Of a stretch of 44,161 nt of DNA, positions 1 to 44,161 are shown piece after piece (positions within the stretch are counted from its first letter, which is position 1; each line of letters starts with the position of its first letter). The DNA is from Bacteroidota bacterium. GTDB taxonomy: Bacteria > Bacteroidota > Bacteroidia > Chitinophagales > Chitinophagaceae. A program made the position numbers and the translations under genes. The notes below the pieces were generated by a model. The model searched no databases. It worked only from the letters and a program-made list of their open reading frames with translations, and was not told the origin of the DNA. The stretch is from assembly GCA_018268135.1 (NCBI GenBank), contig JAFDXD010000094.1:1-44161 (forward strand), written 5' to 3'.

Positions 1-65
1 GACCCTTTATAGAAAGTAAAATCCAATTGGCTTTGAATAATGTAAACAAAGTATGGCATAAATAA
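1..65 (+). CDS. 3' end of an unidentified gene (partial)
   Basis: An open frame enters from the left edge, is read from base 3, and ends at the TAA at 63-65. Only about 20 C-terminal residues are visible (ending NKVWHK), too few to name a product. A hairpin at 67-92 follows directly, which fits the end of a transcription unit. It could be a chance open frame. Confidence 0.4.
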   Translation, partial: PFIESKIQLALNNVNKVWHK

Positions 66-66
66 C

Positions 67-92
67 AAAGCCTCACTTTAAGGTGAGGCTTT
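67..92. terminator. Rho-independent-type hairpin between the partial gene and tRNA-Asp
   Basis: A perfect 10-bp stem (67-76 with 83-92) encloses a 6-base loop. It lies just downstream of the partial plus-strand gene and just past the 3' end of the minus-strand tRNA-Asp, so it could serve both. The stem ends themselves give a short T-run on either strand. Confidence 0.7.
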
Positions 93-93
93 G

Positions 94-167
94 CGGAGTG
101 GACGGGACTCGAACCCGCGACCTCTGCCGTGACAGGGCAGCATTCTAACCAACTGAACTACCACTCC
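94..167 (-). tRNA. tRNA-Asp (anticodon GTC)
   Basis: Read on the minus strand, the gene starts GGAGTGG, which pairs with CCACTCC, and has discriminator G. The anticodon stem is CTGCC/GGCAG with loop CTGTCAC, giving anticodon GTC (plus positions 131-133). The T arm carries GGTTCGAGTCC. No CCA is encoded. The 74-nt length is normal. Confidence 0.97.
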
Positions 168-283
168 AACTCCAGCAAAAATTATAAAATCACCGTTACC
201 GGCTTTTTTATTATTTTTAAGGGACGGCAAAGATAAGTAAATTTATTTTTTTAAAACAAATGTTTTAAAAAAATTGTAACAAC

Positions 284-291
284 TATTTTTG
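284..291 (+). promoter_or_regulatory. Candidate -7 box of the accA promoter
   Basis: TATTTTTG is an exact match to the Bacteroidota -7 consensus TAnnTTTG. It lies about 50 bases before the accA start, so the leader would be about 45 nt. A -33 TTTG at the usual spacing is only weakly present (TGTT near 261). Confidence 0.45.
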
Positions 292-340
292 CAGTCTAAC
301 TTTCATGTTTATTTGATAAAGAATATCCAAATTTTAATAT

Positions 341-1354
341 ATGCCACAGTTAAAAAACCGTCAGTTTCTGGATTTTGAAAAACCAATTAAAGACCTGTAT
401 GACCAAATAGATCAGTTAAAGGCCACAGAAGAAAAAACCAAAACAGACATGAGTGGGGCTATAGCCTCTCTTGAGCAAAAAGTGGTAGAAACCAAAAAAT
501 CTCTTACAGAGACCCTGACACCCTGGCAAAAAGTACAATTGAGCCGGCATCCCGACAGGCCCTATACTTTAAAATATATCGAAAACATGACCACCAATTT
601 TATTGAATTGCATGGCGACCGCAATGTGAAAGATGATATGGCCATGGTAGGTGGGTTTGCACAACTGGATGGTAAAACGGTAATGATAATAGGGCAACAA
701 AAAGGCCATAATACTAAAACAAGGCAATTAAGAAATTTTGGAATGGCAAATCCTGAGGGCTATAGAAAAGCGCTTAGGCTGATGCGCCTGGCAGAAAAAT
801 TTAATAAACCAATCATTACAATGATTGATACCCCGGGCGCATACCCCGGCTTAGAAGCAGAAGAAAGGGGGCAGGGAGAAGCCATTGCCAGAAATATTTA
901 TGAAATGCTAAGCCTAAAAGTACCGGTAATATGTGTGATAATTGGCGAAGGCGCAAGCGGTGGCGCTTTGGGTATAGGTGTAGGCGATAAAGTTGTAATG
1001 CTGGAAAATACATGGTACACAGTAATATCTCCGGAAAATTGTAGTACAATATTATGGAGAAGCTGGGCACAAAAAGAAATTGCAGCAGAGCAATTAAAAC
1101 TAACGGGTACGGATATGCTAAAATTTGGACTAGTGGACGATGTGGTGCCAGAACCAATGGGAGGCGCACATTGGGATTATGTACAGGCAGCTCAACTTTT
1201 AAAAGAATATCTTATTCCTACCATTGCTTCTTTAGAGCAAATGGGTGTACAGGAAAGAATTGATAAGCGAATTGAAAAATTTGGTAAGATGGGCTTTTGG
1301 GAAGAAACTAACCAAACCCCGGAAACAATTCATCATAGCGGAGGAGAAGAATAG
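341..1354 (+). CDS. accA: Acetyl-CoA carboxylase carboxyltransferase subunit alpha
   Basis: AccA pairs with AccD to move the carboxyl group from biotin-BCCP to acetyl-CoA, giving malonyl-CoA, the first committed step of fatty acid synthesis in the cytoplasm. The 337-residue product matches the usual family length. It has a coiled N-terminal helix pair (about 15-60), the conserved [10 protein letters not shown] segment (68-77), IDTPGAYPG (162-170), and the oxyanion-forming [12 protein letters not shown] (202-213) of the crotonase-like carboxyltransferase fold. The ATG start fits the family N-terminus ([16 protein letters not shown]). No accD or accBC is in the window, so the complex is encoded at dispersed loci. 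The next gene begins 26 bases downstream, and co-transcription is likely. Confidence 0.97.
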
Positions 1355-1380
1355 CAAAGAAAAAATTAAAGAAAATAAGT

Positions 1381-2349
1381 ATGCTAAAAGTAGGCGTATT
1401 AGGTGTTGGGCATCTCGGAAAATTTCATTTAAATAATTGGAAAGAAATTGACAATATTTCGATAACGGGTTTTTTTGACCCGGATGATTCCATTGCGGCA
1501 GCAGTAATTGAAAAATATGGTATCAGCAGGTATTCTACTGCAGAAGAATTGATAGATGCCTGCGATGCAGTAGATATTGTAGCTCCAACCATTTATCATT
1601 TTGATTTATGCTCTCTTGCCCTTAGAAAAGGTCGGCACGTATTTGTAGAGAAGCCACTGGCCAATACAATGGAAGAAGCTAAAACATTGGTGAAACTTGC
1701 TAAGGAGTCCAATGTTAAGTTTCAGGTGGGGCATGTAGAAAGATTTAATCCGGCTTTTTTATCGCTAAAAAATTACAGTCTCCAGCCAATGTTTATAGAA
1801 GTACACAGGCTGGCACAGTTTAACCCCCGAGGTACGGATGTAAGCGTGATATTAGATTTAATGATACATGATATTGATATCATTTTAAGCCTGGTGAAAA
1901 GTAATGTGAATCACATCTCTGCTAATGGCGTAGCGGTAATGAGCGATACTCCGGATATTGCTAACGTAAGAATTGAATTTGATAATGGATGTGTGGCCAA
2001 CCTTACCAGTAGCCGTATCTCTATGAAAAAAATGAGGAAAATGAGGCTCTTTCAAAAAGATGCTTACATCGGAATTGATTTTCTTGATAAAAAAACTGAA
2101 ATCATCAAGCTAAATACACCCGGCGATAAAAATGTGTTTACATTTGATATTGAAACCAACCATGGTAAAAAAACTATTGCAATTGCAAGCCCTGGTGTAG
2201 TTGAAGTAAATGCGATTAAAATGGAGTTGGAAAATTTTAGAGATGCCATTTTAAATAACACGGAAACGCCTGTTACAGTATTGGATGGGTTTGGAGCAAT
2301 GGAAATTGCTCATAAAATATTGGAAAAAATAAATTCTTCTCATCATTAA
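1381..2349 (+). CDS. Gfo/Idh/MocA family NAD(P)-dependent oxidoreductase
   Basis: This is a predicted sugar or inositol-type dehydrogenase. A Rossmann fold at the N-terminus shows VGVLGVGHLGKFH (residues 4-16), and the family signature EKP lies at 90-92 (VFVEKPLANT). The substrate domain begins near VGHVERFNP (117-125). The 322-residue length is normal. The substrate cannot be told from sequence. Neighbours are accA upstream and a sugar-phosphate transferase 21 bases downstream, so a role in making a nucleotide-sugar or polysaccharide precursor is plausible but is inference from context. The related Bacteroidota proteins are mostly annotated only by family. Confidence 0.9.
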   Translation: MLKVGVLGVGHLGKFHLNNWKEIDNISITGFFDPDDSIAAAVIEKYGISRYSTAEELIDACDAVDIVAPTIYHFDLCSLALRKGRHVFVEKPLANTMEEAKTLVKLAKESNVKFQVGHVERFNPAFLSLKNYSLQPMFIEVHRLAQFNPRGTDVSVILDLMIHDIDIILSLVKSNVNHISANGVAVMSDTPDIANVRIEFDNGCVANLTSSRISMKKMRKMRLFQKDAYIGIDFLDKKTEIIKLNTPGDKNVFTFDIETNHGKKTIAIASPGVVEVNAIKMELENFRDAILNNTETPVTVLDGFGAMEIAHKILEKINSSHH

Positions 2350-2370
2350 AATATTATTGGCACTTGCTAT

Positions 2371-3780
2371 GTGCTTTTATTTGTGAGGCAGCCACGCATA
2401 CATATTAGCCTTTATATTATTGCTGATTTATTAATTGCCATCATTACATGGCTTTGCTTTTATTACCTCCGTACTAAAATTTATGATTTTGCATTTTACA
2501 TTCCTCCGGGCTTTTATCTCGGTCTGCTGTTGTACACCCTCGGATGGATGACACTGCATTTTATAACAGGTACCTATCACTCACTTTATCAAAAGTCAAG
2601 ATGGGGCGAAATATTAAAAACCTTTACAGTTACACTGATTGGTTGCATTTTTCTTTTATTCTTTTTTATTCTGAAAAACCCGCTAACTGATAATAGAAGG
2701 TATTATGTAGAATTTTTATGCCTGTTAATACCAATGTTTGTTTTAACCGTAACAGTTAGATTGATTTTTTTAAAAATTGTAAAAAATCAACTGCTGAATA
2801 AAACTGTATTTTATAATGTAATATTTATTGGCTCATCGCAAAAATTGTTACAATTTGATGCAATAATATGCAGGCCCAATGACGCATCAGGCTACAATAT
2901 TGTTGGTTTCATCAATACCAACGGCGTTACAGAAAAACCCTTACCTGCAGGCATAAAACAGTTTCAGCAAATTGATAACCTGCCCACTTTAATTAAAGAA
3001 AATAATATTGAAGAAATTATTATTGCGGTAGAAAAGAGTGAAAGGAATCTCATCAATAAAATATTGCAAATACTGAGCGATAAACAGGTGAATATTAAAA
3101 TTACACCTGATACACTTGATATAGTAAGCGGTGCTTTGCAAACCAATAATGTGATGGGGTTGCCTCTTATAGATATCCACTCTGGCCTGCTTCCTATGTG
3201 GCAGCAAAATATAAAACGATTTATAGATTTATTGATAGCCTGCATTTCTATTGTATTGTTATCTCCATTGTTTTTGTATGCCTTACTTCGGGTAAAGTTT
3301 TCATCTGCAGGCCCTTTATTTTTTAAGCAGGAAAGAATTGGGTACAAAGGCAAACCATTTATCATGTACAAACTAAGATCGATGTACATTGGGGCAGAAG
3401 AAAATGGGCCACAACTTAGTTCTGATAATGATGAACGTATAACCAAATGGGGAAAAGTAATGCGTAAATGGAGACTAGACGAGTTGCCCCAATTATGGAA
3501 TATTATTAAAGGAGAAATGAGCCTTGTAGGCCCCAGGCCCGAAAGAAAATTTTACGTAGATCAACTTATAGCTTTACAGCCTGAGTATAAATATTTATTT
3601 AAAGTAAAACCAGGCCTTACAAGCTGGGGCATGGTACAGTTTGGCTATGCTTCTTCTATTAATGAAATGCTGGAAAGAATGCCATTTGATTTACTTTATG
3701 TAGAAAATGTATCTCTTTCTCTCGATTTTAAAATAATGTTTCATACTATCAGGATAATTTTTGCAGGGAAAGGAAAATAA
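2371..3780 (+). CDS. Polyprenyl-phosphate sugar phosphotransferase (exopolysaccharide initiation)
   Basis: The protein is predicted to move a sugar-1-phosphate from a nucleotide sugar to undecaprenyl phosphate at the inner membrane, starting an O-unit or exopolysaccharide. It has four N-terminal membrane helices (about 9-32, 47-68, 86-102, 113-136), a soluble CoA-binding-like domain (about 145-260), a further hydrophobic helix (284-305), and a C-terminal bacterial sugar transferase domain. Visible motifs are KQERIGYKGKPF (319-330), DELPQLWN (370-377), VGPRPE (386-391) and KPGLTSWG (413-420). The start shown is GTG 2371; a second GTG at 2383 is equally possible. The sugar is not predictable. 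No other polysaccharide genes follow, so it is not at the head of a visible cluster. Confidence 0.93.
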   Translation: MLLFVRQPRIHISLYIIADLLIAIITWLCFYYLRTKIYDFAFYIPPGFYLGLLLYTLGWMTLHFITGTYHSLYQKSRWGEILKTFTVTLIGCIFLLFFFILKNPLTDNRRYYVEFLCLLIPMFVLTVTVRLIFLKIVKNQLLNKTVFYNVIFIGSSQKLLQFDAIICRPNDASGYNIVGFINTNGVTEKPLPAGIKQFQQIDNLPTLIKENNIEEIIIAVEKSERNLINKILQILSDKQVNIKITPDTLDIVSGALQTNNVMGLPLIDIHSGLLPMWQQNIKRFIDLLIACISIVLLSPLFLYALLRVKFSSAGPLFFKQERIGYKGKPFIMYKLRSMYIGAEENGPQLSSDNDERITKWGKVMRKWRLDELPQLWNIIKGEMSLVGPRPERKFYVDQLIALQPEYKYLFKVKPGLTSWGMVQFGYASSINEMLERMPFDLLYVENVSLSLDFKIMFHTIRIIFAGKGK

Positions 3781-3810
3781 TTTTGCCGCAAACCAAAACC
3801 TTATATTCGT

Positions 3811-3818
3811 TATTTTTG
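3811..3818 (+). promoter_or_regulatory. Candidate -7 box upstream of the M1-like gene
   Basis: TATTTTTG matches TAnnTTTG exactly and lies 17 bases before the TTG start at 3836. TTTG occurs at 3782-3785, but the spacing of 25 bases is longer than the usual 19 or so. This would give the M1-like/acyltransferase pair its own promoter. Confidence 0.35.
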
Positions 3819-3835
3819 AGGAAACGTAATTTGTT

Positions 3836-6574
3836 TTGAGAAAAATAATACTGCTTTTTATTTTATCTTTTTGCTTCTCAGTTGGCATCTGCCAGCCAGG
3901 GGCTTATTGGCAACAATCTTTAGAATATAATATTAAAGTATCACTCAATGATGTAGATAATACATTGGATGCCGTAATAAATATTCAATACCAAAATAAT
4001 TCTCCTGATACCTTGCATTTTATTTGGATGCATCTTTGGCCAAATGCTTATAAAAATGATCGTACTGCATTTAGCGACCAGTTGCTTGAAAATGGAAGAA
4101 CTGATTTTTATTTTAGTGAAGAAAAGGATAGAGGATATATCAACAGGCTAAATTTTAAAGTAGATAGTGTGCCTGCATTACTCGAAGACCATCCAGTACA
4201 CCAGGATATAGTAAAATTAATTTTACCAAAGCCATTGGCACCCGGCAATAGTATTCAAGTAGAAACAGCTTTTCATGAAAAAATTCCTTTTAACTTTTCA
4301 AGGGGAGGCTTTACAGGGAACGCTTATCAAATTACTCAATGGTATCCCAAGCCTGCTGTATATGATGCAAATGGATGGCACGAAATGGCTTATCTTGATC
4401 AGGGAGAATCGTATAACGAATTTGGAAACTACAAGGTAACTATAACTGTGCCCGAAAATTATAAAGTAGCTGCTACAGGCAACCTGCTGAGCGAAACCAA
4501 AGTTGGCCATGCCAATTCTTTTCAATTTTACCAGGCCAATGTAACCGACTTTGCCTGGTTTGCCGATAAAAATATTATTGAGCAGCAAGACAGCCTGAAA
4601 CTAACAGATAAGGATATACGAATTAAAATATATCATTCTCCCGGAGAGAATGCAATGTGGGATGAAACTTTAAAAGAAGTTAAAAGCAGTATTAAAACAT
4701 ATTGCAGCCTGGTGGGTGAATACCCTTACGATGTAATAAGTGTGCTGGAAAATAAAAGCAATAGCACGGCAACTATGAATTATCCTACCCTGGTACTTGT
4801 AAAACCGGGAGGCTCTGCATGGAGCCGCCGGCACGAAATATACCGGGAGGTAGGGCAACAATGGTTTAGCAATGTGCTAGCTTCAAATGCAAGAGTAAAC
4901 CCATGGATGAGTGAAGGGATGAATGGCTATTACTTCAAAAGATTACTATCAGAAAATGATAAAAATGCAGCAAGCGTTTCGCCAGGCGATAAAGACAATT
5001 TTATAAAAAAGCGATCGCCACTGCTACCCAATATAGTGAATTTGCAAACTGCCCTGGTTGAAAAAAAAGATCAACCCATCAATACAGGTGCAGAATTTTT
5101 TTCAAAACTTAATGCCCACCTGATAGCTGAAGATAAGGCTGCATTATGGATGGACTCTCTTGAAAAGAAAATGGGAACGCCTGCTTTTGATAAAGCTATG
5201 CAAGCTTATTACCTGCAATGGAAATTTAAACATCCCAATCCTCAGGATTTTAAAACCATTGCTGAAAAAGTAAGCGAGCAAAATTTAGACGAACAATTTT
5301 TATTGCTTGGTAAAAAGGGTGAGTTGGGTAAACCAGCACATAAAGATTTAAAGCTTGCATCATTTTTTAATTTACGGGAAACTAATAAGTACAATTACAT
5401 TTCAGTTGCTCCGGCAGTAGGCTATAATATTTACGACAAACTGATGTTGGGAATGCTTGTACATAATTACCAGCTTCCGCCAAATAAATTTCAGTTTATT
5501 GTGGCGCCTTTGTTTGCAACTGGTTCTCATACTTTGAATGGAATGGGTAGAATGTCTTACAGTATTTACCCCGGAAAAAATGCCCAAAAATTAGAAATAG
5601 CGATTGCTGCAGAAAAATTTACGGCGGCAATGTATAAAGACTCAACCGGCAAAAACAATTATATGCCCTTTAGTAAAATAGCTCCTTCTATTAAATACAT
5701 TTTTGCCAATGCAAACCCAAGAAGCAGTATTACTAAGTATTTACAATGGAAAACTTTTTTTATTAATGAAACATCTCTGTTGTTTACAACCGATACAGTA
5801 CAGCAAATTGATATTATTTCTTACCCGGTTGCCCATCGGTATGTAAATCAGTTGCGCTTTGTATTTGAAAACACAAGAACCTTGTATCCATACAATGCCT
5901 GCATACAAATGGAGCAGGGAAAAGATTTTGCCAGGGCTGCATTTACCGGAAATTATTATTTTAATTATCCCAAAGGGGGCGGTTTAAATGTGAGGGTATT
6001 TGGTGGTAAATTCTTTTATTTAGGTGATAAAACATTTGTGAAGCAATTTGAAACAGATGCTTATCATTTGAATATGAGTGGGCCAAAAGGTTATGAAGAT
6101 TATACCTATAGTAATTATTTTATTGGCCGTAATGAATTTGATGGCCTTGCATCCCAACAATTAATGCTAAGAGATGGTGCTTTTAAAGTACATACGGATT
6201 TATTAAATAATAAAATTGGGAAAACAGATGACTGGCTTACTGCCGTAAATTTTACCAGTGATATTCCCAGGCAAATAAACCCATTGTCGTTGCTTCCGGT
6301 AAAAATACCGATTAAAATATTTGCAGACTTTGGTACTTATGCAGAAGCCTGGAAATTAAATGCTCCTACAGGCAAATTATTATATGATGCAGGCCTGCAA
6401 GTATCTTTATTTAGCAATGTATTGAACATTTATGTGCCCATATTGTACAGTAAAGTGTATGATAATTATTTTAAATCGGTAATTACAGAAAAAAGATTTG
6501 TAAAAAATATTTCTTTCAGTATTGATGTACAAAATTTTTCGGTGAATACATTATTAAAAAAATTAGGCTTGTAA
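3836..6574 (+). CDS. Secreted M1-family peptidase-like protein with degenerate zinc site (pseudo-enzyme)
   Basis: The 912-residue protein starts at TTG, which yields a typical signal peptide (cleavage near ICQ-PG, residues 19-21). Residues about 20-490 follow M1 aminopeptidase order, including the PKPAVYD region and a C-terminal helical stretch (YYLQWKFKHPNPQDF). The zinc motif HExxH-x18-E is destroyed: the equivalent segment reads REVGQQWF, with R337 and Q341 replacing both histidines. The motif glutamate E338 and the third ligand E360 (WMSEGM) remain. The exopeptidase GAMEN-like glutamate is N315 (ATMNYPTL). Residues about 500-912 alternate polar and hydrophobic, like an outer-membrane beta-barrel, but this part is unassigned. 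It is probably a non-catalytic envelope protein. The downstream acyltransferase follows after 2 bases. Confidence 0.85.
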   Translation: MRKIILLFILSFCFSVGICQPGAYWQQSLEYNIKVSLNDVDNTLDAVINIQYQNNSPDTLHFIWMHLWPNAYKNDRTAFSDQLLENGRTDFYFSEEKDRGYINRLNFKVDSVPALLEDHPVHQDIVKLILPKPLAPGNSIQVETAFHEKIPFNFSRGGFTGNAYQITQWYPKPAVYDANGWHEMAYLDQGESYNEFGNYKVTITVPENYKVAATGNLLSETKVGHANSFQFYQANVTDFAWFADKNIIEQQDSLKLTDKDIRIKIYHSPGENAMWDETLKEVKSSIKTYCSLVGEYPYDVISVLENKSNSTATMNYPTLVLVKPGGSAWSRRHEIYREVGQQWFSNVLASNARVNPWMSEGMNGYYFKRLLSENDKNAASVSPGDKDNFIKKRSPLLPNIVNLQTALVEKKDQPINTGAEFFSKLNAHLIAEDKAALWMDSLEKKMGTPAFDKAMQAYYLQWKFKHPNPQDFKTIAEKVSEQNLDEQFLLLGKKGELGKPAHKDLKLASFFNLRETNKYNYISVAPAVGYNIYDKLMLGMLVHNYQLPPNKFQFIVAPLFATGSHTLNGMGRMSYSIYPGKNAQKLEIAIAAEKFTAAMYKDSTGKNNYMPFSKIAPSIKYIFANANPRSSITKYLQWKTFFINETSLLFTTDTVQQIDIISYPVAHRYVNQLRFVFENTRTLYPYNACIQMEQGKDFARAAFTGNYYFNYPKGGGLNVRVFGGKFFYLGDKTFVKQFETDAYHLNMSGPKGYEDYTYSNYFIGRNEFDGLASQQLMLRDGAFKVHTDLLNNKIGKTDDWLTAVNFTSDIPRQINPLSLLPVKIPIKIFADFGTYAEAWKLNAPTGKLLYDAGLQVSLFSNVLNIYVPILYSKVYDNYFKSVITEKRFVKNISFSIDVQNFSVNTLLKKLGL

Positions 6575-6576
6575 CA

Positions 6577-7500
6577 TTGGCTGTAAAATATGTACGATAT
6601 AAAGATATTGATAAGCTAAAGTGGGATAATTGTATTGATAATGCTATCAACCGATTGTTGTATGGCAAAGCATTTTACCTAGATAATCTTGCAGAAAACT
6701 GGGATGGATTAGTACTAAACGATTATGAAGCTGTAATGCCTCTCACCTGGAAAAAGAAATGGAATATAAAATATTTATATCAACCATCTTTTATACAACA
6801 AACGGGAATTTTTTTTACTCAAAAACTTTCCAGGCCCATCTTTAATGAGTTTATTAGCAGGCTTGCTGAAAATTTTAAATTTGCAGAAATAGACCTGAAC
6901 TATGATAACAGGTTTGTTTTATCATCAAGTGCCGGGCAGGTAAAAGAAAGAACAAACTATATCATTCCTTTGAAAAAATATAAAAATGGAATGACTGAAT
7001 TTTATCATCCTAATTTTATTAAAAGCCTGCGAAGGTTAAAAAAACAAAATCTGAACTATCAGTCAGGTGTAGATTATAACAAGGTTATGTTGCTTTATCA
7101 ACAACTTTACTTATCCAAAATAGCATCAGTATCCAAAAAAGAAATTGCAGGGTTTAAAAAAATTTGTAAGCATCTAATGCTAAACAATTCTTTACTGATA
7201 AGGCAGGCATATAATGCGGAAGGAGTATTACTTGCGGCTGTGTTATTATTAAAAGATGCTAACAGGTTGTACAATATTATTTCGTGTATTACACCCGATG
7301 GTAAAAAGGTAGAGGCCAATTATTTTTTATATGACTGTGTAATAAATGAATTTGCTGATAAGGGATACCTGCTTGACCTGGAAGGCTCCGATAAAAAAGG
7401 AATTGCTGCATTTTATAAAAAATTTAATCCCGATACTGAAAATTATTTTCATTTTAAATTAAATAATCTCCCTGCAATGATTAAAATATTTAAGCGATAA
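6577..7500 (+). CDS. GNAT/FemAB-like acyltransferase
   Basis: The 307-residue protein has the layout of the FemAB/GNAT superfamily proteins of Bacteroidota. An N-terminal half with substrate-side strands is followed by an acyl-CoA-type fold containing LLAAVLLLKDANRLYNIISC and the typical closing segment DLEGSDKKGIAAFYKKFNP. There is no signal peptide, so it is cytoplasmic. The start is TTG, two bases after the stop of the M1-like gene, which implies translational coupling. The substrate is unknown. FemAB relatives add amino acids to peptidoglycan bridges, but that role cannot be claimed here. It is tail-to-tail with ispD. Confidence 0.7.
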   Translation: MAVKYVRYKDIDKLKWDNCIDNAINRLLYGKAFYLDNLAENWDGLVLNDYEAVMPLTWKKKWNIKYLYQPSFIQQTGIFFTQKLSRPIFNEFISRLAENFKFAEIDLNYDNRFVLSSSAGQVKERTNYIIPLKKYKNGMTEFYHPNFIKSLRRLKKQNLNYQSGVDYNKVMLLYQQLYLSKIASVSKKEIAGFKKICKHLMLNNSLLIRQAYNAEGVLLAAVLLLKDANRLYNIISCITPDGKKVEANYFLYDCVINEFADKGYLLDLEGSDKKGIAAFYKKFNPDTENYFHFKLNNLPAMIKIFKR

Positions 7501-7523
7501 AAATACAGGCTTAATTTATTTTC

Positions 7524-8198
7524 TTATACGTTCACATTATCCATCAATCTTTCTATTAATTCAAGATCTTGCGGCGTAGTAAGTTTTATATTATTTTCTT
7601 CACCTTGTACCAAATGTATTTTAAGGCCAAAAGCTTCTACCACTGTGGCTTCGTCAGTAAATTTATCTTTATAATCAATTTGAAAAGCCGGCAATAATAT
7701 TTTGCTGTGGAAGCATTGTGGTGTTTGAACAATTTTTACTTTGTCCCTATCAAGCGATTCGTTTCCATTGCCTGTAATTATTCTTATGCTGTCTTTGCAA
7801 TCAACAACGGGTATGGCCGAACCAAATTCTAACGCATCATTATAACAATTTTTTATAAGGGTGGAAGTAATCAGGCACCTTGCCGCATCGTGTACTAAAA
7901 GGATACATTCTTCATTTATATTTTGCAACCCATTTTGTACGGAGTGAAACCGGGTGCGCCCTCCAATGCTTATTTTAATACGGCTATAATCAAAAAATGC
8001 ATCAATTATTTCCTGCCCATTGGCAATATACTCTTCGGGTAGCACCAATATTATTTCTATATCATCAAAAGCATCTAAAAACGCTTTTATGCTGTAATAC
8101 AATACCGGCTTGCCTTTTAGTAAAAGAAACTGTTTGGGAATATTGCCTCCAAAGCGGCTTCCGCTGCCACCTGCTACTATAACTGCAATTTTTTTCAT
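7524..8198 (-). CDS. ispD: 2-C-methyl-D-erythritol 4-phosphate cytidylyltransferase
   Basis: IspD joins MEP and CTP to give CDP-ME plus pyrophosphate, the third step of the non-mevalonate isoprenoid pathway, in the cytoplasm. The 224-residue product is of normal length. The nucleotide-binding loop GGSGSRFG (10-17) carries the arginine, and PKQF (21-24) carries the catalytic lysine. GGRTRFHSVQNG (79-90) and VHDAAR (102-107) complete the active site. The start ATG lies only 4 bases past an exact -7 box, so the transcript is probably nearly leaderless. ispH, also of this pathway, lies about 29 kb away on the same strand. Confidence 0.97.
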   Translation of the reverse strand: MKKIAVIVAGGSGSRFGGNIPKQFLLLKGKPVLYYSIKAFLDAFDDIEIILVLPEEYIANGQEIIDAFFDYSRIKISIGGRTRFHSVQNGLQNINEECILLVHDAARCLITSTLIKNCYNDALEFGSAIPVVDCKDSIRIITGNGNESLDRDKVKIVQTPQCFHSKILLPAFQIDYKDKFTDEATVVEAFGLKIHLVQGEENNIKLTTPQDLELIERLMDNVNV

Positions 8199-8202
8199 AA
8201 GG

Positions 8203-8210
8203 CAAAAATA
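8203..8210 (-). promoter_or_regulatory. -7 box of ispD
   Basis: On the minus strand this reads TATTTTTG, an exact TAnnTTTG match, ending 4 bases before the ispD ATG. No clear -33 TTTG is visible. If functional, transcription starts at or next to the start codon. Confidence 0.45.
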
Positions 8211-8352
8211 ATCAATAGTAATAGCCCTAATATTTTTTTATTGCTAAATATTTTTTTGGGGGGAGGAGAAAATTTTGAAAAAATGATAAGAGCATTAGGT
8301 ACAAACTATCGTAAGTAGAAATGCATACAATGAAAATATTTTTAAAAAAAAC

Positions 8353-9303
8353 TTAGTCTTTGTAAATACCTACAACATGCTCTCCCTGGCTGTTTAGCAT
8401 TGCACGATACATGCCAGCGCTGTTAAATACCATTCCCGTATTTCCTTTGGCATCTACTCCTATCATTCCGCCTTCGCCACCCATTGCCAGTAATTTTACA
8501 TGTACTACTTCATTCATGGCTTGCTGCAATGTCATCCCTTTGTATTCCATCAGGCAGCTTACATCGTACGCCGCTACTGCTCGTATAAATGGCTCGCCAT
8601 GCCCTGTACAGCTTATAGCACAGGTATTATTGTTGGCATAAGTGCCGGCGCCAATCAAGGGGCTATCGCCAATGCGTCCATATTTTTTATTAGTCATTCC
8701 ACCGGTACTTGTGGCTGCGGCAATGTTTCCAAATGCATCGCAGGCTACAGCGCCCACTGTTCCAAATTTTTTATCTTTCATCAATTCTTCAAGCCCCTGA
8801 TGGGTATGGTCTAATGAATAATTATCACTATCACGCATTTGTTTCCATTGATCGTATCTAAATTGAGAGAAAAAATATTCATCAGGCTCTAATTTAATCC
8901 CTTGCTTTATGGCAAAATCGTTTGCGCCTTTTCCACTTAAAAATACATGGTTGCTATTGTTCATTACTTCTTCTGCCAGCTCAATGGGGTTGCGTACATT
9001 GCGTACACCGGCTACAGACCCGGCTTCCAGGGTTTTGCCATCCATAATAGCAGCATCCATTTCCTGAACTCCTTTTTTGGTAAATACCGAGCCACGGCCT
9101 GCATTAAACAACAGGTTGTCTTCTAAAACTACAATGGCTGCTTTTACAGCATGAGCCGATGTGCCATCCTGTTCTAATACAGCATATCCGGCTTTTAGCG
9201 CATCATCAAGGCCCTTTATGTATGCTGCTTCCAGCTCGGGAGTCATATCTTCTTTTAAAATAGTGCCGGCGCCGCCGTGTATTACTAACGATAATGGTTG
9301 CAT
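8353..9303 (-). CDS. iaaA: Isoaspartyl peptidase/L-asparaginase (Ntn hydrolase)
   Basis: The product cleaves beta-aspartyl peptides and often asparagine. It belongs to the plant-type asparaginase family, made as a precursor that cuts itself to expose a catalytic threonine. The nucleophile is T182 in GTVGAVACD, and the subunit break would fall between G181 and T182. Other marks are the N-terminal HGGAGT, NAGRGSVFT (67-75), STGGMTNK (199-206) and GRIGDSPLIGAGTYA (209-223). The 316-residue length is normal. No signal peptide is visible, so it is a cytoplasmic form, whereas many Bacteroidota homologues are periplasmic. It stands alone, with 154 bases to ispD and 191 to the permease. Confidence 0.93.
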   Translation of the reverse strand: MQPLSLVIHGGAGTILKEDMTPELEAAYIKGLDDALKAGYAVLEQDGTSAHAVKAAIVVLEDNLLFNAGRGSVFTKKGVQEMDAAIMDGKTLEAGSVAGVRNVRNPIELAEEVMNNSNHVFLSGKGANDFAIKQGIKLEPDEYFFSQFRYDQWKQMRDSDNYSLDHTHQGLEELMKDKKFGTVGAVACDAFGNIAAATSTGGMTNKKYGRIGDSPLIGAGTYANNNTCAISCTGHGEPFIRAVAAYDVSCLMEYKGMTLQQAMNEVVHVKLLAMGGEGGMIGVDAKGNTGMVFNSAGMYRAMLNSQGEHVVGIYKD

Positions 9304-9494
9304 ATTTAAGATGGTATTAAGGCAGTAAAAATATTTAATTTAACTGCAAATGCAATCGAAGATTTTGTGCACTTATTTGAAAGTATGTTAATAAATTATC
9401 CTTATTTTTTTAAATGTTGCAAAATGAATGTTGCCTGCACAGCTGTAGTGGCAAAAAATTATTTGCAATAGAATGCTATTAGAAGTTTAAATAT

Positions 9495-10916
9495 TTATAC
9501 CGGCTTTTTATTGGCCACTGCTAAAAAATAAATAGGAATGCCTATTAATACAATGATTAAGCCGGGCCAAGTAAAATTGGGTTTATAAATAATGAGTAAT
9601 ACACAAAAAGCTATCGCCATCATAATGTAAATAGCAGGCAGCAGCGGGTATCCAAATGCTTTATAAGGCCTTTCCATATCGGGCCTTTTTTTGCGAAGGA
9701 CAAAAATCCCAAAAATGGTAAGAGCATAAAACATAACTACTACAAATGAAATCATATCCAACAGATCGCCGTACTTACCGCTTAAGCAAAGTATGGATGC
9801 TACCAGGCATTGTATCCACAAGGCAAACTCCGGCACTTCATATTTATTAAGGGTGCCTGTTTTTTTGAAAAACAATCCATCTTTGGCCATGGTATAGTAA
9901 ACCCTGGCGCCGGCAAGTATCAGGCCATTGTTGCAACCAAAAGTAGATATCATAATCATAACTGCAATTACATAAGCCCCAATGCTCCCAAATATTTGTG
10001 TACTAGCGGTAACGGCTACACGATCCTGGGCTGCTGACGCTATATCCTGCAATGGCAATACACTGATGTACATAATATTTACGGTAACATATATGAGTGT
10101 TACTATCAGGGTTCCTAAAAAAAGGCTGAGGCCGATATTGCGTTTGGGATTGCGAACTTCACCTGCTATAAAAGTTACATTATTCCAGGCATCGCTACTG
10201 AAGATAGAGCCTACCATGGAGGCTGCAATAGCGCCCAGTATTGCACTTCCGGCTACTCCTCCAATAATGGAGCCATCTGCTCCACGCTCTTTCATGGCCC
10301 AGGCATCGGCCCAGTTTGCCTGCCAAATGCTTGATTTTGCTGCTAGCAATAAGCCAAAAATAATTAAGCCAAAAAGCGATAATAATTTAATGACGGTAAA
10401 TGTGGTTTGTATCATTTTACCTCCTTTTATTCCTTTGGTATTGATGTAGGTTAAAAAAATAATGAGGGCAATAGATACAAGCTGTGCCGGGTAAATTTTT
10501 AAAGAGCCTATATGTAAAAGTATATTGGCATCATTTAGCTCCAGGGCAGGAATAAAATACCCTGCAAACTTTGAAAATGCTACGCCCACTGCGGCAATGG
10601 TAGCCGTTTGAATAACTGCAAAAAAACTCCAGCCATACAAAAAACCGGCTAGCGGATTAAATGCTTCTTTTAAATATACATACTGGCCTCCTGCTTTTGG
10701 AAACATGGCGCTTAACTCGCCATAGCTAAGTGCGGCAGTAAGTGTCATAAACCCAGTAAGCAGCCATACTACTATGAGCCAGCCGGCACTGCCTACATGG
10801 CGTGTAATATCTGCGCTTACAATAAATATTCCGGAGCCAATCATTGATCCGGCTACTATCATTGTGGCATCTAATAATCCTAAAGATGGTTTAAAAGTTT
10901 GTGTAGTATCACTCAT
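9495..10916 (-). CDS. APC-family amino acid permease
   Basis: This is a predicted inner-membrane amino acid transporter of about 473 residues with 12 hydrophobic helices. The first helix carries the APC-family signature MIVAGSMIGSGIF, whose glycine-rich unwound segment binds the substrate carboxylate in characterised members. The closing region resembles LAT/YfnA-type exchangers (LRKKRPDMERPYKAFGYPLLP). The substrate is unknown. I chose ATG 10916 (MSDTTQTFKPSLG) over an in-frame upstream start at 10979, because that extension runs through the terminator hairpin of the preceding gene. The asparaginase gene downstream suggests an amino-acid-use setting, but no operon is proven. Confidence 0.92.
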   Translation of the reverse strand: MSDTTQTFKPSLGLLDATMIVAGSMIGSGIFIVSADITRHVGSAGWLIVVWLLTGFMTLTAALSYGELSAMFPKAGGQYVYLKEAFNPLAGFLYGWSFFAVIQTATIAAVGVAFSKFAGYFIPALELNDANILLHIGSLKIYPAQLVSIALIIFLTYINTKGIKGGKMIQTTFTVIKLLSLFGLIIFGLLLAAKSSIWQANWADAWAMKERGADGSIIGGVAGSAILGAIAASMVGSIFSSDAWNNVTFIAGEVRNPKRNIGLSLFLGTLIVTLIYVTVNIMYISVLPLQDIASAAQDRVAVTASTQIFGSIGAYVIAVMIMISTFGCNNGLILAGARVYYTMAKDGLFFKKTGTLNKYEVPEFALWIQCLVASILCLSGKYGDLLDMISFVVVMFYALTIFGIFVLRKKRPDMERPYKAFGYPLLPAIYIMMAIAFCVLLIIYKPNFTWPGLIIVLIGIPIYFLAVANKKPV

Positions 10917-10942
10917 ACTGCAATTGTTTTTTATTAAAAAGC

Positions 10943-10973
10943 AAAAAAAAATCCCGGCCTTTATGAGACCGGG
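10943..10973 (-). terminator. Rho-independent terminator of the OmpH-like gene
   Basis: On the minus strand, CCCGGTCT pairs with AGGCCGGG (one G-T pair) around a CATAA loop and is followed by nine T residues after one A. It lies 30 bases past the OmpH-like stop and before the permease start, separating the two genes into different transcripts. Confidence 0.88.
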
Positions 10974-11002
10974 TGTCAAGATAATTAATTCTGTTTACAT
11001 TA

Positions 11003-11614
11003 TCAGTTGTCTTGCTGCTTCATTTTTTCATTCATGCCTTTTACTACATCAGCGGTAATATTCAGGCTGGAGTCTTTATACACCAAATAATCGAGACCGG
11101 TACCGGTGGTGAGGATGTAAGTGTAATTATGCATTTTATTGTATTCCGATAAAAAATCTTTTAATTTTTTCTGAATATCATCCATAAACTTATAGCTTTT
11201 TTCATTCAACTTTTGGGTAAGGGCTTGTTTTTTGCCATCTACCTGCTGCTGTTGCTGCAATAGCGATGTTTGAAATTTTTCTGCTTCTTCTTGTGTAATG
11301 GATGAGCCTTTTTTTAGAAACTGGTTTTTTTGATTTTCCAGGCCTCTATAACTGTTTTGCCAATCTGCTTCTATGCTTTTTTGCTCAGTTTCCAGCTCTT
11401 TACGTTTGTCTTTTATGTAGGTAATCTTTTCGTTTAGCGAGTCTAAATCTACGTAAGCAATGGGTGCCTGGCTGCTATTGACGGTACTTGCTATTGTTGA
11501 TGAATTTGGTTTTTCAAGTTTGCTTTGTACAGTGTGTTGACTATACACATGGTAATATAAATAACCCACTGCCAAAATTAATACAACATTTAAAATAGTA
11601 GATACATTCTTCAT
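11003..11614 (-). CDS. OmpH/Skp-family periplasmic chaperone-like protein
   Basis: The 203-residue protein has one N-terminal hydrophobic segment (about 7-25), a signal or anchor, followed by APIAYVDLDSLNEKI. This is the usual start of the OmpH/Skp fold, whose members hold unfolded outer-membrane proteins. A long glutamine- and lysine-rich coiled coil (about 65-160) forms the tentacle. The C-terminal YILTTGTGLDYLVYKDSSLNIT and the closing VVKGMNEK are typical of Bacteroidota members. Nothing resembling bamA or another OMP-assembly gene adjoins it. It ends at a strong terminator. The chaperone role rests on family membership only. Confidence 0.85.
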   Translation of the reverse strand: MKNVSTILNVVLILAVGYLYYHVYSQHTVQSKLEKPNSSTIASTVNSSQAPIAYVDLDSLNEKITYIKDKRKELETEQKSIEADWQNSYRGLENQKNQFLKKGSSITQEEAEKFQTSLLQQQQQVDGKKQALTQKLNEKSYKFMDDIQKKLKDFLSEYNKMHNYTYILTTGTGLDYLVYKDSSLNITADVVKGMNEKMKQQDN

Positions 11615-11867
11615 TTATGCAAAAATTTGTTTGGTCGGCAAGATAATAACAAAGCTTTATGTAGCAATAGAGTGGGAGGCACTTTTAGGAAAGGCTTAAC
11701 GGTAGTAATGTTAATGGCGCCAATTGGGTAAAATATTAAAGCCTGCCGGAGAAATATTGCTTGCCAACATTTATTTGCTTTGAACAATTTATTGAATAGG
11801 GGTGCCGAAAAATAATAGAAAGTGCCTTTTTATATGTTGCTATGAAAGGCAAGAGCCGGGCCTAATA

Positions 11868-11929
11868 GCCCTGATAGGAGCTACTACCGCCCCCGGCCTT
11901 TGCGGGGGAGTAGTAGCGGATAGCAGGAC
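11868..11929. ncRNA. Structured RNA candidate resembling the Bacteroidota Flavo-1 motif
   Basis: The 317-base gap between two divergent genes contains a nested, GC-rich structure. An outer stem CCTG (11870-11873) pairs with CAGG (11924-11927). A symmetric 6x6 internal loop follows, ATAGGA facing GGATAG. Next is an 8-bp stem, GCTACTAC (11880-11887) with GTAGTAGC (11910-11917). After a small bulge, CCCCCG pairs with CGGGGG around a seven-base loop. Conserved purine-rich internal loops between strong stems are the layout I recall for Flavo-1 RNAs, but I could not run a covariance search. As drawn it reads on the plus strand, where the loop sequences match my recollection, though orientation is not proven. 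Function unknown. Confidence 0.6.
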
Positions 11930-12021
11930 CCATGCTGATAAAAACTTATGCCGGGCTTCTTAAAAAAAATATTTTTTATTGCCTTAAAATTTTATTTGCG
12001 AATTTGCAAATAAAAAGCGGA

Positions 12022-12516
12022 ATGAAATTTAGAAATGCGGGGTTGGATGATTTACCGGTAATTGTTGCCATTTATAATTCTACCATTGCGGGGCGAATGG
12101 TAACGGCTGATTTAAAACCGGTGCAAGTGGCGGAAAAAATAAATTGGTATAACAATCACACTGCAGATAAGCGGCCATTGTGGATGGTGGAAACAGATGA
12201 AGACGAAGTAATTGGCTGGGTTAGCTTTCAGGATTTTTATGGAAGACCCGCTTATGCAGGTACTGCTGAAGTGAGCATTTACCTGGATGAAAAATACAGG
12301 GGCAAAGGTTTTGGAAAAAAAATTCTTGAATATGTTTTTACAAAGTGCAAAGGGCTTTGTATTGATACGCTGTTGGGTTTTATTTTTGCTCACAATGCAG
12401 CCAGCATTCAAATGTTTATGGCCCTTGGTTTTGAAGAGTGGGGGCATCTGAAAGATATTGCTAATATGGATGGTGAATTGTGCAGCCTTAAAATTTTTGG
12501 AAAGAAAATTTTTTAA
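12022..12516 (+). CDS. GNAT N-acetyltransferase (Pat/phosphinothricin-acetyltransferase-like)
   Basis: The 164-residue protein shows the GNAT fold: acceptor-side start FRNAGLDDLPVIVAIYN, central strand AEVSIYLDE, and the acetyl-CoA pyrophosphate loop RGKGFGKK (93-100), followed by a late strand with ALGFEEWGHL. Its best resemblance is to the phosphinothricin/methionine-sulfone acetyltransferase subgroup, but the true substrate is unknown. I chose ATG 12022. The frame is open upstream to 11932, but the extra 30 residues would begin just after the structured RNA element and have no family match. It converges on the fasciclin gene across a shared terminator. Confidence 0.85.
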   Translation: MKFRNAGLDDLPVIVAIYNSTIAGRMVTADLKPVQVAEKINWYNNHTADKRPLWMVETDEDEVIGWVSFQDFYGRPAYAGTAEVSIYLDEKYRGKGFGKKILEYVFTKCKGLCIDTLLGFIFAHNAASIQMFMALGFEEWGHLKDIANMDGELCSLKIFGKKIF

Positions 12517-12557
12517 TATTCTTTTCTTTTTTTCGAATCGCCGAAAGACATAATAAA

Positions 12558-12583
12558 AAAGCCCTGCAACTTTGCAAGGCTTT
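12558..12583. terminator. Bidirectional terminator between convergent genes
   Basis: AAAGCC (12558-12563) pairs with GGCTTT (12578-12583), and an inner TGCA/TGCA stem continues past one mismatch. An A-run precedes the stem, giving a T-run on the minus strand. It sits 42 bases past the GNAT stop and 18 bases past the fasciclin stop. Confidence 0.75.
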
Positions 12584-12600
12584 AAATGAACCACTGAAAT

Positions 12601-13167
12601 CTACATTTTCATAGAAGGCATTAGTACATGATCTATTACATGTATTACTCCATTGCTTTGGTTTACATCTTTGATGGTTACCATTGCCCAGCCTCCTTTT
12701 TCGTCTTTAATAATTAAATGCTTTCCTTTCATAGATGCATATAAATTTCCACCAGCTACGGTTTTTAGTGTGGCTGTACCATGGCCTTCTTTTATCATTT
12801 TCATTATATCTTCTGAAGAGAGCTTTCCTGCTACTACATGATAGGTTAAAATGCCTGTAAGGGTACTTTTGTTTTCGGGTTTTAACAGGTTATCAACGGT
12901 GCCGGCGGGTAGTAATTTAAATGCTTCGTTGGTAGGTGCAAATACTGTAAAGGGGCCATCACTTTCGAGAGTTTCTACCAGGCCGGCGGCTTTTACGGCA
13001 GCTACTAATGTGGTGTGGTCTTTACTGTTTACTGCGTTTTGTACAATGTTTTTTGATGGGTACATGGCTGCTCCGCCAACTGTTACCGTTTTTTCCATTT
13101 GTGCAAATGATGCATTAGCAAATAGGGCTAATGTTGCAATCATTGCAATTTTTTTAATCGGATTCAT
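12601..13167 (-). CDS. Secreted fasciclin (FAS1) domain protein
   Basis: The 188-residue protein has a clear signal peptide (about 1-22, cleavage at SFA-QM) and one FAS1 domain from about residue 40 to the end. The first conserved block, FTVFAPTNEAFKLLP, and the closing block, VIHVIDHVLMP, are both present, with the YHVVAGKL strand between them. FAS1 proteins mediate adhesion or envelope contacts, and single-domain secreted forms are common in Bacteroidota with unknown ligands. The gene has its own terminator. Its upstream region holds a palindrome described separately, which could be an operator. Confidence 0.93.
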   Translation of the reverse strand: MNPIKKIAMIATLALFANASFAQMEKTVTVGGAAMYPSKNIVQNAVNSKDHTTLVAAVKAAGLVETLESDGPFTVFAPTNEAFKLLPAGTVDNLLKPENKSTLTGILTYHVVAGKLSSEDIMKMIKEGHGTATLKTVAGGNLYASMKGKHLIIKDEKGGWAMVTIKDVNQSNGVIHVIDHVLMPSMKM

Positions 13168-13197
13168 TTTTTTAAAATTTATTTTTTTTAAAATTGT

Positions 13198-13222
13198 TGT
13201 TACAGTTACATGTACGGTAACA
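13198..13222. promoter_or_regulatory. Possible operator palindrome upstream of the fasciclin gene
   Basis: TGTTAC (13198-13203) is mirrored by GTAACA (13217-13222), with a further GTTACATGTAC segment inside. It begins 31 bases upstream of the fasciclin start, a position suited to a repressor or activator site. No -7 box could be fixed here, and the assignment is weak. Confidence 0.25.
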
Positions 13223-13327
13223 GCATTACTTTGGTTTTATATTTTCTAAAAAAAAATAAATTCAATTTGCAATGAATGATTTTTAAATTATAAAAAAGAG
13301 ATAGGAATAGAAAGGGTGAAGCAAAAA

Positions 13328-13354
13328 AAATGCAGCAATTTAAATGCTGCATTT
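13328..13354 (-). terminator. Terminator of the sprE-like/PBP1A operon
   Basis: AAATGCAGCA (13328-13337) pairs perfectly with TGCTGCATTT (13345-13354). On the minus strand the stem runs into eight consecutive T residues. It begins a few bases after the PBP1A stop. Confidence 0.9.
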
Positions 13355-13358
13355 GTAT

Positions 13359-15731
13359 TTAATAATCGTTATTGGTTTTTGGTTTAGGCTTTGGCGCCGT
13401 GGTTTTGTTTTCGGCTGGTTTTATTGCATTGGGTGTAGTATTTGTAGGTTTATTATCTTTTTTATCTTCTTTATTGTTTTCTTTCTTTATGTTGTTTGCG
13501 CTATCTATATTTTTATTTTGCATATCGGTTTCGTCTTGTAAAAAATCTTCTGCATCTCCGTTGCCATTATCTTCAGTAAGCGAGTCGCCGCTGTTTACAA
13601 TAGCATTAAACCTGCTATCTGCAAATATGGGATCGTTTACTAATTCGGCAGGTACAGTAAATTCTTTTTGCGTTGTATAGTCAGAAAGGGTTTTATCAGC
13701 ATAAACTTTGCTCATAAAAATCCCCCATTTTGGAGAAGCAGTTTCAGCACCGCCTCCATTTGGATAAATAGGGATGAAAGGGTCTTCGCATCCTACCCAT
13801 GTGCCTGCAAGTATTTGTGGGGTATAGCCAATAAACCAACCATCGGTATGGCTATTGGTGGTACCGGTTTTGCCGGCTTTTTGTACTGGTATGTTATAAC
13901 TATTAAGCCTGCGTGCAGTACCCGATGCAATTACACCCTGCATCATTTTTACCATGGTATAAGCGTCTGCTTCGCTTATTACCTGCTTGCTTTGCGATGT
14001 GGCAAATTCATGTATTAAATTTCCGTCTTTATCTTCTATACGGCTGATATACACCGGCGCAGTATTATACCCTTTATTTGGGAACATGGTATATGCCTGC
14101 AACATTTGTATCATGGGAATATCGGCTGCGCCTAAAGCGATTGACGGGTAATTAGGAATATTAGCTTTAATGCCGCACTGATGTGCAAATTCAACAGTAC
14201 GCTTGGGGCCTACAATGGCCATTAAATGCCAGGCTGCGCCATTTAAAGATTTTGCAAGGCAATATGCCATGGTGCCGCCGCCTGTGCTGATTGTCTTACC
14301 ACTTAGTGTGAGCGGTCCGCCGGGTATTTGAGTTTCGGGTGTATATCCTGCATCGGTTACGGCAAGTGTGTAAAGCAAAGGTTTAAAAGTAGAGCCCACC
14401 TGCCTGTTTGCCAATACATGGTCGTACTTAAACCATTTATAATTAATGCCACCAACCCAGCATTTTATTTCGCCGGTTATGGGATCCATTGCAGCAAAAG
14501 AGGTTTGTAATAATTGCTTGTGGTATTTAATAGAATCAATGGGCGTCATCACAGTATCTTTTTCATGCTTATTATTTCCCGCCCATGAAAATATTTTCAT
14601 TTTTACAGGTACAGAAAAAGATTTTCTAATATCTGCTTCACTAATACCCTGGTCTTGCATATCTTTCCAACGCTCGGTGTATTTCATAGCGTTTTCAATA
14701 ATATTTTCATGCCCTACCCAAAGTTTATTTAACCGTGGTTTTAAATAACGGTCAAGTTGCTTTTGCAGTGTGGGCATGTGTTGCTCTACAGATTCTTCGG
14801 CATATTTCTGCATTCTGGAGTCGATGGGTGTATATATTTTTAAACCATCTCTGTAAAGGTCATAAGGCTCGCCGGTTTTTGGATTGATATAGTTTTTACA
14901 CCAGTCTTTTAGTACTCCAATTAATACTCTTCTGTAATAGGGCGCTATGCCAATGTTTTCATCTATTTGTTTGTAATTGGTAATAAGTGGTTTTGCTTTT
15001 AATATACTAGCTTCTACAGAAGTTAGATAATGTTGTTTGCAATCAACCATCCTGTCAATAACGGTATTGCGCCTGTTAAGAGAGCCTCTTGGGTTGCCAA
15101 TGGGGTTATAAATAAAACCTTTAAGCATACCAACCAATACTGCGGCTTCCTGTATGTTTAGATCAGCCGGTTCTTTTTGAAAATAAGTGCGGCTTGCATT
15201 TCTAATGCCATATACATTGCCCCAAGGCGCCCGGTTTAAGTACAAAGTAATAATTTCTTCTTTGGTAAAATTTCTTTCGAGTTTTACAGCAATAATCCAC
15301 TCTTTTAGTTTATCTAACCCTCTTCTAAGAATATTGCCCTGCCCCTGGCCCAATATCATTTTTGCCAATTGCTGGGTAATGGGGCTGCCACCTCCATCGG
15401 TTCCTAATTTTAGCACAACTCTGGCCACAGCTCTGGCATCAATGCCTGAGTGTTCATAAAAATTTTGATCTTCTGTAGCAATCAATGCATGTATTACATT
15501 TGGCGATATTTCATTGTACCTTACTTCACTCCTGTTTTCTGCATAATATTTTCCCATCAATACTCCATCACTGCTAATAATTTCGCTGGCCAGGTCGGCT
15601 TCGGGGTTTTCTAATTCTTTAATAGATGGCATCTTGCCAAATAAGCCATAGTTAGCACATAAAAACATGATAATTACCAGGGCTAAGCCACCAAAGAAAA
15701 TACGCCACAATATTTTTACAGAACGAGTCAT
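13359..15731 (-). CDS. Penicillin-binding protein 1A (bifunctional glycosyltransferase/transpeptidase)
   Basis: This inner-membrane enzyme polymerises lipid II and crosslinks peptidoglycan. One membrane helix (about 8-28) is followed by a GT51 domain with catalytic E87 in ATEDQNFYEH, GGSPITQQLAK (114-124) and KLKEWIIAVKLER (141-153). The transpeptidase domain has S447-T-F-K450, S495-L-N497 and K621-T-G623. All three penicillin-binding motifs are intact. Residues about 715-790 form a low-complexity tail rich in Asn, Asp, Lys, Thr and Pro. The 790-residue length is normal for Bacteroidota PBP1A. It is the second gene of an operon, 30 bases after the sprE-like gene, and has its own terminator. 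Confidence 0.96.
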   Translation of the reverse strand: MTRSVKILWRIFFGGLALVIIMFLCANYGLFGKMPSIKELENPEADLASEIISSDGVLMGKYYAENRSEVRYNEISPNVIHALIATEDQNFYEHSGIDARAVARVVLKLGTDGGGSPITQQLAKMILGQGQGNILRRGLDKLKEWIIAVKLERNFTKEEIITLYLNRAPWGNVYGIRNASRTYFQKEPADLNIQEAAVLVGMLKGFIYNPIGNPRGSLNRRNTVIDRMVDCKQHYLTSVEASILKAKPLITNYKQIDENIGIAPYYRRVLIGVLKDWCKNYINPKTGEPYDLYRDGLKIYTPIDSRMQKYAEESVEQHMPTLQKQLDRYLKPRLNKLWVGHENIIENAMKYTERWKDMQDQGISEADIRKSFSVPVKMKIFSWAGNNKHEKDTVMTPIDSIKYHKQLLQTSFAAMDPITGEIKCWVGGINYKWFKYDHVLANRQVGSTFKPLLYTLAVTDAGYTPETQIPGGPLTLSGKTISTGGGTMAYCLAKSLNGAAWHLMAIVGPKRTVEFAHQCGIKANIPNYPSIALGAADIPMIQMLQAYTMFPNKGYNTAPVYISRIEDKDGNLIHEFATSQSKQVISEADAYTMVKMMQGVIASGTARRLNSYNIPVQKAGKTGTTNSHTDGWFIGYTPQILAGTWVGCEDPFIPIYPNGGGAETASPKWGIFMSKVYADKTLSDYTTQKEFTVPAELVNDPIFADSRFNAIVNSGDSLTEDNGNGDAEDFLQDETDMQNKNIDSANNIKKENNKEDKKDNKPTNTTPNAIKPAENKTTAPKPKPKTNNDY

Positions 15732-15761
15732 AATGTATATCCGTGTTTAATAATACAGGGG

Positions 15762-18758
15762 TTAAAATTTATTATTGTAATTGGTATTTAATAATTTTTT
15801 GTAGCCTTGCAAATCTTTATTGGTTTTTAAAAGCTGCAGGTTGCTATCAGATATTATCATAAAAGAATATTTGCCGGCCGGCAACCACGAAACCTCAGTA
15901 GGAGCAGCCTTCCGAATTTTATCGTAATATTTTATGGCTGCATCCGCATCTTCAAATGGCGAAAACAAAAGCAAAGTTCTGTCTGCATCAAGTGCATCTC
16001 TTGTTATTTTTACACCCTGTGTATAGTAACTCTCGGTATTAAACCTGTTAAATGCATTTTTAGCTTCATTAATGTACACGCCATCTACTTTATCTAATAT
16101 CATCACTACATATTGAGGCTTATCAGGCTCTAAGGTAAAAGTGCCGCTTTTAAAAATTGTAGGCGTTTTTATAACAGAGTCTTTCATGGTTGGTATCACT
16201 ACCGGTTTTTCAATGGGTTTTGTTACTACAGGGGCTTCTGCTTTTTTTACTACAATTGGTGCGCTTTCATCTGCTACTATTACATTGTCTTCTTCTGCCC
16301 TGGTAATTTTAAGATTGGTAAGATAATTTTCAATCTCTTTTCTTCTTCCCAACACATCAATCATTGTAGATGCTTTTTCTTTTAAAGGCGAAGTGGGATA
16401 CAATGTTTCCAGGTTTTTTAAAACAGCAATGGCTTCACTGTCATTTTTTTGTTTAATATCATGTATGGCTTCAATATAAAGTAATTGTGGTGTCCAGTAA
16501 TTTTTTCCATAAATACTATCTGCATTTTTCTTTGCGGCCATTGCATCATCAAACTTGCCTTCGATAAACATATTGTAAATGCTTTCGTATCGTGCTGTTG
16601 CGGCCGGGTTTTTTTTGCCGGGCTCAAGCATTTCGGGATGTAGTATCATATTGCTGTATGGGCTGCCAGCATAATTATTTACCACAATATTTTTATAATT
16701 ATTTGCCTGGTTAATGTTGCCGAGTTTTGAATAACAATAATAAAGGTTCAAAAATATTTCTGCGCTTTCTTCAGGTTGAGGAAATCTTCTGAAATATTCC
16801 TGGTAGGTATCAATGGCCTGCTGATAATCGAACAATTCATTTTGAAATATTTTAGCAGAGGCTAATAAATTTACTGCAACAATTTTATTGCTCGTATCCA
16901 ATTGCGCTTTGGTAAGAGGGAGGTTTGCCATTAACCCTTCATAAGAGTAATCTGCCACTGTGCCATTATTGATACCGAGGTTGCCATTGGCAGATGAGGC
17001 AGGGTCGTTAGGATCGCCGCCTACACTTGCAGCGCCTGTTACTCCTGAGCCTTTGCCGGGCATTTGACTTATGGCTGCTTTTCTGCGCCAGTTATCTACA
17101 TTTTCCCTTTTGCCCCATTTAGCCCTAAAGTCAGAATACCCTCTTGATTTAAGGCTTGTATTATTAAAATACCAATCGCCTTTAGAGGAGGTATTAAATA
17201 AATCTATGGGAGTGCTGCTGTTATTGTCAAAAGTAATTAAAGTGTTGCCCGAAAAATCTTCATCATTTTCTTTAAGGCCATTTTGTTTGCGGTACTGTTT
17301 GGCCAATTTTTTTACAAATGCCATCCGGTCTGCTTCAGGCATCGCCGCTATGCGTTGCAGGCTGTCTTCTTTGTCAATAGCCTGTAGATTTTGTACAAGC
17401 CTTGCCAGCACTTCTTTGCGGGTGATGGTGCCTGCTGAGTCAAATTCTAAATGTTTTATTGTTAGGTCAAGGCTGTCGTAAAAAGAAGAAGCATCTTTAT
17501 AACGGTGCTGGTTATACGAAATATTTGCCAGTTGGTAATATGATTTATTTTTATATGGAATATTGCCGGTATTGAATTTTACGCTTTTGGTATAGTTTGT
17601 AATACCCTTGCCGGTATCGGGTTTCTGCATTTCTAGTTGTGCTGCAGAGTAGTAAATAATATCCCGATAATTTTCGAAACGGTCTTTGTGTGCCATTTGC
17701 AAAAGATGATCAATACTATTTTGCATTTCTTTATAATCCCCATTATTCCTCATCAATTTTGCATCATTAAGCCTGGCGTATATATCCATTACAGGGTCGG
17801 TAGTGTGTTTAGATGCTTTGCTGTAATACAAAGAAGCTTTGTTAAAATCTTTTGTTTGTTCATACATCTGCGCCAGCAAAAACTCCCAGCGGCTTTTGTC
17901 TTCTTTAGAGTCGGCATCATCTAATGCTTTATCAAGGTGGTAGGCAGCGCTATCATAATTACCTTGTTTAAAAAACCAGTAAGCGGTTACTTCTTCAAGG
18001 GGGTTTTTAAGCCTCTTAGGCAGGTTAGGGTCGTGAGATAAAATATTAATCATCCCGGCGGCATCACCATACTCTTCCTGATCTGTAAAAGTGCGTATCA
18101 GCCATATCAAAGCATCATTGCGGCTAGGCGGTAGCGTTAGTAACTTTTGCGGCAAATTTCTTTTTTCTTTATTTGCTATAGAGATGCTACCGCTTTTTGA
18201 GGCATCATTGGTGCCTACAATGCGATCGTCATCTTCATGTTTTTTTCGGGGAAAAAGATTGTAATTAATAAACTGAAATGTAAAAGCGGCGGAGTCAAAT
18301 TGTTGTCTAAAATAATATGCTTTGCCAATGAGCAGGTACAAATTGTCAACCCAGTCTGTTCTGAGGTCATGCAAAAGAATGCCTCCTGTACATTTATAAA
18401 TTACAGAATCAAGTTCGGTTTTTTGCTCTGCTGTATTGTCTAATGAATAAGGATAAAAAGAAAGCATAGTGCTGTAGTCGTCTTTTTGCGCCATCTTTGC
18501 CCTCTCTATTACTGCATTAAGTTTATTATTTGCATTAAAATAATAATTGTAATGTGTGGTGGTGTTCTGAATAAATTTTCTAAACGTAGTTAGTTTTTTA
18601 TCCGTTTTTTCTGAGGCCAGTATTTTATCCTCATATTGCTCCGGCTTTTTTTCTTTACCAAAAGGGTTGATAGTCCAGTTGGGCTGTGCAAATAGGTTAC
18701 CTGCAAAGAGCATACAAAAGAAAAAAGACAGGCAAAAATTCAACTTTGGTTTCAACAT
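15762..18758 (-). CDS. sprE: SprE/PorW-like TPR protein of the type IX secretion/gliding machinery
   Basis: The 998-residue exported protein has a signal peptide (about 1-25, ending LFA-Q). The next block, FIQNTTTHYNYYFNANNKL, and the TPR-rich region (about 60-450 and 610-800) match my recollection of SprE (Flavobacterium gliding) and PorW (Porphyromonas), needed for T9SS function. The C-terminal domain (about 860-998, starting PQYVVMILDKVDG) is also typical of this family. PorW is a lipoprotein, but no convincing lipobox is visible here. The gap to PBP1A is 30 bases, so they form one operon. No other T9SS genes lie in the window, so the call rests on sequence alone; it could be a generic TPR protein. 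Confidence 0.68.
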   Translation of the reverse strand: MLKPKLNFCLSFFFCMLFAGNLFAQPNWTINPFGKEKKPEQYEDKILASEKTDKKLTTFRKFIQNTTTHYNYYFNANNKLNAVIERAKMAQKDDYSTMLSFYPYSLDNTAEQKTELDSVIYKCTGGILLHDLRTDWVDNLYLLIGKAYYFRQQFDSAAFTFQFINYNLFPRKKHEDDDRIVGTNDASKSGSISIANKEKRNLPQKLLTLPPSRNDALIWLIRTFTDQEEYGDAAGMINILSHDPNLPKRLKNPLEEVTAYWFFKQGNYDSAAYHLDKALDDADSKEDKSRWEFLLAQMYEQTKDFNKASLYYSKASKHTTDPVMDIYARLNDAKLMRNNGDYKEMQNSIDHLLQMAHKDRFENYRDIIYYSAAQLEMQKPDTGKGITNYTKSVKFNTGNIPYKNKSYYQLANISYNQHRYKDASSFYDSLDLTIKHLEFDSAGTITRKEVLARLVQNLQAIDKEDSLQRIAAMPEADRMAFVKKLAKQYRKQNGLKENDEDFSGNTLITFDNNSSTPIDLFNTSSKGDWYFNNTSLKSRGYSDFRAKWGKRENVDNWRRKAAISQMPGKGSGVTGAASVGGDPNDPASSANGNLGINNGTVADYSYEGLMANLPLTKAQLDTSNKIVAVNLLASAKIFQNELFDYQQAIDTYQEYFRRFPQPEESAEIFLNLYYCYSKLGNINQANNYKNIVVNNYAGSPYSNMILHPEMLEPGKKNPAATARYESIYNMFIEGKFDDAMAAKKNADSIYGKNYWTPQLLYIEAIHDIKQKNDSEAIAVLKNLETLYPTSPLKEKASTMIDVLGRRKEIENYLTNLKITRAEEDNVIVADESAPIVVKKAEAPVVTKPIEKPVVIPTMKDSVIKTPTIFKSGTFTLEPDKPQYVVMILDKVDGVYINEAKNAFNRFNTESYYTQGVKITRDALDADRTLLLFSPFEDADAAIKYYDKIRKAAPTEVSWLPAGKYSFMIISDSNLQLLKTNKDLQGYKKLLNTNYNNKF

Positions 18759-18964
18759 TAAAATATGTAATTATAAAATACGGCTAAATATCGGTTTTTT
18801 TTTGCAAACCTTCTCTCAAAAGTACATTTACAAGCATGAATATTAAAGCATTAAATTGTTTATTTATGTTAAAAAATAATGCAGGGGTATTTTGTAAATA
18901 GTATTTATCGGGGATAATGTTTAATTTAGATATTTGATATATTTTTCATTTCTCAATACAGCGT

Positions 18965-19363
18965 ATGCCCAAGCTTGATCCAAATAGTACTTTAAAAAGG
19001 CTCCGTAATCATTACAGGCTGGTGATTATGAATGAAGATACGTATGAAGAAGTAGTAAAATTTAAGCTAAACAGGCTTAGTGTGTATGTGGCATTCAGTT
19101 CCTTATTTATTTTAATGATTGGATTAACGGTTGCATTAATTATATTTACTCCCCTTAAATATTATTTGCCGGGGGTGGGGTATGGCAATGCCAGGCAAAT
19201 GAGAGAATATCGGGATCTTAAAATAAGAACTGACTCTATGGAGCAGGCTTTGCAATACCAGCACAGGTATTATGAAGATATTCAGAAAGTATTAAAAGGA
19301 AATATATCTAAGCTGGATACCAACAGGTTAGCCTTGCCTAAAGTAGAAAATAATGATGATTAA
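18965..19363 (+). CDS. Membrane anchor related to the N-terminus of bactofilin-linked M23 peptidases, peptidase domain absent
   Basis: The 132-residue protein has a basic cytoplasmic start with HYRLVIMNEDTYEEVVKFKL (residues 16-35). One membrane helix (about 40-61) and FTPLKYYLPG follow, then a short coiled region. This N-terminal pattern is what I recall from Bacteroidota M23 metallopeptidases of about 320 residues, found next to bactofilin. Here the frame stops before any M23 domain, and the 67 bases to bactofilin hold no remnant. It may be a dedicated bactofilin partner or a relic. The divergent neighbour is the sprE-like operon. Confidence 0.7.
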   Translation: MPKLDPNSTLKRLRNHYRLVIMNEDTYEEVVKFKLNRLSVYVAFSSLFILMIGLTVALIIFTPLKYYLPGVGYGNARQMREYRDLKIRTDSMEQALQYQHRYYEDIQKVLKGNISKLDTNRLALPKVENNDD

Positions 19364-19430
19364 GAATAAATTTATTAATCTTTTCGTTTAATAAATAATT
19401 AATCTTATAACCAAATTAAACGCTGCGTTT

Positions 19431-19838
19431 ATGTTTACCTCAAAGAAAAAATCTGAAAATGATGATGCATCATTATCTGCATCAAGTAGTATAATTGGCG
19501 CCGGTACTACTATTACAGGCAATATTGATACGGCTGGCGATTTAAGAATTGACGGCACTTTAAAAGGAAATATACAAAGCAAAGCCAAGCTGCTTGTTGG
19601 CGCAGGTGGTTGTATTGAAGGCAGTATTTATTGCCGTCAGGCAGATATAATGGGCCAGGTAACGGGCAATATTACTGCTACTGAGCTGCTTCAACTTAAA
19701 GGAAAAGCTACCGTATCCGGCGATATTCAGGCTGCAAAATTACTGATAGAAAGTACCGTAAATTATAATGGAACCTGCCAAATGGGCGCTAATATTGTAG
19801 AATTAAAACCCGAAGTGGCCATGGTGGTGAATGAGTAA
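19431..19838 (+). CDS. Bactofilin family cytoskeletal protein
   Basis: The 135-residue protein is a typical bactofilin. A short polar N-terminal tail (about 1-20) is followed by the beta-helical core, which starts SSIIGAGTTITGNIDTAGDL and has repeated six-residue turns such as RIDGTLKGNI, then a short tail. Bactofilins polymerise without nucleotides and position cell-wall enzymes at the membrane. The M23-type anchor gene sits immediately upstream, so the two probably act together and may share a transcript. A strong terminator follows. Confidence 0.95.
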   Translation: MFTSKKKSENDDASLSASSSIIGAGTTITGNIDTAGDLRIDGTLKGNIQSKAKLLVGAGGCIEGSIYCRQADIMGQVTGNITATELLQLKGKATVSGDIQAAKLLIESTVNYNGTCQMGANIVELKPEVAMVVNE

Positions 19839-19867
19839 TAGAATTATCTCCCAACACAATTTTTTAG

Positions 19868-19904
19868 GAGCCATTTTATTTTGAATGGCTCATTTTTTAT
19901 TTTT
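19868..19904 (+). terminator. Rho-independent terminator after bactofilin
   Basis: GAGCCATT (19868-19875) pairs with AATGGCTC (19884-19891) around an 8-base loop. ATTTTTTATTTTT follows. It ends the anchor/bactofilin unit. Confidence 0.9.
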
Positions 19905-19971
19905 ACAAAAACCAATTAACGCCTTCTGTGGATATTAAGCAATAGCTACATAAATTTGCACAAAAAAATAG

Positions 19972-20367
19972 ATGGTTAGTTTTGCAAAACCTTTAGCTCC
20001 ATTACTTATAGTTTTTCTTATCATTAGCATTGTAATAGGTATTGGATGGGATTATTTTTATGCCCATCATATAGATAATTATGTATTGATAGGTGCTAAT
20101 ATTATTTTTTTTCTGGTATTCTTATTGGCATTTTTTATGCAGAAAAAAGCTTTAAAAAATGCAAACCCAAATGTGTTTATAAGAAGCGTAATGGGGGGAG
20201 TGATGCTCAAAATGTTCATCTGTATTATAGCTGTAATGGGCTATGTACTTGCCTCTGGTAAATCTGTCAATAAAATTTCTGTTTTTATTGCCATGTTTTT
20301 TTACCTTATTTATCTGGCGGTAGAAGTAATGATATTATTGAAGCTGAATAAACAAAAAAATGCCTAA
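19972..20367 (+). CDS. Small four-helix membrane protein, function unknown
   Basis: The 131-residue product has four hydrophobic helices (about 8-28, 38-57, 72-93, 101-123) with short loops and a lysine-rich C-terminus, and no known catalytic motif. Its size and layout resemble small membrane proteins found near ATP synthase genes (AtpI-like), but no atp genes are visible here and the similarity is only topological. Its last 8 bases overlap the start of the SprT-like gene, so the two are translationally linked. Confidence 0.75.
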   Translation: MVSFAKPLAPLLIVFLIISIVIGIGWDYFYAHHIDNYVLIGANIIFFLVFLLAFFMQKKALKNANPNVFIRSVMGGVMLKMFICIIAVMGYVLASGKSVNKISVFIAMFFYLIYLAVEVMILLKLNKQKNA

Positions 20368-20977
20368 GCAAAAGGTTTCTTTTTCGGCTTTAATACCATT
20401 TTTGCCCGAAGGTAGTTTTGAGCCGGTATTGCATTATATTCAATTACACAAAGTACAATTAACCATCACCCGGCATCGGCAATCTATTTTAGGCGATTAT
20501 CGCCATGCATCTAATGGCGCCGGGCACCGTATCAGTATCAATGGTAATTTAAATAAATACTCTTTTTTATTAACCCTGCTGCACGAGCTGGCTCACTTAT
20601 TTACTTTTGAGCATTATGGCCCCAGGGTGCAATCACATGGCAAAGAATGGAAAAAAGAATTTAGTTTAATCCTGGCAGAATTTATTGAGAAAAAAATATT
20701 TCCGGCCGATATTGAACATGTGCTCCTGCTTTCTTTAAAAAGCCCTGCGGCAAGCAGTTGTGGCGATACAAGATTGCTAAGGGTATTAAAAAAGTACGAT
20801 GCTCCAAAGGCAGGCCATTTTGTAGTGGAGCAATTGCCATCAGGCGCTGCCTTTAAAATAAAAGGTGATAGAGTTTTTATAAAAGGCGAAAAAATAAGAA
20901 CAAGGTACAAATGCAGGGAAGTAGCCACAGGAAAATGGTACTTATTTAATGGAATGTATGAAGTAATTTCTCAGTAA
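20360..20977 (+). CDS. SprT-like zinc metalloprotein
   Basis: The 205-residue protein has an N-terminal SprT-like domain with zinc motif H75-E-L-A-H79 (LLHELAHLFTFEH) and a probable third ligand H93 in SHGKEWKKEF. Spartan/SprT-type proteins are cytoplasmic proteases; the bacterial ones are mostly uncharacterised. The C-terminal part has a single cysteine, so the four-cysteine zinc ribbon of classic SprT is absent. It overlaps the upstream membrane protein gene by 8 bases. No terminator is evident before the sigma factor gene. Confidence 0.85.
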   Translation: MPKQKVSFSALIPFLPEGSFEPVLHYIQLHKVQLTITRHRQSILGDYRHASNGAGHRISINGNLNKYSFLLTLLHELAHLFTFEHYGPRVQSHGKEWKKEFSLILAEFIEKKIFPADIEHVLLLSLKSPAASSCGDTRLLRVLKKYDAPKAGHFVVEQLPSGAAFKIKGDRVFIKGEKIRTRYKCREVATGKWYLFNGMYEVISQ

Positions 20978-21069
20978 ATTTTTGCAGTATCTTTTTATGG
21001 CAATTATATTAATTGCGGATTGCAAAAAAATGAACTAATTTTCAAATTTATATTTATCTAATATACTGT

Positions 21070-21612
21070 TTGCAACAAGCAATTAAATATAGCGAAGAAG
21101 AATTGATTTTACTGCTTAAGAAGCAGGATACCAGCGCATTTTCATATTTATACGATAACTATTCTGCCGCAATATTTGGCGTAATTACCAGGATGGTAGA
21201 AGAGCATCACCTGGCAGAAGACATTTTGCAGGAAGCTTTTGTAAAAATTTGGAATAACTTTAATCAATATGACAGCAGTAAGGGCCGGTTATTTACCTGG
21301 ATGATAAACCTAACTCGAAATCTTACAATTGATACTCTCAGAAGCAAAGGGTTTAAAAAACAGCAAAAAATCTCACAAGACGAAAAATCCGTAATTAATT
21401 ATCAGGATGGAGGCTTTAATACTGCTAAATTTGATACAATTGGATTAAGAAAACAATTGGCAATATTAAAGCCCGAACAACAGATTGTAATTGAATTGGC
21501 CTATTTTAATGGTTATACACAGGAAGAGATAGCAAAAGAAATAGGAATACCAATTGGTACTGTAAAAACAAGGATACGCAGTGCAATTTTGGAATTAAGA
21601 AAACTTATGTAA
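21070..21612 (+). CDS. ECF-type RNA polymerase sigma factor
   Basis: The 180-residue protein has region 2 (about 22-95, with AFSYLYDNYS, LAEDILQEAFVKIW and GRLFTWMINLTRNLTIDTLR) and region 4 (about 125-175, with LAYFNGYTQEEIAKEIGIPIGTVKTRIR). It lacks regions 1 and 3, as ECF factors do. The start is TTG; no usable ATG occurs before region 2. The gene 6 bases downstream encodes an RskA-type anti-sigma factor, so the pair should form a membrane-linked stress switch, in the manner of SigK/RskA. Which signal it reads is unknown. Confidence 0.95.
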   Translation: MQQAIKYSEEELILLLKKQDTSAFSYLYDNYSAAIFGVITRMVEEHHLAEDILQEAFVKIWNNFNQYDSSKGRLFTWMINLTRNLTIDTLRSKGFKKQQKISQDEKSVINYQDGGFNTAKFDTIGLRKQLAILKPEQQIVIELAYFNGYTQEEIAKEIGIPIGTVKTRIRSAILELRKLM

Positions 21613-21618
21613 CAGTAA

Positions 21619-22422
21619 ATGGAGGTACAAGAAATCATATCATCAGGCATATTAGAAACATACGTGTTGGGGCTTACCTCTGCAGAAGATACAGCCAGGG
21701 TACAGGTATGGATAAAACAATATCCTGAAGTGGCTGCAGAGATAAACGAAATAGAGGAGGCAATGGAAAAACTAGCTATGGCGCAGGCTGTAGAACCTAA
21801 TGCTGCTGTAAAAAGTAAAATATTAAATAGCATAAGCATTAAACCTGATACATCTGTAAAAGAAAACAATACAAAAATATATTCCATAAGCCCGGTGTGG
21901 AAATGGGTAGCTGCAGCTTCAATAATTTTACTACTCGGCAGCGTCATTTTCAATTATGTATATTATAATAAATACCAAACTGTAAATTATGAAAATGCCT
22001 TGACCAGGCAGCAACTACAAAACCAGGATAGCCAGTTAGCACAACTGAATAGCCAATTAGATATGCTCAATCATAATATGAGCGTGGTACAAAGCAAGTA
22101 TAGCGAACCGGTATCATTACATGGTATGGATGTGGCGCCAAATGCTGCCGCAAAAATATTTTGGATGAAAAATACCGGCGAAGTGTATTTAGACCCTTCC
22201 AACCTGCCCGATGCTCCTGCTGGAAAACAATATCAATTATGGGCTATTGTAGATGGCAAGCCGGAAGATGCCGGCATGATTGTAAAAACAAAAAAAGGAG
22301 AGCAATACCAAATTCAAAAAATGAAATCTTTTGGCAATGCTCAGGCATTTGCCGTAACGCTTGAAACCGAAGGTGGAAACCCTACGCCCAAAGGAGCCAT
22401 GTATGTAATGGGCAAAATGTAA
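21619..22422 (+). CDS. RskA-type transmembrane anti-sigma factor
   Basis: The 267-residue protein has a cytoplasmic N-terminal sigma-binding part (about 1-90, beginning SSGILETYVLGLTSAED), one membrane helix (about 95-117), a periplasmic glutamine-rich coiled coil (about 120-165), and a C-terminal RskA domain with MKNTGEVYLDPSNLPDAPAG and QYQLWAIVDG. It presumably sequesters the ECF sigma encoded just upstream. The N-terminal half lacks the HxxxCxxC zinc motif of ZAS-type anti-sigmas, as expected for RskA types. No intramembrane protease gene is nearby. Confidence 0.93.
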   Translation: MEVQEIISSGILETYVLGLTSAEDTARVQVWIKQYPEVAAEINEIEEAMEKLAMAQAVEPNAAVKSKILNSISIKPDTSVKENNTKIYSISPVWKWVAAASIILLLGSVIFNYVYYNKYQTVNYENALTRQQLQNQDSQLAQLNSQLDMLNHNMSVVQSKYSEPVSLHGMDVAPNAAAKIFWMKNTGEVYLDPSNLPDAPAGKQYQLWAIVDGKPEDAGMIVKTKKGEQYQIQKMKSFGNAQAFAVTLETEGGNPTPKGAMYVMGKM

Positions 22423-22463
22423 ATAGAGAAAAATTTTTCATCTCCAACTAAATGTAAGGGCAA

Positions 22464-22492
22464 TAAAAAAGCCTTAGCAAATAACTAAGGCC
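22464..22492 (-). terminator. Terminator of tRNA-Leu(TAA)
   Basis: GCCTTAG (22471-22477) pairs perfectly with CTAAGGC (22485-22491). On the minus strand a run of six T residues follows the stem, just past the 3' end of tRNA-Leu. Confidence 0.85.
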
Positions 22493-22495
22493 AGG

Positions 22496-22581
22496 TACCC
22501 GGGAACGGAATTGAACCGTCACTCGCATTACTGCGAACAGGATTTTAAGTCCTGCGTGTCTACCAGTTCCACCACCCGGGT
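22496..22581 (-). tRNA. tRNA-Leu (anticodon TAA)
   Basis: On the minus strand the acceptor ACCCGGG pairs with CCCGGGT, with discriminator A. The anticodon stem is CAGGA/TCCTG with loop CTTAAAA, so the anticodon is TAA. A long variable arm (GTTCGCAGTAATGCGAGT), GGTAGACACGC in the D region and GGTTCAATTCC confirm a type-II leucine tRNA of 86 nt. Confidence 0.97.
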
Positions 22582-22703
22582 AGCACAATTTTACCATCTA
22601 TATCTTTTCTGTTTTTTATAAAAAAGTAAAGGCTACTTTTTTATAACCGGCCACTAAACTTTGTGATGATGCTAAGTTTATTTAGCAAGGCTAAACAGGT
22701 AAT

Positions 22704-22730
22704 AGAAAAAAAATCCCGACCAGGTCGGGA
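22704..22730 (-). terminator. Terminator of tRNA-Gly
   Basis: TCCCGA and TCGGGA form a palindrome at 22714-22730. On the minus strand eight T residues follow the stem. It separates tRNA-Gly from tRNA-Leu(TAA). Confidence 0.85.
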
Positions 22731-22739
22731 AAATTGCTG

Positions 22740-22812
<73 letters not shown>

Positions 22813-22844
22813 AATTATTTAAAGAACTATTTTTTTTTGGACTG

Positions 22845-22874
22845 CAAAAATAAGGGTTACATCCTAACTACAAA
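22845..22874 (-). promoter_or_regulatory. Promoter of tRNA-Gly
   Basis: On the minus strand TTTG (22874-22871), an 18-base spacer and TATTTTTG (22852-22845) give a close match to the Bacteroidota promoter TTTG-N19-TAnnTTTG. It lies about 33 bases before the tRNA 5' end. Confidence 0.7.
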
Positions 22875-22879
22875 ATTTT

Positions 22880-23083
22880 TTATTTGTATTTAGGATTGTA
22901 CAAAGTATTGTCAGGTACATTTACTTCGGGATGCCCCTTATAACGATGAGTGTACAGGTTATAACAACCGCCCAATATCAGCGCTAGTACTAAAAATACC
23001 TGGCAAAGCCATATAAAACGTGAAGAAGATACCCAGTTGTGGGCAAAATCTTTGTCTTTATTGTCTATTATTTCTTGCTGCAT
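22880..23083 (-). CDS. Small single-helix membrane protein, function unknown
   Basis: The 67-residue protein has a charged N-terminus, one membrane helix (about 23-42) and a short polar tail ending NTLYNPKYK. I do not recognise the family. It is judged real because it has an ATG start preceded by an exact -7 box (23103-23110), a coherent membrane topology and no competing frame. It lies between the tRNA-Gly promoter and the GT2 gene. Confidence 0.6.
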   Translation of the reverse strand: MQQEIIDNKDKDFAHNWVSSSRFIWLCQVFLVLALILGGCYNLYTHRYKGHPEVNVPDNTLYNPKYK

Positions 23084-23102
23084 GTGTATGTATTTTCGTT
23101 TG

Positions 23103-23110
23103 CAAAAATA
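23103..23110 (-). promoter_or_regulatory. -7 box of the small membrane protein gene
   Basis: On the minus strand this reads TATTTTTG, an exact TAnnTTTG match, ending 19 bases before the ATG at 23083. A -33 element is not evident. Confidence 0.45.
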
Positions 23111-23131
23111 AGGTCTTCTATTTAAAAAAAA

Positions 23132-24184
23132 TTATTTGTCGCCAACAATTTCAATAAAGGTCTTTTTCTTTTTAATAAAATAATCCCAAATGATGTTTCC
23201 CTGATAGATGCTGCTGGGTTTGTTTTTTTTATGGGTTACAAATAGCGATTCTTTTTTATGAAACAATATCCAGCCAATAAAATGAAAGTGGGCTTTTAAT
23301 ACTGCCCAACAATAGCCTGCATCTCCGGCAATCAGGCTCTTAAAAGCGGCAAGCATATTTAGCAGCAGCCTGTAAGGGATGAGCCAAATTTTTGCAGCAA
23401 GGGCAGTGTTCTTGTACAGCATTATCATATTATTTCTATAGTTCAAATATGTTTTTTTACTATTACCCCTTGGCAAGGTACCACCACCTACATGATATAC
23501 AACCGATGCCGGTTGCACATAAATTTTATATCCGCTAAGCTGTGCACGCCAGCAAAAGTCAATTTCTTCCTGATGGGCAAAAAAGAATTCGTCAAGCCCA
23601 TTTAATGCTTTGAATACAGGAGCTTTTACAAACATAGCTGCCCCGCTTGCCCAAAAACATTGTACCACATTATTGTATTGCCCATGGTCGGTTTCGCAAT
23701 CTTCAAATACCCTGCCTCTTGCAAAGGGATAACCAAGATGATCAATCCAACCACCACATGCACCGGCATATTCAAAATTATTTTTTTGATGATACGATAA
23801 TATTTTTGGCTGGCAAACTGCAATGGCAGGATCGCTTTCCATTAAAGTTATTACCGGGTTTATCCAGCCGGGCGATACCTCTACATCACTGTTGAGTAAT
23901 ACAAAATAATCGCTCTCTACTTTTTTTAAAGCAGTATTATATCCTTTTGCAAAACCTTCATTTGTTTCATTTATTAAAATTTCTACCGTAGGAAAATGTT
24001 GCTGTAACATTTTTACAGAATCATCTGTAGAAGCATTGTCTGCAACAATAATTTTTTTGTTGGGATAGGTGCTTTCAAGTACTGAAGGTAAAAATTGTTG
24101 CAAAAAATCTCTGCCATTCCAATTTAGAATAACGATAGCTACCAATGGGGCTGCTGTTTCAGTAAAATGCATTGGCTCTGCCAT
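23132..24184 (-). CDS. Family 2 glycosyltransferase (rhamnosyltransferase-like)
   Basis: This is a GT-A fold enzyme of 350 residues. Near the N-terminus it shows VAIVILNWNGRDFLQQFLPS and VADNASTDDSV, the nucleotide-sugar binding part. LLNSDVEVSPGW carries the DxD-like metal motif, and FFFAHQEEIDFCWRAQLSGY is the catalytic-base ED/W-R region of WcaE/rhamnosyltransferase-like GT2 members. A C-terminal hydrophobic stretch (about 270-300) may associate with the membrane. The start was set to ATG 24184 because an upstream TTG start falls inside a -7 box. Donor and acceptor are unknown; it is probably for envelope polysaccharide. Confidence 0.9.
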   Translation of the reverse strand: MAEPMHFTETAAPLVAIVILNWNGRDFLQQFLPSVLESTYPNKKIIVADNASTDDSVKMLQQHFPTVEILINETNEGFAKGYNTALKKVESDYFVLLNSDVEVSPGWINPVITLMESDPAIAVCQPKILSYHQKNNFEYAGACGGWIDHLGYPFARGRVFEDCETDHGQYNNVVQCFWASGAAMFVKAPVFKALNGLDEFFFAHQEEIDFCWRAQLSGYKIYVQPASVVYHVGGGTLPRGNSKKTYLNYRNNMIMLYKNTALAAKIWLIPYRLLLNMLAAFKSLIAGDAGYCWAVLKAHFHFIGWILFHKKESLFVTHKKNKPSSIYQGNIIWDYFIKKKKTFIEIVGDK

Positions 24185-24199
24185 TAAAAATAATTTGAG

Positions 24200-24207
24200 C
24201 AAACTTA
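24200..24207 (-). promoter_or_regulatory. -7 box of the GT2 gene
   Basis: On the minus strand this reads TAAGTTTG, matching TAnnTTTG, 15 bases before the ATG at 24184. It overlaps the alternative TTG start and so helps decide the true start. Confidence 0.4.
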
Positions 24208-24303
24208 CATTGAATTTTAATAAAAGATTATTATTTGCAAGATGCTGTTAATTTACCCCTGTGGCTTTGTAGCACAAACCATTTTTAATGTTTATTTTTA
24301 GTG

Positions 24304-25455
24304 ATGTTTTTACAATTATTCAACTGGCGTAGCAGCCTTGCCATCATAGCCATTGCCATCGTATCGGCAAGCATCTTTTACTCTAATTTTTTGGCAAAAA
24401 AAATTGCAAATGATGAAAAACAAAAAATAGAACAATGGGTAGAAGCTGTAAACGAAACGAATAATGTAAATACGAGTTCCACCATTTTATCGAGTAAGGT
24501 GCTCACAGAAAATAATAAAGATATCCCGATGATAGTGGTGAATGAGAAAGACAGCATCATGGATTTTTACAACCTGGATAGTTTTAAAATAGTGCACAAT
24601 ACTGGCTATTTACAAAAAAAATTAAAAGAATTTAAAGATGCCAATGCGCCAATCATTTGGAAAAACCCTTTTAATATAAAACAACATAACCTGGTATATT
24701 ACGGTGAATCATTTTTGCTAAAGCAAATCAGGTATTTTCCCATTGTACAATTAATAGTAGTAGCATTATTTATTATAGTTACTTTAATAGCCATCAGTAC
24801 CCGAAATAAGAGTACACAAAACCAGGTATGGGCGGGCATGGCAAAAGAAACGGCTCACCAGTTAGGCACCCCGCTTTCTTCACTACAGGGCTGGGTAGAA
24901 ATGCTGAAAGAAAAAGAAGGCAATGAAAAAATTGGGATAGAAATGAACAAAGATGTGGAAAGATTAAAATTAGTAAGCGACCGGTTTGGAAAAATAGGAA
25001 GCACCCCACAGCTGGAAGAAACTGATATATTGCCTCAGGTACAAGATATGCTGGCATACATTAAAAGAAGGGCGCCCGAAAAAGTTAGTTTTAGTATCAA
25101 CACTAATGGGCAGGATCAAGTACCAGCTTTAATAAATGCTCCGCTATTTGACTGGGTGATAGAAAACCTTTTAAAAAATGCGCTGGATGCAATGGACGGG
25201 CAGGGAGCCATTAATATTGAAATAAAAAATGAAACTACTCAGGTGTGGATAGATATAAAAGACACTGGAAAAGGCATTACCCGAAAAAATATTGCCCATG
25301 TATTTAAACCCGGTTTTACTACCAAAAAAAGAGGCTGGGGCCTTGGGCTTTCGCTTAGCAAACGCATAATAGAGCAGTATCATAAGGGAGAATTATATGT
25401 AAAACAGAGTGAGCCGGGCAAAGGCACTACCTTTAGAATAGTGCTGCATAAATAA
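24304..25455 (+). CDS. Membrane-bound sensor histidine kinase (orphan)
   Basis: The protein has about 383 residues. Membrane helix 1 (about 11-29) and helix 2 (about 147-166) enclose a periplasmic sensor region. The HisKA-type dimerisation helix carries H185 in KETAHQLGTPLSSLQGW. The ATPase domain has ENLLKNALDAM (N box), DIKDTGKGI (G1) and GWGLGLSLSKRI (G2). It should autophosphorylate and pass the phosphate to a response regulator, but none is encoded nearby. The start was taken as ATG 24304 rather than the adjacent GTG at 24301. The signal is unknown. Confidence 0.92.
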   Translation: MFLQLFNWRSSLAIIAIAIVSASIFYSNFLAKKIANDEKQKIEQWVEAVNETNNVNTSSTILSSKVLTENNKDIPMIVVNEKDSIMDFYNLDSFKIVHNTGYLQKKLKEFKDANAPIIWKNPFNIKQHNLVYYGESFLLKQIRYFPIVQLIVVALFIIVTLIAISTRNKSTQNQVWAGMAKETAHQLGTPLSSLQGWVEMLKEKEGNEKIGIEMNKDVERLKLVSDRFGKIGSTPQLEETDILPQVQDMLAYIKRRAPEKVSFSINTNGQDQVPALINAPLFDWVIENLLKNALDAMDGQGAINIEIKNETTQVWIDIKDTGKGITRKNIAHVFKPGFTTKKRGWGLGLSLSKRIIEQYHKGELYVKQSEPGKGTTFRIVLHK

Positions 25456-25484
25456 ATTACTTTTTCTAATATCAACTTATCAAT

Positions 25485-25492
25485 TAAATTTG
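25485..25492 (+). promoter_or_regulatory. -7 box of tRNA-Leu(GAG)
   Basis: TAAATTTG is an exact TAnnTTTG match, 16 bases before the tRNA 5' end. No clear -33 element is visible. Confidence 0.45.
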
Positions 25493-25508
25493 CCACTCTA
25501 AAAATTTT

Positions 25509-25595
25509 GCGGCGATGGCGAAATTGGTAGACGCACTACCTTGAGGTGGTAGCGCTCACACAACGGGCGTGTCAGTTCGAATCTGATTCGCCGCA
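25509..25595 (+). tRNA. tRNA-Leu (anticodon GAG)
   Basis: The acceptor GCGGCGA pairs with TCGCCGC, with discriminator A. The anticodon loop TTGAGGT between CTACC and GGTAG gives GAG. The long variable arm (GCGCTCACACAACGGGCGTG) is typical of leucine tRNAs; length 87 nt. Confidence 0.97.
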
Positions 25596-25601
25596 CTTAT
25601 T

Positions 25602-25630
25602 AAAAACCTTTCTGCAATGGAAAGGTTTTT
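25602..25630 (+). terminator. Terminator of tRNA-Leu(GAG)
   Basis: A perfect 11-bp stem (25602-25612 with 25620-25630) and a 7-base loop are followed by TATTTTATTT. It lies 6 bases after the tRNA and before the DUF2130 gene. Confidence 0.9.
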
Positions 25631-25663
25631 TATTTTATTTATCTTGTAGTAAAATAGTACAAT

Positions 25664-26863
25664 ATGGCAACCGATATTAAATGCCCTAATTGCGGGCACC
25701 AGTTTGAGCCCAATGAAGCAATACGGGATGAAGTGCAGAAAGAATTAAGATTGAAAATGCAGGACTGGCAACGAAAAAAAGACGATGAGTTTTTGGCAAA
25801 GCTGGACGAAGAAAGAAAAAAACTAAAAGAAAATTTAGAAGAAAATATACGCAAGTCAGTATCGGCCGATTTTGAAAACCAGGTGAAATTATTGCAGTCA
25901 AATAATGCTGATAATGAAGAAAAGCTAAAGCAGGCAAGGCAAAAAGAACTGGATTTTTTAAAGAAAATGCAGGAATTAAAGAATAAGGAAGAAGAATTGG
26001 AATTGGAGATTCAGATAAAATTGCAGCAGGAAAGATTGCAAATAACAGACCAGGTACGCAAGCAGGAGGCAGAAAAAAATTCGGTAAAAGAAAATGAGTA
26101 CAACCTCAGGCAAAAAGAATTAGAAAAGCAATTAGAAGATCAAAAAAAACTGGTGGATGAAATGAAGCGCAAAGCCGAGCAGGGCTCTATGCAACTGCAG
26201 GGCGAAATACAGGAAATAGCCCTGGAAGAATTATTAAGAACTGCTTTTCCATTTGATATGATATCTGAAGTAGGCAAAGGTGTACGAGGAGCCGATTGTA
26301 TTCAAACAGTAAGAAACAATATTGGCGTAGAGTGTGGTAAAATTATTTATGAAAGCAAGCGTACAGAAAATTTTACAGCCGACTGGATTGACAAATTAAA
26401 AAATGATATGCTGGGCCAGGGTGCAGACATAGCCGTGATTGTAACCAAAACAATGCCTAAGGATATGCAACAGTTTGGCGAAAAAAGTGGCGTTTACATT
26501 TGTAGTTTTTCAGAAGTAAAAAGCCTGGCGGTAGTACTACGAAATGCAATTTTAAAAATTAGCGACTCTAAAAAAAGCCAGGAAAACAAAGGCGAAAAAA
26601 TGGTGGCCCTGTACAATTATTTAACCGGGCATGAGTTTATTGGCAACTGGAATGCCATTAGAGAAGGCTTTAGAAACCTGCGTGCCATGATGCAAAAAGA
26701 AAGAGAAGATTTTGAAAAAAACTGGAAGAAAAAAGAAAAACAAATTGAGCTGATTATTCAAAATTCATTGCACATATCTGGCTCAGTAGAAGGCATTGCC
26801 GGCAGGGATTCTATCAACATGCAGTTAGAAGATGATATAAATACCGGATTGATTGAAAATTAA
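25664..26863 (+). CDS. DUF2130 coiled-coil protein, predicted PD-(D/E)XK nuclease-like
   Basis: The 399-residue protein begins with a single CPNCGHQFEP zinc knuckle (C7, C10). A long charged coiled coil follows (about 18-185), then the DUF2130 domain (about 190-330), starting LEELLRTAFPFDMISEV. GADCIQTV and IIYESKRT supply a D plus E-x-K layout as in PD-(D/E)XK enzymes. I recall this family being placed with that nuclease clan, but its activity is not established. It follows tRNA-Leu and overlaps the convergent phosphopantetheinyl transferase gene by 4 bases at the stop codons (TTAA). Confidence 0.85.
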   Translation: MATDIKCPNCGHQFEPNEAIRDEVQKELRLKMQDWQRKKDDEFLAKLDEERKKLKENLEENIRKSVSADFENQVKLLQSNNADNEEKLKQARQKELDFLKKMQELKNKEEELELEIQIKLQQERLQITDQVRKQEAEKNSVKENEYNLRQKELEKQLEDQKKLVDEMKRKAEQGSMQLQGEIQEIALEELLRTAFPFDMISEVGKGVRGADCIQTVRNNIGVECGKIIYESKRTENFTADWIDKLKNDMLGQGADIAVIVTKTMPKDMQQFGEKSGVYICSFSEVKSLAVVLRNAILKISDSKKSQENKGEKMVALYNYLTGHEFIGNWNAIREGFRNLRAMMQKEREDFEKNWKKKEKQIELIIQNSLHISGSVEGIAGRDSINMQLEDDINTGLIEN

Positions 26864-27483
26864 CTTACTAACCATACCAGGCTGTTGCCGGAAAATAGCG
26901 TACCACTTACGGTGAGGGCTATTTTACCATTTTTTTTGAGGAGGCAATGTGCATTAAAAAAATTATCTTCTTTTTCTAAACTGATAATATTGAGATGTTC
27001 TTTAAAATCTACTTCGCCGGTACCATACCATTTAAACATGGCTTCTTTAATGCTCCACCCAATTGTAAGGGCAATGGTATCATTTGCAAATTGGGAACAT
27101 AGTACATCTTTTTCTTTATCGGTTACAAATTTGTGTTGTAAGCGTACAATTTTTTGTTGGGGGATTTCAATATCAATACCCACCCTGTTGGTTTTGCTGG
27201 CAATAGCGGCTGCATAGTTTCCGCAATGCGATATGGAAAAATGAAAGGCTTCATTGGGCAAAAAAGGCTTTCGTGTGTCGGCAATTTGAATAAGTGGTAA
27301 GGGAAAATCTTTGAACAACATAGTGAGCAAATGCCGTGCTGCCAGGTGTTGCAGCCGCTTGTGCGGATGGCTGATTTCTTTTTGCAACATTACCTTTTCT
27401 GCAAAAAAATCTTCTGCTTCTGTAATATTCCAAACGCCCAACTTTGTAACTGCGTTAATATTTTGTTGATAAACCAATGGCAT
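26860..27483 (-). CDS. 4'-phosphopantetheinyl transferase (Sfp/AcpT superfamily)
   Basis: The enzyme moves the phosphopantetheine arm of CoA to a serine of an acyl or peptidyl carrier protein. The 207-residue product has FSISHCGNYAAA (82-93), the metal site GIDIE (102-106) and WSIKEAMFKWYG (143-154), all diagnostic. The two-lobed length is that of Sfp-type enzymes rather than the 120-residue AcpS type. No polyketide or peptide synthetase is in the window, so it probably serves the fatty-acid carrier protein or a distant cluster. Its stop overlaps that of the DUF2130 gene. Confidence 0.92.
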   Translation of the reverse strand: MPLVYQQNINAVTKLGVWNITEAEDFFAEKVMLQKEISHPHKRLQHLAARHLLTMLFKDFPLPLIQIADTRKPFLPNEAFHFSISHCGNYAAAIASKTNRVGIDIEIPQQKIVRLQHKFVTDKEKDVLCSQFANDTIALTIGWSIKEAMFKWYGTGEVDFKEHLNIISLEKEDNFFNAHCLLKKNGKIALTVSGTLFSGNSLVWLVS

Positions 27484-27497
27484 AGTACCCCTGCATA

Positions 27498-27529
27498 TTT
27501 GAGATTGTAGTTTGCAAAATTTAGTTTTG
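27498..27529 (+). promoter_or_regulatory. Promoter of dcd
   Basis: TTTG (27498-27501), a 20-base spacer and TAGTTTTG (27522-27529) make the best full promoter match in the window. The predicted leader to ATG 27629 is about 95 nt. Confidence 0.65.
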
Positions 27530-27628
27530 TGTTTTTAAAATTGCTCAATAAAGGTATGCAGTAAAAGTGTGCGACGCAACAATGTTGCCACCTGCACTGC
27601 TGCCGGTAACAAAAAAATATTTTACCAA

Positions 27629-28165
27629 ATGATTTTAAGCGATACTCGTATTTTAGAAGAAATAGAAAAAAATACCATCAAAATAATTCCTTACCAGCGT
27701 GAATGCCTTGGTAGTAACAGCTATGATGTACACCTGGGCAAAACACTTGCTACCTATGAGCAGGCAGAGCTGGATGCTAAGAAACACAATACCATACAAT
27801 ATTTTGATATTCCGGATGAAGGATATTTATTGCTGCCACATGTATTTTACCTGGGCGTAACGGAAGAGTACACCGAAACACATGCTCATGTGCCTTTTTT
27901 AGAAGGCAAATCTTCTACAGGCCGCCTGGGCATTGATATACATGCTACCGCAGGCAAAGGCGATGTAGGATTTTGCGGCAACTGGACTTTAGAAATTTCT
28001 GTAAAGCAGCCGGTAAGAGTTTATAAAGGAATGCCCATTGGGCAATTGATTTATTTTCCGGTAGATGGCGATATACTGGTAAAATATAATGAGAAGAAAA
28101 ATGCTAAATACAGCGGCCAGCCTAATAAACCTGTAGAGAGTATGATGTGGAAAAACAAGTTTTAA
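27629..28165 (+). CDS. dcd: dCTP deaminase
   Basis: The enzyme converts dCTP to dUTP, feeding dUMP and then thymidylate synthesis in the cytoplasm. The 178-residue product has the trimeric dUTPase-like fold with GSNSYDVHLGK (28-38), EGKSSTGRLGIDIHATAG (92-109) and the catalytic glutamate E122 in NWTLEISV. The start is ATG 27629 (MILSDTRILEEIE), matching the family N-terminus; an in-frame start at 27569 would add 20 unrelated residues. No dut or thyA is adjacent. Confidence 0.95.
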   Translation: MILSDTRILEEIEKNTIKIIPYQRECLGSNSYDVHLGKTLATYEQAELDAKKHNTIQYFDIPDEGYLLLPHVFYLGVTEEYTETHAHVPFLEGKSSTGRLGIDIHATAGKGDVGFCGNWTLEISVKQPVRVYKGMPIGQLIYFPVDGDILVKYNEKKNAKYSGQPNKPVESMMWKNKF

Positions 28166-28241
28166 GAATTGCATCATTATTGTACTTGCTAATGCAGCGA
28201 TGAAATAATTTATTAATGGCAAAACATAAATAACCAATAAT

Positions 28242-29306
28242 ATGAAAAAAATATTTGCTCTTTATTTTATATGCTCCATTTGCACGCAATTACATGCACA
28301 AAGCAAAGCAGATTCTCTATTGAATTTTATTGCCGGCAATAAAGACAGATCCTCCATTTACGTTTTGCAAAACGATACTGTGTTGGCTCATGTAAATGAA
28401 AATACTTTAATGCCGCTGGCCAGCACCGTAAAAATAATGGTGGCTATAGAATTTGCCAAGCAGGCTGCGGCAGGTGTAGTGAATGAAAATGCAAGAGTAG
28501 CATTGAATGAATTAGATAAATATTATTTACCCAACACCGATGGAGGCGCCCACCCCAACTGGCTAATGTATGAAAAGGCACAAGGGCATATACAAAACGA
28601 TAGCATAACATTGCTGGAAGTAGCAAAAGGTATGATAATGTTTAGCAGCAATGCCAATGCTGAATACCTGATGGATTTGCTCGGCATTGATAATGTAAAA
28701 AACAATATTCTGTTGTTTGGATTAAAGCAGCATACTGCAATATACCCACTGGTAGCTTCTTTATTTGTATATCAAAATCCCAGGCACAAAAGTGAACAGA
28801 GTATTTTAAAAGGAATATCAAGGTTATCGAGTGAGCAATATTGCCGATTTATTTATGACATGCACAAAGCGCTAAAATATGATACGGTATTAAAAGCTTC
28901 TTTTCGCCCACAAGACTTAAGCCTTAATATGCAGAAAGCCTGGAGCGACAGGCTGCCCGCAGGCACTACAAAAGAGTATGTAAAAATTGCTCAAATATTA
29001 AATGAAAGAAAATATTTTGATAAAAAAACCTATCAAATACTTGCAGAAGTACTGGAAAAAGTAATGGAAAACCCTGCCAACCAACAATGGCTAAAACATG
29101 CCGGCATGAAGGGCGGTAGCACAGCATGGGTATTGACCAAAGCTTTATATGCAACCCTGCAAAATGATACAAAGATTGAAATGGCCTATTTTTTTAATAA
29201 CCTAACCCCGGCAGAAAATAGCCGATTACAAACCTGGATGAATGATTTTGAATTACAGGTACTTTCTAACCCTGCCTTCAGGCAAAAATTACGCTCCTTA
29301 TTGTAA
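28242..29306 (+). CDS. Secreted beta-lactamase-fold serine hydrolase
   Basis: The 354-residue protein has a signal peptide (about 1-20, LHA-Q). Its beta-lactamase/transpeptidase-like fold has S61-T-V-K64 as nucleophile and base, S135-S-N137 in the SxN position, and K290-G-G-S293 in the KTG position. An omega-loop glutamate of class A beta-lactamases is not evident, so deacylation of penicillins may be poor. A peptidoglycan hydrolase or carboxypeptidase role is at least as likely as resistance. The L,D-transpeptidase-like gene 263 bases downstream fits an envelope role. That intervening gap holds only AT-rich sequence and one -7 box. Confidence 0.82.
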   Translation: MKKIFALYFICSICTQLHAQSKADSLLNFIAGNKDRSSIYVLQNDTVLAHVNENTLMPLASTVKIMVAIEFAKQAAAGVVNENARVALNELDKYYLPNTDGGAHPNWLMYEKAQGHIQNDSITLLEVAKGMIMFSSNANAEYLMDLLGIDNVKNNILLFGLKQHTAIYPLVASLFVYQNPRHKSEQSILKGISRLSSEQYCRFIYDMHKALKYDTVLKASFRPQDLSLNMQKAWSDRLPAGTTKEYVKIAQILNERKYFDKKTYQILAEVLEKVMENPANQQWLKHAGMKGGSTAWVLTKALYATLQNDTKIEMAYFFNNLTPAENSRLQTWMNDFELQVLSNPAFRQKLRSLL

Positions 29307-29449
29307 ACCCCTGTCAATATTGCACATATATAATTTTATAAAAATATATGGTAATATTTTTTTATTAAGAATCAGTTATTTAGCCCCTTTGTTAAAGCCA
29401 TAAAGGTAATTTTTAACATAATTGCCTGCTCTGTAAATACGATGAATAG

Positions 29450-29457
29450 TACATTTG
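29450..29457 (+). promoter_or_regulatory. Candidate -7 box of the L,D-transpeptidase-like gene
   Basis: TACATTTG is an exact TAnnTTTG match, giving a leader of about 110 nt. There is no good -33 element. Confidence 0.35.
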
Positions 29458-29569
29458 CGCCCTGTTTCTATTGAAAAGGCTAACCAATTTTTTTTTAAAA
29501 TAGTTTTAAGATAAGCACAACATCTACACTTACTATTTCGTTTTTAGTGTTTTAAAATCTTATACAGGT

Positions 29570-30313
29570 ATGATTAACTTTAAAATGAAAAGGGGATACC
29601 TTTTTTTTATTACTGTACTTATATTTATGCTTCACCTGCCATTTGCCTTTGCAAGGTCAAATGAATTTAGGATTAACAAGCCTGCAGTTATTACCAATAC
29701 CGCTACATCAGCAATGAGTACCATGCTTGTACTGTATGATAGTTTACAATTAAATGTAAAAGGTTTATCGTTATCGGCATATCAAAATGCTGTTAAAGGA
29801 TACGAATATTTAAAAGCTAAAGGAAAAATAAGCAACGAGAGTGTAATATCAATTATAGATTTTACAAAATCATCAACACAAAAAAGGCTTTTTGTAATAG
29901 ACTTGTTGAATAAGAAAATTTTATTTAACACCTATGTGGCACATGGCCAAAACAGTGGACAGGAGTATGCAAATAGATTTTCAAACCGGCCAGAGAGCTT
30001 TGAAAGCAGCCTGGGATTTTATAAAACAGAAGGCACCTACCTGGGAAAAAATGGTTTTTCATTGCATTTAAGCGGGCTTGAAAGTGGTATTAACGACAGG
30101 GCAGACGAAAGGGCAATAGTAATGCATGGAGCAAATTATGTAAGCGAAAACTTTATCAGGTCTAATGGATATTTAGGCAGAAGCTGGGGCTGCCCTGCAG
30201 TACCGGAAGCTTTAAGCCGGCCCATTATTGAAAAAATAAAAAACGGTTCCTGCCTGTTTATTTTTGGGAAAGATAAAAATTACCTAAATTACTCTAAAAT
30301 ACTGAACAGTTAG
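29570..30313 (+). CDS. Murein L,D-transpeptidase catalytic-domain family protein
   Basis: The 247-residue protein has an N-terminal signal segment (about 9-29, ending AFA-R) and a catalytic domain with HGANYVSE (186-193) and GRSWGCPAVP (203-212). C208 is the predicted nucleophile. The family is a YkuD-related group common in Bacteroidota, expected to act on peptidoglycan stem peptides in the periplasm, but its exact reaction is not settled. The start could equally be ATG 29585 (MKRGYLFF). A strong terminator follows. Confidence 0.9.
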   Translation: MINFKMKRGYLFFITVLIFMLHLPFAFARSNEFRINKPAVITNTATSAMSTMLVLYDSLQLNVKGLSLSAYQNAVKGYEYLKAKGKISNESVISIIDFTKSSTQKRLFVIDLLNKKILFNTYVAHGQNSGQEYANRFSNRPESFESSLGFYKTEGTYLGKNGFSLHLSGLESGINDRADERAIVMHGANYVSENFIRSNGYLGRSWGCPAVPEALSRPIIEKIKNGSCLFIFGKDKNYLNYSKILNS

Positions 30314-30340
30314 GTTTCTATAATCTTAAGAAAAGGCCGG

Positions 30341-30376
30341 TCCTTCCTCGAGCAATCCAGGAAGGATATTTTTTTT
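30341..30376 (+). terminator. Rho-independent terminator after the L,D-transpeptidase-like gene
   Basis: TCCTTCCT (30341-30348) pairs with AGGAAGGA (30359-30366) around a 10-base loop. A T-run follows (TATTTTTTTTAT). It isolates dapA from upstream reading. Confidence 0.9.
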
Positions 30377-30430
30377 ATACTATAAGTATTCCCAGTCTTT
30401 TTTTACCTTCACCAAAAAATTATAAGATTT

Positions 30431-31312
30431 ATGAGCCTTAGAGGTATATTGAGAGGTACAGGTGTGGCCGTAATTACACCTTTTACCAAAAATGACAAAG
30501 TAGATTACGATGCATTAGGTAAACTGCTCGATTTTTTATTGAGCAATGGAGTAGATTATATTGTAACAATGGGTACTACCGGCGAAACACCGGTATTGTC
30601 CAAAGAAGAAAAGAAGCAAATAATTGAATTTACATACAAGCATATCAATAAGCGTGTACCCGTAGTAGTTGGTGTGGGTGGCAACAATACAAAATCTGTA
30701 ATAGATGATTTAAATTATTTTCCGCTTGACGAAGCCGTAGCGGTATTGAGTGCAAGCCCTTATTACAATAAACCAAGCCAGGAAGGATTGTACCAGCATT
30801 ATAAGATGATAGCTGCAAACTCTCCAAAGCCGGTAATCTTATACAATGTGCCGGGCCGTACCGGAAAAAACATGGAAGCCAACACTACTATCAGGCTTGC
30901 CAGGGAGGTAAGCAATATTGCCGGCATAAAAGAAGCAAGTGGCGATATGCAACAATGCATGGAAATATTAAGGCACCGGGCTGATGACTTTTTAGTAGTA
31001 AGCGGCGATGATGCACTGACGATGCCACAACTTGCCTGCGGTATGGATGGGGTAATAAGTGTAGCAGCAAATGCCCTGCCACAGCAGTTTTCGGCAATGG
31101 TAAATGCGGGCCTTAAAAATGATTTTACTACTGCAAAAAAAATAAATGATGCACTAATAGATGCATACAATTTAATGTTTGCCGAAAATAATCCTGCCGG
31201 TGTAAAAGCTTTTTTGTACGAACTGGGGATTATTGAAAATGTATTTAGGTTACCGGTGGTAGCATTGAGCAGTGAACTGCATAAAAAAGTAAAATTGTAT
31301 TTAAATAAATAA
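30431..31312 (+). CDS. dapA: 4-hydroxy-tetrahydrodipicolinate synthase
   Basis: DapA condenses pyruvate with aspartate semialdehyde in the cytoplasm, starting the lysine and diaminopimelate branch that feeds peptidoglycan. The 293-residue TIM barrel is of normal length. It has GTTGE (48-52) for pyruvate binding, the catalytic tyrosine Y138 in YNVPGRTG, and Schiff-base lysine K167 in IAGIKEASGD. No other dap genes are near. The CBM-esterase gene follows after 25 bases and may be co-transcribed. Confidence 0.97.
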   Translation: MSLRGILRGTGVAVITPFTKNDKVDYDALGKLLDFLLSNGVDYIVTMGTTGETPVLSKEEKKQIIEFTYKHINKRVPVVVGVGGNNTKSVIDDLNYFPLDEAVAVLSASPYYNKPSQEGLYQHYKMIAANSPKPVILYNVPGRTGKNMEANTTIRLAREVSNIAGIKEASGDMQQCMEILRHRADDFLVVSGDDALTMPQLACGMDGVISVAANALPQQFSAMVNAGLKNDFTTAKKINDALIDAYNLMFAENNPAGVKAFLYELGIIENVFRLPVVALSSELHKKVKLYLNK

Positions 31313-31337
31313 TTGCTTCACTTAAAAATTTTGACTG

Positions 31338-32513
31338 TTGCCTGCTATTAATCAAAAATCAATTCTTACAGGAGTTTTATTTTTTATTACATCTGTTGCA
31401 TTTGCACAGCATGAAATATTTTTCAAAATAAAATCTAATGATAAGAAGCATTTAGCCGATACCATATATGTAGCCGGAACTTTTAACGGATGGGTAGAAA
31501 ATAAAACGCCTCTAAGTTTTTCAAAAAGCGATTCTACCTGGCAGTTGCATCTTCAAAATTTAAAAGATGATTTGTACGAATTTAAATTTACCAGGGGAAG
31601 CTGGGGCAAGGTAGAATCAAAAGACAATGGGTTTGATGTAGCCAATCACACAATTGCACTAACATCTGATACAGTTTTTCAATACAATATTTTAGGCTGG
31701 AAAGACGATTTTCCACCCAGGGAAAGAAAGCATACAGTTTCTAAAAATGTATCCATGCTCGATTCTGCTTTTTTTATGCCAGAGCTAAACCGCAAAAGAA
31801 GAATTTGGATTTATCTGCCGGATGGTTATGCCAGCTCTACCAGGCGATATCCTGTAATGTATATGCACGATGGGCAAAATCTTTTTGACGAATATGTGTC
31901 GGGCTATGGTGAGTGGGGGGTAGATGAGTGCCTTGATAGTTTGCAACAGCAAACAAAAAATGCCTGTATTGTAGTTGGCATTGATAATGGGCCAAAAAGA
32001 TTGAATGAGTATAACCCTTACGATAATGAGCGCTTTGGCCCCGGCGAAGGAAAAGCATATACGGCCTTTTTGGTAAATCAGTTAAAACCTTTTATTGATA
32101 AGCATTACAGAACATTAACCTCTCCTCAAAATACTATCATTGCCGGCAGCTCTATGGGAGGGGTTATATCTTACTATGCGGTACTGGAGTATCCGAATGT
32201 ATTTGGTAAAGCCGGTATTTTTTCACCGGCATTTTGGGTATCGCCTCAAATGCTTATGCTCACAGATACCCTGGGTAAAAAACTTACCGGAAAATATTTT
32301 TTCTATATGGGTGGGCTGGAAGGCGAGCAGTATATGCAGGATATGAAAAATGTAACAGAAAAATTGGGACAAGTGTCTGATGCTTTAATATATTCTCAAA
32401 CAGACTCCGAAGGAAAACACAGTGAAGTGGCATGGAGAAAATGGTTTCCACAATTTTATAAATGGATCATGAGTGATTGGACAAACTATGTCATCAAAGA
32501 AGAAGACGATTAG
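31338..32513 (+). CDS. Secreted esterase-family alpha/beta hydrolase with N-terminal CBM-like domain
   Basis: The 391-residue protein starts at TTG and has a signal peptide (about 8-24, AFA-Q). A glycogen-binding/CBM48-like beta domain follows (about 27-120, with YVAGTFNGW). The esterase D-type hydrolase domain (about 150-380) has the nucleophile S272 in AGSSMGG and the late histidine in GKHSEVAWRKWFP. Relatives cleave esters on polysaccharides or siderophores. The natural substrate here is unknown, and the CBM suggests a glycan. Its stop overlaps that of rnz by 4 bases (TTAG). Confidence 0.88.
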   Translation: MPAINQKSILTGVLFFITSVAFAQHEIFFKIKSNDKKHLADTIYVAGTFNGWVENKTPLSFSKSDSTWQLHLQNLKDDLYEFKFTRGSWGKVESKDNGFDVANHTIALTSDTVFQYNILGWKDDFPPRERKHTVSKNVSMLDSAFFMPELNRKRRIWIYLPDGYASSTRRYPVMYMHDGQNLFDEYVSGYGEWGVDECLDSLQQQTKNACIVVGIDNGPKRLNEYNPYDNERFGPGEGKAYTAFLVNQLKPFIDKHYRTLTSPQNTIIAGSSMGGVISYYAVLEYPNVFGKAGIFSPAFWVSPQMLMLTDTLGKKLTGKYFFYMGGLEGEQYMQDMKNVTEKLGQVSDALIYSQTDSEGKHSEVAWRKWFPQFYKWIMSDWTNYVIKEEDD

Positions 32514-33412
32514 ATGATAATGCAACTTCCTTCAAGAGCCAGCTCTGTATTTTCAAAAACCTCTCTGGCTTCTGTTAAAAAATCATCGAGTTTTTCATAT
32601 TTCGAAGAAAAATGACCAATCAATAAATTTTTCACTCCGGCTTTCTTTGCAATCTCGGCTGCCTGATGTGTAGTAGAGTGGTACCTAGCTGCAGCTCTTT
32701 CGTGCAGGTCTTTAAGGTAGGTGGTTTCATGATAAAGCAGGTCCACATTTTTTACTTTTGGTATAATACTTTCATCATAAATAGTATCGGCACAAAATGC
32801 ATAGCTCTTAGAAGGAGGAGCCGCATTGGTTACTTCTTCATTTGGTATAATGGTCCCTTTTTTTGTGGTATAATCTTTTCCTTTTTGCAACTCGGGGTAA
32901 TATGCCGCCGGAATTTCGTAAGCTTTTGCCCTTTCGGGATTGATGCTCCTCGGTTTTCTTTTTTCTCTAAAGATAAAACCCCAGCAATCTATGCGATGCT
33001 GTACCCTGAAACATTCCACCGATATTTTATTATCATTGGCAATGGGCCCTTCTTCTGATAAAGGATGAAAATATAATTTGTATGGAAGCTCAGAGTTGGC
33101 TGCATCTAACTGTAATTGTATTATTTTATCTAAAGGGGCGGGGGCAAACAGGTGCAAGTCGGCTGTACGGCCTAAAAGCCCTAAACTATTTAATAACCCC
33201 GGCAGGCCAAAATAATGATCGCCATGCAAATGAGATATAAAAATATGGTTGATTTTGCTTCTTTTTATTTTGTACAAAGTCATTTGCTGTTGTGTGCCTT
33301 CGCCACAGTCAATAAGATAGGCCGTATCATTGGTTTGAAGTACCTGAGCTGTAGGGTTTCGTCCATAAGCAGGTATTGCAGAGTTGCTTCCTAAAATAGT
33401 TAATGCCAGCAA
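32510..33412 (-). CDS. rnz: Ribonuclease Z
   Basis: The enzyme trims tRNA 3' ends, which matters here because the window's tRNA genes encode no CCA. The 300-residue short-form metallo-beta-lactamase-fold protein has the zinc motif H61-L-H63-G-D65-H66, the early LIDCGEGTQQQM, and the late YHETTY and HFSSKY segments with the remaining ligands. The start is TTG 33412, which overlaps a TACTTTG sequence, so the exact start is a little uncertain. The STAS gene lies 170 bases upstream on the same strand. Confidence 0.96.
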   Translation of the reverse strand: MLALTILGSNSAIPAYGRNPTAQVLQTNDTAYLIDCGEGTQQQMTLYKIKRSKINHIFISHLHGDHYFGLPGLLNSLGLLGRTADLHLFAPAPLDKIIQLQLDAANSELPYKLYFHPLSEEGPIANDNKISVECFRVQHRIDCWGFIFREKRKPRSINPERAKAYEIPAAYYPELQKGKDYTTKKGTIIPNEEVTNAAPPSKSYAFCADTIYDESIIPKVKNVDLLYHETTYLKDLHERAAARYHSTTHQAAEIAKKAGVKNLLIGHFSSKYEKLDDFLTEAREVFENTELALEGSCIII

Positions 33413-33582
33413 AGTATAGTTTTTTTAGGGTTAATGTATCAGCCTGAAAATGAAATATGCTGTTATTACAAACCTACATGAAATATATGAAACATAAAAT
33501 ACGCCAAATGCGTAAAAGAAAAATTATAGAATTGTTAAGGGCAGTAAATTCGTTTCAGGTTTGGTCAATAAAATCAGCATTC

Positions 33583-33963
33583 TTATTCATCAAATCCATC
33601 CATAAATTCTCTTTCTATTTCTTCCATCTGTACTATGTCCCAGGCTTCACTTTCGGTAGGGGTAGTATTCAATTCTTCGAGCAATTCGGCTTTTTCAAAA
33701 ATTTCTTCTACCTCTGTCTGCATTTCACATACAATAAAGGAAAAGCTTTTTTCATAAAATTGTTGCTGAAGTACTGCAATGGTTTCTGCAGCTTGTATAT
33801 CAATAGCTTTTACATTTTTAAGGTTTAAAATAATATGTGGATTATCTTTACTAGTATAAGAAAGCAACAGATTTTGCAGTTCTTCTGTCATATTAGCAGA
33901 AATATGTTGCTCTTCGGGCGTCAATACGGTAAATTTTTCTTTGGTATCTATTTTGACATTCAT
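33583..33963 (-). CDS. STAS-domain protein lacking the usual phosphorylatable serine
   Basis: The 126-residue protein has a STAS-like fold: an initial beta strand (FTVLTPEEQHIS), helices, ILNLKNVKAID and a later strand FSFIVCE, followed by an acidic tail (about 95-126). In anti-sigma antagonists the loop reads D-S-S-G with a phosphorylated serine. Here it reads D55-I-Q-A58. It is therefore unlikely to be switched by an RsbW/SpoIIAB-type kinase, and no such kinase is near. The gene is divergent from clpC and upstream of rnz. Confidence 0.72.
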   Translation of the reverse strand: MNVKIDTKEKFTVLTPEEQHISANMTEELQNLLLSYTSKDNPHIILNLKNVKAIDIQAAETIAVLQQQFYEKSFSFIVCEMQTEVEEIFEKAELLEELNTTPTESEAWDIVQMEEIEREFMDGFDE

Positions 33964-34118
33964 TGTTATAACTTTAAAGCATTAAATGTAAAATAATGTA
34001 ATTTTTGTATGTGTTGCTTATTTTAAAATCTAATTTTTCAACATATCAACATTTACAGATTCTTTGCAACTAAAGGCATTAAATATTCGTTATTATTGTA
34101 TTAATTAAAACTATCAGC

Positions 34119-36659
34119 ATGGACAATAATTTTTCCACCCAGGTAAAAGAAATAATTGCTTACAGCAGAGAAGAAGCGCTGAGGCTCAATAATGATTTTA
34201 TCGGCACTGAACATTTGGTTTTAGGATTAATAAGGGATGGTGAAAATACCGCTATTAAAATTTTAAAATCGCTTAGCGTAGATTTATATGAATTGCGTAA
34301 AGAAATAGAAATGGCCGTAAAAGATAAAACCGGTAAAAATATTGCAAACATTAACTCTTTGCCATTAACCAAGCAGGCCGAAAAGGTAATAAGAATTACA
34401 GTACTGGAAGCCAAATCTTTAAAAAGCACTTATGTAGAAAGTGAGCATTTAATGCTTTCTATTTTAAAGAATAAAGAAAATATTGCTACGCAAATATTAA
34501 ATCAGTTTGATGTGGACTACGATATTTTTAAAAGCGAGTTAGGCTTTGTAACCAGTAATCCGCCGCAGGCAGAGTTTAATGAAGAAGATGATTTTGATGA
34601 AGAAAAAAAGCAATACGGTCAGCAACGTTCTCAAAAACCAGGCGCCGCTAATCAGCCCAAAACCAAAACCCCGGTGTTGGATAATTTTGGAAGAGATATT
34701 ACAAGGCTTGCAGAGTCAGGATCGTTAGACCCCATTGTAGGAAGAGAGAATGAAATAGAAAGGGTATCGCAAATATTATCCCGCCGTAAAAAAAATAATC
34801 CCATCTTAATAGGGGAGCCCGGAGTGGGCAAAACCGCCATAGTAGAGGGTTTGGCGCTAAGAATTGTACAGCGCAAAGTAAGCCGGGTATTGTTTGATAA
34901 AAGAGTGGTAAGCCTCGATTTAGCTGCATTGGTAGCCGGTACTAAGTACCGTGGTCAGTTTGAAGAAAGGATGAAAGCCATCATGAATGAATTGGAAAAA
35001 AACAGGGATGTTATTTTATTTATTGATGAAATTCATACCATCGTTGGGGCAGGTGGTGCAAGCGGCTCTTTGGATGCATCAAATATTTTTAAACCGGCTC
35101 TGGCAAGGGGCGAACTGCAATGCATTGGTGCTTCTACCTTAGATGAATACAGGATGCATATTGAAAAAGATGGAGCATTAGACAGGCGCTTTCAAAAAGT
35201 ATTAATAGAGCAGCCATCTGTACTGGAAGCAATAGAAATATTAAATAATATTAAAGGCAAGTATGAAGATTACCACAATGTAACCTACAGCCCCGAAGCT
35301 ATAGAAGCATGTGTAAAATTGAGCGACAGGTATATGACAGACAGGCTGCTGCCAGATAAAGCTATTGATGTATTAGATGAAGTAGGCGCAAGAAAGCATA
35401 TTAAAAATATAAATGTTCCCGAAAATATTATAGAGCTTGAAAAAAAGATTGAAGACATTAAGCTTGAAAAAAATAAGGTAGTAAAAAGCCAAAAGTTTGA
35501 AGAAGCCGCTTCATTAAGAGATACAGAAAAGCGCTTGCAGGAAGAATTGGAAAAAGCTAAAACGGATTGGGAAGAAGAAAGTAAAAATAAACGTTACCCT
35601 ATTGCAGAAGAAGATATTGCAGAAGTGGTACACATGATGACCGGCATACCGGTAAAAAGAATGGTACAGGCCGAAACAGACAAATTGCGCCGCATGGCCG
35701 ATGACCTGAAAGGTGCAGTAGTAGGCCAGCAGGATGCAATTTTAAAAGTGGTAAAAGCTATTCAAAGAAACAGGGTAGGCCTTAAAGACCCTAAAAAACC
35801 AATAGGTACTTTTATTTTTCTTGGCCCTACCGGTGTGGGTAAAACGGAGCTTGCAAGAGCCCTTGCCCGCCACATGTTTGATAGCGACGATGCATTGATA
35901 AGGATAGACATGAGTGAATACATGGAAAAATTTACCGTGAGCCGCCTTATTGGCGCCCCTCCGGGATATGTAGGATATGAAGAAGGTGGCCAGCTAACGG
36001 AAAAGGTTAGACGTAAACCATATAGTGTTATTTTGCTTGACGAAATAGAAAAAGCTCACCCGGATATTTACAATATTTTATTGCAGGTGCTTGATGATGG
36101 TATGCTTACCGATGGCCTTGGCAGAAAAGTAGATTTTAAAAATACCATGATTATAATGACCTCCAATATTGGTGTAAGGCAGCTTAAAGATTTTGGAGAC
36201 GGAGTAGGATTTGCAACGGCTAACCGCCTCGAAAACTCTGATGAAAATAATAAAGCCATCATTGAAAAAGCGCTTAAACGCACTTTTAGCCCCGAATTTT
36301 TAAACAGGATTGATGATGTGGTAATATTTAATTCTTTAACAAAAGAAAATATCTTTGAAATAATAGATATTTTAATGAAGGGGGTAATGTTAAGGTTGAG
36401 CAACCTGGGTTTTGTATTAGAGTTAGCGCCGGAAGCTAAAGACTTTATTGCCGATAAAGGATACGATAGCCAGTTTGGCGCCCGGCCTTTGCACAGGGCT
36501 ATACAAAAGTACCTTGAAGACCCCTTAGCAGAAGAAATTTTGAATGCCAATATCAAAAATGGCGATACCGTTGTTGCCGAACTTGATAAAGAAGCAGGCA
36601 AAATTATCTTTCGCTTAAAAGAAGAACCTAAGAAAAAGGAAAGGAAATCGGAAGTTTAA
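34119..36659 (+). CDS. clpC: ATP-dependent Clp protease ATP-binding subunit ClpC
   Basis: This AAA+ unfoldase feeds substrates to ClpP in the cytoplasm. The 846-residue protein has an N-terminal Clp_N double repeat (about 1-140), an acidic and glutamine-rich linker (150-185), a first AAA domain with GEPGVGKT (232-239), and a UVR-type middle segment (KSQKFEEAASLRD) within the M domain. The second AAA domain has GPTGVGKT (569-576), and a ClpB-D2-small domain closes the protein. This layout marks ClpC rather than ClpB or ClpA. No clpP or mcsB is adjacent. The long AT-rich upstream region (33964-34118) separates it from the divergent STAS gene. A strong terminator follows. Confidence 0.97.
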   Translation: MDNNFSTQVKEIIAYSREEALRLNNDFIGTEHLVLGLIRDGENTAIKILKSLSVDLYELRKEIEMAVKDKTGKNIANINSLPLTKQAEKVIRITVLEAKSLKSTYVESEHLMLSILKNKENIATQILNQFDVDYDIFKSELGFVTSNPPQAEFNEEDDFDEEKKQYGQQRSQKPGAANQPKTKTPVLDNFGRDITRLAESGSLDPIVGRENEIERVSQILSRRKKNNPILIGEPGVGKTAIVEGLALRIVQRKVSRVLFDKRVVSLDLAALVAGTKYRGQFEERMKAIMNELEKNRDVILFIDEIHTIVGAGGASGSLDASNIFKPALARGELQCIGASTLDEYRMHIEKDGALDRRFQKVLIEQPSVLEAIEILNNIKGKYEDYHNVTYSPEAIEACVKLSDRYMTDRLLPDKAIDVLDEVGARKHIKNINVPENIIELEKKIEDIKLEKNKVVKSQKFEEAASLRDTEKRLQEELEKAKTDWEEESKNKRYPIAEEDIAEVVHMMTGIPVKRMVQAETDKLRRMADDLKGAVVGQQDAILKVVKAIQRNRVGLKDPKKPIGTFIFLGPTGVGKTELARALARHMFDSDDALIRIDMSEYMEKFTVSRLIGAPPGYVGYEEGGQLTEKVRRKPYSVILLDEIEKAHPDIYNILLQVLDDGMLTDGLGRKVDFKNTMIIMTSNIGVRQLKDFGDGVGFATANRLENSDENNKAIIEKALKRTFSPEFLNRIDDVVIFNSLTKENIFEIIDILMKGVMLRLSNLGFVLELAPEAKDFIADKGYDSQFGARPLHRAIQKYLEDPLAEEILNANIKNGDTVVAELDKEAGKIIFRLKEEPKKKERKSEV

Positions 36660-36684
36660 AAATAAAAAATACAATACTTCGCCA

Positions 36685-36719
36685 TCCCTGTTTGACCACT
36701 CAAACAGGGATATTTTTTT
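36685..36719 (+). terminator. Terminator of clpC
   Basis: A perfect 11-bp stem (36685-36695 with 36700-36710) with a 4-base loop is followed by TATTTTTTT. Confidence 0.93.
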
Positions 36720-36774
36720 AAAAGTACCGGCATTATTTTGATATAGATTTTTTTTAATAGATTTTTGCAGTATA

Positions 36775-37461
36775 ATGGCAAAAAAAATTATCATTACTAT
36801 TGATGGCTGGAGTAGCTGTGGTAAAAGTACTCTGGCAAGGCAACTTGCAAAGTCACTCAACTATGTGTACATAGATAGTGGGGCAATGTATCGGGCTATT
36901 ACCTTATATTTTTTAAGAAATCATACTGACTGGACAGACGAAAAAGAAGTAACAGAAGCCTTGTCAAATATTCACCTTCATTTTGAGTATAACAACAAAT
37001 CTTCACAGTCTGAAATATATTTAAACGATGAGAATGTAGAATATGTAATAAGAGACCTGGTAATTGCAGAAAAAGTAAGTGAAGTGGCCGCTATTGCAGC
37101 AGTGAGGGCATTTGCCGTGGCACAACAGCAAAAAATGGGTGCAAAAAAAGGAATAGTAATGGATGGTAGGGATATTGGCACCACTGTTTTTCCGGGTGCC
37201 GAACTTAAAATATTTATGACGGCAGATATATCTGTAAGGGTTACCCGAAGATACAAAGAGATGTATGCCAAAAACCCAAATATCAGCATAGAAGAAGTAA
37301 AGAATAACCTCGAAATGAGGGACTATATTGATTCAAATAGAGAAGTAAGCCCACTGCGAAAAGCCGATGATGCCATTGTTATTGATAATACTAATTTAAC
37401 TACTGATGAACAACTAAAGCAGGCATTAAAACTGGTGCATGAGGCAGTACCAAATTTGTAA
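36775..37461 (+). CDS. cmk: Cytidylate kinase
   Basis: The enzyme phosphorylates CMP and dCMP with ATP in pyrimidine nucleotide recycling. The 228-residue product has the P-loop GWSSCGKST (11-19), the CMP-binding IDSGAMYRA (33-41), DGRDIGTTVFP and the lid segment RDYIDSNREVSPL. Length and motif order are normal. ATTTTTGC ends 8 bases before the ATG, suggesting a very short leader. It converges on ispH across an AT-rich 60-base gap without a clear hairpin. Confidence 0.96.
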   Translation: MAKKIIITIDGWSSCGKSTLARQLAKSLNYVYIDSGAMYRAITLYFLRNHTDWTDEKEVTEALSNIHLHFEYNNKSSQSEIYLNDENVEYVIRDLVIAEKVSEVAAIAAVRAFAVAQQQKMGAKKGIVMDGRDIGTTVFPGAELKIFMTADISVRVTRRYKEMYAKNPNISIEEVKNNLEMRDYIDSNREVSPLRKADDAIVIDNTNLTTDEQLKQALKLVHEAVPNL

Positions 37462-37521
37462 TCGGGAAAATTATTTTTTGATACACATTTTTAGCAGCAA
37501 TTTTTTTAAAAAAATATTACA

Positions 37522-38760
37522 TTAATTAGTAGAACTGCTTTTAAATGTTTCTATTAATTCTGCAATAGAAATATTTACCTTATAAAAAGACACCAACTTT
37601 TCTATCACTTCATCTACCAGGGCATCGGGGCAACTGGCTCCGCTAGTAATTAATATATTAACAGGTATGCCCGGGGGTAAAAAATTTGGAGTAGTTATTT
37701 CTTTTTTTTGATGCAGGTTAAAATGTGTGATAGATGTTGCATTAAATTTATCGGCATTATTAATAAAATAAGTAGGGAGCTTTTCTTCACATAGCTCTAC
37801 AAGGTGTGAGGTATTGCTGCTATTGTATCCTCCTACAACTATTGCCAGGTCTGCATTTTGGCCAATAAGGCCATATACTGCCGATTGGTTATCGTTGGTA
37901 GCATAGCATAAAGTATCTTTTGTATCTGCAAATCTTTCTTCAATATTATTTTGGGTAAGCTTGTATTTTTCTATCATTATTTGCTTTAAGTAATCGGCAA
38001 TACTTTGGGTATCGCTTGCCAGCATGGTGGTTTGGTTTACCACGCCTATGCGCTGCAAATCTTTTTCAGCATTAAAATTTTCAGAAAGGCGCCCTTCAAA
38101 TTTTTTATAAAATTCATCCCATTGTCTTTCACCCTTTATAAATTTTCCCAGCTCTATTGCTTCTTCCATATTGTTGATTACAACAGTGGCAGTACCGGCA
38201 GCAGCATGAGAAAATGTAGCCCTGGTTTCTTCATGGGTGGGTTTGCCATGCACTATTACGGTGTAATTTTTTTTAGCAATTTGCTCACTACGGTTCCATA
38301 CTTTTTCTACAAAGGGGCAGGTGGTATTATATTTTTCTGTAGTTAATCCTATAGCGTTTAATTTTTTTTCAATATCAAGGGTGGTGCCAAATGCAGGTAT
38401 TAATACAATATCTTCCTTAGTTAATTCATCAAACGAAATAAGTTTATGGCCATTCGTATCCTGCAAAAATTTTACCCCACGGGCTACCAGGTCGGCATTT
38501 ACCTTTGGGTTGTGAATCATTTCGCTCAATAAAAAAATTCTTTTGCCGGGGTTTTCTTCAATAGTTTTAAAAGCAATTTCTATAGCATTTTCCACTCCAT
38601 AGCAAAAACCAAAATGCCTGGCAAGGTATATTTTTAAAGGGCCAAAATCAAGCAGGGTAGGGCTAAAATCTTTTTTCATTTTATCCTGCTGCTTGCGATA
38701 ACTTTTGATTGCAGAAATAAGATGGCTTCTGTAAGTAAATGGAATGGTAAATTGTTTCAT
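37522..38760 (-). CDS. ispH: 4-hydroxy-3-methylbut-2-enyl diphosphate reductase
   Basis: IspH is the last MEP-pathway enzyme, an iron-sulfur reductase making IPP and DMAPP. The 412-residue form is longer than the 316-residue E. coli enzyme. It has about 40 extra N-terminal residues and internal insertions, as I recall for Bacteroidota. The cluster cysteines are C53 (HFGFCYGVENA), C148 (NTTCPFVEKVW) and C285 (DTLCYATNDNQ). HNPKV (83-87) and HGKPTHEET (171-179) are also present. The ATG lies 11 bases past an exact -7 box. Confidence 0.96.
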   Translation of the reverse strand: MKQFTIPFTYRSHLISAIKSYRKQQDKMKKDFSPTLLDFGPLKIYLARHFGFCYGVENAIEIAFKTIEENPGKRIFLLSEMIHNPKVNADLVARGVKFLQDTNGHKLISFDELTKEDIVLIPAFGTTLDIEKKLNAIGLTTEKYNTTCPFVEKVWNRSEQIAKKNYTVIVHGKPTHEETRATFSHAAAGTATVVINNMEEAIELGKFIKGERQWDEFYKKFEGRLSENFNAEKDLQRIGVVNQTTMLASDTQSIADYLKQIMIEKYKLTQNNIEERFADTKDTLCYATNDNQSAVYGLIGQNADLAIVVGGYNSSNTSHLVELCEEKLPTYFINNADKFNATSITHFNLHQKKEITTPNFLPPGIPVNILITSGASCPDALVDEVIEKLVSFYKVNISIAELIETFKSSSTN

Positions 38761-38771
38761 ATTAATGCTTG

Positions 38772-38779
38772 CAAAGGTA
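38772..38779 (-). promoter_or_regulatory. -7 box of ispH
   Basis: On the minus strand this reads TACCTTTG, an exact TAnnTTTG match, 11 bases before the ispH ATG. It is divergent from the box of the GH13 gene. Confidence 0.5.
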
Positions 38780-38835
38780 CAAAGTATTCAAAATGGAAGT
38801 TTGATATTTAATCTGCTTAAAAAGATAATTTCACA

Positions 38836-38843
38836 TACATTTG
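38836..38843 (+). promoter_or_regulatory. -7 box of the GH13 lipoprotein gene
   Basis: TACATTTG is an exact TAnnTTTG match, 22 bases before ATG 38866. An upstream in-frame ATG at 38845 would sit at or before the transcription start, which supports 38866 as the true start. Confidence 0.5.
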
Positions 38844-38865
38844 AATGTATATAAATTTTATATTG

Positions 38866-40242
38866 ATGAAACAAATTGCCGGCATTGCTTTAATTATCTT
38901 AATGATAGGCTGCAACCAGCAAAAGCAAAGTAAAAACACAGATAATACTAAAATGGAAAACACAAGCTTTGAAACGGTAAATTGGGCACATGCCAGTAAT
39001 GTTTACGAAGTAAACCTAAGGCAATACACACAGGCCGGCACTTTTAATGCCTTTGCACAAGAGTTGCCAAGGCTAAAACAAATGGGGGTACAAACCCTGT
39101 GGTTTATGCCCATTACACCCATAGCGCAGTTAAATAAAAAAGGAACCCTGGGCAGCCCTTATGCCTGTAGTGATTATACAGCCACCAATCCCGAGTTTGG
39201 CTCGATTGATGATTTTAAATCATTGGTAAAAAAAGCACATGACCTGGGCTTTAAAGTTATTATAGACTGGGTGGCCAATCATACAGGATGGGATCATGTA
39301 TGGACAAAATCTCACCCGGAATATTACAAAAAAGACAGTACCGGCAATTTTAAAATAGCAAGTGGTATGGATGATATCATAGAATTGGATTATTCAAACC
39401 CGGCTTTGAGAAAAGCAATGATTGATGCTATGGAATTTTGGGTAAAGCAATGCGATATCGACGGATTTAGGTGCGACCTTGCTTTTTGGGTAGAGCTTGA
39501 TTTTTGGAAAGAAGCAAGAACAGCTTTGGAAAAAACTAAAAAATTATTTTGGCTGGGAGAGTTTGATGCCCTTGATAAACCAGAGTACATGCAGGTATTT
39601 GATGCATCCTATACCTGGACCTGGATGCATCAAACAGAGCAGTTTTACAAAGGAAATATTGGCCTTGATTCTTTAAGAAATATTTTAGAGCGATATGATA
39701 CTGCCGGAGGGATTAATAAAATAAAATTGTGGTTTACTACCAATCACGATGAAAATAGTTGGAATGGTACAGAGTATGAAAAATATGGAGATATGGCTAA
39801 AGCGCTTGCTGTATTTAGCTTTACATGGGATGGCATTCCGTTAATATACAGCGGCCAGGAGCTTCCCAATACAAAAAGGTTGCAATTTTTTGAGAAAGAT
39901 GTAATAGCCTGGAATGGCGAATATAAGCTTGCTGATTTTTACAATAGGCTTTTAGAAGTGAGAGAAAAAAATCCTGCATTAAGAACAGGCGATGCAAGTG
40001 CTAAAACAATTTTATTGCATACAGACCAACCTAACAGCATATTAGCATACCTGCGTAAAAATGGCGATAAAGAAGTGCTGGTACTCTTAAACCTAAGTAA
40101 AAATGATCTAACATTTACGCTACAGGAAAACCTGCTGAAAGATAATTATAAAAAAGTTTTTGATGACCAAACAGTACAGAGCTTAAATGGAAAAACAACT
40201 TTTGAGTTGAAGCCCTGGGGGTATGAAGTTTGGGAAAAGTAA
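38866..40242 (+). CDS. GH13 alpha-amylase-family lipoprotein
   Basis: The protein has about 458 residues from ATG 38866. It has a lipoprotein signal (lipobox LMIGC, C16) and a GH13 barrel. The conserved regions are DWVANH (134-139), GFRCD with nucleophile D204, acid/base E232 in FWLGEFDA, and NHD with D295. It acts outside the cytoplasm on alpha-glucans or maltodextrins. The exact specificity is unknown, and no sus-type transporter genes are near. A small C-terminal beta domain follows the barrel. Downstream the sequence changes to the repeat island. Confidence 0.92.
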   Translation: MKQIAGIALIILMIGCNQQKQSKNTDNTKMENTSFETVNWAHASNVYEVNLRQYTQAGTFNAFAQELPRLKQMGVQTLWFMPITPIAQLNKKGTLGSPYACSDYTATNPEFGSIDDFKSLVKKAHDLGFKVIIDWVANHTGWDHVWTKSHPEYYKKDSTGNFKIASGMDDIIELDYSNPALRKAMIDAMEFWVKQCDIDGFRCDLAFWVELDFWKEARTALEKTKKLFWLGEFDALDKPEYMQVFDASYTWTWMHQTEQFYKGNIGLDSLRNILERYDTAGGINKIKLWFTTNHDENSWNGTEYEKYGDMAKALAVFSFTWDGIPLIYSGQELPNTKRLQFFEKDVIAWNGEYKLADFYNRLLEVREKNPALRTGDASAKTILLHTDQPNSILAYLRKNGDKEVLVLLNLSKNDLTFTLQENLLKDNYKKVFDDQTVQSLNGKTTFELKPWGYEVWEK

Positions 40243-40328
40243 GCCATGGGTTGAAAGGTTAGCCATTATTTTTTAATACAATAATGAATAATTTATTCAT
40301 GTCTGCGAGAGTGGGGGGTACAGGAATT
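40243..40328. other. Spacer between the GH13 gene and repeat copy A
   Basis: AT-rich stretch with no gene, hairpin terminator or promoter that I can support. A short G-run (GTGGGGGGTA) lies at 40311-40320 just before the repeat. Confidence 0.5.
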
Positions 40329-40638
40329 CCACGCCGTTGTTGGTATGCGGGGCAGGTAAAGTGGGTTAGCGTACCAACAACATAGCGTGGGCTAAGTAAT
40401 AAATAAAAGTAAAAAATTATAACCCTTATAAAAACGTAACGTTGCTTTTAGCCGTTGCTGTTGTTTCGCTATATTCATTGCCGATAATGAAATAGCATAT
40501 ATTCATCGTTGGGGAAAAACACACAACGATGGAGAGGGATGGAGGGAAGATTGACTAGACCACCAACATCGGAAAATGCACGGATACGCTCTGTACAAAA
40601 GCCAAGCTGCATATCTGCGCCATTGGGAGAAGTGCAGG
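40329..40638 (+). repeat. Structured dispersed repeat, copy A (hairpin plus core)
   Basis: This copy starts with an imperfect inverted repeat of 62 bases (40329-40390). Outer arms CCACGC/GCGTGG enclose inner arms GTTGTTGGTATGC/GCGTACCAACAAC (one G-T pair), and the 20-base loop contains GGGCAGGTAA. A conserved middle follows (TTATAACC, GTTGCTG, GTTTCGCT, AATAGCATATATTCATC). The core is next (ACACACAACGATGG, GATACGCTCTG, GCATATCTGCGCCATTGGG). Within it CATCGTTG (40504-40511) pairs with CAACGATG (40524-40531). The same units recur at 41862-42162, and the core at 43690-43820. It ends about 80 bases before the nuclease gene. Confidence 0.85.
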
Positions 40639-40718
40639 AACTGGAAATACTCACCAACCAACATACAAATCATCACTCGTTTGGGTAAATTAAATTTACA
40701 AATCCTATTTTTATAATT

Positions 40719-41759
40719 ATGGCAAAGCAACAGATTACGAAAGGCTACAAGGAATTTTTTACAGAAATAAAGGAGAAGATATACCAGGCCCAATACGAGG
40801 CGATGAAGCAGGTAAATAAAGACCTGATTAAACTGTATTGGGAAATAGGCAGGAGTATTGTGGAGAAACAGCAAAAACACAAATGGGGAAAGTCTGTGGT
40901 TGAAAACTTATCAGCTGATTTACAAAAAGAGTTTGCAGGGGTGAACGGATTATCGGCAGACAATCTTTGGCGGATGCGCAAATTTTACCTGAATTATAAA
41001 GGTCAGGAAAAACTTGCACCAATGGTGCAACAAATTGGCTGGAGCCATAATGTGGTAATCATGGAGAAGTGCAAAGATTTTTTGGAACGAGAGTTCTATA
41101 TAAAAATGGTTATCAAATACGGGTGGACGAAAAATGTCCTGGTACACCAAGTGGAAGGCAAGAGCTATGAAAAGTTTTTGTTGGGGCAAACGAATTTTGA
41201 TAAGACTTTACCGGAAAAATATAAACATCAGGCAAAGCTGGCCGTAAAAGATGAATACAGTTTTGAGTTTTTAGAATTGGGGGAAGAATACAGCGAACGG
41301 GAATTAGAGTTGGCCATTATGCGGAATATGCGAAAGTTTTTAATGGAAATGGGTGGCGATTTTACATTTGTTGCCAATCAATACAAGCTATCACTGGAAG
41401 AAGATTTTTACATTGATATATTGCTTTATCATCGCAGGTTAAAATCATTGGTAGCGATAGAGTTAAAAACCGGAAAATTTAAAGCAGCATATGCAGGCAC
41501 GATGAATTTATATTTAGCCGTACTGAATGATACAGTAAAACTGGAAGATGAAAACCCATCCATTGGAATTATTGTTTGTAAAGAAAAAAGCCGTACTACG
41601 GTTGAATATGCCTTGAAAGAAATTAATCTGCCGATTGGCGTAACAACCTACAAAGTAACCCCCACTCTGCCGAGAGATTATAAAAAATATTTGCCCTCAC
41701 CTGAAACTATCATCAACAGCCTGGAGGGTATGTTTAATGATTTATCAGAGACAGAGTAA
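40719..41759 (+). CDS. DUF1016/YhcG-family PD-(D/E)XK nuclease
   Basis: The 346-residue protein has an N-terminal DUF1016 helical domain (about 10-150, with LYWEIGRSIVEKQ, LSADNLWRMRKFY and IGWSHNVVIM). The C-terminal nuclease-like domain (about 180-320) has D233 in FYIDILLYH and E248-L-K250 in VAIELKTGKF, the D and E-x-K of the PD-(D/E)XK fold. Such genes are often multi-copy and patchily distributed in Bacteroidota. Their role is unsettled, with links suggested to DNA processing or restriction. Here the gene is bracketed by two copies of a structured repeat, and nothing else is in the unit. It may use the weak promoter elements TTTG and TATTTTTA just upstream. Confidence 0.9.
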   Translation: MAKQQITKGYKEFFTEIKEKIYQAQYEAMKQVNKDLIKLYWEIGRSIVEKQQKHKWGKSVVENLSADLQKEFAGVNGLSADNLWRMRKFYLNYKGQEKLAPMVQQIGWSHNVVIMEKCKDFLEREFYIKMVIKYGWTKNVLVHQVEGKSYEKFLLGQTNFDKTLPEKYKHQAKLAVKDEYSFEFLELGEEYSERELELAIMRNMRKFLMEMGGDFTFVANQYKLSLEEDFYIDILLYHRRLKSLVAIELKTGKFKAAYAGTMNLYLAVLNDTVKLEDENPSIGIIVCKEKSRTTVEYALKEINLPIGVTTYKVTPTLPRDYKKYLPSPETIINSLEGMFNDLSETE

Positions 41760-41808
41760 AGCCTGAGAGTGTCAATAAAGGTTAGCAACAAAGTAAAGCC
41801 AGATAAGT

Positions 41809-41871
41809 CAACGCCGCAACACGGCTTACACCGCCAAAATATAGAGGCGTAGGCGGTGTTGCTCGCCGTTG
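41809..41871 (+). repeat. Inverted repeat just upstream of repeat copy B
   Basis: CAACG..GCAACAC (41809-41822) pairs with GTGTTGC..CGTTG (41856-41871). A nested alternative, ACACCGCC (41828-41835) with GGCGGTGT (41852-41859), uses part of the same sequence. Its 3' arm shares four bases with the next hairpin. It lies 50 bases past the nuclease stop and could act as a terminator-like or regulatory fold, but has no T-run. Confidence 0.6.
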
Positions 41872-42162
41872 TTGGTATGCAGGGCAGGTAAGGCAGCGTT
41901 AGCGTACCAACAACATAGCGTGGACTAAGCATTAAAAAATTATAACCTTACAAATCTGTATCGTTTTTTTATCCGTTGCTGCTGTTTCGCTACTTTTTCC
42001 ACCGATAAATAAATAGCATATATTCATCCTTGTTGAAAAACACACAACGATGGCGAGGGATGGTTAGGAAATTGATGCGAAGGCAAACATCAGCAAAAAG
42101 ACACAGATCCACTCTGCACAAAAGTTAAGTTACATATCTGCGCCAGTGGGAGTAAGTGGGAG
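41862..42162 (+). repeat. Structured dispersed repeat, copy B (hairpin plus core)
   Basis: Same order and orientation as copy A. Inner arms GTTGTTGGTATGC (41868-41880) and GCGTACCAACAAC (41902-41914) enclose a 21-base loop containing GGGCAGGTAA. Then come CATAGCGTGG, AATTATAACCTTA, the middle block, ACACACAACGATGGCGAGG and CATATCTGCGCC. By eye it is mostly identical to copy A, with scattered substitutions and small gaps. The outer CCACGC arm of copy A is not kept. Differences fall without a three-base pattern, so the repeat is unlikely to be coding. Confidence 0.85.
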
Positions 42163-42314
42163 CACACGAAACATTGCAGAAGCCATCAATCGGTAGAGGA
42201 TATCTCTGCCTCAACTACATACTCTTATTTATTAAACCCATTACATTTAATTTTTTACTGATAATTATCATTCTCTAAGCTACTACCCATCATCTTCAAA
42301 AGTTTTTTACTTTA
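42163..42314. other. Spacer between repeat copy B and the CoA-transferase gene
   Basis: No gene or structure was found here. The last part is AT-rich promoter sequence for the gene starting at 42339. Confidence 0.5.
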
Positions 42315-42322
42315 TAAATTTG
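42315..42322 (+). promoter_or_regulatory. -7 box of the CoA-hydrolase/transferase gene
   Basis: TAAATTTG is an exact TAnnTTTG match, 16 bases before the ATG at 42339. No -33 TTTG is apparent. The gene thus seems to have its own promoter despite the repeat upstream. Confidence 0.45.
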
Positions 42323-42338
42323 CCTAAACTTTCAAAGT

Positions 42339-43625
42339 ATGATAAGCAAAGCAAATTATGTATCAGCCGAAGAAGCAGTACAAATAGTACAATCAGGAAA
42401 TCGTGTATTTATTCATGGAGGCGCTGCTACTCCTGTGCATATTATACAAGCATTACAGCGCCGCCACAGTGAGCTAAGAGCAGTAGAACTGGTAAGTATA
42501 ACTACATTGGGTAAATTAAATTTCAATGACCCGGCCTATCGGGATAGTTTTTTTATAAACTCTTTATTTGTTTCTGAAAATACAAGGGCTGTTGCAAATA
42601 GTATAAATGGAGATTATGTACCCGTTTTTTTAAGCCAGATTCCACAGTTATTTAAACAGGGTTTTCTTCCTCTTGATGTTGCCATTATTCAGGTTTCTCC
42701 TCCGGATGTGCATGGGTACTGCACCTTGGGCACTTCGGTTGATATTGCCAGAGGGGCTGTTGATGCCGCACCTTATGTAATAGTACAGGTAAATTCTAAA
42801 ATGCCACGTACACATGGGGATGGCTTTATTCACATAAGTAAAATAGATGCAATGGTTGCCTTTGATCAGGATTTGCCGGAGGTAGATTACAGTTTGAAAA
42901 AAAATGAAAGTATTCAAATAATTGGTCAAAATGTGGCAAGCCTAATAGAAGATGGCGCTACCCTGCAATTGGGTATTGGCGCTATACCTGATCAGGTTTT
43001 AATAAATTTAACAGGGCACAAAAACCTTGGATTACATACAGAAATGATGTCTGACGGGGTGATACCTCTTATACTAAATGGAGTTATCAATAATAGTAAT
43101 AAAAAATTAAATCGGGGTAAAACAGTTACCGGTTTTATGGCAGGCACAAAAAAATTATATGATTTTGTAAATGATAATCCTTCAATAAGGGTAATGGATA
43201 TTGGCTATGTAAATGATACAAGCATCATAAGGCAAAACCCCGGTATGACAGCAATAAACAGTGCAATAGAAATAGACCTTACCGGGCAGGTATGTGCGGA
43301 TTCTATTGGAACTTACCAGTTTTCGGGCATTGGCGGGCAAATGGATTTTATAAGAGGTGCATCATTATCACCCAACGGTAAGCCTATTATTGCCTTGCCT
43401 TCTGTTACCTCTTCCGGGGCTTCACGAATAGTGCCTTTTTTAAAAGAAGGCGCCGGAGTAGTAACTACCAGGGGGCATATTCATTGGGTTGTTACGGAGT
43501 ATGGGATAGTGAACTTGTTTGGAAAAAATCTTAAACAAAGGTCTAAAGCCTTAATTAGTATTGCACATCCCGAGCATAGAGATTATTTGCAAGAAATTTT
43601 TCAAAAAAGATTTGGAGAAATTTAA
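42339..43625 (+). CDS. Acetyl-CoA hydrolase/CoA-transferase family protein
   Basis: The 428-residue protein has the two-domain layout of the acetyl-CoA hydrolase/4-hydroxybutyrate CoA-transferase family. The N-terminal domain (about 1-190) includes VFIHGGAATP and SPPDVHGYCTLG. The C-terminal domain has QLGIGAIPD and GLHTEMMSDG (231-240), where E235 is the likely glutamyl-CoA-forming residue, and later HWVVTEYGIVNLFGK. It exchanges CoA between short acyl groups in the cytoplasm, but the acyl pair (acetate, butyrate or other) cannot be told from sequence. It lies between repeat copies B and C. Confidence 0.93.
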   Translation: MISKANYVSAEEAVQIVQSGNRVFIHGGAATPVHIIQALQRRHSELRAVELVSITTLGKLNFNDPAYRDSFFINSLFVSENTRAVANSINGDYVPVFLSQIPQLFKQGFLPLDVAIIQVSPPDVHGYCTLGTSVDIARGAVDAAPYVIVQVNSKMPRTHGDGFIHISKIDAMVAFDQDLPEVDYSLKKNESIQIIGQNVASLIEDGATLQLGIGAIPDQVLINLTGHKNLGLHTEMMSDGVIPLILNGVINNSNKKLNRGKTVTGFMAGTKKLYDFVNDNPSIRVMDIGYVNDTSIIRQNPGMTAINSAIEIDLTGQVCADSIGTYQFSGIGGQMDFIRGASLSPNGKPIIALPSVTSSGASRIVPFLKEGAGVVTTRGHIHWVVTEYGIVNLFGKNLKQRSKALISIAHPEHRDYLQEIFQKRFGEI

Positions 43626-43689
43626 TGAATACAATCTCTGCCAAAAAAATAATTTAGTGTGCCAGGAGTCAGGGTGTAGTGGTTAAATT

Positions 43690-43820
43690 TTATTCTTCGT
43701 TTGTTAAACACACAACGATGGCGAGGATTGCCGAAAAGATTTATGCGAAGCCCAACATCAGCAAAAAGTCACAGATACGCTCTGCTCAAAAGTCAAGTTG
43801 CATATCTGCGCCATTGGGAA
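43690..43820 (+). repeat. Structured dispersed repeat, copy C (core only)
   Basis: It matches the core of copies A and B in the same orientation: ACACACAACGATGGCGAGG, ATGCGAAGCCCAACATCAGC, AAAAAGTCACAGATACGC and GCATATCTGCGCCATTGGG. The upstream inverted repeat and middle block are missing, so the family seems modular. It begins 64 bases after the CoA-transferase stop. Confidence 0.85.
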
Positions 43821-44127
43821 AAATATATTTAAATATATAATAAATATTTTAATTATCTTTTTATGCCTTGAAAAAGTATTTTCTATTACATCAACAGAAT
43901 TTTTGTAAAAGGTAATTACATTGATGGTTTACAGAATAAAGAATAACCAGACAGAATTAAAATGAAACCTAAAAATTATTGATTGCCCTCGCCATGTTTT
44001 ATTGCCCTCGAAACAAATACCAACACCAACATTTGATTTGCCCCATTTCAATTCCACCCATTTTCTATTACCTTAAAATCTTACCTGTTAGGTATGAAGA
44101 TGAAATACTTTTTTTACAAAAAATAAA
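43821..44127. other. Gene-free AT-rich stretch at the right end
   Basis: I see no supported gene in this roughly 300-base stretch. It contains long A/T runs and a twofold direct repeat ATTGCCCTCG (43982-43991 and 44001-44010). Confidence 0.5.
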
Positions 44128-44153
44128 AAAGCCTCACCAGGTAGTGAAGCTTT
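44128..44153 (-). terminator. Terminator for a minus-strand transcript entering from the right
   Basis: AAAGCCTCAC (44128-44137) pairs with GTGAAGCTTT (44144-44153) with one mismatch. On the minus strand TTTTTTATTT follows the stem. It implies a gene just outside the right edge, oriented leftwards. Confidence 0.75.
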
Positions 44154-44161
44154 GTGTGACC

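Follow-up and report, generated by a model that had tools for sequence, protein, structure and literature searches.

A DUF1016/YhcG nuclease gene between direct copies of a chimeric REP element in a Chitinophagaceae genome

Introduction

REP/BIME/REPIN elements and their RAYT (TnpA_REP) transposases, including subclass 2.6, are described in passages of PMC6006769 as imperfect palindromes of about 50 nt that form inverted pairs and are found both at RAYT genes and elsewhere. The same passages assign to subclass 2.6 (group 5) the motifs NH[LIV]H, WQ, YIH[QN]NP and SS, place it mostly in Bacteroidetes, and report atypical secondary structures flanking its genes. The repeats studied here shared the general properties of these elements but differed in having loops of about 20 nt and no GTAG head, in joining two REP families in one 300-bp element, and in bracketing single accessory genes with direct copies.

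Integron gene cassettes are single genes with attC sites. They resemble the present arrangement, where single toxin-antitoxin or defence genes lay between imperfect palindromes of the same orientation; however, the palindromes here belonged to RAYTs and the pairs were dispersed over many contigs. Restriction-modification genes reportedly insert with long target duplication, as is said to have been found by Kobayashi and colleagues. A similar picture is given by locus-specific direct repeats at nuclease genes, as at several DUF1016 genes elsewhere, whereas the repeat flanking the gene described here was a dispersed REP element. MITE-type mosaics (TIMEs) are likewise short non-autonomous elements flanking other DNA, but they are Tn3-derived (PMC4133298), while the ends of our element were REPs. 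REP elements are a known kind, and direct brackets around accessory genes appear to be a different pattern. In the literature, as judged by titles and the openings of abstracts, no description of toxin-antitoxin genes bracketed by REPs or MITEs was recognised, a level at which absence is unproven.

Structure of the locus

The window, which is the whole stretch of DNA analysed (44,161 bp), was one entire contig (G000:C160) of a 3.27-Mb draft genome in 166 contigs (Bacteroidota bacterium, Chitinophagaceae; GCA_018268135.1, JAFDXD010000094.1). Its relevant features were as follows.

38845-40242, plus strand: alpha-amylase family gene, upstream neighbour (domain search)
about 40329-40632, plus strand: repeat copy A, chimeric REP/BIME-like, both ends being the 5' foot of a REP
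40324-40388, plus strand: hairpin REP of A (GCC-GTTGTTGGTATGC ... GCGTACCAACAAC); covariance model R2, 80.4 bits
40389-40569, plus strand: middle block of A, partly shared with B, with C and with one further locus (C38)
40570-40628, minus strand: core REP of A, inverted relative to the hairpin; model R1, 69.9 bits
40719-41759, plus strand: DUF1016/YhcG PD-(D/E)XK gene, 346 aa; Pfam YhcG_C 8e-55, DUF1016_N 2e-44
about 41861-42155, plus strand: repeat copy B, oriented as A, 78% identical to it
41856-41921, plus strand: hairpin REP of B; R2, 75.5 bits
42093-42151, minus strand: core REP of B; R1, 58 bits
42339-43625, plus strand: acetyl-CoA hydrolase/transferase gene, downstream neighbour, between copies B and C
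43691-43822, plus strand: partial copy C (end of the middle block and core), with its core REP at 43761-43819 on the minus strand

The sequence-only reading had placed a nuclease gene between two repeats of about 300 bp in the same orientation. This was confirmed by blastn, where A and B matched far above chance (E 1.9e-62, 78% identity over about 300 bp), and the homology started at the 5' foot of the hairpin and stopped at the outer foot of the core. The proposed build of hairpin, middle block and core was recovered in both copies with models R2 and R1, and there was no transposase ORF between A and B, as had also been stated. The hairpin spacing, previously given as 1539 bases, was 1532 bp from start to start. 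The count of two copies was right for A and B but overlooked the partial copy C behind the next gene, which was 77% identical to A and 82% identical to B.

Both Pfam domains of the nuclease scored above their cut-offs, placing the protein in the DUF1016/YhcG family. Residues D233, E248 and K250 were conserved, and we take them to be the PD-(D/E)XK active site. The gene matched the PADLOC phage-defence candidate PDC-S02 and can be considered a candidate defence gene with a predicted anti-phage or nuclease role. Elsewhere in the window, positions 11863-11934 matched the Flavo-1 RNA with a score of 44.9 (gathering threshold 42).

Hairpin and core palindromes

When oriented alike, the hairpin and the core followed one plan: a 5' foot, an arm of about 13 nt ending in TATGC, a loop of about 20 nt, and GCGTA with the second arm. 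The 5' foot was mostly CGCC in the hairpin and often CTAC or CCAC in the core. The repeat had been called structured, and imperfect palindromes were indeed kept across copies, with 95.9% of the hairpin cells (17 sequences) and 96.8% of the core cells (31 sequences) paired. However, covariation was almost nil (one double change in the hairpin and none in the core), and the window sequences folded without significant excess over shuffles (z of -0.7, -1.2, +0.7 and +0.1, where the hairpin stretches lacked 3 nt of the 3' arm). No Rfam family matched the repeat at the gathering threshold. The hairpin was also considered as an integron attC site and rejected, its arms reading GTT..AAC, the reverse of what we take to be the attC order.

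Within this genome, the core had 27 copies by BLAST and 53 by the model (E up to 0.1), and the hairpin reached a convincing score in A and B only; in one relative, up to 24 hairpin matches were found (E up to 0.1). The sequences were REPs in the sense of short imperfect palindromes that are multicopy and mostly intergenic, the intergenic placing being judged from the viewed loci and uncounted. A conserved GTAG tetranucleotide was absent from the 5' foot of both the hairpin and the core REPs. This argues against canonical GTAG REPs but not against RAYT REPs in general, since subclass 2.6 is described with atypical structures.

The repeats as REPs of two RAYT families

In relatives, the hairpin occurred in inverted pairs around IS200-like transposase genes (Pfam Y1_Tnp; NCBIfam REP_Tyr_transpos). 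Seven RAYT genes in six genomes were enclosed in this way (G126, G422 twice, G406, G442, G401 and G311), for example in G126:C21 (hairpin 108421 plus, RAYT 108560-109075, hairpin 109178 minus) and in G422:C1 (1295911 plus, 1296074-1296583, 1296687 minus). The hairpin intervals of 351-3000 bp that held a RAYT gene were convergent in 7/9 cases, with the 16 RAYT genes of this pair analysis chosen because their contigs carry hairpins. In G400:C2, a RAYT gene was likewise enclosed by two cores (39167 plus, 39301-39759, 39807 minus), and in G246 and G383 the core lay on one side of such genes. Scores against REP_Tyr_transpos (cut-off 80) were 83 bits for L169 and 80 bits for L172 among the hairpin-linked proteins, and 96-100 bits for the core-linked L141, L049 and L039. 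The core-linked (second) RAYT was about 30% identical to the hairpin-linked (first) one. Since each palindrome flanked RAYT genes in relatives, the hairpin is a REP of one RAYT family and the core a REP of another.

By eye, the RAYT of L169 contained NHIH, WQ, YIHQNP and SS, which are the motifs tabulated for subclass 2.6, while NHMH in L172 and NHFH in L174 departed from that table. RAYT matches were present in 74/93 genomes of the genus, most of them not beside the hairpin of the window type. In the draft genome studied here no intact cognate RAYT was found, and one could be missing from the assembly; there was a related RAYT fragment with an internal stop in C49 and a fragment at the start of contig C162. 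Two full-length Y1_Tnp genes of this genome (L029, L030) were rejected as the source of the repeats because the palindromes surrounding them differ. At L029, the Y1_Tnp gene lay amid a palindrome of another kind (CAACGGAAT..ATTCCGTTG) at 779-911 and 1915-1988.

Element borders

Inverted REP pairs within 220 bp had their tags outward in 15/16 cases, which is the polarity of a REPtron minus its gene. Borders were compared with 500-bp flanks for 50 core copies, the three weakest-looking of the 53 being set aside as weak matches. Of the 624 aligned pairs, 525 offered flanking sequence of at least 150 bp; two of the 14 linked pairs (C135 and C38) were without a qualifying alignment. Homology continued for more than 20 bp beyond the 5' foot in 6/525 aligned pairs and beyond the 3' side in 199/525. 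Both A and B consisted of two inverted REPs and a linker, with the hairpin on the plus strand, the core on the minus strand and the tags outward, as in a BIME or REPIN. Because of this outward polarity and the sharp ends at the 5' feet, A and B are read as chimeric non-autonomous BIME/REPIN-like elements made of a hairpin REP, a middle block and a core REP.

A core subfamily (type-2) formed an element of 166-168 bp with terminal inverted repeats, as measured in 10/13 copies, the other three being left out for want of a recognisable 3' end. There was no convincing target-site duplication at these ten type-2 elements, two of which gave p values of 0.03 and 0.047. The segment from A to B was also considered as a composite transposon with the two copies as its ends. 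It did not qualify as one, with DUF1016 alone and no transposase inside and no repeat in its flanks above shuffles (p 0.21). Other arrangements of the repeats included a tandem REP cluster with 247-bp tandem copies (L333) and two copies in C102, at 1724 and 2365, that had 14 bp in common beyond the element end (by eye).

Relation of the repeat to DUF1016

The 53 core matches (E up to 0.1) in this genome stood against a single DUF1016 gene. Within the genus, 42/93 genomes had a DUF1016 match, the present genome included. In a scan of 52 further DUF1016 loci of the genus, the hairpin model matched at none and the core model gave one weak match (E 0.016); the hairpin model also matched at 0/35 Bacteroidota DUF1016 loci picked by title from a set of 80. 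Thus, the repeat is not tied to DUF1016. Two of the three explanations offered from the sequence alone were not supported by these counts, namely a repeat family recognised or processed by the nuclease and a mobile unit using the nuclease; the repeats were associated with RAYT genes instead. The outcome that the sequence-only reading had named as its refutation, repeats dispersed over the genome and not enriched near DUF1016, was the one observed.

Elsewhere, direct repeats unrelated to the one in the window flanked DUF1016 genes in 16/126 cases, compared to 4/334 other ORFs of the same loci (pooled Fisher p 8e-7, with controls unmatched for intergenic context). By set, the counts were 10/75 vs 3/226 in the first set and 6/51 vs 1/108 in the genus, with flank lengths of 450 bp and 600 bp, respectively. 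The testable genes were 75 from 80 loci and 51 from 56 loci (4 duplicates dropped). Inverted flanking repeats were seen in 3/126 vs 1/334 (1/75 vs 1/226 and 2/51 vs 0/108), and most DUF1016 genes were without flanking repeats. At L296, a DUF1016 gene lay between duplicated neighbouring sequence (2414-2616 and 4014-4217; 204 bp, 91%), at L133 between duplicated pieces of 41 and 47 bp (2783-2870 and 4154-4340; 94-98%), and at L076 inside a 199-bp duplication (1-199 and 1292-1490; 98%). The coding nature of some of these repeats (L296, L133) was judged by eye. By analogy, the three duplications resemble insertion with long target duplication. At L099 (CP058707.1), direct palindromes of about 127 bp, 69% identical (TAAC ... 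CGCAAAGCC ... GTTA), enclosed a DUF1016 gene at 2786-2911 and 3984-4110; we take them to be attC-like in look.

The yhcG gene of E. coli was tried as an empty-site model and rejected as uninformative, with a match in 4417/5426 genomes and no repeat from the flank test. Coverage of this locus (L305 5828-6955) was at least 80% in 3310 of the 4417 matching genomes, and some, including a BL21(DE3) record, matched the first 406 bases alone. On plasmids, DUF1016 was present in 465/72,556 records.

Direct REP brackets and their cargo

The orientation of neighbouring REPs was analysed with the 53 core matches and the hairpin matches with E up to 0.001, under stricter filters; two matches that overlapped another one on the opposite strand were left out. 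Neighbours 351-3000 bp apart were direct in 24/29 pairs, compared to 12/24 of those more than 3 kb apart (RAYT intervals aside, the window pair counted once). The p values of this bias (binomial 0.0005, Fisher 0.018) were optimistic, given that the 351-3000 bin was set post hoc, the copies were related and some loci contributed several pairs. Direct pairs were also frequent close up, namely 19/35 within 220 bp, as in tandem clusters, and 2/2 at 221-350 bp.

There were 13 direct intervals in this genome, two of which (C135 and the second C52 interval) were without a scanned ORF. Six of the 11 scanned intervals held toxin-antitoxin or defence-candidate genes:

C22: HigBA
C103: ParE
C97: RelE
C38 and C52: PIN (one REP of the C38 bracket was weak, E 0.005)
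window: DUF1016

Of the other five intervals, three contained the acetyl-CoA hydrolase, YitT and a DUF6252/Riean_0653 protein, respectively, and two held proteins that matched nothing. Among neighbouring ORFs that were not enclosed, 1/20 was toxin-antitoxin-like, in a control that set intervals against ORFs and whose 20 ORFs were chosen from 35 with small ones favoured. In relatives of the genus, 2/11 hairpin brackets held such genes, namely DUF4160 with DUF2442 (G406) and MORN with Imm35 (G126). In these counts, DUF6364 and DUF4160/DUF2442 were presumed to be toxin-antitoxin-like.

In G126:C12 (L168 1736-4386), three 300-bp REP composites, 92.7-98% identical, surrounded the MORN and Imm35 pair and a 130-aa gene in two intervals. 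At L038 (241-1344), a RhuM-family gene (PADLOC PDC-S05) lay beside two direct hairpin REPs.

Empty sites

Comparison with genomes lacking the bracketed gene, as proposed by the sequence-only reading, found no empty site at the window but did find one at C92 and a weaker one at C22. None of the 29 relatives' acetyl-CoA hydrolase loci showed the amylase or DUF1016 within 1.5 kb. At C92, the flanking genes (a phosphorylase and a divergent 424-aa gene) had aligned ends within 340 bp in 24/29 relatives; they were 821 bp apart in one relative, and the partner was not within reach in 4. The C92 cargo gene was within 1.5 kb in 0/29 relatives, and neither the core nor the hairpin model matched at their sites. 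This is strong evidence that, compared to the relatives, the bracket at C92 is inserted DNA. The whole bracket (L164, around 1966 and 3169) lay between 28-bp direct repeats with 25/28 identical positions, a score reached by 0/500 shuffles.

At C22, the deoxyhypusine synthase gene and a 486-aa gene were within 110 bp of each other in 4/29 relatives and more widely spaced in 3, while in 22 at least one of the two was out of reach. None of the 29 relatives had HigBA at the equivalent locus, and the C22 bracket is probably an insertion relative to them as well. One of the three wider gaps, beside the deoxyhypusine synthase gene (L339 1336-1378), carried a hairpin REP of the relative's own at the equivalent of the HigBA bracket. 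The idea of a compact, self-contained unit of repeat and gene thus had some support, from the orientation bias and the empty sites elsewhere, but for REP pairs generally.

Discussion

We consider it probable (about 0.65) that recombination at REP elements brought in accessory genes, including DUF1016. We infer that this recombination was homologous and that the window bracket formed as the other brackets did. In this reading, A and B are same-orientation copies of one non-autonomous element, composed of the hairpin REP of one RAYT family and the core REP of a second, and the spread of such REPs would be the work of RAYT (HUH single-strand) transposases. A segment carrying a gene together with a REP element would recombine with a resident REP element. 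The outcome would be a gene bracketed by direct copies, with DUF1016 as passive cargo, and several toxin-antitoxin genes of this genome seem to have been gained likewise. Of the three explanations offered earlier, recombination at existing repeats was the one that fitted best. This acquisition at REPs is weakened by the fact that C22 rests on 4/29 relatives and that only 2/11 brackets of the relatives held such cargo. Moreover, the window yielded no empty site, as none of the 29 relatives had the amylase or DUF1016 within 1.5 kb of the acetyl-CoA hydrolase. A and B need not be a recent pair, given that they differed by 22% and that B resembled C slightly more than it resembled A.

Duplication of the repeat before arrival of the gene yields an identical structure. 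A local duplication of the REP composite would have produced A and B, and DUF1016 would have come in between them independently, by a route of its own or by some unrelated one. Tandem clusters such as L333 and the 14 bp shared past the element end by the C102 copies fit this course, as do the unrelated direct repeats found elsewhere around DUF1016 genes, whose insertion may itself create duplications. We nevertheless regard it as unlikely: it would have to be repeated separately for every bracketed toxin-antitoxin gene, and nothing but the REP composite was duplicated around the DUF1016 gene of the window. That the nuclease itself recognises this repeat and mobilises the unit in which it lies is barely credible. 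The conserved PD-(D/E)XK-type residues and the position of the gene between two copies would suit it, but the hairpin was missing from all 52 and 35 other DUF1016 loci, and this genome had 53 core matches without a second DUF1016 gene.

Another route to the same brackets would be cassettes made by RAYTs. In this case, the RAYT would cut one strand at two direct REPs, and a single-strand circle of one REP and the gene would insert at another REP. According to parts of PMC8266576, IS200/IS605 enzymes use guide sequences 5' of the palindrome, and the RAYT studied there cuts close to the REP, on its 5' or 3' side. Such guides and such cutting fit the cassettes, and a published analogue is the model of BIME formation outlined in parts of PMC2817692, where a RAYT cuts two direct top-strand REPs. 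The direct bias at gene-length spacing, gone beyond 3 kb, the sharp element end at the 5' foot of the REP and the lack of convincing target-site duplication at the ten type-2 elements are also consistent with it. On the other hand, RAYT genes themselves lay between inverted REPs, direct pairs were common at close range too, the 28-bp direct repeat around the C92 bracket is not predicted, and homologous recombination leaves an identical end product. We judge this route to be quite unlikely. If true, the cassettes (toxin-antitoxin, immunity and DUF1016 genes) would represent integron-like shuffling in which HUH chemistry takes the place of a tyrosine recombinase.

The present results remove a misleading lead, namely that DUF1016 acts on these repeats. 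The accessory toxin-antitoxin and defence-candidate genes found in direct REP brackets suggest that genes may be gained with REPs as docking sites, and RAYT-dependent gene capture becomes a testable idea.
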